Virus record (IMG/VR): IMGVR_UViG_3300045006_000141
Location: 1-36,502 of that record
Reading direction: 5' to 3' (one strand)
DNA: 36,502 nt
Source of the DNA: a virus
In this document: one piece after another, positions 1 through 36,502 of the stretch
Layout: each line of letters starts with the position of its first letter
How positions within the stretch are numbered: position 1 is the first letter of the stretch
Notes under the pieces: generated by a model
Databases searched by the model: none
Seen by the model: only the letters and a program-made list of their open reading frames with translations
What the model was told of the DNA's origin: nothing
Position numbers and translations under genes: made by a program

Positions 1-255
1 AATGCTTATGCAGGTGATGTGATGTTGAGTGATATAGCAAATAGATTTCCTGGTAATGGTAAAACCCAAGAAATATTTCCTAAATTTATTGAAAGAATGA
101 AAAAAGAAGGACGTAAAAGAATACTATTAACTGTTAGAAAAGAAAATTATTTAGCAATAAATTTTTATAGAAAAATTGGATTTAAAGAAGTTGATAAAAA
201 ATCATGGGCTGAAGGTAGAATACCTGGCTTTGTTTTTGAGTATAATATAATATGA
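1..255 (+). CDS. GNAT-type acetyltransferase, C-terminal fragment
   Basis: The reading frame is open from base 1, so the gene starts outside the window; about 84 codons are visible. The fragment resembles the C-terminal part of GCN5-related N-acetyltransferases: a beta-strand with ILLTVRKEN, then the ENYLAINFYRKIGFKEV segment, the usual 'N..a..fY.k.GF' helix and strand that help bind acetyl-CoA and close the fold. Such enzymes move an acetyl group from acetyl-CoA to an amine; the substrate cannot be told. It ends at a TGA just before a strong terminator. Family call is moderate because the acetyl-CoA P-loop (Q/RxxGxG/A) should lie at or before the window edge and is not clearly seen. Confidence 0.6.
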   Translation, partial: NAYAGDVMLSDIANRFPGNGKTQEIFPKFIERMKKEGRKRILLTVRKENYLAINFYRKIGFKEVDKKSWAEGRIPGFVFEYNII

Positions 256-294
256 TAAAAATCCAGTTAAACTCGATAGGTATTAAAAAGCAAT

Positions 295-325
295 AAAAAA
301 CCCAGTCTTTTCGACTGGGTTTTTT
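295..325. terminator. Bidirectional intrinsic terminator
   Basis: The stem CCCAGTC/GACTGGG has a 5-nt loop and is flanked by an A-run on the left and a T-run on the right, so it can end transcription on both strands. It would end the acetyltransferase gene rightward and the structured RNA unit leftward. The loop reads GAAAA on the minus strand. Confidence 0.85.
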
Positions 326-364
326 ATTTGTCTCTACCTGTCTTCCTCCAGGTTGACATTCGTC

Positions 365-526
365 TTATCGGATCCATTTTTTTTTGGGCTGGTTAGAGGT
401 TAAACTTTGTAACATAACCTTCGTGTTGTTACCAACACAAGATAGAGACTGAATCGCTCTTAAAATTTCTTTTTTTTTGTGTTCGTCTATTTCATCTTTC
501 TGAAGGATTACTTGTGTCCGAAACAT
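365..526 (-). CDS. Possible 53-aa basic small protein
   Basis: An ATG-to-TAA frame of 53 codons starts MFRTQVILQKDEIDEHKKKE and ends with a lysine-rich tail, KKKWIR. The composition looks protein-like: a charged helix, then a polar region with one cysteine. It sits at the 3' end of the leftward structured RNA unit, directly before the shared terminator. No Shine-Dalgarno is seen, as for other genes here. Two short inverted repeats (397-420 and 423-438) fall inside it, so the stretch could instead be the tail of the non-coding RNA. I do not recognise a family. Confidence 0.4.
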   Translation of the reverse strand: MFRTQVILQKDEIDEHKKKEILRAIQSLSCVGNNTKVMLQSLTSNQPKKKWIR

Positions 527-872
527 AAAAGAAAATGAAAATAAAAATAATTTGATGAGACTCCTGACTACTCACAATCCTTGGATTTCGTCTTCCATTG
601 TTCACCCACACCCCACAGATGGTGATCAGCCATTGTGTTTTTACCCTTTCGGGTGAATGGGAGGTCTGTTTACCTCCAGCCAGATACAGCCATCAGCATC
701 GCTTTGTACGGTTTGTCTGGTTCTTACGTCACTCACGGTTGGCCAACCGTGGCTATTTCAGGTTTATGGTACAAAATCTGTAACACTCGCTCCCGGGCTT
801 TTCAGCCCTGGGCTACAATGCGTTAGGGGCTGGCGACCCCTTGATTCCGCCACAAATTATTTTATTTTCAAT

Positions 873-886
873 CTTTCAAAGAACTT
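873..886 (-). promoter_or_regulatory. boxA-like antitermination site, copy 1
   Basis: Minus-strand sequence AAGTTCTTTGAAAG. It matches the boxA core (GTTCTTTGAAAA) known from rRNA leaders, where it is bound as RNA by NusB-NusE. This is the last of three copies in transcript order. Confidence 0.6.
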
Positions 887-1035
887 TTATTACTGGAAAT
901 GAAGTGTAGGCTGCTTCATTCCGATGCTAGTCTAGACTATCGGTTTTACTCTTCGAGGACTTCTGCCCGCTCTTCGTCTGTTTCCCCTGCGGCTCCTCAA
1001 GCATCCACAGACTATTCCCCTTCTTTATTTCCAGA

Positions 1036-1049
1036 TTTTCAAAGAACTT
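1036..1049 (-). promoter_or_regulatory. boxA-like antitermination site, copy 2
   Basis: Minus-strand sequence AAGTTCTTTGAAAA, identical to copy 3 and one base different from copy 1. It lies between structured segments of the candidate RNA. Confidence 0.6.
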
Positions 1050-1243
1050 GGTTTGCTAAAGGGACAACAATTCTTTTGTATTGAGCTTAAAAGCGCCTTT
1101 TCGCAAACAAGAGCATTTAATGAAAGTGAGCGGCCCCTTGGCTCACAAGTAAGGAAAGTAAAGTCTATTATATAGAGATACTTTGGCTTACATAGCTATT
1201 CAGATCAATATTCCGAAGAACTCCCTGAAATTATAGCTTTTCA

Positions 1244-1257
1244 TTTTCAAAGAACTT
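1244..1257 (-). promoter_or_regulatory. boxA-like antitermination site, copy 3
   Basis: Minus-strand sequence AAGTTCTTTGAAAA, about 125 nt downstream of the predicted transcription start. This is the first copy in transcript order. Confidence 0.6.
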
Positions 1258-1387
1258 ATTTTGAAAATTTTGAGATTAAATTTTTTTGTCAAACTTTTAA
1301 TCCCTACTATTGGGTTGAAAGGTTATCTCGCCTTTCAGGATTCAATCATTCTGTGAATTGATAGTTTGATTTCTCAAAATTGAGATA

Positions 1388-1395
1388 CAAAGATA
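1388..1395 (-). promoter_or_regulatory. Host-type promoter -7 box for the structured RNA
   Basis: The minus strand reads TATCTTTG, which fits the Bacteroidetes primary-sigma -7 consensus TAnnTTTG. A convincing -33 TTTG at normal spacing is not obvious. It differs from the TTAATATATA-type box before the protein genes here, suggesting that host polymerase with its own sigma factor makes the RNA. Confidence 0.5.
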
Positions 1396-1513
1396 CGTCA
1401 ATCCGTCGAGATAAAAAAACTTTTCCCAAAAAATTGAAAAAAAGTTCTTAAAAATTTATTCTCATCATCATCAAAAAGAACTTTACTAAATCGTCAATAA
1501 ATAACAGATTTTA

Positions 1514-1527
1514 TATAATATATATAC
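1514..1527 (+). promoter_or_regulatory. Late-type promoter box
   Basis: An AT-only stretch ending TATATATAC lies about 50 nt upstream of the proposed TTG start at 1576. It belongs to the same recurring family of boxes as those at 7711, 12464, 15230, 27798 and 31151. Confidence 0.4.
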
Positions 1528-1575
1528 TGGAGAATTTTTTTTGTTTTAAAAAAAAATAAAAAAATTTTTAAAAAT

Positions 1576-1740
1576 TTGACAGACAAAGAATTTAAATCTA
1601 AAATAGAGTTTTTTATTTGTCCAGAGTGTGACGGTAGAGGTTACATAGAAAAATCTCGATGTCAGATTTGTAAAGGCAAAGGAGAAATTATATCCATTTT
1701 TTCTCAAAAGGATTTCGAAGATCCCCAGGTTTCTGATTAA
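1576..1740 (+). CDS. Small DnaJ-type zinc-finger protein
   Basis: This 54-aa frame has two CxxCxGxG motifs, CPECDGRG (residues 15-22) and CQICKGKG (residues 31-38), the pattern of the DnaJ zinc-binding domain and of small phage zinc-finger proteins. Four cysteines would bind one zinc ion. There is no in-frame ATG; TTG at 1576 is the best start, since the frame is open only back to 1519. A late-type promoter box and an AT-rich leader precede it. Its last 53 bases overlap, on the opposite strand, the 3' end of the terminase C-half. Likely a chaperone-like or RNA/protein-binding accessory; the role is unknown. Confidence 0.6.
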   Translation: MTDKEFKSKIEFFICPECDGRGYIEKSRCQICKGKGEIISIFSQKDFEDPQVSD

Positions 1741-3961
1741 ATGGACTCAAAAAAGGAATTGGTTTTATTTCAGGTTTAACTTTAGGATAGAATCTTTTAT
1801 GTGCTTTTCCAAAAGAATTATAATCTATAGTACTTCCATCATCTTTATTTCCCAAAAATTTCTGTAATATTTGTTTCTCTCTTTCCGTTAATATATAATC
1901 AACATAAGTGTCGACAAGATTTTTAAATTCATAATGATCGAACAAACTAGATAAATTTATCATGGACATAACACAATCGTCGTTTCCGCTTTCAGATTTG
2001 AAAGTTATTTCACCGCTTGGTGTTTCTTTTTTAGAAAAAGATTTTAATTCTATGACAGTAATATCATTATGTAATATTATACTATCTTTTTTAATAGCGT
2101 CTTGAAAGTCCTTCAATAGCAATTTTTTATTATGTCCTATCAATAGACCAAGTTTTGGTCTTTGATCTGATTCTCTATGTTTGAATCTTGCAAAAATAGC
2201 ATCCATAAAATTGTTGTTATCGTTAAAAACATGGCGCATATTATTGATAAGATCATTACCAAGATTCTTATTCATTTCAACAACTATTTTTACTTTTTCT
2301 GGATCGAAAATTTCAAACACTAATAAATATAATATATGTGCTATTTCATTTATTGAATATACATTGTTTCTAAATAATCCAATTTGCTCAAGTTTAAACA
2401 GATCATATTTGTTACTATAAATGTCCTTTTTCCTTTCTATTAATTTTTCATCTTTCATCATTAATCTGAATATGTTAAAAACAGAATAATCTAATCCCAA
2501 ACCTTCCGCTAAATCAATACCTATAGTTATATAATAATCTTTTGCTTTAGTCAATTCAAATAGATCTGGTCGATTTTTTATAAATTTTAAACTATTATAT
2601 GACAAATTAAATTTCTTTTCAAATATTTCTAAATACGGAGTATCGAATTCAAGTTGTTCATTCATAAAATTCTGAAACATTAAACTATCAAATAACAATT
2701 TATCGTCAATAACGAACTGGATTTCAAATTCTTGCTTGAACATACTTGGACCACCAATAATACCAGTTTGTTCTTCTTGCCAATTTGTTATTCTACAAAC
2801 TTCTGGCAATGGAATAATCTCATTTATTCTGAGTTGTCTTATATCGTCAATTCCACATTTTTCTCTGGGTATTTTTTCATCATCCTCAAAAAATTTTATT
2901 AAATGCCAATCTTCACCATCTAATTTTCTATAATAAACATCATAACCCATTTTTTTTAATTCTTCTAAAACCTCTTCTTTGGTTATATTATATTGACGTA
3001 ATTTAGATTCTATGAAATAAAGTTTTGTGTCGCGACGTCCTTTTACTTGGAACCAATAAACTCTCATTGGTTGATATTTATTCCATCTAGGATCACTTTT
3101 ATCTCTTTCGGCATCAGTTAACAATTCCCAGAATAAGTTATAACCATTTGGAGTAGAAGTAATAATAATCTTTGAATTTTCAATTGAAGAAACAGTAGGA
3201 ACAACCGATCCATAATATGCTCTAATTATATTATCTGGAACTTTTGCGAACTCATCTAGATATAACAAATCAATGGCAAAACCAATAGCTGGCTCTTTAG
3301 ATCTTGATTGACTTTGAATTCTGCTGTTGTTTTCGAATGCTATTTGTTTTTCGTTCCAGTTTGTTACTCCTATTTTTAAGAAAAATGGAAGTAATTTATA
3401 TATGTCTTTTATTTTGTGTATAATTTCTTTTACAGTTTCACTTTTGTTAGCCACGATCATAACACCTTTATCATCATTGAATAAAACAAGATGGAGAATA
3501 ACAATAGAAGCTGATATAGTATTTAAGTTTAATATATCGTTAGCGTAATAACTATGCTCATTAGAAAAAATCGATAAATCGAACATAGATACTTTATTTT
3601 TTAATTTCTTAATAGATTTTATTTTAGAAGGACCTTTTTTTGTTAGAATAATATCATTTTTTTCAAGATCTTTAATATATTTGATTATATGACCTTCGCA
3701 GAATATTCCATGAACATCCGCACATTCTAGTTTTAGACCATTCTCCAGCAATAATTCGTATATAGTATATGGTTGTGTCAAATTTATTTCTTCAACTGGA
3801 ACAAATCCATAATCGGTTTCAACTAATAAATTTTTAATTGATATAAAATTTATAATTTTTTTAAGAGGATCCGATTGATCAAAATCATGATTTTTATATT
3901 CAATTTTTTCTATTTTCTCAATTAAAAAATATATTATATTTTTCAAAATCTTTTTTAACAT
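1688..3961 (-). CDS. terL: Terminase large subunit, C-terminal half, with C-intein
   Basis: Residues 1-147 are the C-fragment of a split intein; residues 148-757 are terminase. The extein starts at T148, the Thr of Walker A, and continues like T4 gp17: a Walker B region LLYLDEF, the STPNG coupling motif, then an RNase H-fold nuclease with acidic residues in GIDLAEGLGLDYSVF, VVEMNK and GNDDCVMSM. The protein powers DNA packaging and cuts the concatemer. It has no Walker A lysine of its own; that lies in the N-half gene at 16275-16823, 12.3 kb away on the same strand. Spliced length would be 128+610=738 aa. The start ATG overlaps the stop of the endonuclease gene at 3955 by 7 bases, suggesting coupled translation. 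Confidence 0.92.
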   Translation of the reverse strand: MLKKILKNIIYFLIEKIEKIEYKNHDFDQSDPLKKIINFISIKNLLVETDYGFVPVEEINLTQPYTIYELLLENGLKLECADVHGIFCEGHIIKYIKDLEKNDIILTKKGPSKIKSIKKLKNKVSMFDLSIFSNEHSYYANDILNLNTISASIVILHLVLFNDDKGVMIVANKSETVKEIIHKIKDIYKLLPFFLKIGVTNWNEKQIAFENNSRIQSQSRSKEPAIGFAIDLLYLDEFAKVPDNIIRAYYGSVVPTVSSIENSKIIITSTPNGYNLFWELLTDAERDKSDPRWNKYQPMRVYWFQVKGRRDTKLYFIESKLRQYNITKEEVLEELKKMGYDVYYRKLDGEDWHLIKFFEDDEKIPREKCGIDDIRQLRINEIIPLPEVCRITNWQEEQTGIIGGPSMFKQEFEIQFVIDDKLLFDSLMFQNFMNEQLEFDTPYLEIFEKKFNLSYNSLKFIKNRPDLFELTKAKDYYITIGIDLAEGLGLDYSVFNIFRLMMKDEKLIERKKDIYSNKYDLFKLEQIGLFRNNVYSINEIAHILYLLVFEIFDPEKVKIVVEMNKNLGNDLINNMRHVFNDNNNFMDAIFARFKHRESDQRPKLGLLIGHNKKLLLKDFQDAIKKDSIILHNDITVIELKSFSKKETPSGEITFKSESGNDDCVMSMINLSSLFDHYEFKNLVDTYVDYILTEREKQILQKFLGNKDDGSTIDYNSFGKAHKRFYPKVKPEIKPIPFLSPFNQKPGDLRNPFEKKWI
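3521..3961 (-). other. Split-intein C-fragment (TerL)
   Basis: 147 residues. The intein block with the conserved His is seen in LECADVHGIFCEG, and the C-terminal block in VSMFDLSIFSNEHSYYA. The last residue is Asn147 followed by Thr+1. The penultimate residue is Leu (ILNLN), not the usual His, although the inteins in UvsX and the reductase here both end SHN. The first 22 residues form a lysine-rich amphipathic helix, MLKKILKNIIYFLIEKIEKI, that may pair with the similar helix ending the N-fragment. Nearly the whole splicing domain is here, so the split point is the atypical early type known from AceL-TerL. Confidence 0.85.
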
Positions 3962-5406
3962 GATACATATTTATATTTTAAATGACCCGAATCATATATT
4001 CTATATATATTTTTTTCTAGCATTATATCTTTTTCTGTTTTATTTGGATCATACCCTTCTTTTACCAATTTATCTTTTCTGAATCCAAATCTATATTTTC
4101 TTACCCCATCAACGACATAATAATAATTTGGTTTAGTTTTACATTCTAACATAAATCCTAATTTCTTATATAAATTTCCCTGACTCCAGCTTCTATCTGC
4201 ATAACTTATCACTTCTTTTGGATTATAATGTTCAATAAAATATTTAAATAATTTGCTAGCTCCTCCTACAACATTAGTGTTCAATTTGTTACAGAATCTA
4301 AGCATTTCATATGATTTTTCTACAAATTTATAACCCAACGGTTTTCTTAAATTACCAAACGTCATTAAACTTACCATTTCATCATTACAAAATAAACCAA
4401 TTTTGATTTTAGAGCCAACGAATCCTTGAATATGATTTTTTTCTAAAAAACTTCTAACTAGATTGTTATTTTTAATTTCCTTAATTTCACATTTTCTAGC
4501 CATTATTTTTTCAGATTTACCTACAATACTTATTATTCTAGATTTAACGATGTCTTGTTTATATATCCAATCATCTTCATAAACATGTATCAATCTTATT
4601 CCATGTTTTTCAGATATTTCTGTTTTTTCTTGATGATAATTATTTGGTTTATATAATTCGTTATGCCAATATACACCATTAAACTCAAACGCCAACTTTA
4701 ATTTAGGGATATAAATATCCAATTCTTTTTCTATAATATTCGTAGTATTAAATAAAATTTCATCATCATATATTTCTTCTATAAATTTTTGAAATTTTAT
4801 TTCTCTTCCACTTTTTGAATATGAATTTAATGGATTACAAATTGTACATATAATAGTTTTATATTTAACTCTATTACCAAGCAGTCCAAAATCTATATCG
4901 AATGAATGATTTTGTCCATTATCGCATTTAAAATTAGCTGTATGATTTTTAATATAGTTAATATTTAAATAATTATATTTTTTTAAAAGCCATTGCATTT
5001 GTTTATTTTTACTCTTATTTATAATTTCATTATTTTTACTAACTACTCCAAAACCATATTTATCGATGCAAGTTTTTTCTAATTTTTTTCTTATATTTAT
5101 ATTTTGTATAGGTCTTTCACATCCGTATTTTTCTATATTTGTTTTATTTATTTTTTCTTGACAACATTTCTGAGAACAACTATAAATATTATATTTCTTA
5201 TAATTTTTATAAAAAACAAAATATCTTATTTCTTTTTCTTTTCCACAAACATCGCATTTTACTTTTACTTTTTCTCTAGAATAAGGAGGAAGCTGATATG
5301 TTGGGATTTCGATTTCATCATTATATTTTATATCATATCCTAAATTTGAATAATACTTTAAATTTGGTTGTTTTATTTTTATTGTAATTTTATTGGATAG
5401 CAGCAT
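3955..5406 (-). CDS. Homing endonuclease, zinc-finger plus VSR-like nuclease
   Basis: 483 aa. The N-terminal part has a CDVCGKEKEI...CSQKCCQEK zinc-finger-like segment and 'NIEKYG'-type repeats typical of DNA-binding modules in phage homing nucleases. The middle part (about residues 200-280) fits the VSR-like EDxHD nuclease family: ELDIYIPKLKLAFEFNGVYWH, then YHQEKTEISEKHGIRLIHV and EDDW. The C-terminal third (NHIQGF, MTFGNLRKP, YEMLRFCN, VVGGASKLFKYF, SYADRSWSQG) is a module often attached to these enzymes. It cuts DNA to spread itself. It sits directly before the terminase C-half, overlapping by 7 bases. An 11-codon frame ends in TAA directly before its ATG. Own promoter box at 5441. Confidence 0.85.
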   Translation of the reverse strand: MLLSNKITIKIKQPNLKYYSNLGYDIKYNDEIEIPTYQLPPYSREKVKVKCDVCGKEKEIRYFVFYKNYKKYNIYSCSQKCCQEKINKTNIEKYGCERPIQNINIRKKLEKTCIDKYGFGVVSKNNEIINKSKNKQMQWLLKKYNYLNINYIKNHTANFKCDNGQNHSFDIDFGLLGNRVKYKTIICTICNPLNSYSKSGREIKFQKFIEEIYDDEILFNTTNIIEKELDIYIPKLKLAFEFNGVYWHNELYKPNNYHQEKTEISEKHGIRLIHVYEDDWIYKQDIVKSRIISIVGKSEKIMARKCEIKEIKNNNLVRSFLEKNHIQGFVGSKIKIGLFCNDEMVSLMTFGNLRKPLGYKFVEKSYEMLRFCNKLNTNVVGGASKLFKYFIEHYNPKEVISYADRSWSQGNLYKKLGFMLECKTKPNYYYVVDGVRKYRFGFRKDKLVKEGYDPNKTEKDIMLEKNIYRIYDSGHLKYKYVSC

Positions 5407-5440
5407 TTAATCGTTGTTATTTTGAATGATAGTAGCATTC

Positions 5441-5451
5441 ATATATATAAA
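5441..5451 (-). promoter_or_regulatory. Late-type promoter box for the endonuclease/terminase C-half unit
   Basis: The minus strand reads TTTTATATATATG about 35 nt upstream of the ATG at 5406. The terminase C-half therefore seems to be expressed from this promoter together with the endonuclease. Confidence 0.45.
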
Positions 5452-5453
5452 AT

Positions 5454-5484
5454 AAAAAAGTCATATTTTTGGATGACTTTTTTT
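5454..5484. terminator. Intrinsic terminator
   Basis: AAAAAAGTCAT and ATGACTTTTTT form an 11-bp stem with an 8-nt loop. The A and T runs lie on both sides. It ends the 5507-6229 gene leftward and insulates the endonuclease promoter. Confidence 0.8.
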
Positions 5485-5506
5485 AAAAAATAATTATAAA
5501 ATGAAA

Positions 5507-6229
5507 TTATAGTCGATCGTGATTTTCGTCATAAATGGTGAAGATTTCGTGAAGCTCGTCTTTTAATTCTTCTTCTATATTATTTGTTAGAATATTTCTA
5601 ATATTTATATTCTTACTATCTAATACGACTTTTTCTTCTTCTTTTTTCTTTTCTGTATAAAAAACGTTATTAAACACGTGATTTGCTAGATATATGTCTA
5701 TTTTATTTTTATATTCAGCCTTATTTAGAAGTTCACTATCTATTTCTATGTCTATGAAATCTTTTGTTATATTTAAGGATTCTAATTCATCTACTGATTT
5801 TATTTTATATTCCAGAAATCTTGGAGTTGTTTTGTTTTCTACAAATATTACTTTCCCATCTTTTATTATGTTATATCCTATTTTATTATTATCGCTTTTT
5901 GAAAATTGAAAAAGAGTAACATTATCGTCTATTTCATAATTTATTTTATCTATTCTTCTAAAACATTCGTTAAATATAGGATAACAATAATCATTACCTA
6001 TCACTAAAACTACAGAATATTGATTCAAAACGGTAAATATTTTTCTTATTTCATTAATTAACTGAAATGTTGTGTGTTTTGTATTATAGAAAAGATCTCC
6101 TATAATAATTATTTCATGCTCTTTTGTTCCAGATTTCATCAACATTTGAGTAAAATCATGGAAATAATCCAATTGATGTTTGTAAAGTTTTGGATGTCCA
6201 AATTTTATGTTATTTAAAATAAAATTCAT
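5507..6229 (-). CDS. Degenerate Mre11/gp47-like phosphoesterase
   Basis: 240 aa. The order of motifs recalls calcineurin-like phosphoesterases of the SbcD/Mre11/T4 gp47 family: KFGHPKLYKHQLDYF near the start, IIIIGDLFYNT (about residues 40-50; family GDLFD), VVLVIGNDY (family GNHD) and IYLANHVFNNVFY (family GHxH). Several metal ligands are replaced: the N-terminal DxH is missing, GNHD reads GNDY, and GHxH reads ANHV. It may keep the fold without nuclease activity, perhaps as a structural or regulatory partner. The C-terminal third is charged and repeats E and K. It is a single gene between two terminators. The fold assignment is an inference from motif order. Confidence 0.5.
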   Translation of the reverse strand: MNFILNNIKFGHPKLYKHQLDYFHDFTQMLMKSGTKEHEIIIIGDLFYNTKHTTFQLINEIRKIFTVLNQYSVVLVIGNDYCYPIFNECFRRIDKINYEIDDNVTLFQFSKSDNNKIGYNIIKDGKVIFVENKTTPRFLEYKIKSVDELESLNITKDFIDIEIDSELLNKAEYKNKIDIYLANHVFNNVFYTEKKKEEEKVVLDSKNINIRNILTNNIEEELKDELHEIFTIYDENHDRL

Positions 6230-6265
6230 AAATTATTTATATTATAAAACAATTAAAGTTTAATA

Positions 6266-6294
6266 AAAAAGGGAGCTTTTGTCGGCTCCCTTTT
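6266..6294. terminator. Intrinsic terminator
   Basis: The stem GGGAGC/GCTCCC with an 8-nt loop is flanked by A and T runs. It lies between leftward genes and ends the 6314-7135 gene. Confidence 0.85.
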
Positions 6295-6313
6295 AATCAT
6301 AATGATAAGAATA

Positions 6314-7135
6314 TTATACTCTTTTATTTATTTTTACTCCAGATAACAATGCAATCAAACTATTCAACATAGGTTTTTGCATGTTAGCTGGTATATTAGT
6401 TATAACAGAAAACCCGCTATTTCCTGATATTTTTATCTGACGAGCGCTTTCATTTAAAGATTTGTTCTTTAAGAAATGCCCGACTAGAGCGTGAACAAAA
6501 GGTTGGATTTGAAACCCTTTTTCGTTATTTCTAATAACATGAATCTCATTTTGTCTTTCAGTTAGAAGATACCAATATTCTTCTTTGGATAAAAGTTTCT
6601 TTTCAAACATATCAGTAATTTCAGAATATTTCATATTTTTATAATAAACCAATTTGCCAATAGTTTTAATTCTATCCATACTTACGTTTTCTATTGTTAA
6701 ATCCACTTGATTGTCAGGCGAATTTTTTTCTTCACGCTGTTCGACTTCATCAATAATTTTCTTTTTCTTTTGTTGCGCTCTTTCAACAGGTTTTTCAGTT
6801 TTCTCATCTAATGGAGGAGCAGGAGCTACATTTTCTTTTATTTCTGAAAATTTTCTAACATTTTTTTCAAATGTTCTATTTTTTGGATAATGCTCAGTTA
6901 TGTTATCCATAGTAACTTTGATAGAAGTGTTGTTCTTGCCTTTTAAAACATAGTAATTTTCAAAGACAGCAGACACTTCACCTCTTATCTCTTTGTTATT
7001 ATAGATAGCAACAAGTATATCGCCAACTTTTATAGGACTGACGTTTTCACTTATCGGCGTATCGTCAGTATTTATATTTGAGCGATATATATTATATAAC
7101 ATATTTAAGTCGTCTCTATCCATTTTCTCTTTCAA
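6314..7135 (-). CDS. Unknown protein with small beta-barrel-like N-terminal domain
   Basis: 273 aa, not recognised. Residues about 36-80 (KVGDILVAIYNNKEIRGEVS, then YYVLKGKN) look like a short SH3/KOW-type barrel, a shape often used to bind nucleic acid or protein. A charged, probably disordered linker follows, with PAPPLDEKTEKP and KKKK. The C-terminal part is predicted globular, with SARQIKISGNSGFSVITNIP near the end. It lies between terminators on both sides, so it is probably a single-gene unit. No catalytic motif is visible. Confidence 0.7.
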   Translation of the reverse strand: MKEKMDRDDLNMLYNIYRSNINTDDTPISENVSPIKVGDILVAIYNNKEIRGEVSAVFENYYVLKGKNNTSIKVTMDNITEHYPKNRTFEKNVRKFSEIKENVAPAPPLDEKTEKPVERAQQKKKKIIDEVEQREEKNSPDNQVDLTIENVSMDRIKTIGKLVYYKNMKYSEITDMFEKKLLSKEEYWYLLTERQNEIHVIRNNEKGFQIQPFVHALVGHFLKNKSLNESARQIKISGNSGFSVITNIPANMQKPMLNSLIALLSGVKINKRV

Positions 7136-7141
7136 AAATAA

Positions 7142-7173
7142 AGGTCTATCAAGTTTAGGTTTCAGATAGACCT
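7142..7173 (-). terminator. Intrinsic terminator
   Basis: A perfect 9-bp stem AGGTCTATC/GATAGACCT with a 14-nt loop. On the minus strand it is followed by TTTATTTTTG, so it ends the 7195-7692 gene. Confidence 0.7.
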
Positions 7174-7194
7174 ATATTATATTTTTTTTAAATA

Positions 7195-7692
7195 TTATAT
7201 AGCTTGTCCACCTTGTGCTGGAGGAATCTGAGCTGCTGTTTTCTGAGCGCCTTGTGCTGGGGGTATTGCTTGAGCTTGCGCACCAGGTTGTGCTGGCGGT
7301 TGAGCTTGTGCTCCAGGTTGAGCTTGTGGTTGTGGTTGAACTGGTTGAGTTTCATCCAAACCTTCAGTATCTGGTTGACCTTGAGCTTGTCCTTGAGTCT
7401 TTGAATATTGATCACCTAAAATTAAGTTAACAGGAAGATTTTCAATGCTAACATAAGATGTGATAATATAATCCGCAATTTCCTCAGCTAATTCTACATC
7501 AGAATAAAATTGGCTAATATTCTTACCACTTTCATCTTTTACTTTCTTTTTGAAAGCGTTGACAAGTGACATTGGAATATCAATACGTTTACGAACTCGA
7601 TAAAGATCATCTACAGCCTGAACATTTTCAGTTAACGGAGATATATTTCTTTTGCCTTGAAATTCTCCAAATTCATATAAATTCTTTGTCAT
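7195..7692 (-). CDS. Unknown protein with Gln/Pro/Ala/Gly-rich tail
   Basis: 165 aa. Residues 1-95 are globular and mainly helical (IDIPMSLVNAFKKKVKDESG, then FYSDVELAEEIADYIITSYV). Residues about 100-165 are low-complexity, made of repeating QAQPGAQAQPPAQPGAQ-type units, probably disordered. Such tails occur on phage assembly and virion proteins, but no family is recognised. The start is set by the ATG 19 nt downstream of a late-type promoter box and the clean terminator behind. The tail DNA is repetitive and therefore prone to length change. Confidence 0.75.
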   Translation of the reverse strand: MTKNLYEFGEFQGKRNISPLTENVQAVDDLYRVRKRIDIPMSLVNAFKKKVKDESGKNISQFYSDVELAEEIADYIITSYVSIENLPVNLILGDQYSKTQGQAQGQPDTEGLDETQPVQPQPQAQPGAQAQPPAQPGAQAQAIPPAQGAQKTAAQIPPAQGGQAI

Positions 7693-7710
7693 AATTTAAA
7701 ATTTATTTTT

Positions 7711-7724
7711 TCGTATATATTAAA
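7711..7724 (-). promoter_or_regulatory. Late-type promoter box
   Basis: The minus strand reads TTTAATATATACGA, 19 nt before the ATG at 7692. It is nearly the same as the box at 27798-27812 (TTTTAATATATACGA). Confidence 0.6.
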
Positions 7725-7725
7725 G

Positions 7726-8628
7726 TTAAAAAACCGTTTTTAGAATTTTTTCAACATTATTAACATTTTTATAAGATATTCTTAATAAATTAATATTTTC
7801 ATTTTTACAGAAATCGTTTTTAATATTATCTCTAATTAATCGTTCTTTATATTTTTCAACACCTCCGAAATATTCTATTATATTTTCATGTTGAATTCCG
7901 TCATATTCTATACAAATATTTTTATCTTTAATATAAAAATCGAATGGTAAAGAATATTTATATTTGCATTTTTTAAAAGAGAAATTATATTCATATTCTA
8001 TTTTATTGTTATCTAAAAAGTTTTTAATTCTAATTTCTCCTTTAGATGATTTGCAAATTGGACAACCACAGCCGTCTAAATGACTATATGGTTTTTGTAA
8101 AAAATCTCCGTGATATTCACATTTTATAATTAATTTTGTATGAGCATTTTTATAAACAGATTTAGAATAATCAAATTTAAAATTATGAACAATATTAGCC
8201 TTACTCACAAACTCATTAGTATTAGAAATATATGTTCCTCCGCATATTTTACAACCATGTTTATGTAAAAATTCATTGGGTTTTTGCTTAAATATTCCAT
8301 GTTTTTTACAAAAAATAATTATTGGATTTTTATTACCTTTATAATCAACCAAAGATAGATCATATTTTTCATACAACTCTTTCCCCCATATTTCTTCACA
8401 TTTTTCAATAAAAGTATCATTATTATATTTTATATTACCATAACATTTTGGACATCTTCTTCCTCTGAGATGAGAGTTTGGAGTTTGTAAAAAATATCCA
8501 TGTTCAGGACATCCAATTTCAACTTTTATTAAAGTTCCTTCATAGTTAACACGCGAATAATCGAAAAATTCCCCGTGAATTTTTTTAGCTTTTTTAACAA
8601 AAATTATATTGTTTAGTTTTAAGGACAT
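7726..8628 (-). CDS. Homing endonuclease, DUF723-type zinc repeats plus VSR-like nuclease
   Basis: 300 aa. Three repeats of the 'HG.f.YS..nY....t.v.I.C..HG.F.Q.p..Hl...GCP.C' type cover about residues 15-195, with cysteine pairs CPKCYG, CKICGG and CPICKSS. Each is likely a zinc-binding DNA-recognition unit. The C-terminal 100 residues form the nuclease: SKGEIRIKNFLDNNKI, LPFDFYI, ICIEYDGIQHE and NLLRISY. Free-standing enzymes of this kind move as selfish genes in T4-like phages. It has its own promoter box overlapping the end of the upstream gene and is not attached to any intein seen here. Confidence 0.85.
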   Translation of the reverse strand: MSLKLNNIIFVKKAKKIHGEFFDYSRVNYEGTLIKVEIGCPEHGYFLQTPNSHLRGRRCPKCYGNIKYNNDTFIEKCEEIWGKELYEKYDLSLVDYKGNKNPIIIFCKKHGIFKQKPNEFLHKHGCKICGGTYISNTNEFVSKANIVHNFKFDYSKSVYKNAHTKLIIKCEYHGDFLQKPYSHLDGCGCPICKSSKGEIRIKNFLDNNKIEYEYNFSFKKCKYKYSLPFDFYIKDKNICIEYDGIQHENIIEYFGGVEKYKERLIRDNIKNDFCKNENINLLRISYKNVNNVEKILKTVF

Positions 8629-8644
8629 TCTAATAAATATTTTT

Positions 8645-8655
8645 TATATATTAAA
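8645..8655 (-). promoter_or_regulatory. Late-type promoter box
   Basis: The minus strand reads TTTAATATATA, 17 nt before the endonuclease ATG at 8628. It overlaps the stop codon region of the beta-helix gene (stop at 8651-8653). Confidence 0.55.
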
Positions 8656-10783
8656 TTGCTATGTTCTGTTGCGGTGATTTTAATGAAAGTTCTCCATATT
8701 TTTTTGAAATAATCCATTTATTAGTTTTTGTTTTAATTAATTTTGATGTAATTATATTAGTTCTATTACACCCTGCAAATATTCCATTTACCCATATTCC
8801 GTCAAATAATGTTCCTTCAAAATTTCCATCGTGGAACGTTCCTCCATAAAATCCGCCTCTGTCTTTTGTTATATCAGTACAACCAGCATCCCTTCCATTT
8901 TTGAAAGTTCCTCCATAAAAATCTCCATTCCACCAATTTGTATAATTAGTAATATTATAATATCCAAACACACCATTGTTGAATGTTCCACCACTCCAAT
9001 TAACAGAAGGTTCATCTAAATATAATTTTACTCCCAAATTACCACTATTCCAAACACCATTGTACCATTCAACATCATGAAAATAAGAATTTGTAACGTT
9101 TCCATTTATAAATATGCCTTCTAACCAACTACTATTTGTGAAGTTTCCATATCTGAATGTTCCGCCGCTCCATAGACTTCCATCTACAAAATTACCATTA
9201 TTAAATGTTCCGCCGCTCCAAACACTATTTGAAAAAGTTCCACCATTAAATGTTCCGTCTTTCCAATACTTTGTTTCATTCACAAAATTTACAGTTCCGC
9301 CAGATATAGAAATAATATTATTTTGTGAATTAAATGTTCCGCCATTAAATGTCCCACTATTCCAAAATGAATTTATAATAGAGCCACCATTAAATGTTCC
9401 ACTATACCAATTTCCAGTGGAAAATGTTCCATTATAGAAATTTCCTCTTACCCAGTTTGTATTTAAAATGTTTCCACCGTTACAAGTTCCACCATACCAA
9501 TTACACTGTTGCATATTTCCACCATTAAATGTTCCATCTTGCCACTCTGTATTGAATATATTACCTCCACTAAATGTTCCACCACTCCATGTACTGTTGT
9601 GCATGTTTCCTCCTTGAAATGTACCATTCCTCCACGTAGAGCCTGAGAAAGTTCCACTATTAAAAACGCCATTTCTCCAATCTTTGCCTATAAATTCTCC
9701 ACCATTCCACACGCCATCATACCAAACATCTTGACTAAAAGTGCCACCACTCCATATAGCATAGAACCAGTATGAATCTTGACTAATCCAAGTATTTGAA
9801 AAAACACCACCGTTTATAATAACAGCATAAAGATTACAATTTGTAAATATTCCTCCATTTATAGTGCAATTTGTTACATCACACGAATCATACCACCCAT
9901 TATCAATTTGACAATTATGAATATGGTTTTTTGAAATATAATTATATCCATAATTGTTATTGTTGTTAGTATAATATGACGAAACTGGTGTTGGATCTTG
10001 ATTTAAAGTGTCGGCTCCTTTATAAACATAAGGTTTATAAAAAGATGTTGTAAAACCAGTATCTATTGTGGAATTTGTTGATATATAAATATCATCATAT
10101 TTATCATCATATTTTATGTAATAAGATTCGCCACTAAATACAACTGCTTGAACTAAATTAATATCAATCGAAGTGCTTGTTTCATTGTTAAATTTACCAT
10201 TTCTTATTTCTACACCATCTAATTCTCCGCCGTTTATTTCAAGATTATTTATATAAATTTCTCCTATATAATGTTCGTATATTTTTTTATTAACAAGACG
10301 CGAATCATAATATCTATCTATGGTTATTTCATTATTACTACCACTTATTTCTAAAACTTTATATCCTTGTAATTGTGGAAGATATACGTAATTTGTACAA
10401 CCAGAAAATTCTATAAGATTATCTAATATTATTCCATCTGTATATCCAGATGTTGCTCCAATATTATAAAAATTATACATTAAAAAAACTTTATCGCCTA
10501 CTTTTATATTTGAGTTTATTTCAGTATATAATTTTATTTTTCCATTATTATTAGTTATAACTGGTAATAATTTTACAGAATTTGGAGATTTTGAATATAC
10601 AGTATCATTGTAAATATTTACTTTTTCTTGTTGGGTTACAACTTCTTCTTGAGCCACTTGGACATCTTGCGCGGCTTGAGTTACAGTCATTCCAGTGATA
10701 GGAACTGGAGTAGTTCCTATAAACTTTATAACTGGAGTTGGATATACAATGGTCTTCTTTTTTGTGGCTAAAGTTCTTTGCAT
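8651..10783 (-). CDS. Beta-helix-like repeat protein, probable virion fibre or adhesin
   Basis: 710 aa. Residues 1-280 are non-repetitive, with an early helix (VTQAAQDVQVAQEEVVTQQE) and beta-rich sequence. Residues about 285-660 are built of many copies of a Trp/Gly/Phe repeat such as STWSGGTFSGGNIFNTEW or WNSGTFNGGTF, roughly one W, one GG and one F per 8-10 residues. Such short regular repeats are expected to coil into a right-handed beta-helix, like pentapeptide-repeat or tail-spike proteins. There is no signal peptide, so it is likely an assembled structural protein rather than secreted. The C-terminal 50 residues are basic. Receptor binding is a guess from fold and size. The repeat DNA invites recombination and change of length. 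Confidence 0.75.
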   Translation of the reverse strand: MQRTLATKKKTIVYPTPVIKFIGTTPVPITGMTVTQAAQDVQVAQEEVVTQQEKVNIYNDTVYSKSPNSVKLLPVITNNNGKIKLYTEINSNIKVGDKVFLMYNFYNIGATSGYTDGIILDNLIEFSGCTNYVYLPQLQGYKVLEISGSNNEITIDRYYDSRLVNKKIYEHYIGEIYINNLEINGGELDGVEIRNGKFNNETSTSIDINLVQAVVFSGESYYIKYDDKYDDIYISTNSTIDTGFTTSFYKPYVYKGADTLNQDPTPVSSYYTNNNNNYGYNYISKNHIHNCQIDNGWYDSCDVTNCTINGGIFTNCNLYAVIINGGVFSNTWISQDSYWFYAIWSGGTFSQDVWYDGVWNGGEFIGKDWRNGVFNSGTFSGSTWRNGTFQGGNMHNSTWSGGTFSGGNIFNTEWQDGTFNGGNMQQCNWYGGTCNGGNILNTNWVRGNFYNGTFSTGNWYSGTFNGGSIINSFWNSGTFNGGTFNSQNNIISISGGTVNFVNETKYWKDGTFNGGTFSNSVWSGGTFNNGNFVDGSLWSGGTFRYGNFTNSSWLEGIFINGNVTNSYFHDVEWYNGVWNSGNLGVKLYLDEPSVNWSGGTFNNGVFGYYNITNYTNWWNGDFYGGTFKNGRDAGCTDITKDRGGFYGGTFHDGNFEGTLFDGIWVNGIFAGCNRTNIITSKLIKTKTNKWIISKKYGELSLKSPQQNIAI

Positions 10784-10804
10784 TAAAAAATTTATATTTT
10801 ACTC

Positions 10805-10815
10805 TATATATTAAA
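10805..10815 (-). promoter_or_regulatory. Late-type promoter box
   Basis: The minus strand reads TTTAATATATA, 22 nt before the ATG at 10783. It lies in the divergent gap with the rightward gene at 10858. Confidence 0.6.
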
Positions 10816-10841
10816 TTTAAAAAACTAAATCAGAAAAAAAT

Positions 10842-11147
10842 TATATAAATTTAAAAGATGTGCTGTTTTATGAACGAAAAATTGAATAAAATGAGAGAAA
10901 GAGGAGAAGATAAAAACAGGGAAGTATGGTTTTCCATCTGTAGTAAACATCGTGAATATAACCCAGAATGTAAATTGTGTAATTCTGGTAAATGGGTGAA
11001 TGTATTGGAACACGAAAAGAGCGAAAAGATATGGAATATATCTCCGGTCTTGTGGCGTTTGTGGATAAATCCCAAATATCAAAAAACTATAAACAAAATC
11101 ATAAAATCATATATAAATTTAAGAGATGTACTGTTTTATGAACGAAG
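10842..11147 (+). repeat. Pair of direct repeats (10842-10879 and 11110-11147) carrying promoter and start codon
   Basis: Two copies of about 38 bases, starting TATATAAATTTA and ending TTTTATGAACGAA, differ at only a few positions. Each holds an AT box, ATGT(G/A)CTG and the ATG that begins MNEK or MNEE. The duplicated start regions feed two consecutive small genes. Confidence 0.7.
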
Positions 11148-11193
11148 AATTAGAGAAGAGGAAGAAAGATCTTCGCGACAGACTCGAAAGTGA
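10858..11193 (+). CDS. Small protein with cysteine cluster, unknown
   Basis: Up to 111 aa; the start may be ATG 10858 (MCCFMNEK) or the in-frame ATG 10870. Residues 28-41 hold CSKHREYNPECKLC, a possible zinc knuckle, followed by a Trp-rich segment (KIWNISPVLWRLWINP). The last 26 codons run through the second direct repeat and overlap the next gene by 68 bases, so the present C-terminus probably arose by recombination between the repeats. Not recognised beyond this. Confidence 0.6.
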   Translation: MCCFMNEKLNKMRERGEDKNREVWFSICSKHREYNPECKLCNSGKWVNVLEHEKSEKIWNISPVLWRLWINPKYQKTINKIIKSYINLRDVLFYERRIREEEERSSRQTRK

Positions 11194-11482
11194 GCTTTAT
11201 GTGGAAAGATATGATACTTTTAAAGAATCTGTGCAGCTAATAAATCAAGCTCTTGAATTTTTTAAAATAGATCATAATTATACATACGATGAATTTTGTC
11301 AGGATTTTACTGAGGAATGTATGAAATATATGGATGAACATCCTAAATCTGACATGCAAGATCCAAGACAAATGATGTTGTCTGTGTTTCCAATAGTAAT
11401 GTCAATTATAGATAGATCAAAAGAAAAATACGGATTTAAAAATGATAAACTGGATAGCGAAAATACTGAACAGAAAGTATAA
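11126..11482 (+). CDS. Small acidic helical protein, unknown
   Basis: 118 aa, or 114 aa from the in-frame ATG at 11138 (MNEELEKRKKDLRD), which matches the ATG in the first repeat copy. It is helical and acidic, with hydrophobic segments (LINQALEFFKIDH, MMLSVFPIVMSIID). It overlaps the genes on both sides (68 bases before, 41 after), the tight packing of a phage operon. No family recognised. Confidence 0.65.
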   Translation: MYCFMNEELEKRKKDLRDRLESELYVERYDTFKESVQLINQALEFFKIDHNYTYDEFCQDFTEECMKYMDEHPKSDMQDPRQMMLSVFPIVMSIIDRSKEKYGFKNDKLDSENTEQKV

Positions 11483-12131
11483 AGAAGATTTAGTAATAGA
11501 AGATGAAAAAGTAAAAGAGCTTAAAAAAAATGAGGAAACAGATAAAGAAGCTCCAGAATCTTTTCCAAGATTCTTGTCTTATAGTGGTATAACTAATATG
11601 TCAATCGACGACGAAAAAGAAGATAAAAAGGAAAATGAATCTAAAGAATGGTCTTCTGGTAATTTCTCTCACAAAGAAGAAAAAAGTGAATATGGATGGG
11701 GGAATGATTCTTACGGCAAATTATATGGGGGATCTGTTCATTCTAGCTCAGTAGGCGTATCTGGATCAGCAGGCGTATCTGGAACAGCAGGCGTATCTGG
11801 AACATCAGGACCAAGTTGGGGATATGGTAAAATACGTGGAGGATCCATTTGTTCTGCATTAGTTTCTTCATCACCAATATCGTATGCTGAATATATTGCA
11901 GAGAATTTGGATAAAAATATAAAATATTCTGAATATATTGCAGAGAATTTGGATAAAAATATAAAATATTCTGAATATTTGGCAAAGAAATATGCAGAAC
12001 ATGTTTGTGATAGCAATCAACCTTTACCAGGTATAAAATACTCTAATTATATAAAAGAAACTCCTAAAAAAGAAGTAAAAAGAATATTCTCCGCCAATGA
12101 TCCTTATGGTGAGGAAGATTGGAACTCATGA
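11442..12131 (+). CDS. Repeat-containing protein with mosaic C-terminus
   Basis: 229 aa. Residues about 103-122 are tandem GVSGxA units (GVSGSAGVSGTAGVSGTSG), and residues about 148-186 are 14-residue helical units SEYIAENLDKNIKY, two full copies and part of a third. The second repeat type resembles units in virion-associated proteins of T4-like phages, but I cannot name this one. The C-terminus, DPYGEEDWNS, is nearly the same at DNA level as codons 12-21 of the small gene at 33420, pointing to a recombination scar. It ends in an ATGA overlap with the next gene. Confidence 0.7.
   Translation: MINWIAKILNRKYKEDLVIEDEKVKELKKNEETDKEAPESFPRFLSYSGITNMSIDDEKEDKKENESKEWSSGNFSHKEEKSEYGWGNDSYGKLYGGSVHSSSVGVSGSAGVSGTAGVSGTSGPSWGYGKIRGGSICSALVSSSPISYAEYIAENLDKNIKYSEYIAENLDKNIKYSEYLAKKYAEHVCDSNQPLPGIKYSNYIKETPKKEVKRIFSANDPYGEEDWNS
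11886..11981 (+). repeat. 42-bp in-frame tandem repeat
   Basis: Units 11886-11927 and 11928-11969 differ only at the first base; a partial third unit follows at 11970-11981. Each encodes 14 residues of the form (A/S)EYIAENLDKNIKY. Near-identity at DNA level implies recent duplication. Confidence 0.9.
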
Positions 12132-12436
12132 AAATAAGAAGAATTATTGAAAATGATATTGTCGAGGACATATCAATCTACAAGGATATTTTTAAAATTT
12201 TTATTGAACTTATTAGAGACGTGAAACCAGATTATGAACCCAGTTTTACTTTCAATAAGTTTTGTATTAAGTTTATAAATAATTTTCAAGGAGTTGATGA
12301 AGATTTAACTTCTTATAATGAAAATATGTCACTAACAGAAAATCTTTTGAATGCTATTATAAAAATAGCTTTTGAAGAATTAAAAGACGATGAAAAAAAT
12401 TATAAAAAATTAGAGGAAAATATTAAAGATGTTTGA
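12128..12436 (+). CDS. Small acidic protein, unknown
   Basis: 102 aa starting MKIRRIIENDIVED. The ATG overlaps the stop of the previous gene (ATGA), which makes it a better start than the in-frame TTG at 12119. It is helical and acidic, similar in size and style to the 11126 gene (both have a YDEFC/FNKFC-FT or IKF segment), so the two may be distant paralogues. It is the last gene before the gp32 leader. Confidence 0.65.
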   Translation: MKIRRIIENDIVEDISIYKDIFKIFIELIRDVKPDYEPSFTFNKFCIKFINNFQGVDEDLTSYNENMSLTENLLNAIIKIAFEELKDDEKNYKKLEENIKDV

Positions 12437-12463
12437 TAAATATGTGATTTGGACTACATTATA

Positions 12464-12473
12464 TTAATATATA
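12464..12473 (+). promoter_or_regulatory. Late-type promoter box for gp32
   Basis: TTAATATATA followed by AAGC. If it works as a -10 element, the transcript starts near 12480 and has an unusually long leader of about 135 nt. Confidence 0.6.
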
Positions 12474-12479
12474 AAGCAT

Positions 12480-12615
12480 CGAATTTTTAAACTTTATTAA
12501 AAGTTCGATATAAAATAATGAGAGGTGCTTTAGGGCACACCAAAGGCTTTTTCAGGCATAAATGAAATTAATGGAAGATTTAGGCTTTCATTTACAAAAA
12601 AAAATCGTATGCATT
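12480..12615 (+). promoter_or_regulatory. Structured 5' leader of gp32, possible autoregulatory site
   Basis: A stem of 11 pairs (one G-U), CGAATTTTTAA/TTAAAAGTTCG with a 6-nt loop, spans 12480-12507. A GTGC/GCAC hairpin follows near 12524-12537, and an 8-bp pairing AAATGAAA/TTTCATTT sits close to the start codon. T4 gp32 represses its own mRNA by binding a pseudoknot and an unstructured leader, so this leader is a likely counterpart. An in-frame ATG at 12562 lies inside it and is probably not used. Confidence 0.5.
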
Positions 12616-13653
12616 ATGGCAGAGTACAAAGACAAAGATGAAAATTTCTTATTTGAATCATCAGATGAATCTCAAAGTGAGGAATTAGCGTTTCTAAACA
12701 AAGAAACAAAAAATCAGGATGGTATCTATCGTCCAAACGTAAAAGACGCAGCCGATCCAAAGGGAGCTGGTTACAAAGCAACAATTAGATTTCTAAGAAA
12801 TGTTTATTTAGATGGTTCGGGCACAGGTCCAGCCGCTGTTACTAAACATGTTCATTACGTTAAACCGGAAGGAGTTTTAGAAGATTATCCAGATTTAGCT
12901 GGTTATTATGATTGTGAAAAGAACATTTCGCAACAAACTCCTTGTCCATTATGCCAAACTTATTGGAAATTTTATAAATCTAATAATCAGGCTGATGTTA
13001 TCAAGAGTGGTTTAATAAAAAGAGCTACTAAATTCTATTCTTATATTATGGTAATAGAAGATGAGCAGCATCCAGAGTTGGTTGGTAAAATTTTAGTTTA
13101 TCCTTATGGAGCTAAGATTAAGGGCAAAATCAACGCTGAGATAAATGGTGAAGTTAGTGGTGAAAAATGTAATATTTTTGATTTCGTAACTGGTAAGGAT
13201 TTTAGACTTATTATTAAAGTTGTTAAAACTCCAAATCCTAACGGAAGTGGCACAGTTGATATGCCGAACTATGATACCAGCACATTCTTATCATCCTCTC
13301 CTATTAAAATTTGGAATGATAAAGCACAAAGATTTGTCACTCCTCCAACAGTAGAAGATGATAATGGCAAGATTATGATTGCTGATAAGAAATGGCAAGC
13401 TAAGATAAAGGAAATCATTTTGAGTCGTCAATCAAATGTTAATCTCGACGACCACATGCCAAACAAAGAAGGATGGGATGATGTTAAGAGAACAAATGTT
13501 GATAAAATTGTTCAGATTCTTAATGGAAGCGCGGTTTCCTACGCTGAATCGTCAATAAAGAAATCTGGTCAGAAATCACCAGCAGCTGAAACAATTGAAG
13601 AAGAATCTTTCGATGATTTATTCGATTTCGATGATGATGATGAAAAAAAGTAA
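12616..13653 (+). CDS. Single-stranded DNA-binding protein, gp32 type
   Basis: 345 aa from ATG 12616 (MAEYKDKDENF). It coats single-stranded DNA during replication, recombination and repair. It has the gp32 plan: a charged N-terminal part (usually for cooperativity), a core with a zinc-binding set H78/H80, C100, C110 and C113 (T4 uses one His and three Cys), and a very acidic tail, EEESFDDLFDFDDDDEKK, for contacts with other replication proteins. The core also has the conserved KFYSYIMVIEDEQHPEL...GKILVYPYG stretch in which cysteine-free beta strands follow. Longer than T4 gp32 (301 aa). The longer frame from 12562 would add 18 non-conserved residues lying in the leader. A terminator follows. 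Confidence 0.92.
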   Translation: MAEYKDKDENFLFESSDESQSEELAFLNKETKNQDGIYRPNVKDAADPKGAGYKATIRFLRNVYLDGSGTGPAAVTKHVHYVKPEGVLEDYPDLAGYYDCEKNISQQTPCPLCQTYWKFYKSNNQADVIKSGLIKRATKFYSYIMVIEDEQHPELVGKILVYPYGAKIKGKINAEINGEVSGEKCNIFDFVTGKDFRLIIKVVKTPNPNGSGTVDMPNYDTSTFLSSSPIKIWNDKAQRFVTPPTVEDDNGKIMIADKKWQAKIKEIILSRQSNVNLDDHMPNKEGWDDVKRTNVDKIVQILNGSAVSYAESSIKKSGQKSPAAETIEEESFDDLFDFDDDDEKK

Positions 13654-13670
13654 TTTTTTTTATTTGAACG

Positions 13671-13699
13671 AAAAAGCCCGTTAATTCACGGGCTTTTTT
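13671..13699. terminator. Bidirectional intrinsic terminator
   Basis: Stem AAAAAGCCCGT/(C)ACGGGCTTTTTT around TAATT. It ends gp32 rightward and the leucine-rich-repeat gene leftward. Confidence 0.9.
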
Positions 13700-13720
13700 A
13701 ATGCCTGAAAATATAAACGA

Positions 13721-14284
13721 CTACCAGATCTCAATTTTTTTCTTTTCGCAATAGTTTCTTAAATATTTTATATAATCATTAAAAAATTGATTATTATAAC
13801 AATAAAGTTCTTCAAGATTAACCAGGCTCTCTATTCCTTTCAAACTAGTTAATTGATTATTATGACAATAAAGACGCTGAAGATTAACCAGGTTCTCTAT
13901 TCCTTCTAAACTAGTTAGTTGATTATTATGACAATAAAGTTCTTTAAGATTAACCAGGTTTTCTATGCCCTCTAGAGTGGTTAATGGATTATTATGACAA
14001 TAAAGACTTTGAAGATTAACCAGGTTTTCTATGCCATCTAGAGTGGTTAATTGATTATTAAAACAAGAAAGTATTTTAAGATTAACCAGGTTTTCTATTC
14101 CCTCTAAAGTGGTTAATTGATTATTAGAACAATATAAAGTTGTTATCTCATCAAACGGTTTTCCTTGTTTTCTTGCAATTTTTAGAACCGGCGTTTCGCT
14201 CCAATCTTCTTCAGCTCTAGTTTGTTCGAATATTTTAAATTTTTGCTCAAATAAAAATTTGCTTCTGTTCTTAATATTTTTCAT
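13721..14284 (-). CDS. Leucine-rich-repeat protein with leader-like N-terminus
   Basis: 187 aa. Residues about 50-170 are five to six 22-residue leucine-rich repeats (LTTLEGIENLVNLKILSCFN and variants), each with an N-x-L turn and the consensus GIENLVNL, giving a curved solenoid that usually binds protein. The N-terminus, MKNIKNRSKF then KFKIFEQTRAEEDW, resembles the leaders of nearby small proteins and could be a capsid-targeting sequence. The 66-bp DNA units are close to identical, so they expanded recently. It could be a packaged effector or a host-binding protein; no partner can be inferred. Convergent with gp32 across a shared terminator. Confidence 0.85.
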   Translation of the reverse strand: MKNIKNRSKFLFEQKFKIFEQTRAEEDWSETPVLKIARKQGKPFDEITTLYCSNNQLTTLEGIENLVNLKILSCFNNQLTTLDGIENLVNLQSLYCHNNPLTTLEGIENLVNLKELYCHNNQLTSLEGIENLVNLQRLYCHNNQLTSLKGIESLVNLEELYCYNNQFFNDYIKYLRNYCEKKKIEIW

Positions 14285-14287
14285 AGT

Positions 14288-14447
14288 TTATAATTTTTTT
14301 TCTATTAATTTTTCTTTCCCACTAAAGGATTCGTAATACACATTTCCGTGTTTAAAATCCCCATTCTTCATGCCATTCTATTGGTTTGATAATTCTCTCT
14401 TTAAGATTATTTTATTCGTTTAAATTAAAATACTTAATATGTCTCAT
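14288..14447 (-). pseudogene. Decayed small leader-bearing gene
   Basis: The frame starts MRHIKYFNLNE, then meets a TAA; it continues in the same frame as NNLKERIIKPIEWHEEWG, then needs a one-base shift to continue as DFKHGNVYYESFSGKEKL and stop at 14288. The three pieces together look like one protein of about 50 aa, with the same leader style as its neighbours. The ATG lies 2 nt after the stop of the upstream gene. A recoded gene is possible but simple decay is likelier. Confidence 0.55.
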
Positions 14448-14449
14448 AA

Positions 14450-14629
14450 TTATTTTTTCATTCTATCTTTCATAAGATTTCTCATAAAAGCTCCGCGTTT
14501 CTTCTCGTGTTCTGGGTCCTTGTATCTGCTTCTTTTAGCTTTTCCTTTCATAGAATTAGCGAATTGTTTATCTTCTTCTGATGGCAAACAATTTTTACAA
14601 AATTCTTCAAATATCATCAAATTGTTCAT
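14450..14629 (-). CDS. 59-aa basic protein with leader-like N-terminus
   Basis: It starts MNNLMIFEEFCKNCLPSEED and ends with a lysine/arginine-rich tail (KGKAKRSRYKDPEHEKKRG, then FMRNLMKDRMKK). The start 'xxFEEF' matches the leader pattern of other small proteins here and of T4 internal proteins. A strongly basic body would suit a DNA-associated protein packaged in the head. Operon-like spacing to the genes on both sides. Confidence 0.7.
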   Translation of the reverse strand: MNNLMIFEEFCKNCLPSEEDKQFANSMKGKAKRSRYKDPEHEKKRGAFMRNLMKDRMKK

Positions 14630-14656
14630 ATCTTAATATTTATTTTTTATTTATAA

Positions 14657-15208
14657 TTATTCTAAAATATTTTGTAATTTTTCAATTCTATTTTTTATAT
14701 TATTTCTGTACCAGTTTTGATGACTAGAATAGTAGAACGATCTATTATCATTTCCATTATAGTCTTCTATTATTTTCTTTAGTAGATTTTTTAAAAATTC
14801 TATTTCTTGTTCTATTTCATTTTTGGTTTTTAGTTCTAATAATCTCTTATTAACAATTTTTCTTTTTTCGTAGTTTTCCGCGTCAAAAGCTTCATATGTT
14901 TTTAAATTTTTCATATTATTTATGTTTTTTTTTGTTTGATAGCGAATTCGACCATATTTAAAATCTCTATCATCTACATGTAAAAGCTTTAAAGCCTTTT
15001 TAAACATTTTCACATCATTATTATTAATCATAACAGTTTGACATTTTGGACATTTTTTTCCTTCCATTCTATCAACGTCTGCCTCTGTTAAATTATTCAA
15101 ATCTATGGCTTCTTTATATTCACAATTATCACATTTAGCAGTCACTTTATTTAGAGACGCTAACCATTTTGGAATTTTAAATTCTTCGAAAGTTTTTAAA
15201 TTTTTCAT
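14657..15208 (-). CDS. Zinc-ribbon protein apparently fused from two leader-bearing genes
   Basis: 183 aa. Module 1 starts MKNLKTFEEFKIPKW and has a zinc ribbon, CDNC (about residues 26-29) and CPKC (about 53-56). At about residue 100 a second start-like segment appears, MKNLKTYEAFDAENYEKRK, followed by a helical, charged module. The DNA before both ATGs is the same (AATAATATG AAAAATTTAAAAAC), so module 2 looks like a former separate gene joined by loss of a stop, or an internal start still in use. The leaders resemble T4 capsid-targeting sequences. Function unknown. Confidence 0.75.
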   Translation of the reverse strand: MKNLKTFEEFKIPKWLASLNKVTAKCDNCEYKEAIDLNNLTEADVDRMEGKKCPKCQTVMINNNDVKMFKKALKLLHVDDRDFKYGRIRYQTKKNINNMKNLKTYEAFDAENYEKRKIVNKRLLELKTKNEIEQEIEFLKNLLKKIIEDYNGNDNRSFYYSSHQNWYRNNIKNRIEKLQNILE

Positions 15209-15229
15209 ATTATTTTCTTAATTTTCGAT

Positions 15230-15240
15230 TATATATTAAA
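15230..15240 (-). promoter_or_regulatory. Late-type promoter box
   Basis: The minus strand reads TTTAATATATA, 22 nt before the ATG at 15208. It probably drives the whole leftward group down to the terminator at 13671. Confidence 0.6.
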
Positions 15241-15257
15241 ATAAAAAAATTAGATTT

Positions 15258-16211
15258 TTATTTTAAGAAGTCAAGACATTCTTGTAAAATTTTATCTGGA
15301 TTTGAGCGATATTCAGAATCCCAAATAGTGAGAACAGTGAATCCGTGATTGTTGGCTGTTTTTATTTTATCTTCATCATGAACCCATATATTTTTTGAAG
15401 TGAGCCATTTTCTGAATGGATGAGGATGATCTTTACTTTCATATATTTTTGGATTTGCGTGATACATATCACTATTATATTCTATAATTTTTTTTATTTT
15501 AATGTCAGTATAATCATATTGATAAAAATTATCCTTATTAATAAAATATTCTTGATTTTTAGTAGCAAAATAAATATTTTTTCTTTCTTCAAATGGATAT
15601 TTTTCTAAAATCTTATAAAAAAGTTCTTGAGAAATTTCAGAATATCCACATTTTAATTTTCCGTTTTCTAATAAAGATTTTTGCCATTTTTCTTGTCTTT
15701 CAATCCACTTTTTTGTACCATTTTCCTCTCCGTGTTTTTCTATACATTTTTTCAAAGAAAAAGTACTTTGATTTTTACTTATTATATTTTTAGATTCTTC
15801 TTCAGTATATCCTTTTTTTATCCAATACTCAATTCTGGTCGGTCTTTTCTCTGCCCCCACGCTTTTACTTATTTTATTTTGAAAATTTAAAGCTTCGTTT
15901 TCATTTTTATATTTAATAAAAGATTTAGAAAATGGGCTACGTTGCTTTCTCTGTTCTTCTGTAGTTTTTGACTTACTGTTTGGATTATTTTCTCCTTTAA
16001 ACATTTCAGAAAACATTTTTCTATATTTATCTTGTTTCATATGTTTTCCTGAGTTTTTTGTAGTATTCTTATTATCTGATTCTGTATAAAGAGGAGCATT
16101 CGGATATAATTTTAAATATTCTCGTGATGTAAGACCATGTTTTTTTAAATGAGCTCCATAGATTCTGGTTGATTGTTTACCGCAAATTTTACATGTAATT
16201 AAGTCTTTCAT
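15258..16211 (-). CDS. Homing endonuclease, MucR-type zinc finger plus VSR-like nuclease
   Basis: 317 aa. Residues 1-45 form a MucR-like zinc finger: CKICGKQSTRIYGAHLKKHG, then LTSREYLKLYP. A basic linker follows. The C-terminal 110 residues carry a VSR-like nuclease: KKIIEYNSDMYHANP (EyNsd..H), HPFRKWLTSKNIW, DEDKIKTANNHGFTVLTIWDSEYR. The terminal 'l.iWd.ey' pattern is typical of the EDxHD homing family described with split inteins. It follows the terminase N-half directly but has its own promoter box at 16226, so it is expressed separately. It may be the original endonuclease of the fractured terminase intein. Confidence 0.85.
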   Translation of the reverse strand: MKDLITCKICGKQSTRIYGAHLKKHGLTSREYLKLYPNAPLYTESDNKNTTKNSGKHMKQDKYRKMFSEMFKGENNPNSKSKTTEEQRKQRSPFSKSFIKYKNENEALNFQNKISKSVGAEKRPTRIEYWIKKGYTEEESKNIISKNQSTFSLKKCIEKHGEENGTKKWIERQEKWQKSLLENGKLKCGYSEISQELFYKILEKYPFEERKNIYFATKNQEYFINKDNFYQYDYTDIKIKKIIEYNSDMYHANPKIYESKDHPHPFRKWLTSKNIWVHDEDKIKTANNHGFTVLTIWDSEYRSNPDKILQECLDFLK

Positions 16212-16225
16212 ATAACGATTTTTAT

Positions 16226-16240
16226 TCGTATATATAAAAA
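16226..16240 (-). promoter_or_regulatory. Late-type promoter box
   Basis: The minus strand reads TTTTTATATATACGA, 15 nt before the endonuclease ATG at 16211. It lies in the gap after the terminase N-half stop. Confidence 0.5.
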
Positions 16241-16274
16241 GATTGATGGCTAAAAGACAAAAAAGTAAGAAAAT

Positions 16275-16439
16275 TTAATCTAATTTTTCTAATATATTAT
16301 ATAAAAATATTTTAATTTTTTCTAAAAAAGTCAATTTTCTATATTTTGCAATGTTTTCATAATATATTTTACCGAGATTTACTTTATAAATTTTTCCATA
16401 CTCGTCTTTTATATTTATTAACGTATTGAAAATCAAGCA
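16275..16439 (-). other. Split-intein N-fragment (TerL), very short
   Basis: 54 residues from Cys129. The intein N-block is CLIFNTLINIKDEYGKIYKV; the usual second block with the conserved His is absent and is found instead in the C-fragment. The tail KLTFLEKIKIFLYNILEKL is an amphipathic helix like the one that begins the C-fragment. The working N-part is thus about 30 residues plus a helix, like the AceL-TerL type (25-residue N-part). Confidence 0.85.
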
Positions 16440-16823
16440 CTTACCAATCTGACGCGAGGCCATTAATATACTATATCTATTCTCCGTATATAATTTAATA
16501 ATATCCTTTTGATAATCTCTTAATTTCATTTGGCCAATAGTTCCATCTTCAAGCTTAATCTTACAATAATGCTCTGCAAAATAATATACAGATAATTTAC
16601 ATTTTATATACTCCTCAATTTCTTCTTGAGTCATGGCAAATTTTATTCCTTTTCTACGAACACCATCGTTGGCATTAAACCAAAGTCTTTCCGTACGTTT
16701 CAAAGGAAGAGCCATGCTCTCTTTTTCGATAATTTCTTTTACTTTTTCTGTAGTAATGATATTAGTCTCATCTATTTTGGAATCCTTTATAACGCTTGTC
16801 ATATTTTGCTTTTTTCTTGGCAT
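16275..16823 (-). CDS. terL: Terminase large subunit, N-terminal half, with N-intein
   Basis: 182 aa. Residues 1-128 are the start of a gp17-type terminase: an adenine-binding-type region (GQMKLRDYQKDIIKLY) and the Walker A start SILMASRQIGK, compared with T4 gp17 SRQLGKT. Directly after the Walker A lysine, Cys129 begins an intein N-fragment. The missing Thr of the P-loop and the rest of the ATPase and nuclease are encoded by the gene at 1688-3961. Neither half can hydrolyse ATP alone. Transcribed leftward from an AT-rich divergent region shared with 17007; boxes of TATATATTAATATA type lie at 16855-16875. Confidence 0.9.
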   Translation of the reverse strand: MPRKKQNMTSVIKDSKIDETNIITTEKVKEIIEKESMALPLKRTERLWFNANDGVRRKGIKFAMTQEEIEEYIKCKLSVYYFAEHYCKIKLEDGTIGQMKLRDYQKDIIKLYTENRYSILMASRQIGKCLIFNTLINIKDEYGKIYKVNLGKIYYENIAKYRKLTFLEKIKIFLYNILEKLD

Positions 16824-17006
16824 GTTATTATATTATTTTTAAAAAACCAGAAATTTATATTAATATATATAAAAACAATTATGACCAATTTTTTAATACA
16901 CACATTATACCTGCTATTTTTTAAAAATTATTAAACCTTATATTGAAGTTAGTATATAAACTTCTAAATAAGTATGGCTGTGCTATATAAAAAATAAATA
17001 TAAAAA

Positions 17007-17735
17007 ATGTCAAATAATTTTGAACCAAAAGACGAAAATTTCGAAGATTTAAATAATGATGAAATAAAAGAAGAGATGCTGGAAGAAGATATCTTAATAC
17101 AGGAAGAATTTAAAGATGAATTCACAGAAGATATTGATAATGAAACTGAAATAGAAGAAAATGTTACAAATAGAATAGATTATGAAGAAGATTCTGAAAG
17201 TGAATTAGATACATGGTTTAAGTATGGTACAAATAATCATAAACTCGATGGAAAACATAGTTTAAAAAGAGATACTATTTTAAACGGAAGAATTGTTGAA
17301 TCAACAAACACAGATGAAGAAATTTATACAAACAGTGGAAATATTCTAGATCTAGATGTTTATGATATAGGAGATATTCCATTAGAAAAAGGAAGCACAT
17401 TCGAAGAAGAAAGTAAAAAAGCAGATGATGTTCAAACTAAAAGAAAATTAGCTGAAGATGTTTATTTTTTATTAAAGAAAAATACAGATCTAGATTTTAG
17501 AGCAAATAGAAGAAAACCAAACAAAACCACATTTAATAATTATTATAAAATGCTTTTAACTAATGTGGATAAACAATATACGCAATGTGAAATTTTCACA
17601 GAATTGGCTTATTATTTTACAGATAATATTTTTAACATGTATAAATTATTGGATAAAAAATATGCTACATCTATAATTAGAGAACTTCGCGAAAAAGGAT
17701 TTTTAAATAATCTAAAATCTATAAATTTTCAATAA
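17007..17735 (+). CDS. Unknown protein, acidic N-terminus and conserved-looking C-terminus
   Basis: 242 aa. Residues 1-70 are extremely acidic and probably disordered (EEMLEEDILIQEEFKDEF). Residues 140-242 look globular and helical, with RKLAEDVYFLLKKN, FNNYYKMLLTNVDKQYTQCE and FTDNIFNMYKLLDKKYATS. Size, acidity and place beside replication and packaging genes would fit a transcription or replication accessory (for example a gp33-type late coactivator), but no signature proves this. AT boxes at 16855-16875 and 16983-17003 lie upstream; the reductase gene starts 42 nt after it. Confidence 0.65.
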   Translation: MSNNFEPKDENFEDLNNDEIKEEMLEEDILIQEEFKDEFTEDIDNETEIEENVTNRIDYEEDSESELDTWFKYGTNNHKLDGKHSLKRDTILNGRIVESTNTDEEIYTNSGNILDLDVYDIGDIPLEKGSTFEEESKKADDVQTKRKLAEDVYFLLKKNTDLDFRANRRKPNKTTFNNYYKMLLTNVDKQYTQCEIFTELAYYFTDNIFNMYKLLDKKYATSIIRELREKGFLNNLKSINFQ

Positions 17736-17777
17736 ACTTTATATTAATTAAAAGTTATATATTAGACCAAAAATTAA

Positions 17778-20700
17778 TTGCAATATATGAAGGGTAATCA
17801 ATTTACAAACGAACTCAGTAAAGAAATATATGAACAGACATATAAATATGGAGATGAAACTCTAGAAAATACCCAACGAAGAGTCGCTCAAGACATAGCA
17901 TCAGTAGAAGAAGATAGAGAATTTTGGACCAATAAGTTCTTGGATATATTAGAAGATTTCAAGTTTGTTCCTGGTGGAAGAATTATATCTAATGCTGGAA
18001 CAAAAATTAGAGGAACTACCTATGTGAATTGTTTCGTGGACGGATTCGTTGGTAAACATCAAGATTCTGTATCTGGAATATTAGAGGCTCTTCGTCGTCA
18101 AGCGTTCATATTAAAGTCTGAAGGAGGATATGGATTTTGTGCTGACGTTATGCGTCCTAGAGGTGGTTATATTGAAGGCATTGCTAACGATACACCAGGA
18201 GCTGTTAAATGGTTAGATAATTGGAACACGCAATCTGATGTTATCACAGCCGGAAGTGGCAGAAGATCAGATAATAAAAAAGCAAAACAAAAAATTAGAA
18301 AAGGTGCCCAAATGGTCACAATGTCTTGCTGGCACCCAGATATTGAAGAATTTATTACAGCTAAACAAACTCCGGGTAGATTGGACAAGTTTAATATGAG
18401 CGTGTTGGTAACTGATGATTTCATGAATGCTGTTATAAACAACGATAAATGGGATTTAGTTTTTCCAGATTTTGATAAAGCCAAAGAAATTTATAATGAA
18501 ATTTGGGATGGAAATATTAAAAAATGGGTAGATGAAGGACATCCATTAAAAGTTTATAAAACATTTAAAGATGCTAACGAGCTTTGGGATCTTATAATGA
18601 AATCAACGTTTTCACGTAATGAACCAGGAGTTCTTTTTATTGATACTGTTAATAGATTAAATAATCTTTATTATAAAGAATATATTAGCTCGAGTAACCC
18701 TTGCGTTGTCGGTGAAACTCTTATTGCTACAGCAGACGGGAGAAATGCTGTGAGTATAAAGCAGTTGGCTGATGAAAGAGAAGATATTCCAGTTTATTCT
18801 ACAAATATCGATGGTAAAGTTGAGATTAAATGGGGAAGAAATCCAAGATTAACAGGAAAGAAAAAAGAAGTTTGGAAGCTCGTATTAGATGATGGTTCAG
18901 AATTTATATCAACACCAGATCATAAAATTTATTTGAAAAATAATACCTATGTAGAATTAAAAGATTTGAAATCGGGGGATTCTATATCTTCTTTTTACTC
19001 TTTTGCTTCTAATAAAAATTATAGACAAATATCACAAGTTGGTCATAAAATGGGTGATGGCATTTTTAGAAATAGAAGACAATATAGAATTATTTATGAA
19101 TTTTTTAATGGAACAGAAATAGATTATAATTTATATCGCATACATCATAAAGATTTCGATAGTAAAAATGATTCTATTAAAAATTTAGAACTGATGCTAA
19201 CAGATGATCACAAAAAATTGCATTCAGATAGAATTATTGGTGATGCTAATCCATACCATAGAATGTCTGATGAACAAAAATTCGCTTTTGCTTCACACCC
19301 CGGAGAAAAAAATCCAAAATATTCTGGAATAACTAATGAAATTCTATTAAAGAAAGCAAAAGAATTATATAAAAGAGAAGGAAAATTTACTATCGGTTTA
19401 TGGTTAAAATTTGCTAAAGAAGAAGGACTTCCTCACACCATTCATAATGATTTTAGATTCAAATCTTTTAGCAATTTTAAAAATCAAATTGTTGATAATC
19501 ATAAAGTTGTTAGCGTTGAATTTTATGGATATGAAGATGTGTATAATATAACAGTGGACGATAATCATAATTATAATGTTATAACATCATTTGAAGATGA
19601 CAGATATATCACATCGGGTGGTATATGTGTTAAAAATTGCGGCGAACAACTTCTTCCTATTGGAGGAATTTGCCTTTTAGGAAATCTTAATCTTACTCAG
19701 TTTATCAAAGAAGATTTTTCGGGATGGGATTATGATAAACTGAAAGAAATTATACCTATTGCGGTTCGTTTTATGGATAATGTTAATGATTTGACTTATG
19801 TGCCATTAGACGATCAAAAACAAAATCTAAAGAACAAACGCAGAATAGGTCTTGGAGTTCTTGGTTATGGAAGTGCTCTTCTTATAATGAAGAAAAGATA
19901 TGGTAGTAAAGAAGTTCTTAAACTTACAGAAGAATTAATGAGTTTCATAGCAAATACAGCTTATCAATCGTCTGCTCTTCTGGCAAAAGAGAAAGGGGCT
20001 TTTTTATTTTATGACGAAGAAAAATATTTGAAGAGTAATTACCTTGAAGTTTTATCAAAGGAAACCAAGGATTTGATTAAAAAACATGGAATTAGAAATT
20101 CACATTTGTTATCGATACAGCCCACAGGGAACAGTTCGATTTTGGCGAACGTCGCTTCAGGTGGTCTTGAGCCTGTATTTCTTTTTGAATATGTTAGAAC
20201 TGTAATTCAGCCTTATCCTCCAGAAGGTCTTGCTCTTCCACAAAATGTTGATTGGGTCAACCAGACGTTTAATGGAAATCAAAACTGGAAATGGATTAAA
20301 GAAGGTGACGAAAACATGTTAAAAGTAGAATTCAATGGCGATGTTTATAAATATGATAAAGGACGTGGAATTCTAAAAGAATCTGTTGTTAAAGATTATG
20401 GAGTTCGATTCTTAGAAGAAAGAGGTGAGTGGGATCATTCAGCAGATTGGGCAGCAAATATAAATAATTTAAAAATAGAAGATCATATTAATACAATGAA
20501 AGTTATTTCAAAGTATATAGATTCATCAATGAGTAAATGTGTTGTGGAGGGAACTTTAATATCGACGAACAAGGGTATAATTCCTATAGAATCTTTATCC
20601 GATAATATAACATATGATACATTTTCAGAACCTAATAATAACTATAAAGTATTAGATGAAAACGGAAATTTGAAAAATATATCTAAACATTATGTTGGCG

Positions 20701-22472
20701 GAGAAAAAGATTCTTATAATATAAAATTTAGTAATGGTTTTGATGTTAATGTTGCATATACACATAAATTTAAAACAGAAAACGGATGGAAAAATGTATT
20801 AGAATTACAAAATGATGATATTATTTTTTATAGATCAGATAAAATTCAAAATGATAATGAATATATTAAATTGAAAAATAAACCAGATTTTTATAATAGT
20901 GTAAAATATAAACATCCAGAAATAATTGATGAAAATTACGCCAAGTTTATAGGAATGTTATTATCTGATGGTTTTATAAATAAAAATAGTATAGGTATAG
21001 TAGAAAAAAATGGAAAAGACGGTAATGAAATAGATAGGTTGTTTGAAATTTTATTCAATGTTAAACCAAAAATAACAATAGATAAAAAAAATAATGTTAA
21101 ATATCATTTTCTAAATTCGCGTCCAATGGTTAAATTTTATAAAAATTTTATAGGCGATAACGATTTAAATAAAAATATTCCACAAGAAATTTTATTATCA
21201 AATGATAACGTGAAAAAATCTTTTTTATCTGGTCTAAGTTTGGACGGATATTTAAAAACAGATGATAAAAATTTAGTAATTTACTGTGGATATTCAAAAA
21301 ACATATCTTTAAAAACTTCTTATATTTTATCATCTCTTGGTTATGAATATCATATACAAGAAAAGAATGTTAAAAATGGTAAATTATCTAAAAAAATGTA
21401 TATTATAAAATCATATTTAACATCTAAAGAGATTATTCCTTTAGAGGATCATAAATTTGAGTATTCAATAAGTGGAAAAAAACACAAACAAATGTTTGTA
21501 GAAAATTCATATAAATATGATGTCTTACCACCAACAAAAAATGATAATTATTTTCTTTTTAGAAATCTTCGTAAATCATTGAGATCATCATCTTTTACAA
21601 GAAAAGAATTATTGGATAAAATTGGAGTTGAATATGATGATAATTTAACATGTGTTAAAATAACAAATATAAAATATATAGGAAAAAGAAAAGTTTATGA
21701 TATAGAGGTTGAAGATACTCACAGTTATTTAATTAATGGTATTGTATCTCATAATACAATCAATCTTCCAAACGAATATAAATATGAGGATTTTAAGAAT
21801 GTTTATTTAGAACTTTATCAAAGTAGAACCATAAAAGGCGGCACTACTTATAGAGCTGGAACAATGGCTACTGTTATAAAGAAAAAAGAAGAGGAAGCAA
21901 TATCTGTTTCACAAGAAAACAATGCCCCAAAACGTCCAAAAATATTGGAATGTGATGTTATTAGATTTACAAATAAAGGTGAAAGATGGATCGGTTTTAT
22001 AGGACTTAAAGATAATGCGCCATATGAAATATTTACAGGTTTTGCAGAATCCTTTGTTGTGCCTTCTTGGGTAGAAAGAGGTCAAATAAGGAAAGAAAAG
22101 GTAAAAAACAAAGATGGTGTTCTTGTATCACGTTATGACTTTGTTTATGTAGACAGGGAAGGGTACGAAGTAATAATGACCGGACTAAACAGAGCTTTTC
22201 AACGCGAATATTGGAACATAGGCAAAATGACAAGCGCTTTGCTTCGTCATAGAATACATCTTCCATCTGTTATTAATATCATAGAATCTTTAAATCTAGA
22301 CGGCGATGTTATGGGAACTTGGAAGAAAGGTATGACAAGAATGCTTAGAAAATATGTAAAAGAAGATAAAAATGATGGTATAGCCACATGTGATAATTGT
22401 GATTCCACAAATCTTCTTTTTAAAGAAAATTGTATATCTTGTTTGGATTGCAATTGGCAAAAATGTGAGTAA
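17778..22472 (+). CDS. nrdJ: Class II (cobalamin-dependent) ribonucleotide reductase with two inteins
   Basis: 1564 aa, 846 aa after removal of both inteins. It reduces ribonucleotides to deoxyribonucleotides using adenosylcobalamin, without a small subunit or oxygen. Signs: PGGRIISNAGT and SEGGYGFCADVMRPRGG in the N-terminal half; NP-CGEQLLPIGGICLLGNLNL, the finger loop with the radical cysteine (C621), after intein 1; HLLSIQPTGNSSILANVASGG; SK-TINLPNEY after intein 2; and a C-terminal cysteine cluster CDNCDS...CISCLDCNWQKC, typical of NrdJ redox shuttles. Intein 1 interrupts exactly before the radical cysteine. Terminators follow directly. Phage reductases raise dNTP supply for replication. 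A class I NrdA is unlikely because of the C-terminal cluster and the absence of nrdB here. Confidence 0.92.
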   Translation: MQYMKGNQFTNELSKEIYEQTYKYGDETLENTQRRVAQDIASVEEDREFWTNKFLDILEDFKFVPGGRIISNAGTKIRGTTYVNCFVDGFVGKHQDSVSGILEALRRQAFILKSEGGYGFCADVMRPRGGYIEGIANDTPGAVKWLDNWNTQSDVITAGSGRRSDNKKAKQKIRKGAQMVTMSCWHPDIEEFITAKQTPGRLDKFNMSVLVTDDFMNAVINNDKWDLVFPDFDKAKEIYNEIWDGNIKKWVDEGHPLKVYKTFKDANELWDLIMKSTFSRNEPGVLFIDTVNRLNNLYYKEYISSSNPCVVGETLIATADGRNAVSIKQLADEREDIPVYSTNIDGKVEIKWGRNPRLTGKKKEVWKLVLDDGSEFISTPDHKIYLKNNTYVELKDLKSGDSISSFYSFASNKNYRQISQVGHKMGDGIFRNRRQYRIIYEFFNGTEIDYNLYRIHHKDFDSKNDSIKNLELMLTDDHKKLHSDRIIGDANPYHRMSDEQKFAFASHPGEKNPKYSGITNEILLKKAKELYKREGKFTIGLWLKFAKEEGLPHTIHNDFRFKSFSNFKNQIVDNHKVVSVEFYGYEDVYNITVDDNHNYNVITSFEDDRYITSGGICVKNCGEQLLPIGGICLLGNLNLTQFIKEDFSGWDYDKLKEIIPIAVRFMDNVNDLTYVPLDDQKQNLKNKRRIGLGVLGYGSALLIMKKRYGSKEVLKLTEELMSFIANTAYQSSALLAKEKGAFLFYDEEKYLKSNYLEVLSKETKDLIKKHGIRNSHLLSIQPTGNSSILANVASGGLEPVFLFEYVRTVIQPYPPEGLALPQNVDWVNQTFNGNQNWKWIKEGDENMLKVEFNGDVYKYDKGRGILKESVVKDYGVRFLEERGEWDHSADWAANINNLKIEDHINTMKVISKYIDSSMSKCVVEGTLISTNKGIIPIESLSDNITYDTFSEPNNNYKVLDENGNLKNISKHYVGGEKDSYNIKFSNGFDVNVAYTHKFKTENGWKNVLELQNDDIIFYRSDKIQNDNEYIKLKNKPDFYNSVKYKHPEIIDENYAKFIGMLLSDGFINKNSIGIVEKNGKDGNEIDRLFEILFNVKPKITIDKKNNVKYHFLNSRPMVKFYKNFIGDNDLNKNIPQEILLSNDNVKKSFLSGLSLDGYLKTDDKNLVIYCGYSKNISLKTSYILSSLGYEYHIQEKNVKNGKLSKKMYIIKSYLTSKEIIPLEDHKFEYSISGKKHKQMFVENSYKYDVLPPTKNDNYFLFRNLRKSLRSSSFTRKELLDKIGVEYDDNLTCVKITNIKYIGKRKVYDIEVEDTHSYLINGIVSHNTINLPNEYKYEDFKNVYLELYQSRTIKGGTTYRAGTMATVIKKKEEEAISVSQENNAPKRPKILECDVIRFTNKGERWIGFIGLKDNAPYEIFTGFAESFVVPSWVERGQIRKEKVKNKDGVLVSRYDFVYVDREGYEVIMTGLNRAFQREYWNIGKMTSALLRHRIHLPSVINIIESLNLDGDVMGTWKKGMTRMLRKYVKEDKNDGIATCDNCDSTNLLFKENCISCLDCNWQKCE
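18702..19637 (+). other. Intein 1 of NrdJ, with HNH endonuclease
   Basis: Residues 309-620 (312 aa). It starts CVVGETLIATADGRN and ends VKN before Cys621. The His block is STPDHKIYLKNNTYVELKDL. The inserted endonuclease has an HNH core: YRIHHKDFDSKNDSIKNLEL and DDHKKLH. The C-terminal block is YEDVYNITVDDNHNYNV. Penultimate residue is Lys, not His. Splicing regenerates NPCGE at the catalytic cysteine. Confidence 0.9.
20538..21755 (+). other. Intein 2 of NrdJ, with LAGLIDADG endonuclease
   Basis: Residues 921-1326 (406 aa). It starts CVVEGTLISTNKG and ends GIVSHN before Thr1327. The His block is VAYTHKFKTENGWKNV. Two LAGLIDADG motifs, FIGMLLSDGFI and LSGLSLDGYL, mark the homing endonuclease. 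Its DNA is more AT-rich than the extein, which suggests separate descent. Confidence 0.9.
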
Positions 22473-22489
22473 AATTCCTAAATCCGAGA

Positions 22490-22523
22490 AAAACCCAGTT
22501 CGAAAGGACTGGGTTTTCTTTTT
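22490..22523 (+). terminator. Intrinsic terminator after nrdJ
   Basis: A 10-bp stem AAAACCCAGT/ACTGGGTTTT with an 8-nt loop and following T-rich tract. The stem core matches that of the terminator at 295-325. Confidence 0.85.
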
Positions 22524-22526
22524 AAA

Positions 22527-22559
22527 TAAAAAAGAGGACTTTTTTTGTCCTCTTTTTTT
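22527..22559. terminator. Intrinsic terminator for the leftward small-gene pair
   Basis: Stem AAAAAGAGGAC/GTCCTCTTTTT with a T-run on the right and A-run on the left. It is the second of two back-to-back terminators between convergent units. Confidence 0.85.
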
Positions 22560-22564
22560 CCAAC

Positions 22565-22804
22565 TTACTTCGATGGTATCGAATCGTCAAACGAAGCTTG
22601 CCGTGGTGGTGACGGTTTTAAAAATTCCATAAGAGCAGCATTATCATCATCAAATGTTGCTTCTTTAGGAGTTGTCGGTTTTAATGATTCTTCTAACACT
22701 AATGCTGTTTCACTGGACGTAGAAGGAGATGAATTTACTTTGTCTCCACCAGCAAAACAAACAGAGTATATAAAAAACATCATAATTGCTATATTTATTT
22801 TCAT
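22565..22804 (-). CDS. Small exported protein, unknown
   Basis: 79 aa. Residues 1-19 form a Sec-type signal peptide (MKINIAIMMFFIYSVCFAGG), probably cut after CFA. A lipoprotein is possible at the Cys but the lipobox is poor. The rest is polar, acidic and low in complexity, with an imperfect duplicate: ESLKPTTPKEATFDDD and EFLKPSPPRQASFDDS. An outer- or inner-membrane-associated role such as lysis control or superinfection exclusion is possible but unsupported. It starts 2 nt after the stop of the upstream small gene. Confidence 0.6.
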   Translation of the reverse strand: MKINIAIMMFFIYSVCFAGGDKVNSSPSTSSETALVLEESLKPTTPKEATFDDDNAALMEFLKPSPPRQASFDDSIPSK

Positions 22805-22806
22805 AA

Positions 22807-22938
22807 TTATTGTTTATTTTTTGTGTTTTCTAACACTTCAAGTATAGTCAAACATCCACAATTTTCTAATTCGTTTCCTATTAATGTTTCACATATACAA
22901 GCTTTTTCTAATATTTCAATTATATTATTTTCTTCCAT
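22807..22938 (-). CDS. 43-aa cysteine-containing small protein
   Basis: MEENNIIEILEKACICETLI, then ENCGCLTILEVLENTKNKQ. Two cysteine pairs (CIC and CGC) may bind a metal or form disulfides. It forms a two-gene unit with the exported protein downstream. An AT box (TTTAAATATATATA on the minus strand, about 22970-22985) lies upstream. Not recognised. Confidence 0.6.
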   Translation of the reverse strand: MEENNIIEILEKACICETLIGNELENCGCLTILEVLENTKNKQ

Positions 22939-23112
22939 AATAATTTATTTATTTTTATTTAATCTAAATATATATATTTAAATAAAAAGTTTGCTTTTTT
23001 CTAAAATAAAATTATTGTGTTGATATTTAAAATATTATCCAATATTAAATTTTTGTTAAATAAAATTGACTTTTTTATTTAATATTATACGATAAAATAA
23101 TATTAAATAAAA

Positions 23113-23550
23113 ATGATAATGAATTTTGAAGAATATTGTCAAAACGAAAAATTTAATTGGAAAAAAGGTATAGCTGGCGCAGCTTTGCTGGGAACATTAG
23201 CTGGGGCTCCTTCATGTGGAGATATTCATAGATATAACGATGCACCAACTTCAACGCAGTTTATAAAAGATAACGGATTAAATGAAGATATTATTAAATA
23301 TATTGAAGATAATCATAAAGATTGGGAAAGATTTTATTTTAGTAAAGAAAATATGACTCCAAATGGAGAACATAAAAAATATACTTTTTACGAAATATTT
23401 CAGAAAAGATTGGAAGATAAATTTGGAAAACAATCTTTAATAAGTAAAGGTAAGATCGACCTGTTCAATTTGCTTGAAATAGTACCATTGAATGCGTATT
23501 GGGGATATTATCAAAATTTTATAGAACCAATACCAGGCGCTCCATTTTAA
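23113..23550 (+). CDS. Unknown protein with leader-like and hydrophobic N-terminus
   Basis: 145 aa from ATG 23113 (MIMNFEEYCQNEKFNWKKG) or 143 aa from ATG 23119. The 'NFEEYCQNE' start resembles the leaders of other small proteins here. A short hydrophobic, small-residue stretch follows (IAGAALLGTLAGAPSCG), which could be a lipoprotein-like signal or a head-protease site; both readings are uncertain. The C-terminal 100 residues are globular with aromatic residues. Before it, 23068-23100 holds a possible TTGACT...TACGAT pair for a sigma-70-like promoter. A terminator follows at 23563. Confidence 0.65.
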   Translation: MIMNFEEYCQNEKFNWKKGIAGAALLGTLAGAPSCGDIHRYNDAPTSTQFIKDNGLNEDIIKYIEDNHKDWERFYFSKENMTPNGEHKKYTFYEIFQKRLEDKFGKQSLISKGKIDLFNLLEIVPLNAYWGYYQNFIEPIPGAPF

Positions 23551-23562
23551 AAAAATTTTTAA

Positions 23563-23592
23563 AAAAAAGAGAGGAAAATTCCTCTCTTTTTT
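23563..23592. terminator. Bidirectional intrinsic terminator
   Basis: Stem AAAAAAGAGAGGA/TCCTCTCTTTTTT with a 4-nt loop. It ends the 23113 gene rightward and the helicase gene leftward. Confidence 0.9.
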
Positions 23593-23594
23593 CT

Positions 23595-24941
23595 TTATTT
23601 ACTATCTTCCATTATATCGTTTTCTATATTAAGATATTTTGGATGAAAATCAAATAGAATAGTTTCTTCTTTGTGATCTCCATCACGAAGTTTAAGAATC
23701 TTCAGTCTATACTTATTATGTTTCTTCATTTCTGTGTTACGAATAATACCCCACACACTATCCGCAGTTTCTGCAACAGCTTTACTCTCTGGTATATCTT
23801 GAAGTTTAATGTCATTTGCCCCCCAAACAGCTCTATCTACCTGAGTTGCTGTTATTAAAGCTAAATTAAATTTATCAGCAAGATATCTTAAACCTTCAGC
23901 TAAATGTTTACCTTTTTGATAAAGATTAGAGCCAATATCTTTATGAAGTTTATCAACGGACATAAGATTAATATAGTCAACTACAACTATATCAATATCG
24001 ATACATTTATGTTCTTCTAGTTTAGTTAAATAATTATCTATATCAGTTATATTACAATCACCAGTATTGAATTTTTTAACAAAAATTTTACCAGGATTTT
24101 CTGTATTAAATAAACCATTACCTTGATTTTTTAAAAGATTTATTCTATTTTTAATAAAAGTACTATCCTTACTAATTTCATCGTATTCATCAATGTCTAT
24201 TTTTAGACGCATGGCTCCAATACGTTTGATAACTTTGCGTTGCGACATTTCAACAGTTATAATAGCTACATTTTTCCCCATGTTCGCAGCATTGCACGCT
24301 ATGTTGTATAACCACATGGATTTTCCAACCGAAGTTTCTCCCATTAAAACATTAAATGTCGCTTTATCCCAACCCCCATGTAAAATTAAATCAACATTTG
24401 CCCAACCACTTGAAATCTTATTTTTTGAGATATCTTGTTTATGAGCATCTGGATCATCAAAATCTGCTCCCAAATCTTCATCATCATCTTCCAATAAGAC
24501 GAGTTCGTTAGTCATAGAACGAAGTTTCGCTGTAACGTCGATTATATTATCATAATCTAATTCTTTTAGATTTCTGATTAATTCTATACCTCCATAAACG
24601 TTATTCTTTATAAGATTCGTTTGACGCCACGCTTTGAATTTTTTCTCAAGCCAATCTTGATCGTGAACCGCATTGTCATTTTTAAGTATAGCTTTTATGA
24701 TATTATTTGAAATTTTTTCCTCGGGATCGCGAAGCTTTATCATCGCGACTATTTGTTGTGGAGTTGGAGTTTTTTTACTTTTTGAGACACTAAATTCGTC
24801 TCTAACTATTCTATAAATAAATTGAATATCCTCATTTTTAAAAAAATCGGGTTCAACTTTGTAAAATTGTGTAGGATGATCTAATATCCACGTGAAGAAA
24901 AATTTCTCCATTTGAACATTCATCACTTCTTTTTCATTCAT
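23595..24941 (-). CDS. Replicative DNA helicase, DnaB/gp41 family
   Basis: 448 aa, close to T4 gp41 (475 aa). It unwinds DNA ahead of the fork as a hexamer and works with a primase. The N-terminal 150 residues are the helical DnaB-N-like domain. The RecA-type motor has Walker A GETSVGKS (201-208), the motif IITVEMSQRKVIKRIGA after strand 2, Walker B DIDIVVVDYINLM (about 316-328), and the sensor TATQVDR. DnaB enzymes usually have EMS and TQ at these places, as here. An insertion-free frame shows no intein, although this gene is a known split-intein site in related phages. The 93 bases before it hold a GTCC/GGAC hairpin (about 24963-24977) that may affect expression. Confidence 0.9.
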   Translation of the reverse strand: MNEKEVMNVQMEKFFFTWILDHPTQFYKVEPDFFKNEDIQFIYRIVRDEFSVSKSKKTPTPQQIVAMIKLRDPEEKISNNIIKAILKNDNAVHDQDWLEKKFKAWRQTNLIKNNVYGGIELIRNLKELDYDNIIDVTAKLRSMTNELVLLEDDDEDLGADFDDPDAHKQDISKNKISSGWANVDLILHGGWDKATFNVLMGETSVGKSMWLYNIACNAANMGKNVAIITVEMSQRKVIKRIGAMRLKIDIDEYDEISKDSTFIKNRINLLKNQGNGLFNTENPGKIFVKKFNTGDCNITDIDNYLTKLEEHKCIDIDIVVVDYINLMSVDKLHKDIGSNLYQKGKHLAEGLRYLADKFNLALITATQVDRAVWGANDIKLQDIPESKAVAETADSVWGIIRNTEMKKHNKYRLKILKLRDGDHKEETILFDFHPKYLNIENDIMEDSK

Positions 24942-25034
24942 TACATTTTTAATTATTTTTTAGTCCCATATAAGGACGGCTATCCTACATCAATGCCTTT
25001 ACATTATATTCAAATTTTACTAAAATGATTAAAT

Positions 25035-25172
25035 TTATTTGTTTCGCTTATCGAAATCTTTTCTTAATAATTTAAGCAGTTTTTTTAATTGTTTTTCAGT
25101 AGGATTCTTTCCATTTTTAGTGCATATAAATAGAGGCAAACTATTTAAAAATTCTTTTTCTTCGTTTTTCAT
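25035..25172 (-). CDS. 45-aa basic small protein
   Basis: MKNEEKEFLNSLPLFICTKN, then GKNPTEKQLKKLLKLLRKDF and a basic end. Its ATG overlaps the stop of the upstream gene (ATGA), a sign of translational coupling. The C-terminal half is an amphipathic lysine/leucine helix. It lies between the ADP-ribosyltransferase-like gene and the helicase gene. Not recognised. Confidence 0.65.
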   Translation of the reverse strand: MKNEEKEFLNSLPLFICTKNGKNPTEKQLKKLLKLLRKDFDKRNK

Positions 25173-25870
25173 AATTTTTCTATTTTTATTATAGAATAAG
25201 GTGGAATATTTTCGTATGTGTAATAAGCTTTTACATAAGGCACAAATTTTGGATCTTCGTGTAATTTAATATTATTCAAAGTTTTAACATCAATTTTTAA
25301 AATAACAAAATCTTTTAATTCTTTAAAATCTATGAAATCATAACAATCATCCACATTTAGAAAAAAATAAATTCTCTCGGGATGTCCTTCTATATATTTT
25401 TTTGATTTTGGAACGATTCCTTTAATATTTATTTTATCAATATATTTTTCTTCAGTAACATGATACAAAAATTCTGGAATGTCTGCAAATTCATTATCAA
25501 ATTTTTTGTTTAGATATATTAAAATATTTTTATTTTTTATAAAATCAGTAAAACTTATTTTGCCTTTTTCAAGAGCATTATTATTTATTTTATAATTTGA
25601 AATATAATAACCCAAATTATTTAACAAGGATTCAAAATCTACATAAAATGATTTTCTTTTATAAATATTGTCTTCTTCTAAAATTAATGTTATTCTATCT
25701 TTTCCCACGTATAATTCACAAAATCCTTTAATATTATGCTTCAATAACAAATCATTAATTTTAATTATAGCAAAATCATATTCCGCTGATCTTATTAATC
25801 CTTCTTTTAGAAGATCGTAATTGAAATTATTTAATTTTTTTTCTTTTAATAATTCTAAAAATCCATACAT
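25169..25870 (-). CDS. ADP-ribosyltransferase-fold (KptA/ART-like) protein, putative
   Basis: 233 aa. Residues about 130-233 have the order of features of the KptA/PARP-like fold: FLYHVTEEKYIDKINIKGIV (the 'lyHvT....i...Gl.P' NAD-binding start), HPERIYFFLNVDDC, FVILKIDVKTLNN, and AYYTYENIPPYSIIKIEKL at the end. Enzymes of this fold move ADP-ribose from NAD onto protein, RNA or DNA, or remove RNA 2'-phosphates. T4 uses ADP-ribosyltransferases to modify host polymerase. The N-terminal 130 residues are unknown; a segment YDLLKEGLIRS there resembles a head-protease site. Activity unproven: the catalytic Glu cannot be fixed by eye. Lies 11 nt after UvsX-C. Confidence 0.45.
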   Translation of the reverse strand: MYGFLELLKEKKLNNFNYDLLKEGLIRSAEYDFAIIKINDLLLKHNIKGFCELYVGKDRITLILEEDNIYKRKSFYVDFESLLNNLGYYISNYKINNNALEKGKISFTDFIKNKNILIYLNKKFDNEFADIPEFLYHVTEEKYIDKINIKGIVPKSKKYIEGHPERIYFFLNVDDCYDFIDFKELKDFVILKIDVKTLNNIKLHEDPKFVPYVKAYYTYENIPPYSIIKIEKL

Positions 25871-25881
25871 TTTTAACTAAT

Positions 25882-26571
25882 TTAACTAAATAATTTTTCA
25901 TCATCACTATCTATTTCAAAATCAATATCTTGCTCAAATTCTGCATATTGTTCATCAAGAGCTTCCATTTCTTTTTGATATTCTTCATAAGATGCATATC
26001 TGAAATATTCATAAATAATCGGTTCTAACGCCTCGAGAACTTCGCGTGTAAATACTTTGCTATTGTATAATTGACTATCAAATAATGTTTTGTCGAGGTG
26101 TTTTACATACCATTTCGATCCTGATTCGTAAGTTATTTCTCCCGTTTTCTTATCAACTACTGGTTTTACTTTTGCGATTCCTACTTTTTCAAAATTTTCT
26201 GGTGTACAGAAATAATCCAATCCCTTAAATTCATTGCATCCTTTTGAATGATCGATTTCAAATTTAACTTTCTTTGGTTTTGCCAATCTATTTTTTCTTG
26301 CCATTGCTGTGATAATAATTCCAGTTGATCCTGTTGATAATTCATCTTTATCTTTGTCTTCGAGTTTAGCTCTAGATAATAAAATAATAATTGAAGCTAA
26401 GTAATTTAAACCTTCACCACCAGTTTGAACTGTTTGTGGAAAGAGATCTTGTGTATTATGTGAAACTATTCCGTTTTCTAATATATAATGGTGAGAACCT
26501 TCTATATTCACATCGTAAGTTTTTTCTAATTCTTCTAAATATTCAATTTTTTTAATTTTAATTTGTTTCAT
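25882..26571 (-). CDS. uvsX: UvsX recombinase, C-terminal half, with C-intein
   Basis: 229 aa. Residues 1-39 are an intein C-fragment ending GIVSHN; Thr40 starts the extein TQDLFPQTVQTGGEGLNYLA, matching the UvsX/RecA region with the DNA-binding loop 2 and the following strand (ASIIILLSRAKLE). ITAMARKNRLAKPKKVKFEI is the conserved end of the core. The acidic tail DIDFEIDSDDEKLFS is typical of phage UvsX. Together with the N-half (218 extein residues) it gives a 408-aa recombinase, near the size of T4 UvsX (391 aa). It starts within the end of the endonuclease gene (14-base overlap). Confidence 0.92.
   Translation of the reverse strand: MKQIKIKKIEYLEELEKTYDVNIEGSHHYILENGIVSHNTQDLFPQTVQTGGEGLNYLASIIILLSRAKLEDKDKDELSTGSTGIIITAMARKNRLAKPKKVKFEIDHSKGCNEFKGLDYFCTPENFEKVGIAKVKPVVDKKTGEITYESGSKWYVKHLDKTLFDSQLYNSKVFTREVLEALEPIIYEYFRYASYEEYQKEMEALDEQYAEFEQDIDFEIDSDDEKLFS
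26455..26571 (-). other. Split-intein C-fragment (UvsX)
   Basis: 39 residues: IKKIEYLEELEKTYDVNIEG, then HHYILENGIVSHN. It holds the C-terminal blocks with the expected His, penultimate His and terminal Asn. This is the usual split position (long N, short C). Confidence 0.92.
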
Positions 26572-27781
26572 ATTTTTTATATTCTTTTTTATCTATTATT
26601 AAAAATTCAAAATTTATGTTCAGATCTTCGCAGGATTTCTTCTTTAGAAGATTTATTTCCAAATCTTTGTTATAAGTATATTCTGATTTTATCTCATAAA
26701 TTTTATTTTTACTTTTTATATAAAAATCTGGATAATATCTATGTTTTTTATTTTTATATTCATAAAAAATTTTGCCTATTTGTTTTTCAATATCTTCTTT
26801 TTTAATAAATATATCATCTATATTGTATTTTTTTAATAAAATTTCAAATAAAGCATAATTTTCATATCCCTGCAAGAATATTATATTTTCATTTATAGTA
26901 TATTCTTTATATGTATTTTTTCTATTCTTTATTAATTTATCGAAATTATTTTGATCTTGAATCCAATATTTAACTCCATACTTTTTCAACATCGTGGATT
27001 CTCTTCTCTCTATAAGTCTATTCTTATTATCAATATTTTCTACGTAATTTTTATTATATGTCTTTTTAGCTTTTTCTTTTATATCGTCATTGCACATCGC
27101 TGAAACGTTTCCAAATTTTTGCAAATTTGTTTTTAATGTTTTTTCTTTTACTACCTTGCTTTTAGATGGAATGTCAACCCCCCATTTTTCAATATTATTT
27201 TTTTTGATTTTTTCTCTAATTCCATTTATTTTTAAATTATGATCACAACTATATTTTTCTATTAAAGTTTTTCTAGATTTATCGTGCGTTATTTTTTTCT
27301 CAAAAGGACTAACATAACCAAAATTATTTTTCATATATTCTTTAAATTCTTTAGTTTTGGCATAAGAATCAACGCCATATTTTTCCAAAAGAGTATTTCT
27401 TATTTTATTTCTTATGATTTTTTTCTCATCTGTAGATTTATTTTTTTGATTTACACTTATTCTATTTCTTCTTAATTTTTCTTTCTCTGGATCTCTATTA
27501 AGAATTTTATATTCTTTTTTACATTTTTTATCTGAACAAGTATGTTTATATATGCTATATTTAGCATTCCATTCCAAATTGTTCGTTTTACATATTGAAC
27601 AAATAGATCTTTCTTTTAATCCATATTTTATATTAAACAATCTTTCTTTTAAGGAACGTTTTTCATCTAAAAAATTCGTCAATTTTTTTATTTTTTCATA
27701 TATATTTTTGTCTTTATTTACCATTCTTATATAAGATGATAAACTTTTACATTTTTTTATTTTTAATATGAGATCTTCCAT
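26558..27781 (-). CDS. Homing endonuclease between UvsX halves, PD-(D/E)XK/VSR-like
   Basis: 407 aa. Residues 60-95 hold a zinc finger (CSICKTNN...CSDKKCKKEY). Residues about 125-270 are repeats of the form 'TLLEKYGVDSYAKTKEFKE', also present in the 3955 endonuclease, probably DNA-recognition modules. The C-terminal 110 residues carry the nuclease: KKHRYYPDFYIKSKNKIYEIKS, i.e. PD...ExK. It sits alone between the two parts of the split recombinase, has its own promoter box at 27798, and would spread the split intein by cutting uninterrupted uvsX. Confidence 0.88.
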   Translation of the reverse strand: MEDLILKIKKCKSLSSYIRMVNKDKNIYEKIKKLTNFLDEKRSLKERLFNIKYGLKERSICSICKTNNLEWNAKYSIYKHTCSDKKCKKEYKILNRDPEKEKLRRNRISVNQKNKSTDEKKIIRNKIRNTLLEKYGVDSYAKTKEFKEYMKNNFGYVSPFEKKITHDKSRKTLIEKYSCDHNLKINGIREKIKKNNIEKWGVDIPSKSKVVKEKTLKTNLQKFGNVSAMCNDDIKEKAKKTYNKNYVENIDNKNRLIERRESTMLKKYGVKYWIQDQNNFDKLIKNRKNTYKEYTINENIIFLQGYENYALFEILLKKYNIDDIFIKKEDIEKQIGKIFYEYKNKKHRYYPDFYIKSKNKIYEIKSEYTYNKDLEINLLKKKSCEDLNINFEFLIIDKKEYKKYETN

Positions 27782-27797
27782 TTAATTTTTCTTTTTA

Positions 27798-27812
27798 TCG
27801 TATATATTAAAA
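27798..27812 (-). promoter_or_regulatory. Late-type promoter box inside the fractured uvsX locus
   Basis: The minus strand reads TTTTAATATATACGA, 17 nt before the endonuclease ATG at 27781 and after the stop of the N-half. It would also supply extra transcript of the C-half. Confidence 0.6.
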
Positions 27813-27846
27813 TGAAAATCCCATTTATTTCCACTAATCATAAATA

Positions 27847-28800
27847 TTAGACATTTTCAACTGATAATATTATATCGTCTTCTTTTAAATCCTCCGCTTT
27901 TTTCCAGCATTCATTATTTTCATCACGATTCCAATTTTCTTTTATTAAAAATTTGTGTTGAGGTGTACATTTTATAATATCACCATTTTCTAATGTTAAT
28001 TTAATTATTGGCGATTTTGGATATTCGTAAATTTCTATAACTGGTTTATCGCCGTCCAAAGTTTTTACAGTATCTCCTTTTTTTAAATTTTCTATTAATT
28101 CATAACTGCCGTCTGATTTTAATATTTTATGACCCCCAGTTAAACATAAATATGTATGATTCGTTGCCACTAAAGGAATATTGAGATAACCAAGGTCGTC
28201 GATAATAATTCTAAGCATTGATTTGGTAGCCTTTGCTCTACTCATATCTTGTTTATCAGCTCCTTTTATTGCATCTTCAACTTCTTTCTTTGAAGCGAGT
28301 GCTCCCAAACTATCAATTATAAATATAGTTTTAGAAACATCTTCACCTTTTTCTTTTTGTGATTTTAACTCATCTAATAATTGAGCTAGGAAAATTTTTA
28401 GATTTTCCACTTTATTACTTCTAACGAGCATAAATTTGTTTGGATCGGAAGTATCTATTCCAAACATATCGAAATCACTATTTTCGATAGAGAATTCTGT
28501 ATCTATGTAAATTACATTATATCTTTCTTTTTGAGCGTTTCTTACTATATTTAAACATATATAAGATTTTCCTGTTTGATAAGGGCCTGCAAAAATAGTA
28601 AATCTATTTGTTGGAACTCCACCTTTAAGAATGCTTTTGGAGAGAAGTGCGTTTAGAATATAAATTCCTGTACCGATATATTTTCTTTCTCTCTTTAAAT
28701 TATCTATTGTTATCAACGATTTCTTCGATAGACCTTCAATAACACTGGATATTTTTCCTAAATTGAATTCATTTTCTTTCTTTGATGTGGTTTTAGCCAT
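27847..28800 (-). CDS. uvsX: UvsX recombinase, N-terminal half, with N-intein
   Basis: 317 aa. Residues 1-218 are the RecA-fold core: Walker A GPYQTGKS (72-79), YIDTEFS with the catalytic acid region, Walker B KTIFIIDSLGALAS, and IPLVATNHTYL at loop 2, where T4 and RecA have VVNHT or TNQ. From Cys219 the sequence is an intein N-fragment. UvsX forms filaments on single-stranded DNA for strand exchange and recombination-dependent replication. The start overlaps a promoter-like box TTTTTAATATATG, so the mRNA may have a very short leader. Confidence 0.93.
   Translation of the reverse strand: MAKTTSKKENEFNLGKISSVIEGLSKKSLITIDNLKRERKYIGTGIYILNALLSKSILKGGVPTNRFTIFAGPYQTGKSYICLNIVRNAQKERYNVIYIDTEFSIENSDFDMFGIDTSDPNKFMLVRSNKVENLKIFLAQLLDELKSQKEKGEDVSKTIFIIDSLGALASKKEVEDAIKGADKQDMSRAKATKSMLRIIIDDLGYLNIPLVATNHTYLCLTGGHKILKSDGSYELIENLKKGDTVKTLDGDKPVIEIYEYPKSPIIKLTLENGDIIKCTPQHKFLIKENWNRDENNECWKKAEDLKEDDIILSVENV
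27850..28146 (-). other. Split-intein N-fragment (UvsX)
   Basis: 99 residues, CLTGGHKILKSDGSYELIEN, then the His block CTPQHKFLIKENW, ending DLKEDDIILSVENV. This is the canonical N-part of a split intein. The next codon after the last block is a stop. Confidence 0.92.
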
Positions 28801-28853
28801 ATATTAAAAATTTATTTTTTTAAATGATCATAATTCGACATTATTAGACTTTT

Positions 28854-28982
28854 TTATGTTAATAAAGACAAAAAGTTTAATTTATTAGAGTATATAATTT
28901 TTTTATATAAATCTTCATTATAGTCAAATTTATCAGAGTGAATTTCCTTAAATCTATTTAGTAAATCTATTTTTTTAATCAT
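28854..28982 (-). pseudogene. Possible remnant of a DUF723-type homing endonuclease
   Basis: A 42-aa frame starts MIKKIDLLNRFKEIHSDKFD and goes on YNEDLYKKIIYSNKLNF. It resembles the first half of one zinc repeat of the 7726 enzyme ('F..K....IHG.fFDYS...Y'), then stops. It lies directly upstream of the fractured uvsX gene, so it may be a decayed selfish element. It could also be a small independent gene. Confidence 0.4.
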
Positions 28983-29003
28983 GTTGTGTGTTTGGACTTA
29001 TTA

Positions 29004-29016
29004 TTAAATATATATA
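29004..29016 (+). promoter_or_regulatory. Late-type promoter box
   Basis: TTAAATATATATA lies about 20 nt before the ATG at 29037, in the orientation of that gene. Confidence 0.5.
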
Positions 29017-29036
29017 TTAAAAAATAAACGAGATAT

Positions 29037-29432
29037 ATGAATTTTTATTTGGTTTTATGTAAGAATAGGAAGAAAATAGATAAGTACATGAAAGTTAACA
29101 GAATAAAGAACAAAGTAATAATAGATATAAAAAGTGCTCTGGAAGAAAATGAGATTTATGATAATAAATATGATGATTATTTCAATCTTATGATTTATAC
29201 AAGAATCATACAATCTTTAAATAAAGGAAAAGACATTTATTATATTCCTAATTTTTCAAATGAAAAGCTTGACATTAAAGAAATATTGAAAATAAAGAAA
29301 ATTCTTAAAGAAGGAACTTTTTTTAATATACTTATGTTTTTTGATGAGTTTAAAGATGATATAAGAATACAAAATGATGTTCTAACCAATTTATCTATTT
29401 TTGATAATTCACAATTATTAAAAGATTATTAA
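29037..29432 (+). CDS. Unknown 131-aa protein
   Basis: It is basic at the N-terminus (CKNRKKIDKYMKVNRIKNK) and helical afterwards. The order 'IYTRIIQSLNKGKDIYYIPN' and 'FFNILMFFDEF' has a faint look of a nucleotide-kinase-like fold, but no P-loop is present. It is followed after one base by the secreted protein gene, so the two are co-transcribed. Confidence 0.6.
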   Translation: MNFYLVLCKNRKKIDKYMKVNRIKNKVIIDIKSALEENEIYDNKYDDYFNLMIYTRIIQSLNKGKDIYYIPNFSNEKLDIKEILKIKKILKEGTFFNILMFFDEFKDDIRIQNDVLTNLSIFDNSQLLKDY

Positions 29433-29433
29433 A

Positions 29434-29706
29434 ATGAAAAAGATTATTTTATTCATATTATTATTTTTCTCTATGACTGCATTTAGTCAAACCAAATGGA
29501 TAACTAGTAGAGAGTTAATACTTCCAAAAGATGTTGGTATAAATCATTTTTGTAATAATAGATTCAAGGCCAATTATTATATTGGTAATAATTATTGGGC
29601 TAATGTTAAAATATTAATTAAAGTAGAGAATTCGAAAATAAAATATCCATTAAAATACGATAAAATTATATTGAAAAAGAAATCATATTTAAAAATAAAA
29701 TTTTAA
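29434..29706 (+). CDS. Small secreted or periplasmic protein, unknown
   Basis: 90 aa. The signal peptide is MKKIILFILLFFSMTAFSQ; the FSQ end is the common Bacteroidetes form, with likely cleavage after Ser or Gln. The mature part is basic, about 70 residues, with strands (ANYYIGNNYWANVKILIKVE). Being exported in the host, it could act on the envelope, for instance in lysis or exclusion of other phages. No family recognised. Confidence 0.65.
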   Translation: MKKIILFILLFFSMTAFSQTKWITSRELILPKDVGINHFCNNRFKANYYIGNNYWANVKILIKVENSKIKYPLKYDKIILKKKSYLKIKF

Positions 29707-29791
29707 ATAATGAAGATTTCTATAAACTTGATCTAATCCTAATATAAATTGATCCAAATCCTATAAACTCTCTGAAGACAATATTTTTTAT

Positions 29792-30580
29792 TTATCTTTC
29801 ATAATAAGGTGGTAGTTTTCTCTTATGCTCGCTTTTATTATATAAATTTTCTATTCTCTTTACAACTTCTTCTGTAACAGGACAATCTCCTGTTTTAGCT
29901 ATTTTCCAGTTCCAATATTTTTCAAAATCATCATAAGTAAAACCAAGTTCGTCTTCATCTACAACTCCTTTAATTAATCCTGCGCTTGGAACGCGATTAA
30001 CTAAATCATCTGGAAGATTAAAATATCTTGCAAATTGTTTAATTTCAGACTTATAATAATTTGCAAGTGGTTCAATATCAACACCGTGTCCTCCATCACC
30101 AGCTTTTGTAAAATATCCGACCATATCTTCCGATTTATTTGTCGTTCCCAAAACTAAATATCCATTCATTTCAGCATACATTCTAAGAAGTGTCATTCTT
30201 ATTCTGGCTTGAATGTTTCCTAGAGCCATTGGTTTTATTTCACCATCGTGCTCTTTTATTATAGTTTCAACTGTATTTTTTATAGGATGAACGATGTGTC
30301 TTATTCCAAAATGTTTAACAACTCTTTTTCCGTCCCCAACATCATCTTTATATTCAACTATTGACGGAAGTAAAATTCCCAAGACGTTTTCTTTTCCGAC
30401 TGCCATAACAGCCAAACCACACGCTACGGTTGAATCAACTCCACCCGAAATACCAACTACAAATCCTTTTGCTCCTGAATTTTTTACGTAATTTCTAAGC
30501 CATGTAGATATTTTCTCAACATCGCTTTCAATGTTTTCAACACCCTCTTTTAAATATGTTGTAAAATTTATTATTTTCAT
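29792..30580 (-). CDS. nadE: NH3-dependent NAD synthetase
   Basis: 262 aa, the size of stand-alone bacterial NadE. It converts nicotinic acid adenine dinucleotide and ammonia to NAD using ATP. Motifs: P-loop SGGVDS (45-50), GNIQARIRM, GTTNKSE, AGDGGHGVDIEP, and PSAGL near the C-terminal loop. The N-terminus MKIINFTTYLKEGVENIES has a leader-like first part and an L-K-E-G site that fits the T4 head-protease consensus (L/I/F-x-E, then G/A/S). NAD supply could replace NAD lost to host defence or used by the ART-like protein. Downstream gap of 85 bases shows nothing of note. Confidence 0.92.
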   Translation of the reverse strand: MKIINFTTYLKEGVENIESDVEKISTWLRNYVKNSGAKGFVVGISGGVDSTVACGLAVMAVGKENVLGILLPSIVEYKDDVGDGKRVVKHFGIRHIVHPIKNTVETIIKEHDGEIKPMALGNIQARIRMTLLRMYAEMNGYLVLGTTNKSEDMVGYFTKAGDGGHGVDIEPLANYYKSEIKQFARYFNLPDDLVNRVPSAGLIKGVVDEDELGFTYDDFEKYWNWKIAKTGDCPVTEEVVKRIENLYNKSEHKRKLPPYYER

Positions 30581-30595
30581 TTTTATATTTTTATT

Positions 30596-31108
30596 TTATT
30601 GATAGAAAACAAAGTCTTCATATGGATATCCTCCATATCCACCAGGAGTATCAGTAAACCATAATATATTTTCTCCAAACCCCTTTATTGTTTTTATTTC
30701 ACCTTCTTTTATTCGTTTTATATAATGTTTATTATTATTTACTGTATCTTTAATGCATCTAACACGATCTCCTTTTTTTATATTATATCTATTTATATAG
30801 AAAATATGATATTTATCATTATTCATTTCTCTATTCCATTTATCGTGTAGCTTTGACCAAAAACCATCTTTTTCTGGTGTATTAATCCAAGTAAAAGCGT
30901 TATTTATATAATCTGAGCGCGGAGATTTAGAAACATCTCTGTTACGATTTCTTAGATATCCTTCATAAGCATCATTATCAAGTAAAAATTCGCGAAATCC
31001 ATCATCTGTTATATCATCATGATATTTGGTTTCTGTCTCCTCACCTTCCTCCCATTTTCCTTTGGAATACCATTTGATGGCTTCAAATATTTGAAATTTT
31101 TTTATCAT
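30596..31108 (-). CDS. Unknown protein with leader-like N-terminus
   Basis: 170 aa. It starts MIKKFQIFEAIKWYSKGKW; I-F-E-A fits the T4 head-protease consensus. The C-terminal 65 residues look like a small barrel (KKGDRVRCIKDTVNNNKHYI, then GEIKTIKGFGENILWF), of the type seen in small phage proteins including 33420. It starts as the first gene of a leftward pair with nadE, 15 nt apart. Confidence 0.65.
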   Translation of the reverse strand: MIKKFQIFEAIKWYSKGKWEEGEETETKYHDDITDDGFREFLLDNDAYEGYLRNRNRDVSKSPRSDYINNAFTWINTPEKDGFWSKLHDKWNREMNNDKYHIFYINRYNIKKGDRVRCIKDTVNNNKHYIKRIKEGEIKTIKGFGENILWFTDTPGGYGGYPYEDFVFYQ

Positions 31109-31150
31109 AATTATTCTTATATATTATTTTTTCATTTTGTAATGCAGCAT

Positions 31151-31166
31151 TTTTAATATATAAAAG
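31151..31166 (+). promoter_or_regulatory. Late-type promoter box for the baseplate operon
   Basis: TTTTAATATATAAAAG lies 16 nt before the ATG at 31182. It heads the rightward structural operon that runs past the window end. Confidence 0.65.
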
Positions 31167-31181
31167 AAAAAGAACTTTTTA

Positions 31182-32912
31182 ATGTATTCTGAAATCGGAT
31201 TCATATTTAATCCATATTTATCTAGTTTTAATAATAAAAGTATTAATTCTGATGGCTCTTTAGGAGAACCAAATACTGGAAACATTTATCAAAAAAAGAT
31301 GAGAATAAGACCAGCCAATTCTAATACGCAAACATCAGAAGGTCAGCCTTCTACTGCAAATGCTGGCAACACACAAAATCCTTCTGGAAATGCAAATCAG
31401 AGTTTGCAAGATGCTGTTTTAATTTATAAAGGAAAAGATGAAAATTCTACAATACAGAATTATTATGTAGATAATGTTTTTTATAATGATACGGACGAAG
31501 ACCCCTATATTTCTTTAATGAAATGGAGTCAGCAATCATCGAGAAATGCTCTTAGATTAAGAGCAGCGGATTTTGCTTACTTGAAAGATTTAGGAGTTTA
31601 TCCAATAAATAGACTATGGATTTTAAGACGTTATCCAGATAACTGTGTAGTTCCAAATAATTTACTAGATTGGGGAAACAACTCTGTTGAGCCTGTATCT
31701 ACAGTAGTCGGTTGGATAAAAGATAAAGAAGATGCCGAATTTTTATCAGTATCTTTTCACGAGGTATGGGTTGATCAGAATAATACGATTGATAAAGTTA
31801 TAGGCGAAATACTTAAAAAAGAATTTAGTTTGCCGGGTGACGAAATAATGAGTGTTCCTGGTTGGGGGCAAGGCATATTGTTTGGTATGTTAAAAGCTAT
31901 GGGATTTACTGGAGATTTCAATGCTTTTAATGTTGTAACGGGAGATCCAAATGTTCTTAGAGTCGGTAAAATGAGAGATTATTCAAATCAAGGATTAATT
32001 TCAAAAATGAACGTAGATCTTAATACTTGTTATGAGCAAAAATATATAAATGGAGTTGATCCTGGTATGGCTATGATGGATCTAATTTCAAATCTATTGA
32101 AAATGGGCACATCAGATCAGAAATTTATTTTAACTAATAACGATACTTTACAGAAACTTTTAACTAATATAAATAATCAGCCTAATATTGGGGCTTGGAT
32201 AAATTTTATAAGAGATCTTGTTGATAAATTTTTAGAAGGAGTTAAAAAGTTTGTAGACGATATGAAAGAATCTCCGGCTCCAGAAGAGGAAGTTCCAGAA
32301 GAGGAAGTTGGCGAAGGAACTAGTGGAACTTCAGGAACTGATGAAGATCAAAAAAATAAAGCACAAGGACAACCATCTATAGTAGCGCCAGAAACTATTA
32401 CTGCTACTACTAGTAAGATAGGTAATATTATAAATAATGTTTTAAATAGCGTATTAGCTGGAACTGTTTATAAGTATAGATGGCCTTTAAAAGGATCTAT
32501 TGGTCTTATGACTGGTATATCAACTACTCCATGGCATTTAACTGTTGGAAATCCATATTCTCCTATAATAAATATTGGAAACATAGTAATAAATGACGTC
32601 AATATTAAATTAAGTAATGATCTTGGATTTAATGATATGCCAGCAAGAATAGATGTTAATATTCAAATAGACTTTGGAAGACCTCTTGGAAAACAAGAAA
32701 TTGAAAAAATGTTTAACAATGGTTATAAAAGATTATATGCTAAACCAAGAAAGGATCCTACAGCTGAAACCGTGACACCAACAAGTCAAGTTACTGCAAG
32801 TGGAACTCCAGCTACTGTTAATGTTAATAATAATCAAGGTCAGCCAGCTAGCACATTAACTAAAATAAATAAGAGTGTTTACCCTGGAACCTCGGAGGTG
32901 CCACCTTTATGA
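31182..32912 (+). CDS. Baseplate/tail structural protein
   Basis: 576 aa. Residues 40-75 are a Gly/Ser/Gln/Asn-rich linker. The middle part is globular (RAADFAYLKDLGVYPINRLW, FLSVSFHEVWVDQNN). A flexible acidic hinge (PAPEEEVPEEEVGEGTSG) separates it from a C-terminal domain with YRWPLKGSIGLMTGISTTPW, LTVGNPYSPIINIGNI and DMPARIDVNIQIDFGRPLG, which looks like the tube-forming baseplate proteins (gp48/gp54 group) of contractile tails. This C-terminal motif set is what suggests the role. First gene of the structural operon. Confidence 0.65.
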   Translation: MYSEIGFIFNPYLSSFNNKSINSDGSLGEPNTGNIYQKKMRIRPANSNTQTSEGQPSTANAGNTQNPSGNANQSLQDAVLIYKGKDENSTIQNYYVDNVFYNDTDEDPYISLMKWSQQSSRNALRLRAADFAYLKDLGVYPINRLWILRRYPDNCVVPNNLLDWGNNSVEPVSTVVGWIKDKEDAEFLSVSFHEVWVDQNNTIDKVIGEILKKEFSLPGDEIMSVPGWGQGILFGMLKAMGFTGDFNAFNVVTGDPNVLRVGKMRDYSNQGLISKMNVDLNTCYEQKYINGVDPGMAMMDLISNLLKMGTSDQKFILTNNDTLQKLLTNINNQPNIGAWINFIRDLVDKFLEGVKKFVDDMKESPAPEEEVPEEEVGEGTSGTSGTDEDQKNKAQGQPSIVAPETITATTSKIGNIINNVLNSVLAGTVYKYRWPLKGSIGLMTGISTTPWHLTVGNPYSPIINIGNIVINDVNIKLSNDLGFNDMPARIDVNIQIDFGRPLGKQEIEKMFNNGYKRLYAKPRKDPTAETVTPTSQVTASGTPATVNVNNNQGQPASTLTKINKSVYPGTSEVPPL

Positions 32913-32952
32913 TCCATATAATCCTCCAGGACAATAAAAATAATATTATAAT

Positions 32953-33423
32953 ATGAGTTATTTATATACTTTAGAAACTGTGCAAAGAGATAAGATAATG
33001 AACAATCTTTATGATGTGATAGATCCTGTTATTATATGGGATGATACTATCGCTTATTATCCTTATGTTGTTCAAGCGGAAGAAGCTATGAGAATCGATC
33101 TTATATGCTATAGTATATACGGCAATTTTAATTATATAGATGAGCTTTTAACTATGAACAACATATTAAATCCTTGGAGCATAAAAGAAGGAGATATTAT
33201 AAAATTCTGTGAAGAGGATGCTCTTATAGGACTTCAATTATTAGCTAAAACAGATCAACAAAGAGTTGTTACTGAATTAGTCAATCCAAATAAAGATACT
33301 AAAAAAGATCCAAATAGAGATGAAGGAACAGGACTTACTCCTACAATAAGACCTTCAAATATTAAAGAAGTCAGCATTAACTATGATGATAAAACTATGA
33401 AAATAATGGATAGATTACAATGA
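32953..33423 (+). CDS. Baseplate wedge protein with LysM-like domain, gp53-like
   Basis: 156 aa. Residues about 50-85 (DLICYSIYGNFNYIDELLTM, then NNILNPWSIKEGDIIKF) form a LysM-like fold, as in T4 gp53, which joins wedges around the hub. The rest is charged and probably extended. It overlaps the next small gene by 4 bases (ATGA), and lies between two large baseplate genes. Confidence 0.7.
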   Translation: MSYLYTLETVQRDKIMNNLYDVIDPVIIWDDTIAYYPYVVQAEEAMRIDLICYSIYGNFNYIDELLTMNNILNPWSIKEGDIIKFCEEDALIGLQLLAKTDQQRVVTELVNPNKDTKKDPNRDEGTGLTPTIRPSNIKEVSINYDDKTMKIMDRLQ

Positions 33424-33647
33424 TAAAAAAATTTGAAAATTTTAATGAAATAGATCCTTATGGTGAAGAAGATTGGAATAGTAAACCATTTTTTAAAATA
33501 GGAGATATTGTGCAAGTAATCGGTAACAATAAAACATCTTATTTTATTAACTATATTGAATTAAGAAATAATGAATATTATTATCAAATACATAATGAAA
33601 ATGACGAAATGATGAAACCAGAGTCATCTTTAACAAAAGCTATATAA
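33420..33647 (+). CDS. Small leader-bearing protein within the baseplate operon
   Basis: 75 aa. It starts MIKKFENFNEIDPYGEEDWN, the leader pattern of the set, then a small barrel-like domain (FFKIGDIVQVIGNNKTSYFI). The DPYGEEDWNS codons are nearly the same at DNA level as the end of the 11442 gene. ATGA overlap with the previous gene, 2-nt gap to the next. Likely an insert in the structural operon, perhaps a packaged protein. Confidence 0.75.
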   Translation: MIKKFENFNEIDPYGEEDWNSKPFFKIGDIVQVIGNNKTSYFINYIELRNNEYYYQIHNENDEMMKPESSLTKAI

Positions 33648-33649
33648 AT

Positions 33650-35053
33650 ATGATAGAAGTTATAAATAGATATCGTAAAAAATTAACAACTCTTAAATGG
33701 GAATACAAAGAAACCGTTAAAGATAAAGATGCTGCTAGTTATGCTGATACTATAGGATCACTCCCATATGTTGTTATAAATGGAGTAACTATTGAAAGTA
33801 AAGATATTCATTATTTTAAATTACATAACGACAGATTCTTTCCCGAGCTCGAGATGACTTTTGAAGATCCTACAAATAAAATATGGGATTCTAGTTTTCC
33901 ACTTGATCAACAAATAGTTAGTATATTGATTAAATCTAATTCCGATTTATTAATGCCTATAAGAATGGATTTTTGGATTTATGAATTTAATTCTGTAAAA
34001 AATAAAAGTGGTGAAGTAGAGAATAAAAGATATAATTTATATGCTAAACTCAATGTTTCATATATAATTAAAAACGCTAGTTTCAAAGGAACTAGTTATG
34101 ATGTTTTAAAAAAATTAGCCGAAGAAGCCGAACTTGGTTTTGCTTCTAACATAGATAGCACTAATGATGATATGACATGGATAAATTGCGGAATAGATTA
34201 TATTCGCGAGCAAGTTCCAGAAATTGTAAAACGATCATACATAAATGATAACACTTTTACTTGGGCGTATGTTGATTTTTGGTATAATTTAAATTATATC
34301 GATATTGAAAAACAATTAAAAGAAGATACAAAAAACGCCAGAGTTGTAAATCCAAATGCATCCTTGACGGGCAATGATGATACTATTCCTTTAATATTAT
34401 CAAATCATCCAAACTATAGACCTACTAACTTATACATAGAAAAATTTAATCTTTTAAACAGTTCAACAGAGGTGAATCAAAATCTAGGATACAAACCTCA
34501 TATATATTATTATGCTACAAAAGAAAGGAATGTAACCAATGTATTATTAGATACTTTATCTGATAAAGGAGATAATAGTGATAAGATAGTTTTAAAAGGA
34601 CAGCCAAGTGATAATAACTTTGCTTTAGATCAACAAAAAAATTATTTTCTTGGTAAAATAGATACTGATAATACACACGATAATTATTTATATGCAGAGC
34701 AATTAAATTTACACAATATCGAATTTTTACAAAATGTAAGCATGACAATAGTTTTAAGAAACATAAATTTTCAATTATATAGATTTCAATTAGTAAAGAT
34801 TGATTTATATAAATTAAGAGAACTTGATTCAAATCCTAATGTAGTTACACAAGACGATATTGTTAGTGGAAAAGACATAGATAAATATAAATTAAATGAA
34901 AGATTGAGTGGCGATTGGCTTATAATTGGAATAAATTATACTTATGTTAAAAGCGGTTTATCCGCAGCAAGATTAACTCAAGAAATAACCTTAGTTAGAA
35001 AAGATTTAAGCGCAGCAAAAATAGCAAAAAATGATAATATAGTAAATGGCTGA
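33650..35053 (+). CDS. Baseplate hub protein, gp27/gpD-like, probable
   Basis: 467 aa. The order of features recalls hub proteins of contractile tails: an early beta-domain (YVVINGVTIESKDIHYFKLH, with ELEMTFEDPT), a middle domain containing GTSYDVLKKLAEEAELGFAS, typical of the gpD/gp27 'short-residence' helix, and an end DWLIIGINYTYVKSGLSAAR followed by TQEITLVRKD. Such proteins form the trimer that joins tube and spike. It overlaps the next gene by 8 bases. Confidence 0.65.
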   Translation: MIEVINRYRKKLTTLKWEYKETVKDKDAASYADTIGSLPYVVINGVTIESKDIHYFKLHNDRFFPELEMTFEDPTNKIWDSSFPLDQQIVSILIKSNSDLLMPIRMDFWIYEFNSVKNKSGEVENKRYNLYAKLNVSYIIKNASFKGTSYDVLKKLAEEAELGFASNIDSTNDDMTWINCGIDYIREQVPEIVKRSYINDNTFTWAYVDFWYNLNYIDIEKQLKEDTKNARVVNPNASLTGNDDTIPLILSNHPNYRPTNLYIEKFNLLNSSTEVNQNLGYKPHIYYYATKERNVTNVLLDTLSDKGDNSDKIVLKGQPSDNNFALDQQKNYFLGKIDTDNTHDNYLYAEQLNLHNIEFLQNVSMTIVLRNINFQLYRFQLVKIDLYKLRELDSNPNVVTQDDIVSGKDIDKYKLNERLSGDWLIIGINYTYVKSGLSAARLTQEITLVRKDLSAAKIAKNDNIVNG

Positions 35054-36502
35054 AGATATTAACATAATGACTTTTCCAAGATACGTTCCTAAATCTCCTA
35101 TTCAAAAGGATGGAACTGGATATAACAGTGATACAAGACAGGCTATCGAACCAAGTTTTATTGATGTTCAAACAACAGTAGATCTTGATTCAGATGCTTT
35201 TAAATATGGATTCGGTTACAAAAGTGGTCCATCGATGGAAACCATGCAAACCGATCCTATGTTTTTCTTTCAAGATCCTTTATTTCCAACATATGATATT
35301 ATTTTAGATGTAACAAGATCTCCACTTTTTATTGTAGAATCTGGATCAACTTATGCAAATAGTCTTTCTGCATTTTTATCAGATTACATTGACATATATT
35401 CTATGAAATCTCGTCAAAAAATACACGAACAATTTTTAAAGACATTATATAATTTATTTAATACTGAATTTAATCAAATAGAAAGAAATAAATCTTATTA
35501 TATAAATAGCATTACAGGCCTTGATAATTTAACAGCCAGAATAGTAGATTTTGAAAAACAAAAGATAACAATAAATCTTAATGAAGATATATCAATGGTA
35601 GCTATGTATCTAGCACAATTATATAATAATTTATCATATTCATATAGAGATCAAAAACTAATGATTCCATATAATCTTCTTAGATTTAACATGTATATTA
35701 AAGTACATGATGTCAGAAACATGCCATTTTATATACCCGACGGAAGTGGTTCGACGACATATTTTGACAAATCTTATGTTATTTATTTGTTAAGAGATTG
35801 TTCTTTTGACTTTAAAAAAGCTAAAAACTTTGAAGATAATATAACTGTTGGAGGATTTGATGCTCCATCTCCAACAAAAGCGTCTAGTATATCATTTGAC
35901 ATAGTATATAAATCTATAGAGATAGAATCTGAATATCCTCTTATAATGGATTCGTGGAATGTTGGAAGCAGTGCTCTTAAATTAAATAATAAATTAAGTA
36001 GCTTAACTCCAGATAATCTTCAATATAATACGGTTTTCATGAATAACTATAAAACTCCAGATGTGTTTAATGATGAATTGACACAAAGCGCTACTTTTAA
36101 TAATGATGAAGATACTTCTATTTCTAGAAATAGATCTGAATTAAATACAGCATCAGGAAGCACCGCTGAATCGCAACGCAATTATAAATTTGGCGTTGTA
36201 TCATCTGATACTACTTCCACAAATAGAGAAGATGACATTAAAGGATTTGATAGAAAATATGAACCAGCTGTAAATTCTCAAGTAGGGCAGGATCCTACAT
36301 GGAAACAATCAATTCAATCAGATACAACATTTGAAGTTATAGATAATTATAGAACAGATACTCTTGGAGATAAAATAGCTTACGACAATTCTGATCCAAC
36401 ATTTTCTGAAGTGGATGGTAATAGATCTACTATATTAAATGATTGGCATTTGTACGATCCTGCTGTTTTTAATAGTGAATGGAATTTGGGATTTGGTCAA
36501 AG
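35046..36502 (+). CDS. Baseplate/tail-tube structural protein, incomplete
   Basis: Starts at ATG 35046 (MAEDINIMTFPRYVPKSPIQ) and stays open to the window end, at least 485 codons. The N-terminal half has DPMFFFQDPLFPTYDIILDV, SGSTYANSLSAFLSDYI and NMPFYIPDG, then FDFKKAKNFEDNITVGGFDA and ISFDIVYKSIEIESEYPL, consistent with a tail-tube or tube-initiator domain. Later sequence is Ser/Thr/Asn/Asp-rich and probably extended. Clear translational coupling to the hub gene (8-base overlap). Confidence 0.7.
   Translation, partial: MAEDINIMTFPRYVPKSPIQKDGTGYNSDTRQAIEPSFIDVQTTVDLDSDAFKYGFGYKSGPSMETMQTDPMFFFQDPLFPTYDIILDVTRSPLFIVESGSTYANSLSAFLSDYIDIYSMKSRQKIHEQFLKTLYNLFNTEFNQIERNKSYYINSITGLDNLTARIVDFEKQKITINLNEDISMVAMYLAQLYNNLSYSYRDQKLMIPYNLLRFNMYIKVHDVRNMPFYIPDGSGSTTYFDKSYVIYLLRDCSFDFKKAKNFEDNITVGGFDAPSPTKASSISFDIVYKSIEIESEYPLIMDSWNVGSSALKLNNKLSSLTPDNLQYNTVFMNNYKTPDVFNDELTQSATFNNDEDTSISRNRSELNTASGSTAESQRNYKFGVVSSDTTSTNREDDIKGFDRKYEPAVNSQVGQDPTWKQSIQSDTTFEVIDNYRTDTLGDKIAYDNSDPTFSEVDGNRSTILNDWHLYDPAVFNSEWNLGFGQ

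Follow-up and report, generated by a model that had tools for sequence, protein, structure and literature searches.

The window analyzed here, that is, the whole 36.5-kb IMG/VR virus record (36,502 nt), attributed to a phage related to the largest one known, probably carries an RNA gene that is built like a stable-RNA gene of the host and has at its core a relative of the cyanophage 'riboswitch' RNA manA in circularly permuted order; its product most likely acts in trans, is made together with the phage tRNAs and serves translation or tRNA function in the infected cell. Computation supports the RNA family and its secondary structure, the manA relation, the tRNA-array context and the boxA match. 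The features of the unit in the window, all on the minus strand, are as follows.

1413..1419, minus strand: promoter -33 region, a T-tract 17 nt before the -7 box (read from the sequence)
1388..1395, minus strand: Bacteroidota -7 promoter box TATCTTTG (TAnnTTTG), read from the sequence and kept at the same place in L003, L017 and L019
295..1383, minus strand: predicted transcript of ~1.09 kb, from the promoter and terminator positions
1258..1383, minus strand: 5' module, conserved in L003, L017 and L019 (alignment A6)
1245..1257, minus strand: boxA 1, AAGTTCTTTGAAA, from the motif scan; resembles the boxA of a Bacteroidia 16S leader
1050..1244, minus strand: second module, from boxA 1 to boxA 2, partly kept in L003, L017 and L019 (A6 spans 1100-1244)
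1037..1049, minus strand: boxA 2, AAGTTCTTTGAAA, from the motif scan
887..1036, minus strand: module between boxA 2 and boxA 3, non-coding sequence that differs in the relatives L003 and L019
874..886, minus strand: boxA 3, AAGTTCTTTGAAA, directly before the core, a place conserved in L003, L019, L015 and L172
554..856, minus strand: conserved core P1-P9, putative permuted-manA RNA, from covariation (model R1 scores 186.5 bits on 554-769)
731..753, minus strand: P4 hairpin with loop GGCC, followed by the invariant GUGACGUAAGAA (alignments A3 and A8)
555..575, minus strand: P9 hairpin with loop UAGUCAGGAGU (helix 12; 100% paired, 4 of 5 pairs changed on both sides)
329..553, minus strand: 3' module, conserved in L003 and L017 (alignment A7)
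292..328, minus strand: intrinsic terminator, from the terminator scan

The initial annotation of this DNA had placed a structured RNA, together with a host-type promoter box and a terminator, at 545-1395. The promoter box is indeed of the Bacteroidota type; a sigma-70 consensus scan missed this promoter, whose type is outside the reach of that scan. The terminator is real, but it lies outside that interval, at 292-328, so the transcript would run from about 1383 to 295. Three boxA sites had also been proposed, and their number and spacing were exact: the motif scan found three exact minus-strand copies of the 13-mer AAGTTCTTTGAAA in the window, 208 and 163 nt apart, whereas shuffles with one mismatch allowed contained on average 0.48 matches and at most 2, and none of 100 reached three. 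The region is also GC-richer and non-coding, as had been claimed, with a GC content of 0.42-0.50 at 501-1100 versus 0.17-0.32 in the flanking 1801-4000. A coding region was ruled out: only short ORFs occur there, mechanical translation of which gave no protein-family matches in the RNA region, and the indels in the alignment of homologs are not multiples of three. The next gene (1-255, plus strand) is GNAT-like and convergent with the RNA unit, which argues that the RNA is the end product of its unit.

The terminase large subunit gene lies upstream of the RNA unit. Two HNH or homing endonuclease genes (3955-5406 and 7726-8628) are found near the terminase gene, and the terminase has a weak match to an intein-splicing domain. 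A close relative (L017:7560-8440) retains the promoter, the 5' and 3' modules and three boxA sites but has other sequence where the core would be, so the RNA is modular. Two phages of 642 and 634 kb have only the terminator hairpin in common with the window RNA, and model R1 gives no hit in them.

BoxA is an antitermination signal. In one Bacteroidia genome, which may not be that of the phage host, GTTCTTTGAAAATATTGAA stands 135 nt before the 16S gene, and its boxA 11-mer GTTCTTTGAAA is the same as that of the window; of the 12 genomes tried, this one alone had a 16S match. The resemblance to a Bacteroidota rRNA operon leader extends from the boxA GTTCTTTGAAA to the AT-rich sequence after it and the TAnnTTTG promoter box. 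Unlike such a leader, the window has three boxA sites in one phage transcript and no rRNA. We infer transcription, antitermination and a role in translation. A Bacteroidota promoter would start the unit, NusB/NusE would load at boxA and enable RNA polymerase to traverse a kilobase of structured RNA that is not translated, and the intrinsic terminator would end it. The product would be a stable trans-acting structural RNA, transcribed either along with the tRNAs of the phage or from units of the rRNA style.

Structure in the 303-nt core (554-856) is real, as proved by covariation and not by folding energy. Thermodynamic stability was weak, with z = -1.68 for 554-856 and z = -1.06 for 890-1385, neither of which is significant. 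In an alignment of 12 sequences (A2), on the other hand, 95.6% of cells were paired and 48 of 73 pairs had changed on both sides, giving a covariation score of 0.577 as against 0.201 +/- 0.015 in shuffles and up to 0.127 in slid controls. A larger alignment of 29 loci, 22 of them distinct (A8), which was itself fitted to a covariance model, gave 98.1% paired cells and a score of 0.570 as against 0.200 +/- 0.012. Covarying stems in homologs, the check proposed with the initial annotation, were thus very strongly present (0.57 versus 0.20). The 5' part of the core consists of P1, with an internal loop GAANAA/UAA and a hairpin, and of P2, with a GAAA loop. A long-range helix, P3, again shows UAA/GAAUAA and is followed by P4 (loop centre GGCC or GUAC), P5, P6 (a GGUA hairpin), P7, which encloses the variable P8, and P9. 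Many hairpins, as had been noticed, are present as well, including an invariant hairpin of the CU-GAAA-AG type (GNRA loop) in the core.

Homologs of the core were found in a 735-kb phage, which is said to be the largest phage reported in 2020, in all 15 Lak megaphage records, in more than 20 IMG/VR contigs and in two bacterial MAG contigs. In blastn searches against phages, the 735-kb phage (LR756501) matched 64% of the query at 75% identity and the Lak megaphages showed a core match of 38-48 nt, and core pattern scans of IMG/VR and GTDB contigs gave further loci. All 17 scored new loci of the last two scans matched model R1 (133-184 bits). Carriers among 50,697 phage records were the 15 Lak records and two copies of the 735-kb genome. 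Among 395 Bacteroidia genomes, R1 had a single true match, the seed genome itself; only the respective seed genome matched among 37 genomes of the genus of G005 and among 98 genomes of the family of G006. It should be noted that the large scans were run with strict filters, so weak members could be missed. This rarity in bacterial genomes rules out a bacterial housekeeping RNA, and the core family is a mobile, phage-type one. Together with the covariation and the Bacteroidia 16S-leader boxA, these huge-phage homologs bear out the proposal that a phage carries a structured non-coding RNA of kilobase scale with boxA sites of the host type. Two further matches, one in Devosia (L014) and a weak one in G132 (L029), were judged to be due to chance. 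A bacterial MAG copy (L015:1018-2709) has genes for a reverse transcriptase and an HD-domain protein nearby and may belong to a prophage or other mobile element. At another locus (L013), the core is preceded at a distance of ~200 nt by a TTGACA-N17-TATATT promoter, so phages with non-Bacteroidota hosts may also carry the family.

Known RNA families were also considered. GOLLD, ROOL and other Rfam families were ruled out by Rfam scans, and Rfam lent no support to a piece of rRNA, RNase P or tmRNA, a possibility weighed by eye. The GOLLD and ROOL covariance models gave no match at the gathering score or at E <= 10 on the window stretch, nor at E <= 0.5 on L003, L012, L015 and L011. The suggestion that the RNA is either a new class or a divergent ornate RNA was therefore close to right in its first part only: a divergent GOLLD or ROOL is not supported, and the detectable relative is manA in permuted order. 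GOLLD and ROOL are large non-coding RNAs that phages often carry close to tRNA islands (PMC12286853). A location near tRNA genes in phages or prophages is shared by the core family (23 of 28 loci) and not by the window itself; unlike GOLLD and ROOL, the core has ~300 nt and different conserved elements, with no sequence or structure match in the Rfam scans. It is rather unlikely that the core is a self-assembling RNA, forming a homo-oligomer or cage, that resembles GOLLD or ROOL in action while being unrelated by descent. Such an RNA would fit the phage location near tRNA islands (PMC12286853) and the self-complementary tetranucleotide at the centre of the P4 loop, GGCC or GUAC, which was read by eye in 20 of the 22 distinct A8 members and hints at dimers. 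However, the small size of the core and the lack of sequence relation speak against it, related sequences share loops by descent, and only 11 of the 22 were scored as having a palindromic P4 loop when counted automatically, as this counting accepted no loops but those of four bases.

Judged from sequence, the core is a relative of manA in permuted order and not manA proper, since both score and order fail. Rfam manA (RF01745) matched six of the nine core-bearing records searched, always on the core and including that in the 2.7-Mb genome of L015. These matches were weak and missed the gathering score of 55.2 bits (best 24.6 in L011; 12.2 on the window), and they fell into two tiles per core, the first from P1 to the C-rich strand of P7 and the second, in which a large part is deleted, from P8 to P9. 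Two tiles suggest a tandem manA whose second copy is shortened, in which case the closed unit P3-P8 would be a circular permutation. The old 5' and 3' ends of manA would then be joined through hairpin P8, with new ends opened in the P1 loop, and the simplest route would be that a manA-like RNA was duplicated in tandem and then partly deleted. Like manA, the core has a GGGNG/CNCCC closing helix, the internal-loop motif UGACUGAAUAA...UAAGG, a P5 stem followed by UUG and then a GGUA hairpin, a GAAA-loop hairpin, and an occurrence in phages. Unlike manA, its elements are circularly permuted, it has an additional 5' P1-P2 and 3' P9 that resemble second copies, its scores are far below the Rfam cut-off, and it usually lies in tRNA arrays or rRNA-style units. 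No clear equivalent of the manA middle domain is present in the core.

To compare the two orders, two covariance models with the same 46 pairs were built from a diverse set of 11 manA RNAs of marine phage and contig origin: R3 in native order and R2 rotated at the P1 loop, the one rotation compared in this way. R2 scored higher than R3 in Lak-A1 (30.0 versus 11.3 bits), Lak-B2 (29.2 versus 11.3), L012 (19.8 versus 10.3), L086 (18.3 versus 10.1) and L011 (17.5 versus 10.5), and there was little gain from rotation at two loci that had suggested the hypothesis, L013 (12.1 versus 11.6) and L015 (11.9 versus 6.0). Thus, 7 of the first ten core loci were matched by R2 (11.9-30.0 bits), with R3 reaching at most 11.6. 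At ten further loci, outside the set that suggested the hypothesis, R2 found the core in all ten (13.9-27.5 bits) and R3 in four (up to 15.6). Overall, R2 matched the core in 17 of 20 loci, usually far above R3; the conserved helices and sequence elements of manA were accordingly present in these 17 loci in rotated order only, and the native linear order P0-GGGAG-P1-middle-P5-P6-CUCCC was not found, the native model reaching no more than 15.6 bits at any core. Off-target matches of R2 reach 15.2 bits and some core scores (13.9-14.4) are below that, so low R2 scores mean little singly. A sequence-only profile scan over rotations peaked at 53.2, compared with 47.3 for the native order and 31.7 +/- 3.3 for the null; the peak covers rotations 36-88, a range containing the predicted cut. 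In the reverse direction, model R1 gave a partial match to the manA of P-SSM2 (11.3 bits). The subgroup of the window, L003 and L019 is too diverged for R2 to reach, and its link to manA goes through the family alignment with the other members.

The likeness to manA might instead be convergent, arising from common internal-loop and hairpin motifs and not from descent with circular permutation. Recurrent motifs such as UAA/GAN loops do arise in unrelated RNAs, the R2 scores are modest, and R3 also gains from the 3' hairpin. All elements are nevertheless in exact cyclic order, UGACUGAAUAA is identical in many members and the ten further loci agree with the rotation, so we give convergence a minor chance.

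Under the preferred reading, that of a permuted manA relative acting in trans, the genomic context points to translation. tRNA genes were found in 23 of the 28 core loci, some of which are near-duplicates, with 209 tRNAs on the same strand as the RNA and none on the opposite strand. In Lak phages the core is flanked by tRNA genes, the next of which follows after 33-34 nt. An RNA made with tRNAs, or like them, probably has a role in translation or tRNA biology. Against this reading, a tRNA scan found no tRNA gene in the window itself, and L015 is in a bacterial contig. A core that senses a ligand and controls a downstream gene or tRNA, as a riboswitch-like cis-regulator, appears quite unlikely. 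manA has been proposed as a riboswitch candidate, often being located in potential 5' UTRs (PMC2864571), and in L015 the core is followed by a terminator and then a gene. In contrast, neither the window core nor most of the others lie in a protein gene's 5' UTR, as manA often does: the window unit stops at a terminator before a convergent gene, which argues that its RNA is not cis-acting, and Lak cores and most others lie between same-strand tRNA genes.

The placement of boxA bears on a different cis-acting role. BoxA immediately precedes the core in the window, L003, L019, L015 and L172, is degenerate in L086 and lies farther upstream in L012 and L174. Of the members that lie in tRNA arrays, most have no boxA nearby, so boxA is not needed for the core. 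An antitermination RNA comparable to HK022 put or EAR, which would alter RNA polymerase and thereby secure complete transcription of long tRNA arrays and structured modules, would explain an antitermination signal directly before the core in several units, and tRNA arrays are long untranslated transcripts. This explanation seems very unlikely, as many members without boxA lie well inside an array, and in the window and L015 little or nothing remains between core and terminator.

With this RNA, huge phages gain a strongly supported structured family that is, within the open-access literature searched, apparently undescribed, and that is present in every Lak record examined and in the 735-kb phage. 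It is also a candidate for a large structured RNA that was circularly permuted in nature, and the sequence itself shows a plausible route by duplication. manA, listed since 2010 as an orphan riboswitch candidate, would be recast as part of an RNA group traveling with tRNA genes, and its function would become testable through translation and not metabolite sensing alone. A broader proposal, which we hold only tentatively and regard as doubtful, is that manA-type RNAs are a widespread structural RNA of phages and plasmids that is tied to tRNA genes and is not primarily a riboswitch; in huge phages it would have been permuted by tandem duplication, placed under rRNA-type antitermination, and would dimerize or associate with the ribosome, aiding the takeover of translation. 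A manA has been reported on the tRNA-bearing Bifidobacterium megaplasmid pMP7017 (PMC10832533), and a blastn search of a plasmid collection found no manA. A faint form of the tRNA association is seen in ordinary manA too: among its marine loci, 9 of 99 hold a tRNA, which is close and on the same strand in 8 of the 9.

Several minor observations concern tRNA genes. In six marine contigs (L050, L068, L080, L098, L131 and L136), an ordinary manA abuts a same-strand tRNA-Asn or tRNA-Gly gene; counted from where the GGGAG strand starts, the tRNA gene begins 175-189 nt further on. Other non-coding spacers between Lak tRNA genes (L005:4296-4418 and 4491-4631) are conserved among Lak phages and may be small structured RNAs. 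Finally, L012:3180-3252 and L086:3716-3788 are tRNAs whose anticodon is CTA (tRNA-Pyl according to ARAGORN), suggesting possible TAG recoding in these phages.

What the first reader, a model, noticed from the sequence alone, without database searches (positions are those of the whole stretch)
25882..28800. UvsX recombinase fractured by a split intein around a free-standing endonuclease
N-half, endonuclease and C-half lie in that order with the break at NHTYL/TQDLF in the DNA-binding loop 2 region. This is the known fractured-gene form; having it in the same phage as a far-split TerL shows two stages of the same process. The endonuclease has its own promoter box and overlaps the C-half start.
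Basis: partly seen in the sequence, partly recalled or inferred. Interest (0 to 1): 0.75.

Follow-up and report, generated by a model that had tools for sequence, protein, structure and literature searches.

The report
Phage recombinase gene split by intein
A huge-phage recombination gene is cut in two at a critical DNA-binding loop by a split self-splicing protein element with a DNA-cutting "homing" gene in between; relatives show the same site empty, occupied, decayed and re-joined, so the whole life cycle of this known type of parasite can be read at one site.

Summary
On the minus strand lie UvsX N-extein (218 aa)+IntN (99 aa), a 407-aa DUF7487 endonuclease, then IntC (39 aa)+UvsX C-extein (190 aa). 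Spliced UvsX would be 408 aa, joined at NHTYL|TQDLF in RecA loop L2. All class-1 intein residues are present, and both intein ends pass NCBIfam cut-offs. The closest relatives, including a complete 735-kb phage, carry whole uvsX with exactly the 1,692-nt insert missing. Relatives with the same intein show other states: three-gene fracture (3), endonuclease fused to the C-half (1), endonuclease decayed but gene still split (1), and contiguous cis mini-intein (1, apparently re-fused). The seven intein-bearing uvsX genes need seven changes on the uvsX tree. In the best-resolved pairs, synonymous divergence is lower in the cassette than in the exteins. So this is a mobile fractured-gene element, a new member of the kind described by Dassa et al. 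2009. New lead: a 15-nt element exactly conserved upstream of the endonuclease promoter resembles the sequence flanking the intein insertion site (0 of 3,000 random 17-mers do as well), suggesting a homing-site-mimic operator, as in T4 I-TevI. Splicing, cleavage and repression are inferred, not shown.

The parts
28147..28800 (-). uvsX N-extein, 218 aa, Walker A GPYQTGKS, ends NHTYL
   Evidence: UvsX-like PHROG 97 E 9e-48, Pfam RecA above cut-off; 90% identical to intact UvsX of L013
27850..28146 (-). IntN, 99 aa, starts Cys1 (CLTGGHKI), block B CTPQH; stop codon TAA 27847-27849
   Evidence: NCBIfam intein_Nterm 33.7 bits, cut-off 24.5, residues 219-286; C1, T61, H64 invariant in 7 sequences
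27824..27838 (-). conserved noncoding element ATTAGTGGAAATAAA upstream of the endonuclease promoter; candidate operator
   Evidence: identical in four three-gene loci, variant in L018, fixed spacing to the box; resembles the intein insertion site
27801..27812 (-). promoter-like box TTTTAATATATA of the endonuclease gene
   Evidence: exact match; this motif class sits upstream of endonuclease and structural genes
27768..27824 (-). predicted RNA hairpin in read-through transcripts, covers the endonuclease start codon; its 5' arm lies upstream of the box
   Evidence: -14.4 kcal/mol, z -4.6; pair covariation of the shared hairpin not significant
26558..27781 (-). free-standing endonuclease, 407 aa: zinc-finger-like cysteines C61/C64/C82/C87, helical repeats, C-terminal nuclease-like domain (E307, D352, E363-x-K365)
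   Evidence: Pfam DUF7487 130 bits, cut-off 27; PHROG homing endonuclease E 9e-12; invariant residues
26455..26571 (-). IntC, 39 aa, block F TYDVNIEGSHHYIL, block G GIVSHN, own ATG inside the endonuclease 3' end
   Evidence: NCBIfam intein_Cterm 25.1 bits, cut-off 15.6; H38, N39 invariant
25885..26454 (-). uvsX C-extein, 190 aa, starts Thr+1 (TQDLF); stop codon 25882-25884
   Evidence: 94% identical to intact UvsX of L013

Best explanation
A mobile fractured-gene element inserted in uvsX at the codons of recombinase loop L2. The two halves are made as separate proteins; IntN (99 aa) and IntC (39 aa) associate and trans-splice, giving a 408-aa UvsX without scar (inferred from complete splicing residues; not shown). 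The 407-aa DUF7487 endonuclease between the halves is expressed from its own, probably late, phage promoter and cuts uvsX alleles lacking the insert during co-infection; repair from the occupied genome copies the 1,692-nt cassette (inferred; the distribution and divergence pattern is what this predicts). The endonuclease probably represses itself by binding an element next to its promoter that resembles its homing site, and a hairpin may hide its start codon in read-through uvsX transcripts, as in T4 I-TevI (both inferred).
For: Exact anatomy. Intein N/C models above curated cut-offs; class-1 residues C1, TPQH, terminal HN, +1 Thr. Exact empty site: N- and C-extein abut with no gap in about 30 loci, and window 28149-26455 is what L002 lacks. 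Same site, same cassette in L009, L015, L017; fused variant L018; decayed L016; cis L020. Seven intein-bearing uvsX need seven changes on a 31-row tree; the window sits among intact genes at 100/100. Synonymous divergence lower in cassette than exteins: L009-L017 extein 0.54, intein 0.25, endonuclease 0.30, p 0.0005; window-L009 0.67 against 0.48 and 0.55, p 0.001. Endonuclease dN/dS about 0.24 in L009-L017, about 0.3 in more distant pairs. Conserved element and box; element resembles the insertion site. No Rfam intron.
Against: No splicing, cleavage or binding has been measured. Not every pair shows reduced synonymous divergence (L009-L015 p 0.11, L016-L009 p 0.30), and many extein comparisons are near saturation. 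No long co-conversion tract is visible against L013. The fold match of the nuclease domain is weak (TnsA Z 6.7, Vsr Z 5.5, I-Bth0305I Z 5.4; below the level the method itself calls common).
Confidence: 0.86

Rival explanations
1. Split gene whose halves work as a non-covalent two-subunit UvsX, the intein halves being relics (as with Aeh1 NrdA split by mobE).
For: Split enzymes without splicing exist in T4-like phages (PMC2988022).
Against: All splicing residues are invariant in 7 sequences and intein dN/dS is low; the split lies inside loop L2 with a whole intein between, unlike mobE insertions.
Confidence: 0.06
2. Dead element: uvsX inactivated by insertion, the phage relying on another recombinase or a second uvsX outside the contig.
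For: The record is only 36.5 kb, so a second copy cannot be excluded.
Against: UvsX halves keep dN/dS far below 1 relative to intact genes; no second uvsX in the 735-kb relative or in seven contigs.
Confidence: 0.04
3. Vertical inheritance: the intein-endonuclease cassette was ancestral and lost repeatedly, the endonuclease being no longer mobile.
For: Intein and extein trees are not strongly in conflict; loss states exist (L016, L020).
Against: Lower synonymous divergence in cassette than exteins for several pairs, strongest L009-L017; seven changes for seven carriers; exact loss of a split insert should be rare.
Confidence: 0.1
4. The conserved 15-nt element is simply part of a phage promoter (upstream element), not a homing-site mimic.
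For: Fixed 38-nt stretch from element start to box end in all five loci; position just upstream of a promoter-like box.
Against: Other box-bearing genes of the window lack it: no other exact match, and 11 matches at up to 3 mismatches against 9.7 expected; its best matches in uvsX fall at the insertion site in 21 of 24 genes.
Confidence: 0.4

Closest known systems
Fractured genes with split inteins (Dassa et al. 2009, Nucleic Acids Res 37:2560; paper not held, cited in PMC10448857 and PMC6892783; content from own knowledge)
   Same: Enzyme gene of DNA metabolism broken by a split intein with a free-standing endonuclease gene between the halves
   Different: Host gene is uvsX at loop L2 (whether that paper lists a RecA-family case could not be checked); endonuclease is DUF7487; empty, fused, decayed and cis alleles of the same site are known here
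MIJ3 DNA polymerase B split intein with HNH endonuclease (PMC6892783)
   Same: Jumbo phage, N-half / endonuclease / C-half order
   Different: Other host gene and other endonuclease family
T4 I-TevI and Aeh1 mobE regulation (PMC2988022)
   Same: Endonuclease with its own late promoter, start-site hairpin in read-through RNA and, for I-TevI, a promoter-linked operator resembling the homing site
   Different: Those are intron-borne or plain insertions; here a split intein; regulation only predicted
Pyrococcus horikoshii RadA mini-intein (PMC5790916)
   Same: Intein in a RecA-family recombinase; splicing there responds to ssDNA
   Different: Inserted in the P-loop, contiguous, no endonuclease; here L2, split, with endonuclease
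Prevotella phage Lak-B5 uvsX (L006)
   Same: uvsX fractured by a split intein with an endonuclease ORF overlapping the C-half start
   Different: Site AMG|SGI further downstream, different endonuclease, ORFs open only with TAG read as Gln

Membership tests
Fractured gene (split intein + free-standing endonuclease) | Conserved enzyme coding region broken in two by complementary intein halves | tested here: met
Fractured gene (split intein + free-standing endonuclease) | Endonuclease ORF with its own start and stop between the halves | tested here: met
   407-aa ORF, DUF7487 above cut-off; repeated in L009, L015, L017
Fractured gene (split intein + free-standing endonuclease) | Halves trans-splice | not testable with these tools
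   needs co-expression; residues complete
Class 1 intein | Cys/Ser 1, block B TxxH, terminal His-Asn, +1 Cys/Ser/Thr | tested here: met
   C1, TPQH, HN, T+1; invariant in relatives except +1 Ser in L018
UvsX recombinase | Sequence relation over the whole protein with Walker A and L2 | tested here: met
   PHROG 97; intact relative L013 matches UvsX 9gbg E 2e-36 and recombinase 7z3m E 2e-36
PD-(D/E)XK endonuclease, Vsr/TnsA-like | Core fold and E...D...ExK active site | tested here: inconclusive
   E307, D352, E363, K365 invariant in 5; TnsA-like Pfam E 0.0026 below cut-off; TnsA Z 6.7, Vsr Z 5.5
Homing endonuclease (mobile) | Patchy occupation of one exact site and horizontal spread | tested here: met
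   divergence signal in several but not all pairs
Homing endonuclease (mobile) | Cleaves the empty allele near the insertion site | not testable with these tools
   needs an in vitro assay
I-TevI-type autorepression | Promoter-linked sequence resembling the homing site | tested here: met
   0/3000 random 17-mers, 0/500 column permutations; the homing site itself is assumed to be the insertion site
I-TevI-type autorepression | Endonuclease binds it and lowers transcription | not testable with these tools
   needs binding and reporter assays

The most novel reading that the evidence does not exclude
The endonuclease of a fractured gene regulates itself through a copy-like element of its homing half-site next to its late promoter. 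Its target is two similar half-sites flanking the uvsX insertion point, about 35 bp apart on the same strand. In this family the split state is ancestral and has been reversed at least once to a contiguous cis mini-intein (L020), so natural gene fracture can heal.
Probability: 0.4. Interest if true: 0.68.

Novelty: new member of a known kind. Interest (0 to 1): 0.56.

Why it matters
At one exact site in one gene, related huge phages show the whole series: empty, fractured with endonuclease, endonuclease fused to the C-half, endonuclease decayed with the gene still split, and re-joined cis mini-intein. That makes the order and reversibility of gene fracture testable rather than a matter of scattered examples. 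UvsX also carries out the strand exchange that homing needs, so the element is lodged in the enzyme that may copy it. The inteins are compact (99+39 aa) with complete splicing residues, and are candidates for protein-ligation tools.

Tried and rejected
Group I or II intron: no Rfam match, and intein halves read in frame. Sequencing error or frameshift: excluded by independent contigs with the same layout. Co-conversion tract near the junction: none visible against L013 or LR756501. Covariation of the start-site hairpin: 1 compensatory pair, 107/500 shuffles as good, so not supported by covariation; energy z ranges -0.8 to -5.7. Structure of the L020 mini-intein: pLDDT 50, unusable. Foldseek of the endonuclease model: nothing at E under 0.001. 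First pattern scan for element plus box missed through my own wrong spacing; the corrected scan returned only the four known fractured contigs. Single-sequence scan for endonuclease relatives found none; the alignment scan found distant ones, mostly without an intein of this type beside them. Sigma-70 and terminator scans: no excess.

Full report
WHAT IS THERE. On the minus strand lie three ORFs in the order N-half, endonuclease, C-half. The N-half (28800-27847, 317 aa) is 218 aa of UvsX ending NHTYL plus a 99-aa IntN beginning CLTGGHKI; the stop is TAA. The endonuclease (27781-26558) has 407 aa. The C-half (26571-25882, 229 aa) starts with a 39-aa IntC ending VSHN and continues TQDLF for 190 aa. 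It overlaps the endonuclease ORF by 14 nt. The joined exteins give 408 aa.

IDENTITY OF THE PARTS. The N-half matches PHROG 97, UvsX-like recombinase (E 9e-48). The two intein ends match NCBIfam intein_Nterm (33.7 bits, cut-off 24.5) and intein_Cterm (25.1, cut-off 15.6) at exactly the expected residues. Cys1, TPQH in block B, His-Asn at the end and Thr+1 make a complete class-1 set, kept in seven sequences except Ser+1 in L018. No Rfam intron lies in the region. The alignment of an intact relative to RecA puts NHTYL on NQIRM, the start of loop L2 (L2 limits from general knowledge). The endonuclease is Pfam DUF7487 (130 bits, cut-off 27) and matches PHROG homing endonuclease families. Five relatives share four zinc-finger-like cysteines and E307, D352, E363-x-K365. 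That suggests a PD-(D/E)XK-type nuclease, but fold comparison is weak (TnsA Z 6.7, Vsr Z 5.5, I-Bth0305I Z 5.4) and remains inconclusive.

THE SAME SITE IN RELATIVES. About thirty loci carry whole uvsX in which N- and C-exteins abut without a gap. The nearest are L013 (90/94% identical) and LR756501, a 735-kb phage (88%). Against LR756501 the window has exactly 28149-26455 extra, apart from one unalignable codon. Six other loci carry the intein at the same site. L009, L015 and L017 have the same three-gene layout. In L018 the endonuclease is fused in frame to IntC and the C-extein (644-aa ORF). In L016 only a 58-aa tail of the endonuclease is left, yet the halves are still separate. In L020 the intein is contiguous (567-aa ORF, Pfam Intein_splicing 52 bits). 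L020 branches inside the split forms (96/94), so it is most simply a re-fusion; rooting is not certain. A more distant case, Lak-B5, has uvsX fractured at another point (AMG|SGI) with a different endonuclease whose ORF is open with TAG read as Gln, while Lak-A2 is whole there.

MOBILITY. On a 31-row UvsX tree the seven intein-bearing genes need seven gains or losses, the maximum; the window sits among intact genes with full support. Synonymous divergence is lower in intein plus endonuclease than in exteins for L009-L017 (0.54 against 0.25 and 0.30, p 0.0005), window-L009 (p 0.001), window-L017 (p 0.001), window-L015 (p 0.0085) and others, but not for all pairs. The endonuclease is under purifying selection (dN/dS about 0.24 in L009-L017). 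No second uvsX is present in seven contigs or in the 735-kb genome. The 36.5-kb record itself cannot answer this for the window's phage.

REGULATION. The box TTTTAATATATA is enriched (20 against 6.3) and, where it lies upstream of genes, sits mostly 26-50 nt before starts of endonuclease and structural genes. uvsX genes of relatives share a different upstream stretch, TTAAACTTTT (by eye). The endonuclease of the window has an exact box at 27812-27801. Just upstream is ATTAGTGGAAATAAA, identical in the four three-gene loci, a variant in L018, with all five keeping 38 nt from element start to box end. In L009 a 125-aa ORF separates IntN from this element, so element and box go with the endonuclease, not with uvsX. 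A scan of viral contigs with element plus box returned only the four known fractured contigs. A review of T4 endonucleases (PMC2988022) describes a late promoter inside a start-site hairpin and an operator resembling the homing site. I therefore tested the element against uvsX. Its best match lies between -30 and +24 of the insertion point in 21 of 24 genes. Column-permuted matrices reached that count in 0 of 500 cases, and the aligned score in 1 of 500. GC-matched 17-mers from the window reached it in 0 of 3,000. Two flanking half-sites match, at +7 and -28, both on the minus strand; L002 shares the 12-nt core GTGGAAATAAAT exactly. The genes are homologous, so these are tests of the motif, not of independent sites. 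A hairpin covering the start region is predicted (z -4.6 window, -5.7 L018, weaker in three; box-bearing controls +1.0 to -2.1), without covariation support.

MODEL. Shown: anatomy, complete splicing residues, exact empty sites, patchy distribution, reduced synonymous divergence in several pairs, conserved regulatory element. Inferred: trans-splicing to 408-aa UvsX; cutting of empty uvsX and copying of the cassette; late expression and autorepression. Best guess: a mobile fractured-gene element with I-TevI-like control.

COMPARISON AND VERDICT. It is a member of the fractured-gene kind by every feature testable here. No held paper contains both 'uvsX' and 'split intein'; of nine that name uvsX and inteins, the three opened were not about a uvsX intein. 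The original fractured-gene paper is not held, so I cannot say whether it lists a RecA-family case. The far-split TerL is shared with LR756501 and G007: an older, fixed split in the lineage, beside a patchy uvsX one. The value lies in the complete set of states at one site and in the operator lead.

Noticed in passing
window 16275-16823 (-) and 1688-3961 (-): TerL is far split (short IntN after QIGK; long IntC) with an endonuclease gene beside each half; the same far split exists in LR756501 (609229-611493 and 623868-624401) and contig G007, so it is fixed in the lineage.
   Followed up: partly
window 17778-22472 (+): Ribonucleotide reductase large chain of 1564 aa holds two contiguous inteins, one with an HNH domain.
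   Followed up: no
L009 6908-7627, L016 5721-6443, L018 5775-6497, L020 3335-4054: The helicase gene next to uvsX, whole in the window (23595-24941), is itself broken after the Walker A motif (GETNVGK) in these relatives, followed by a short IntN-like tail.
   Followed up: no
L006 4983-8116 and L007 3983-5278: Lak-B5 uvsX is fractured at AMG|SGI with a different endonuclease, Lak-A2 is whole; both have a free-standing endonuclease related to the window's just downstream of uvsX.
   Followed up: partly
L009 4463-4840: A 125-aa ORF of unknown kind sits between IntN and the endonuclease promoter; no Pfam match.
   Followed up: partly
window, for example 27801, 15230, 10805, 7714, 31151: Promoter-like box TTTTAATATATA, often preceded by a T run, upstream of endonuclease and structural genes; helicase and reductase genes lack it, and at uvsX it overlaps the start codon only.
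   Followed up: partly
window 25169-25870 (-): 233-aa gene between uvsX and helicase, absent at this place in LR756501; weak RNA 2'-phosphotransferase-like match.
   Followed up: no
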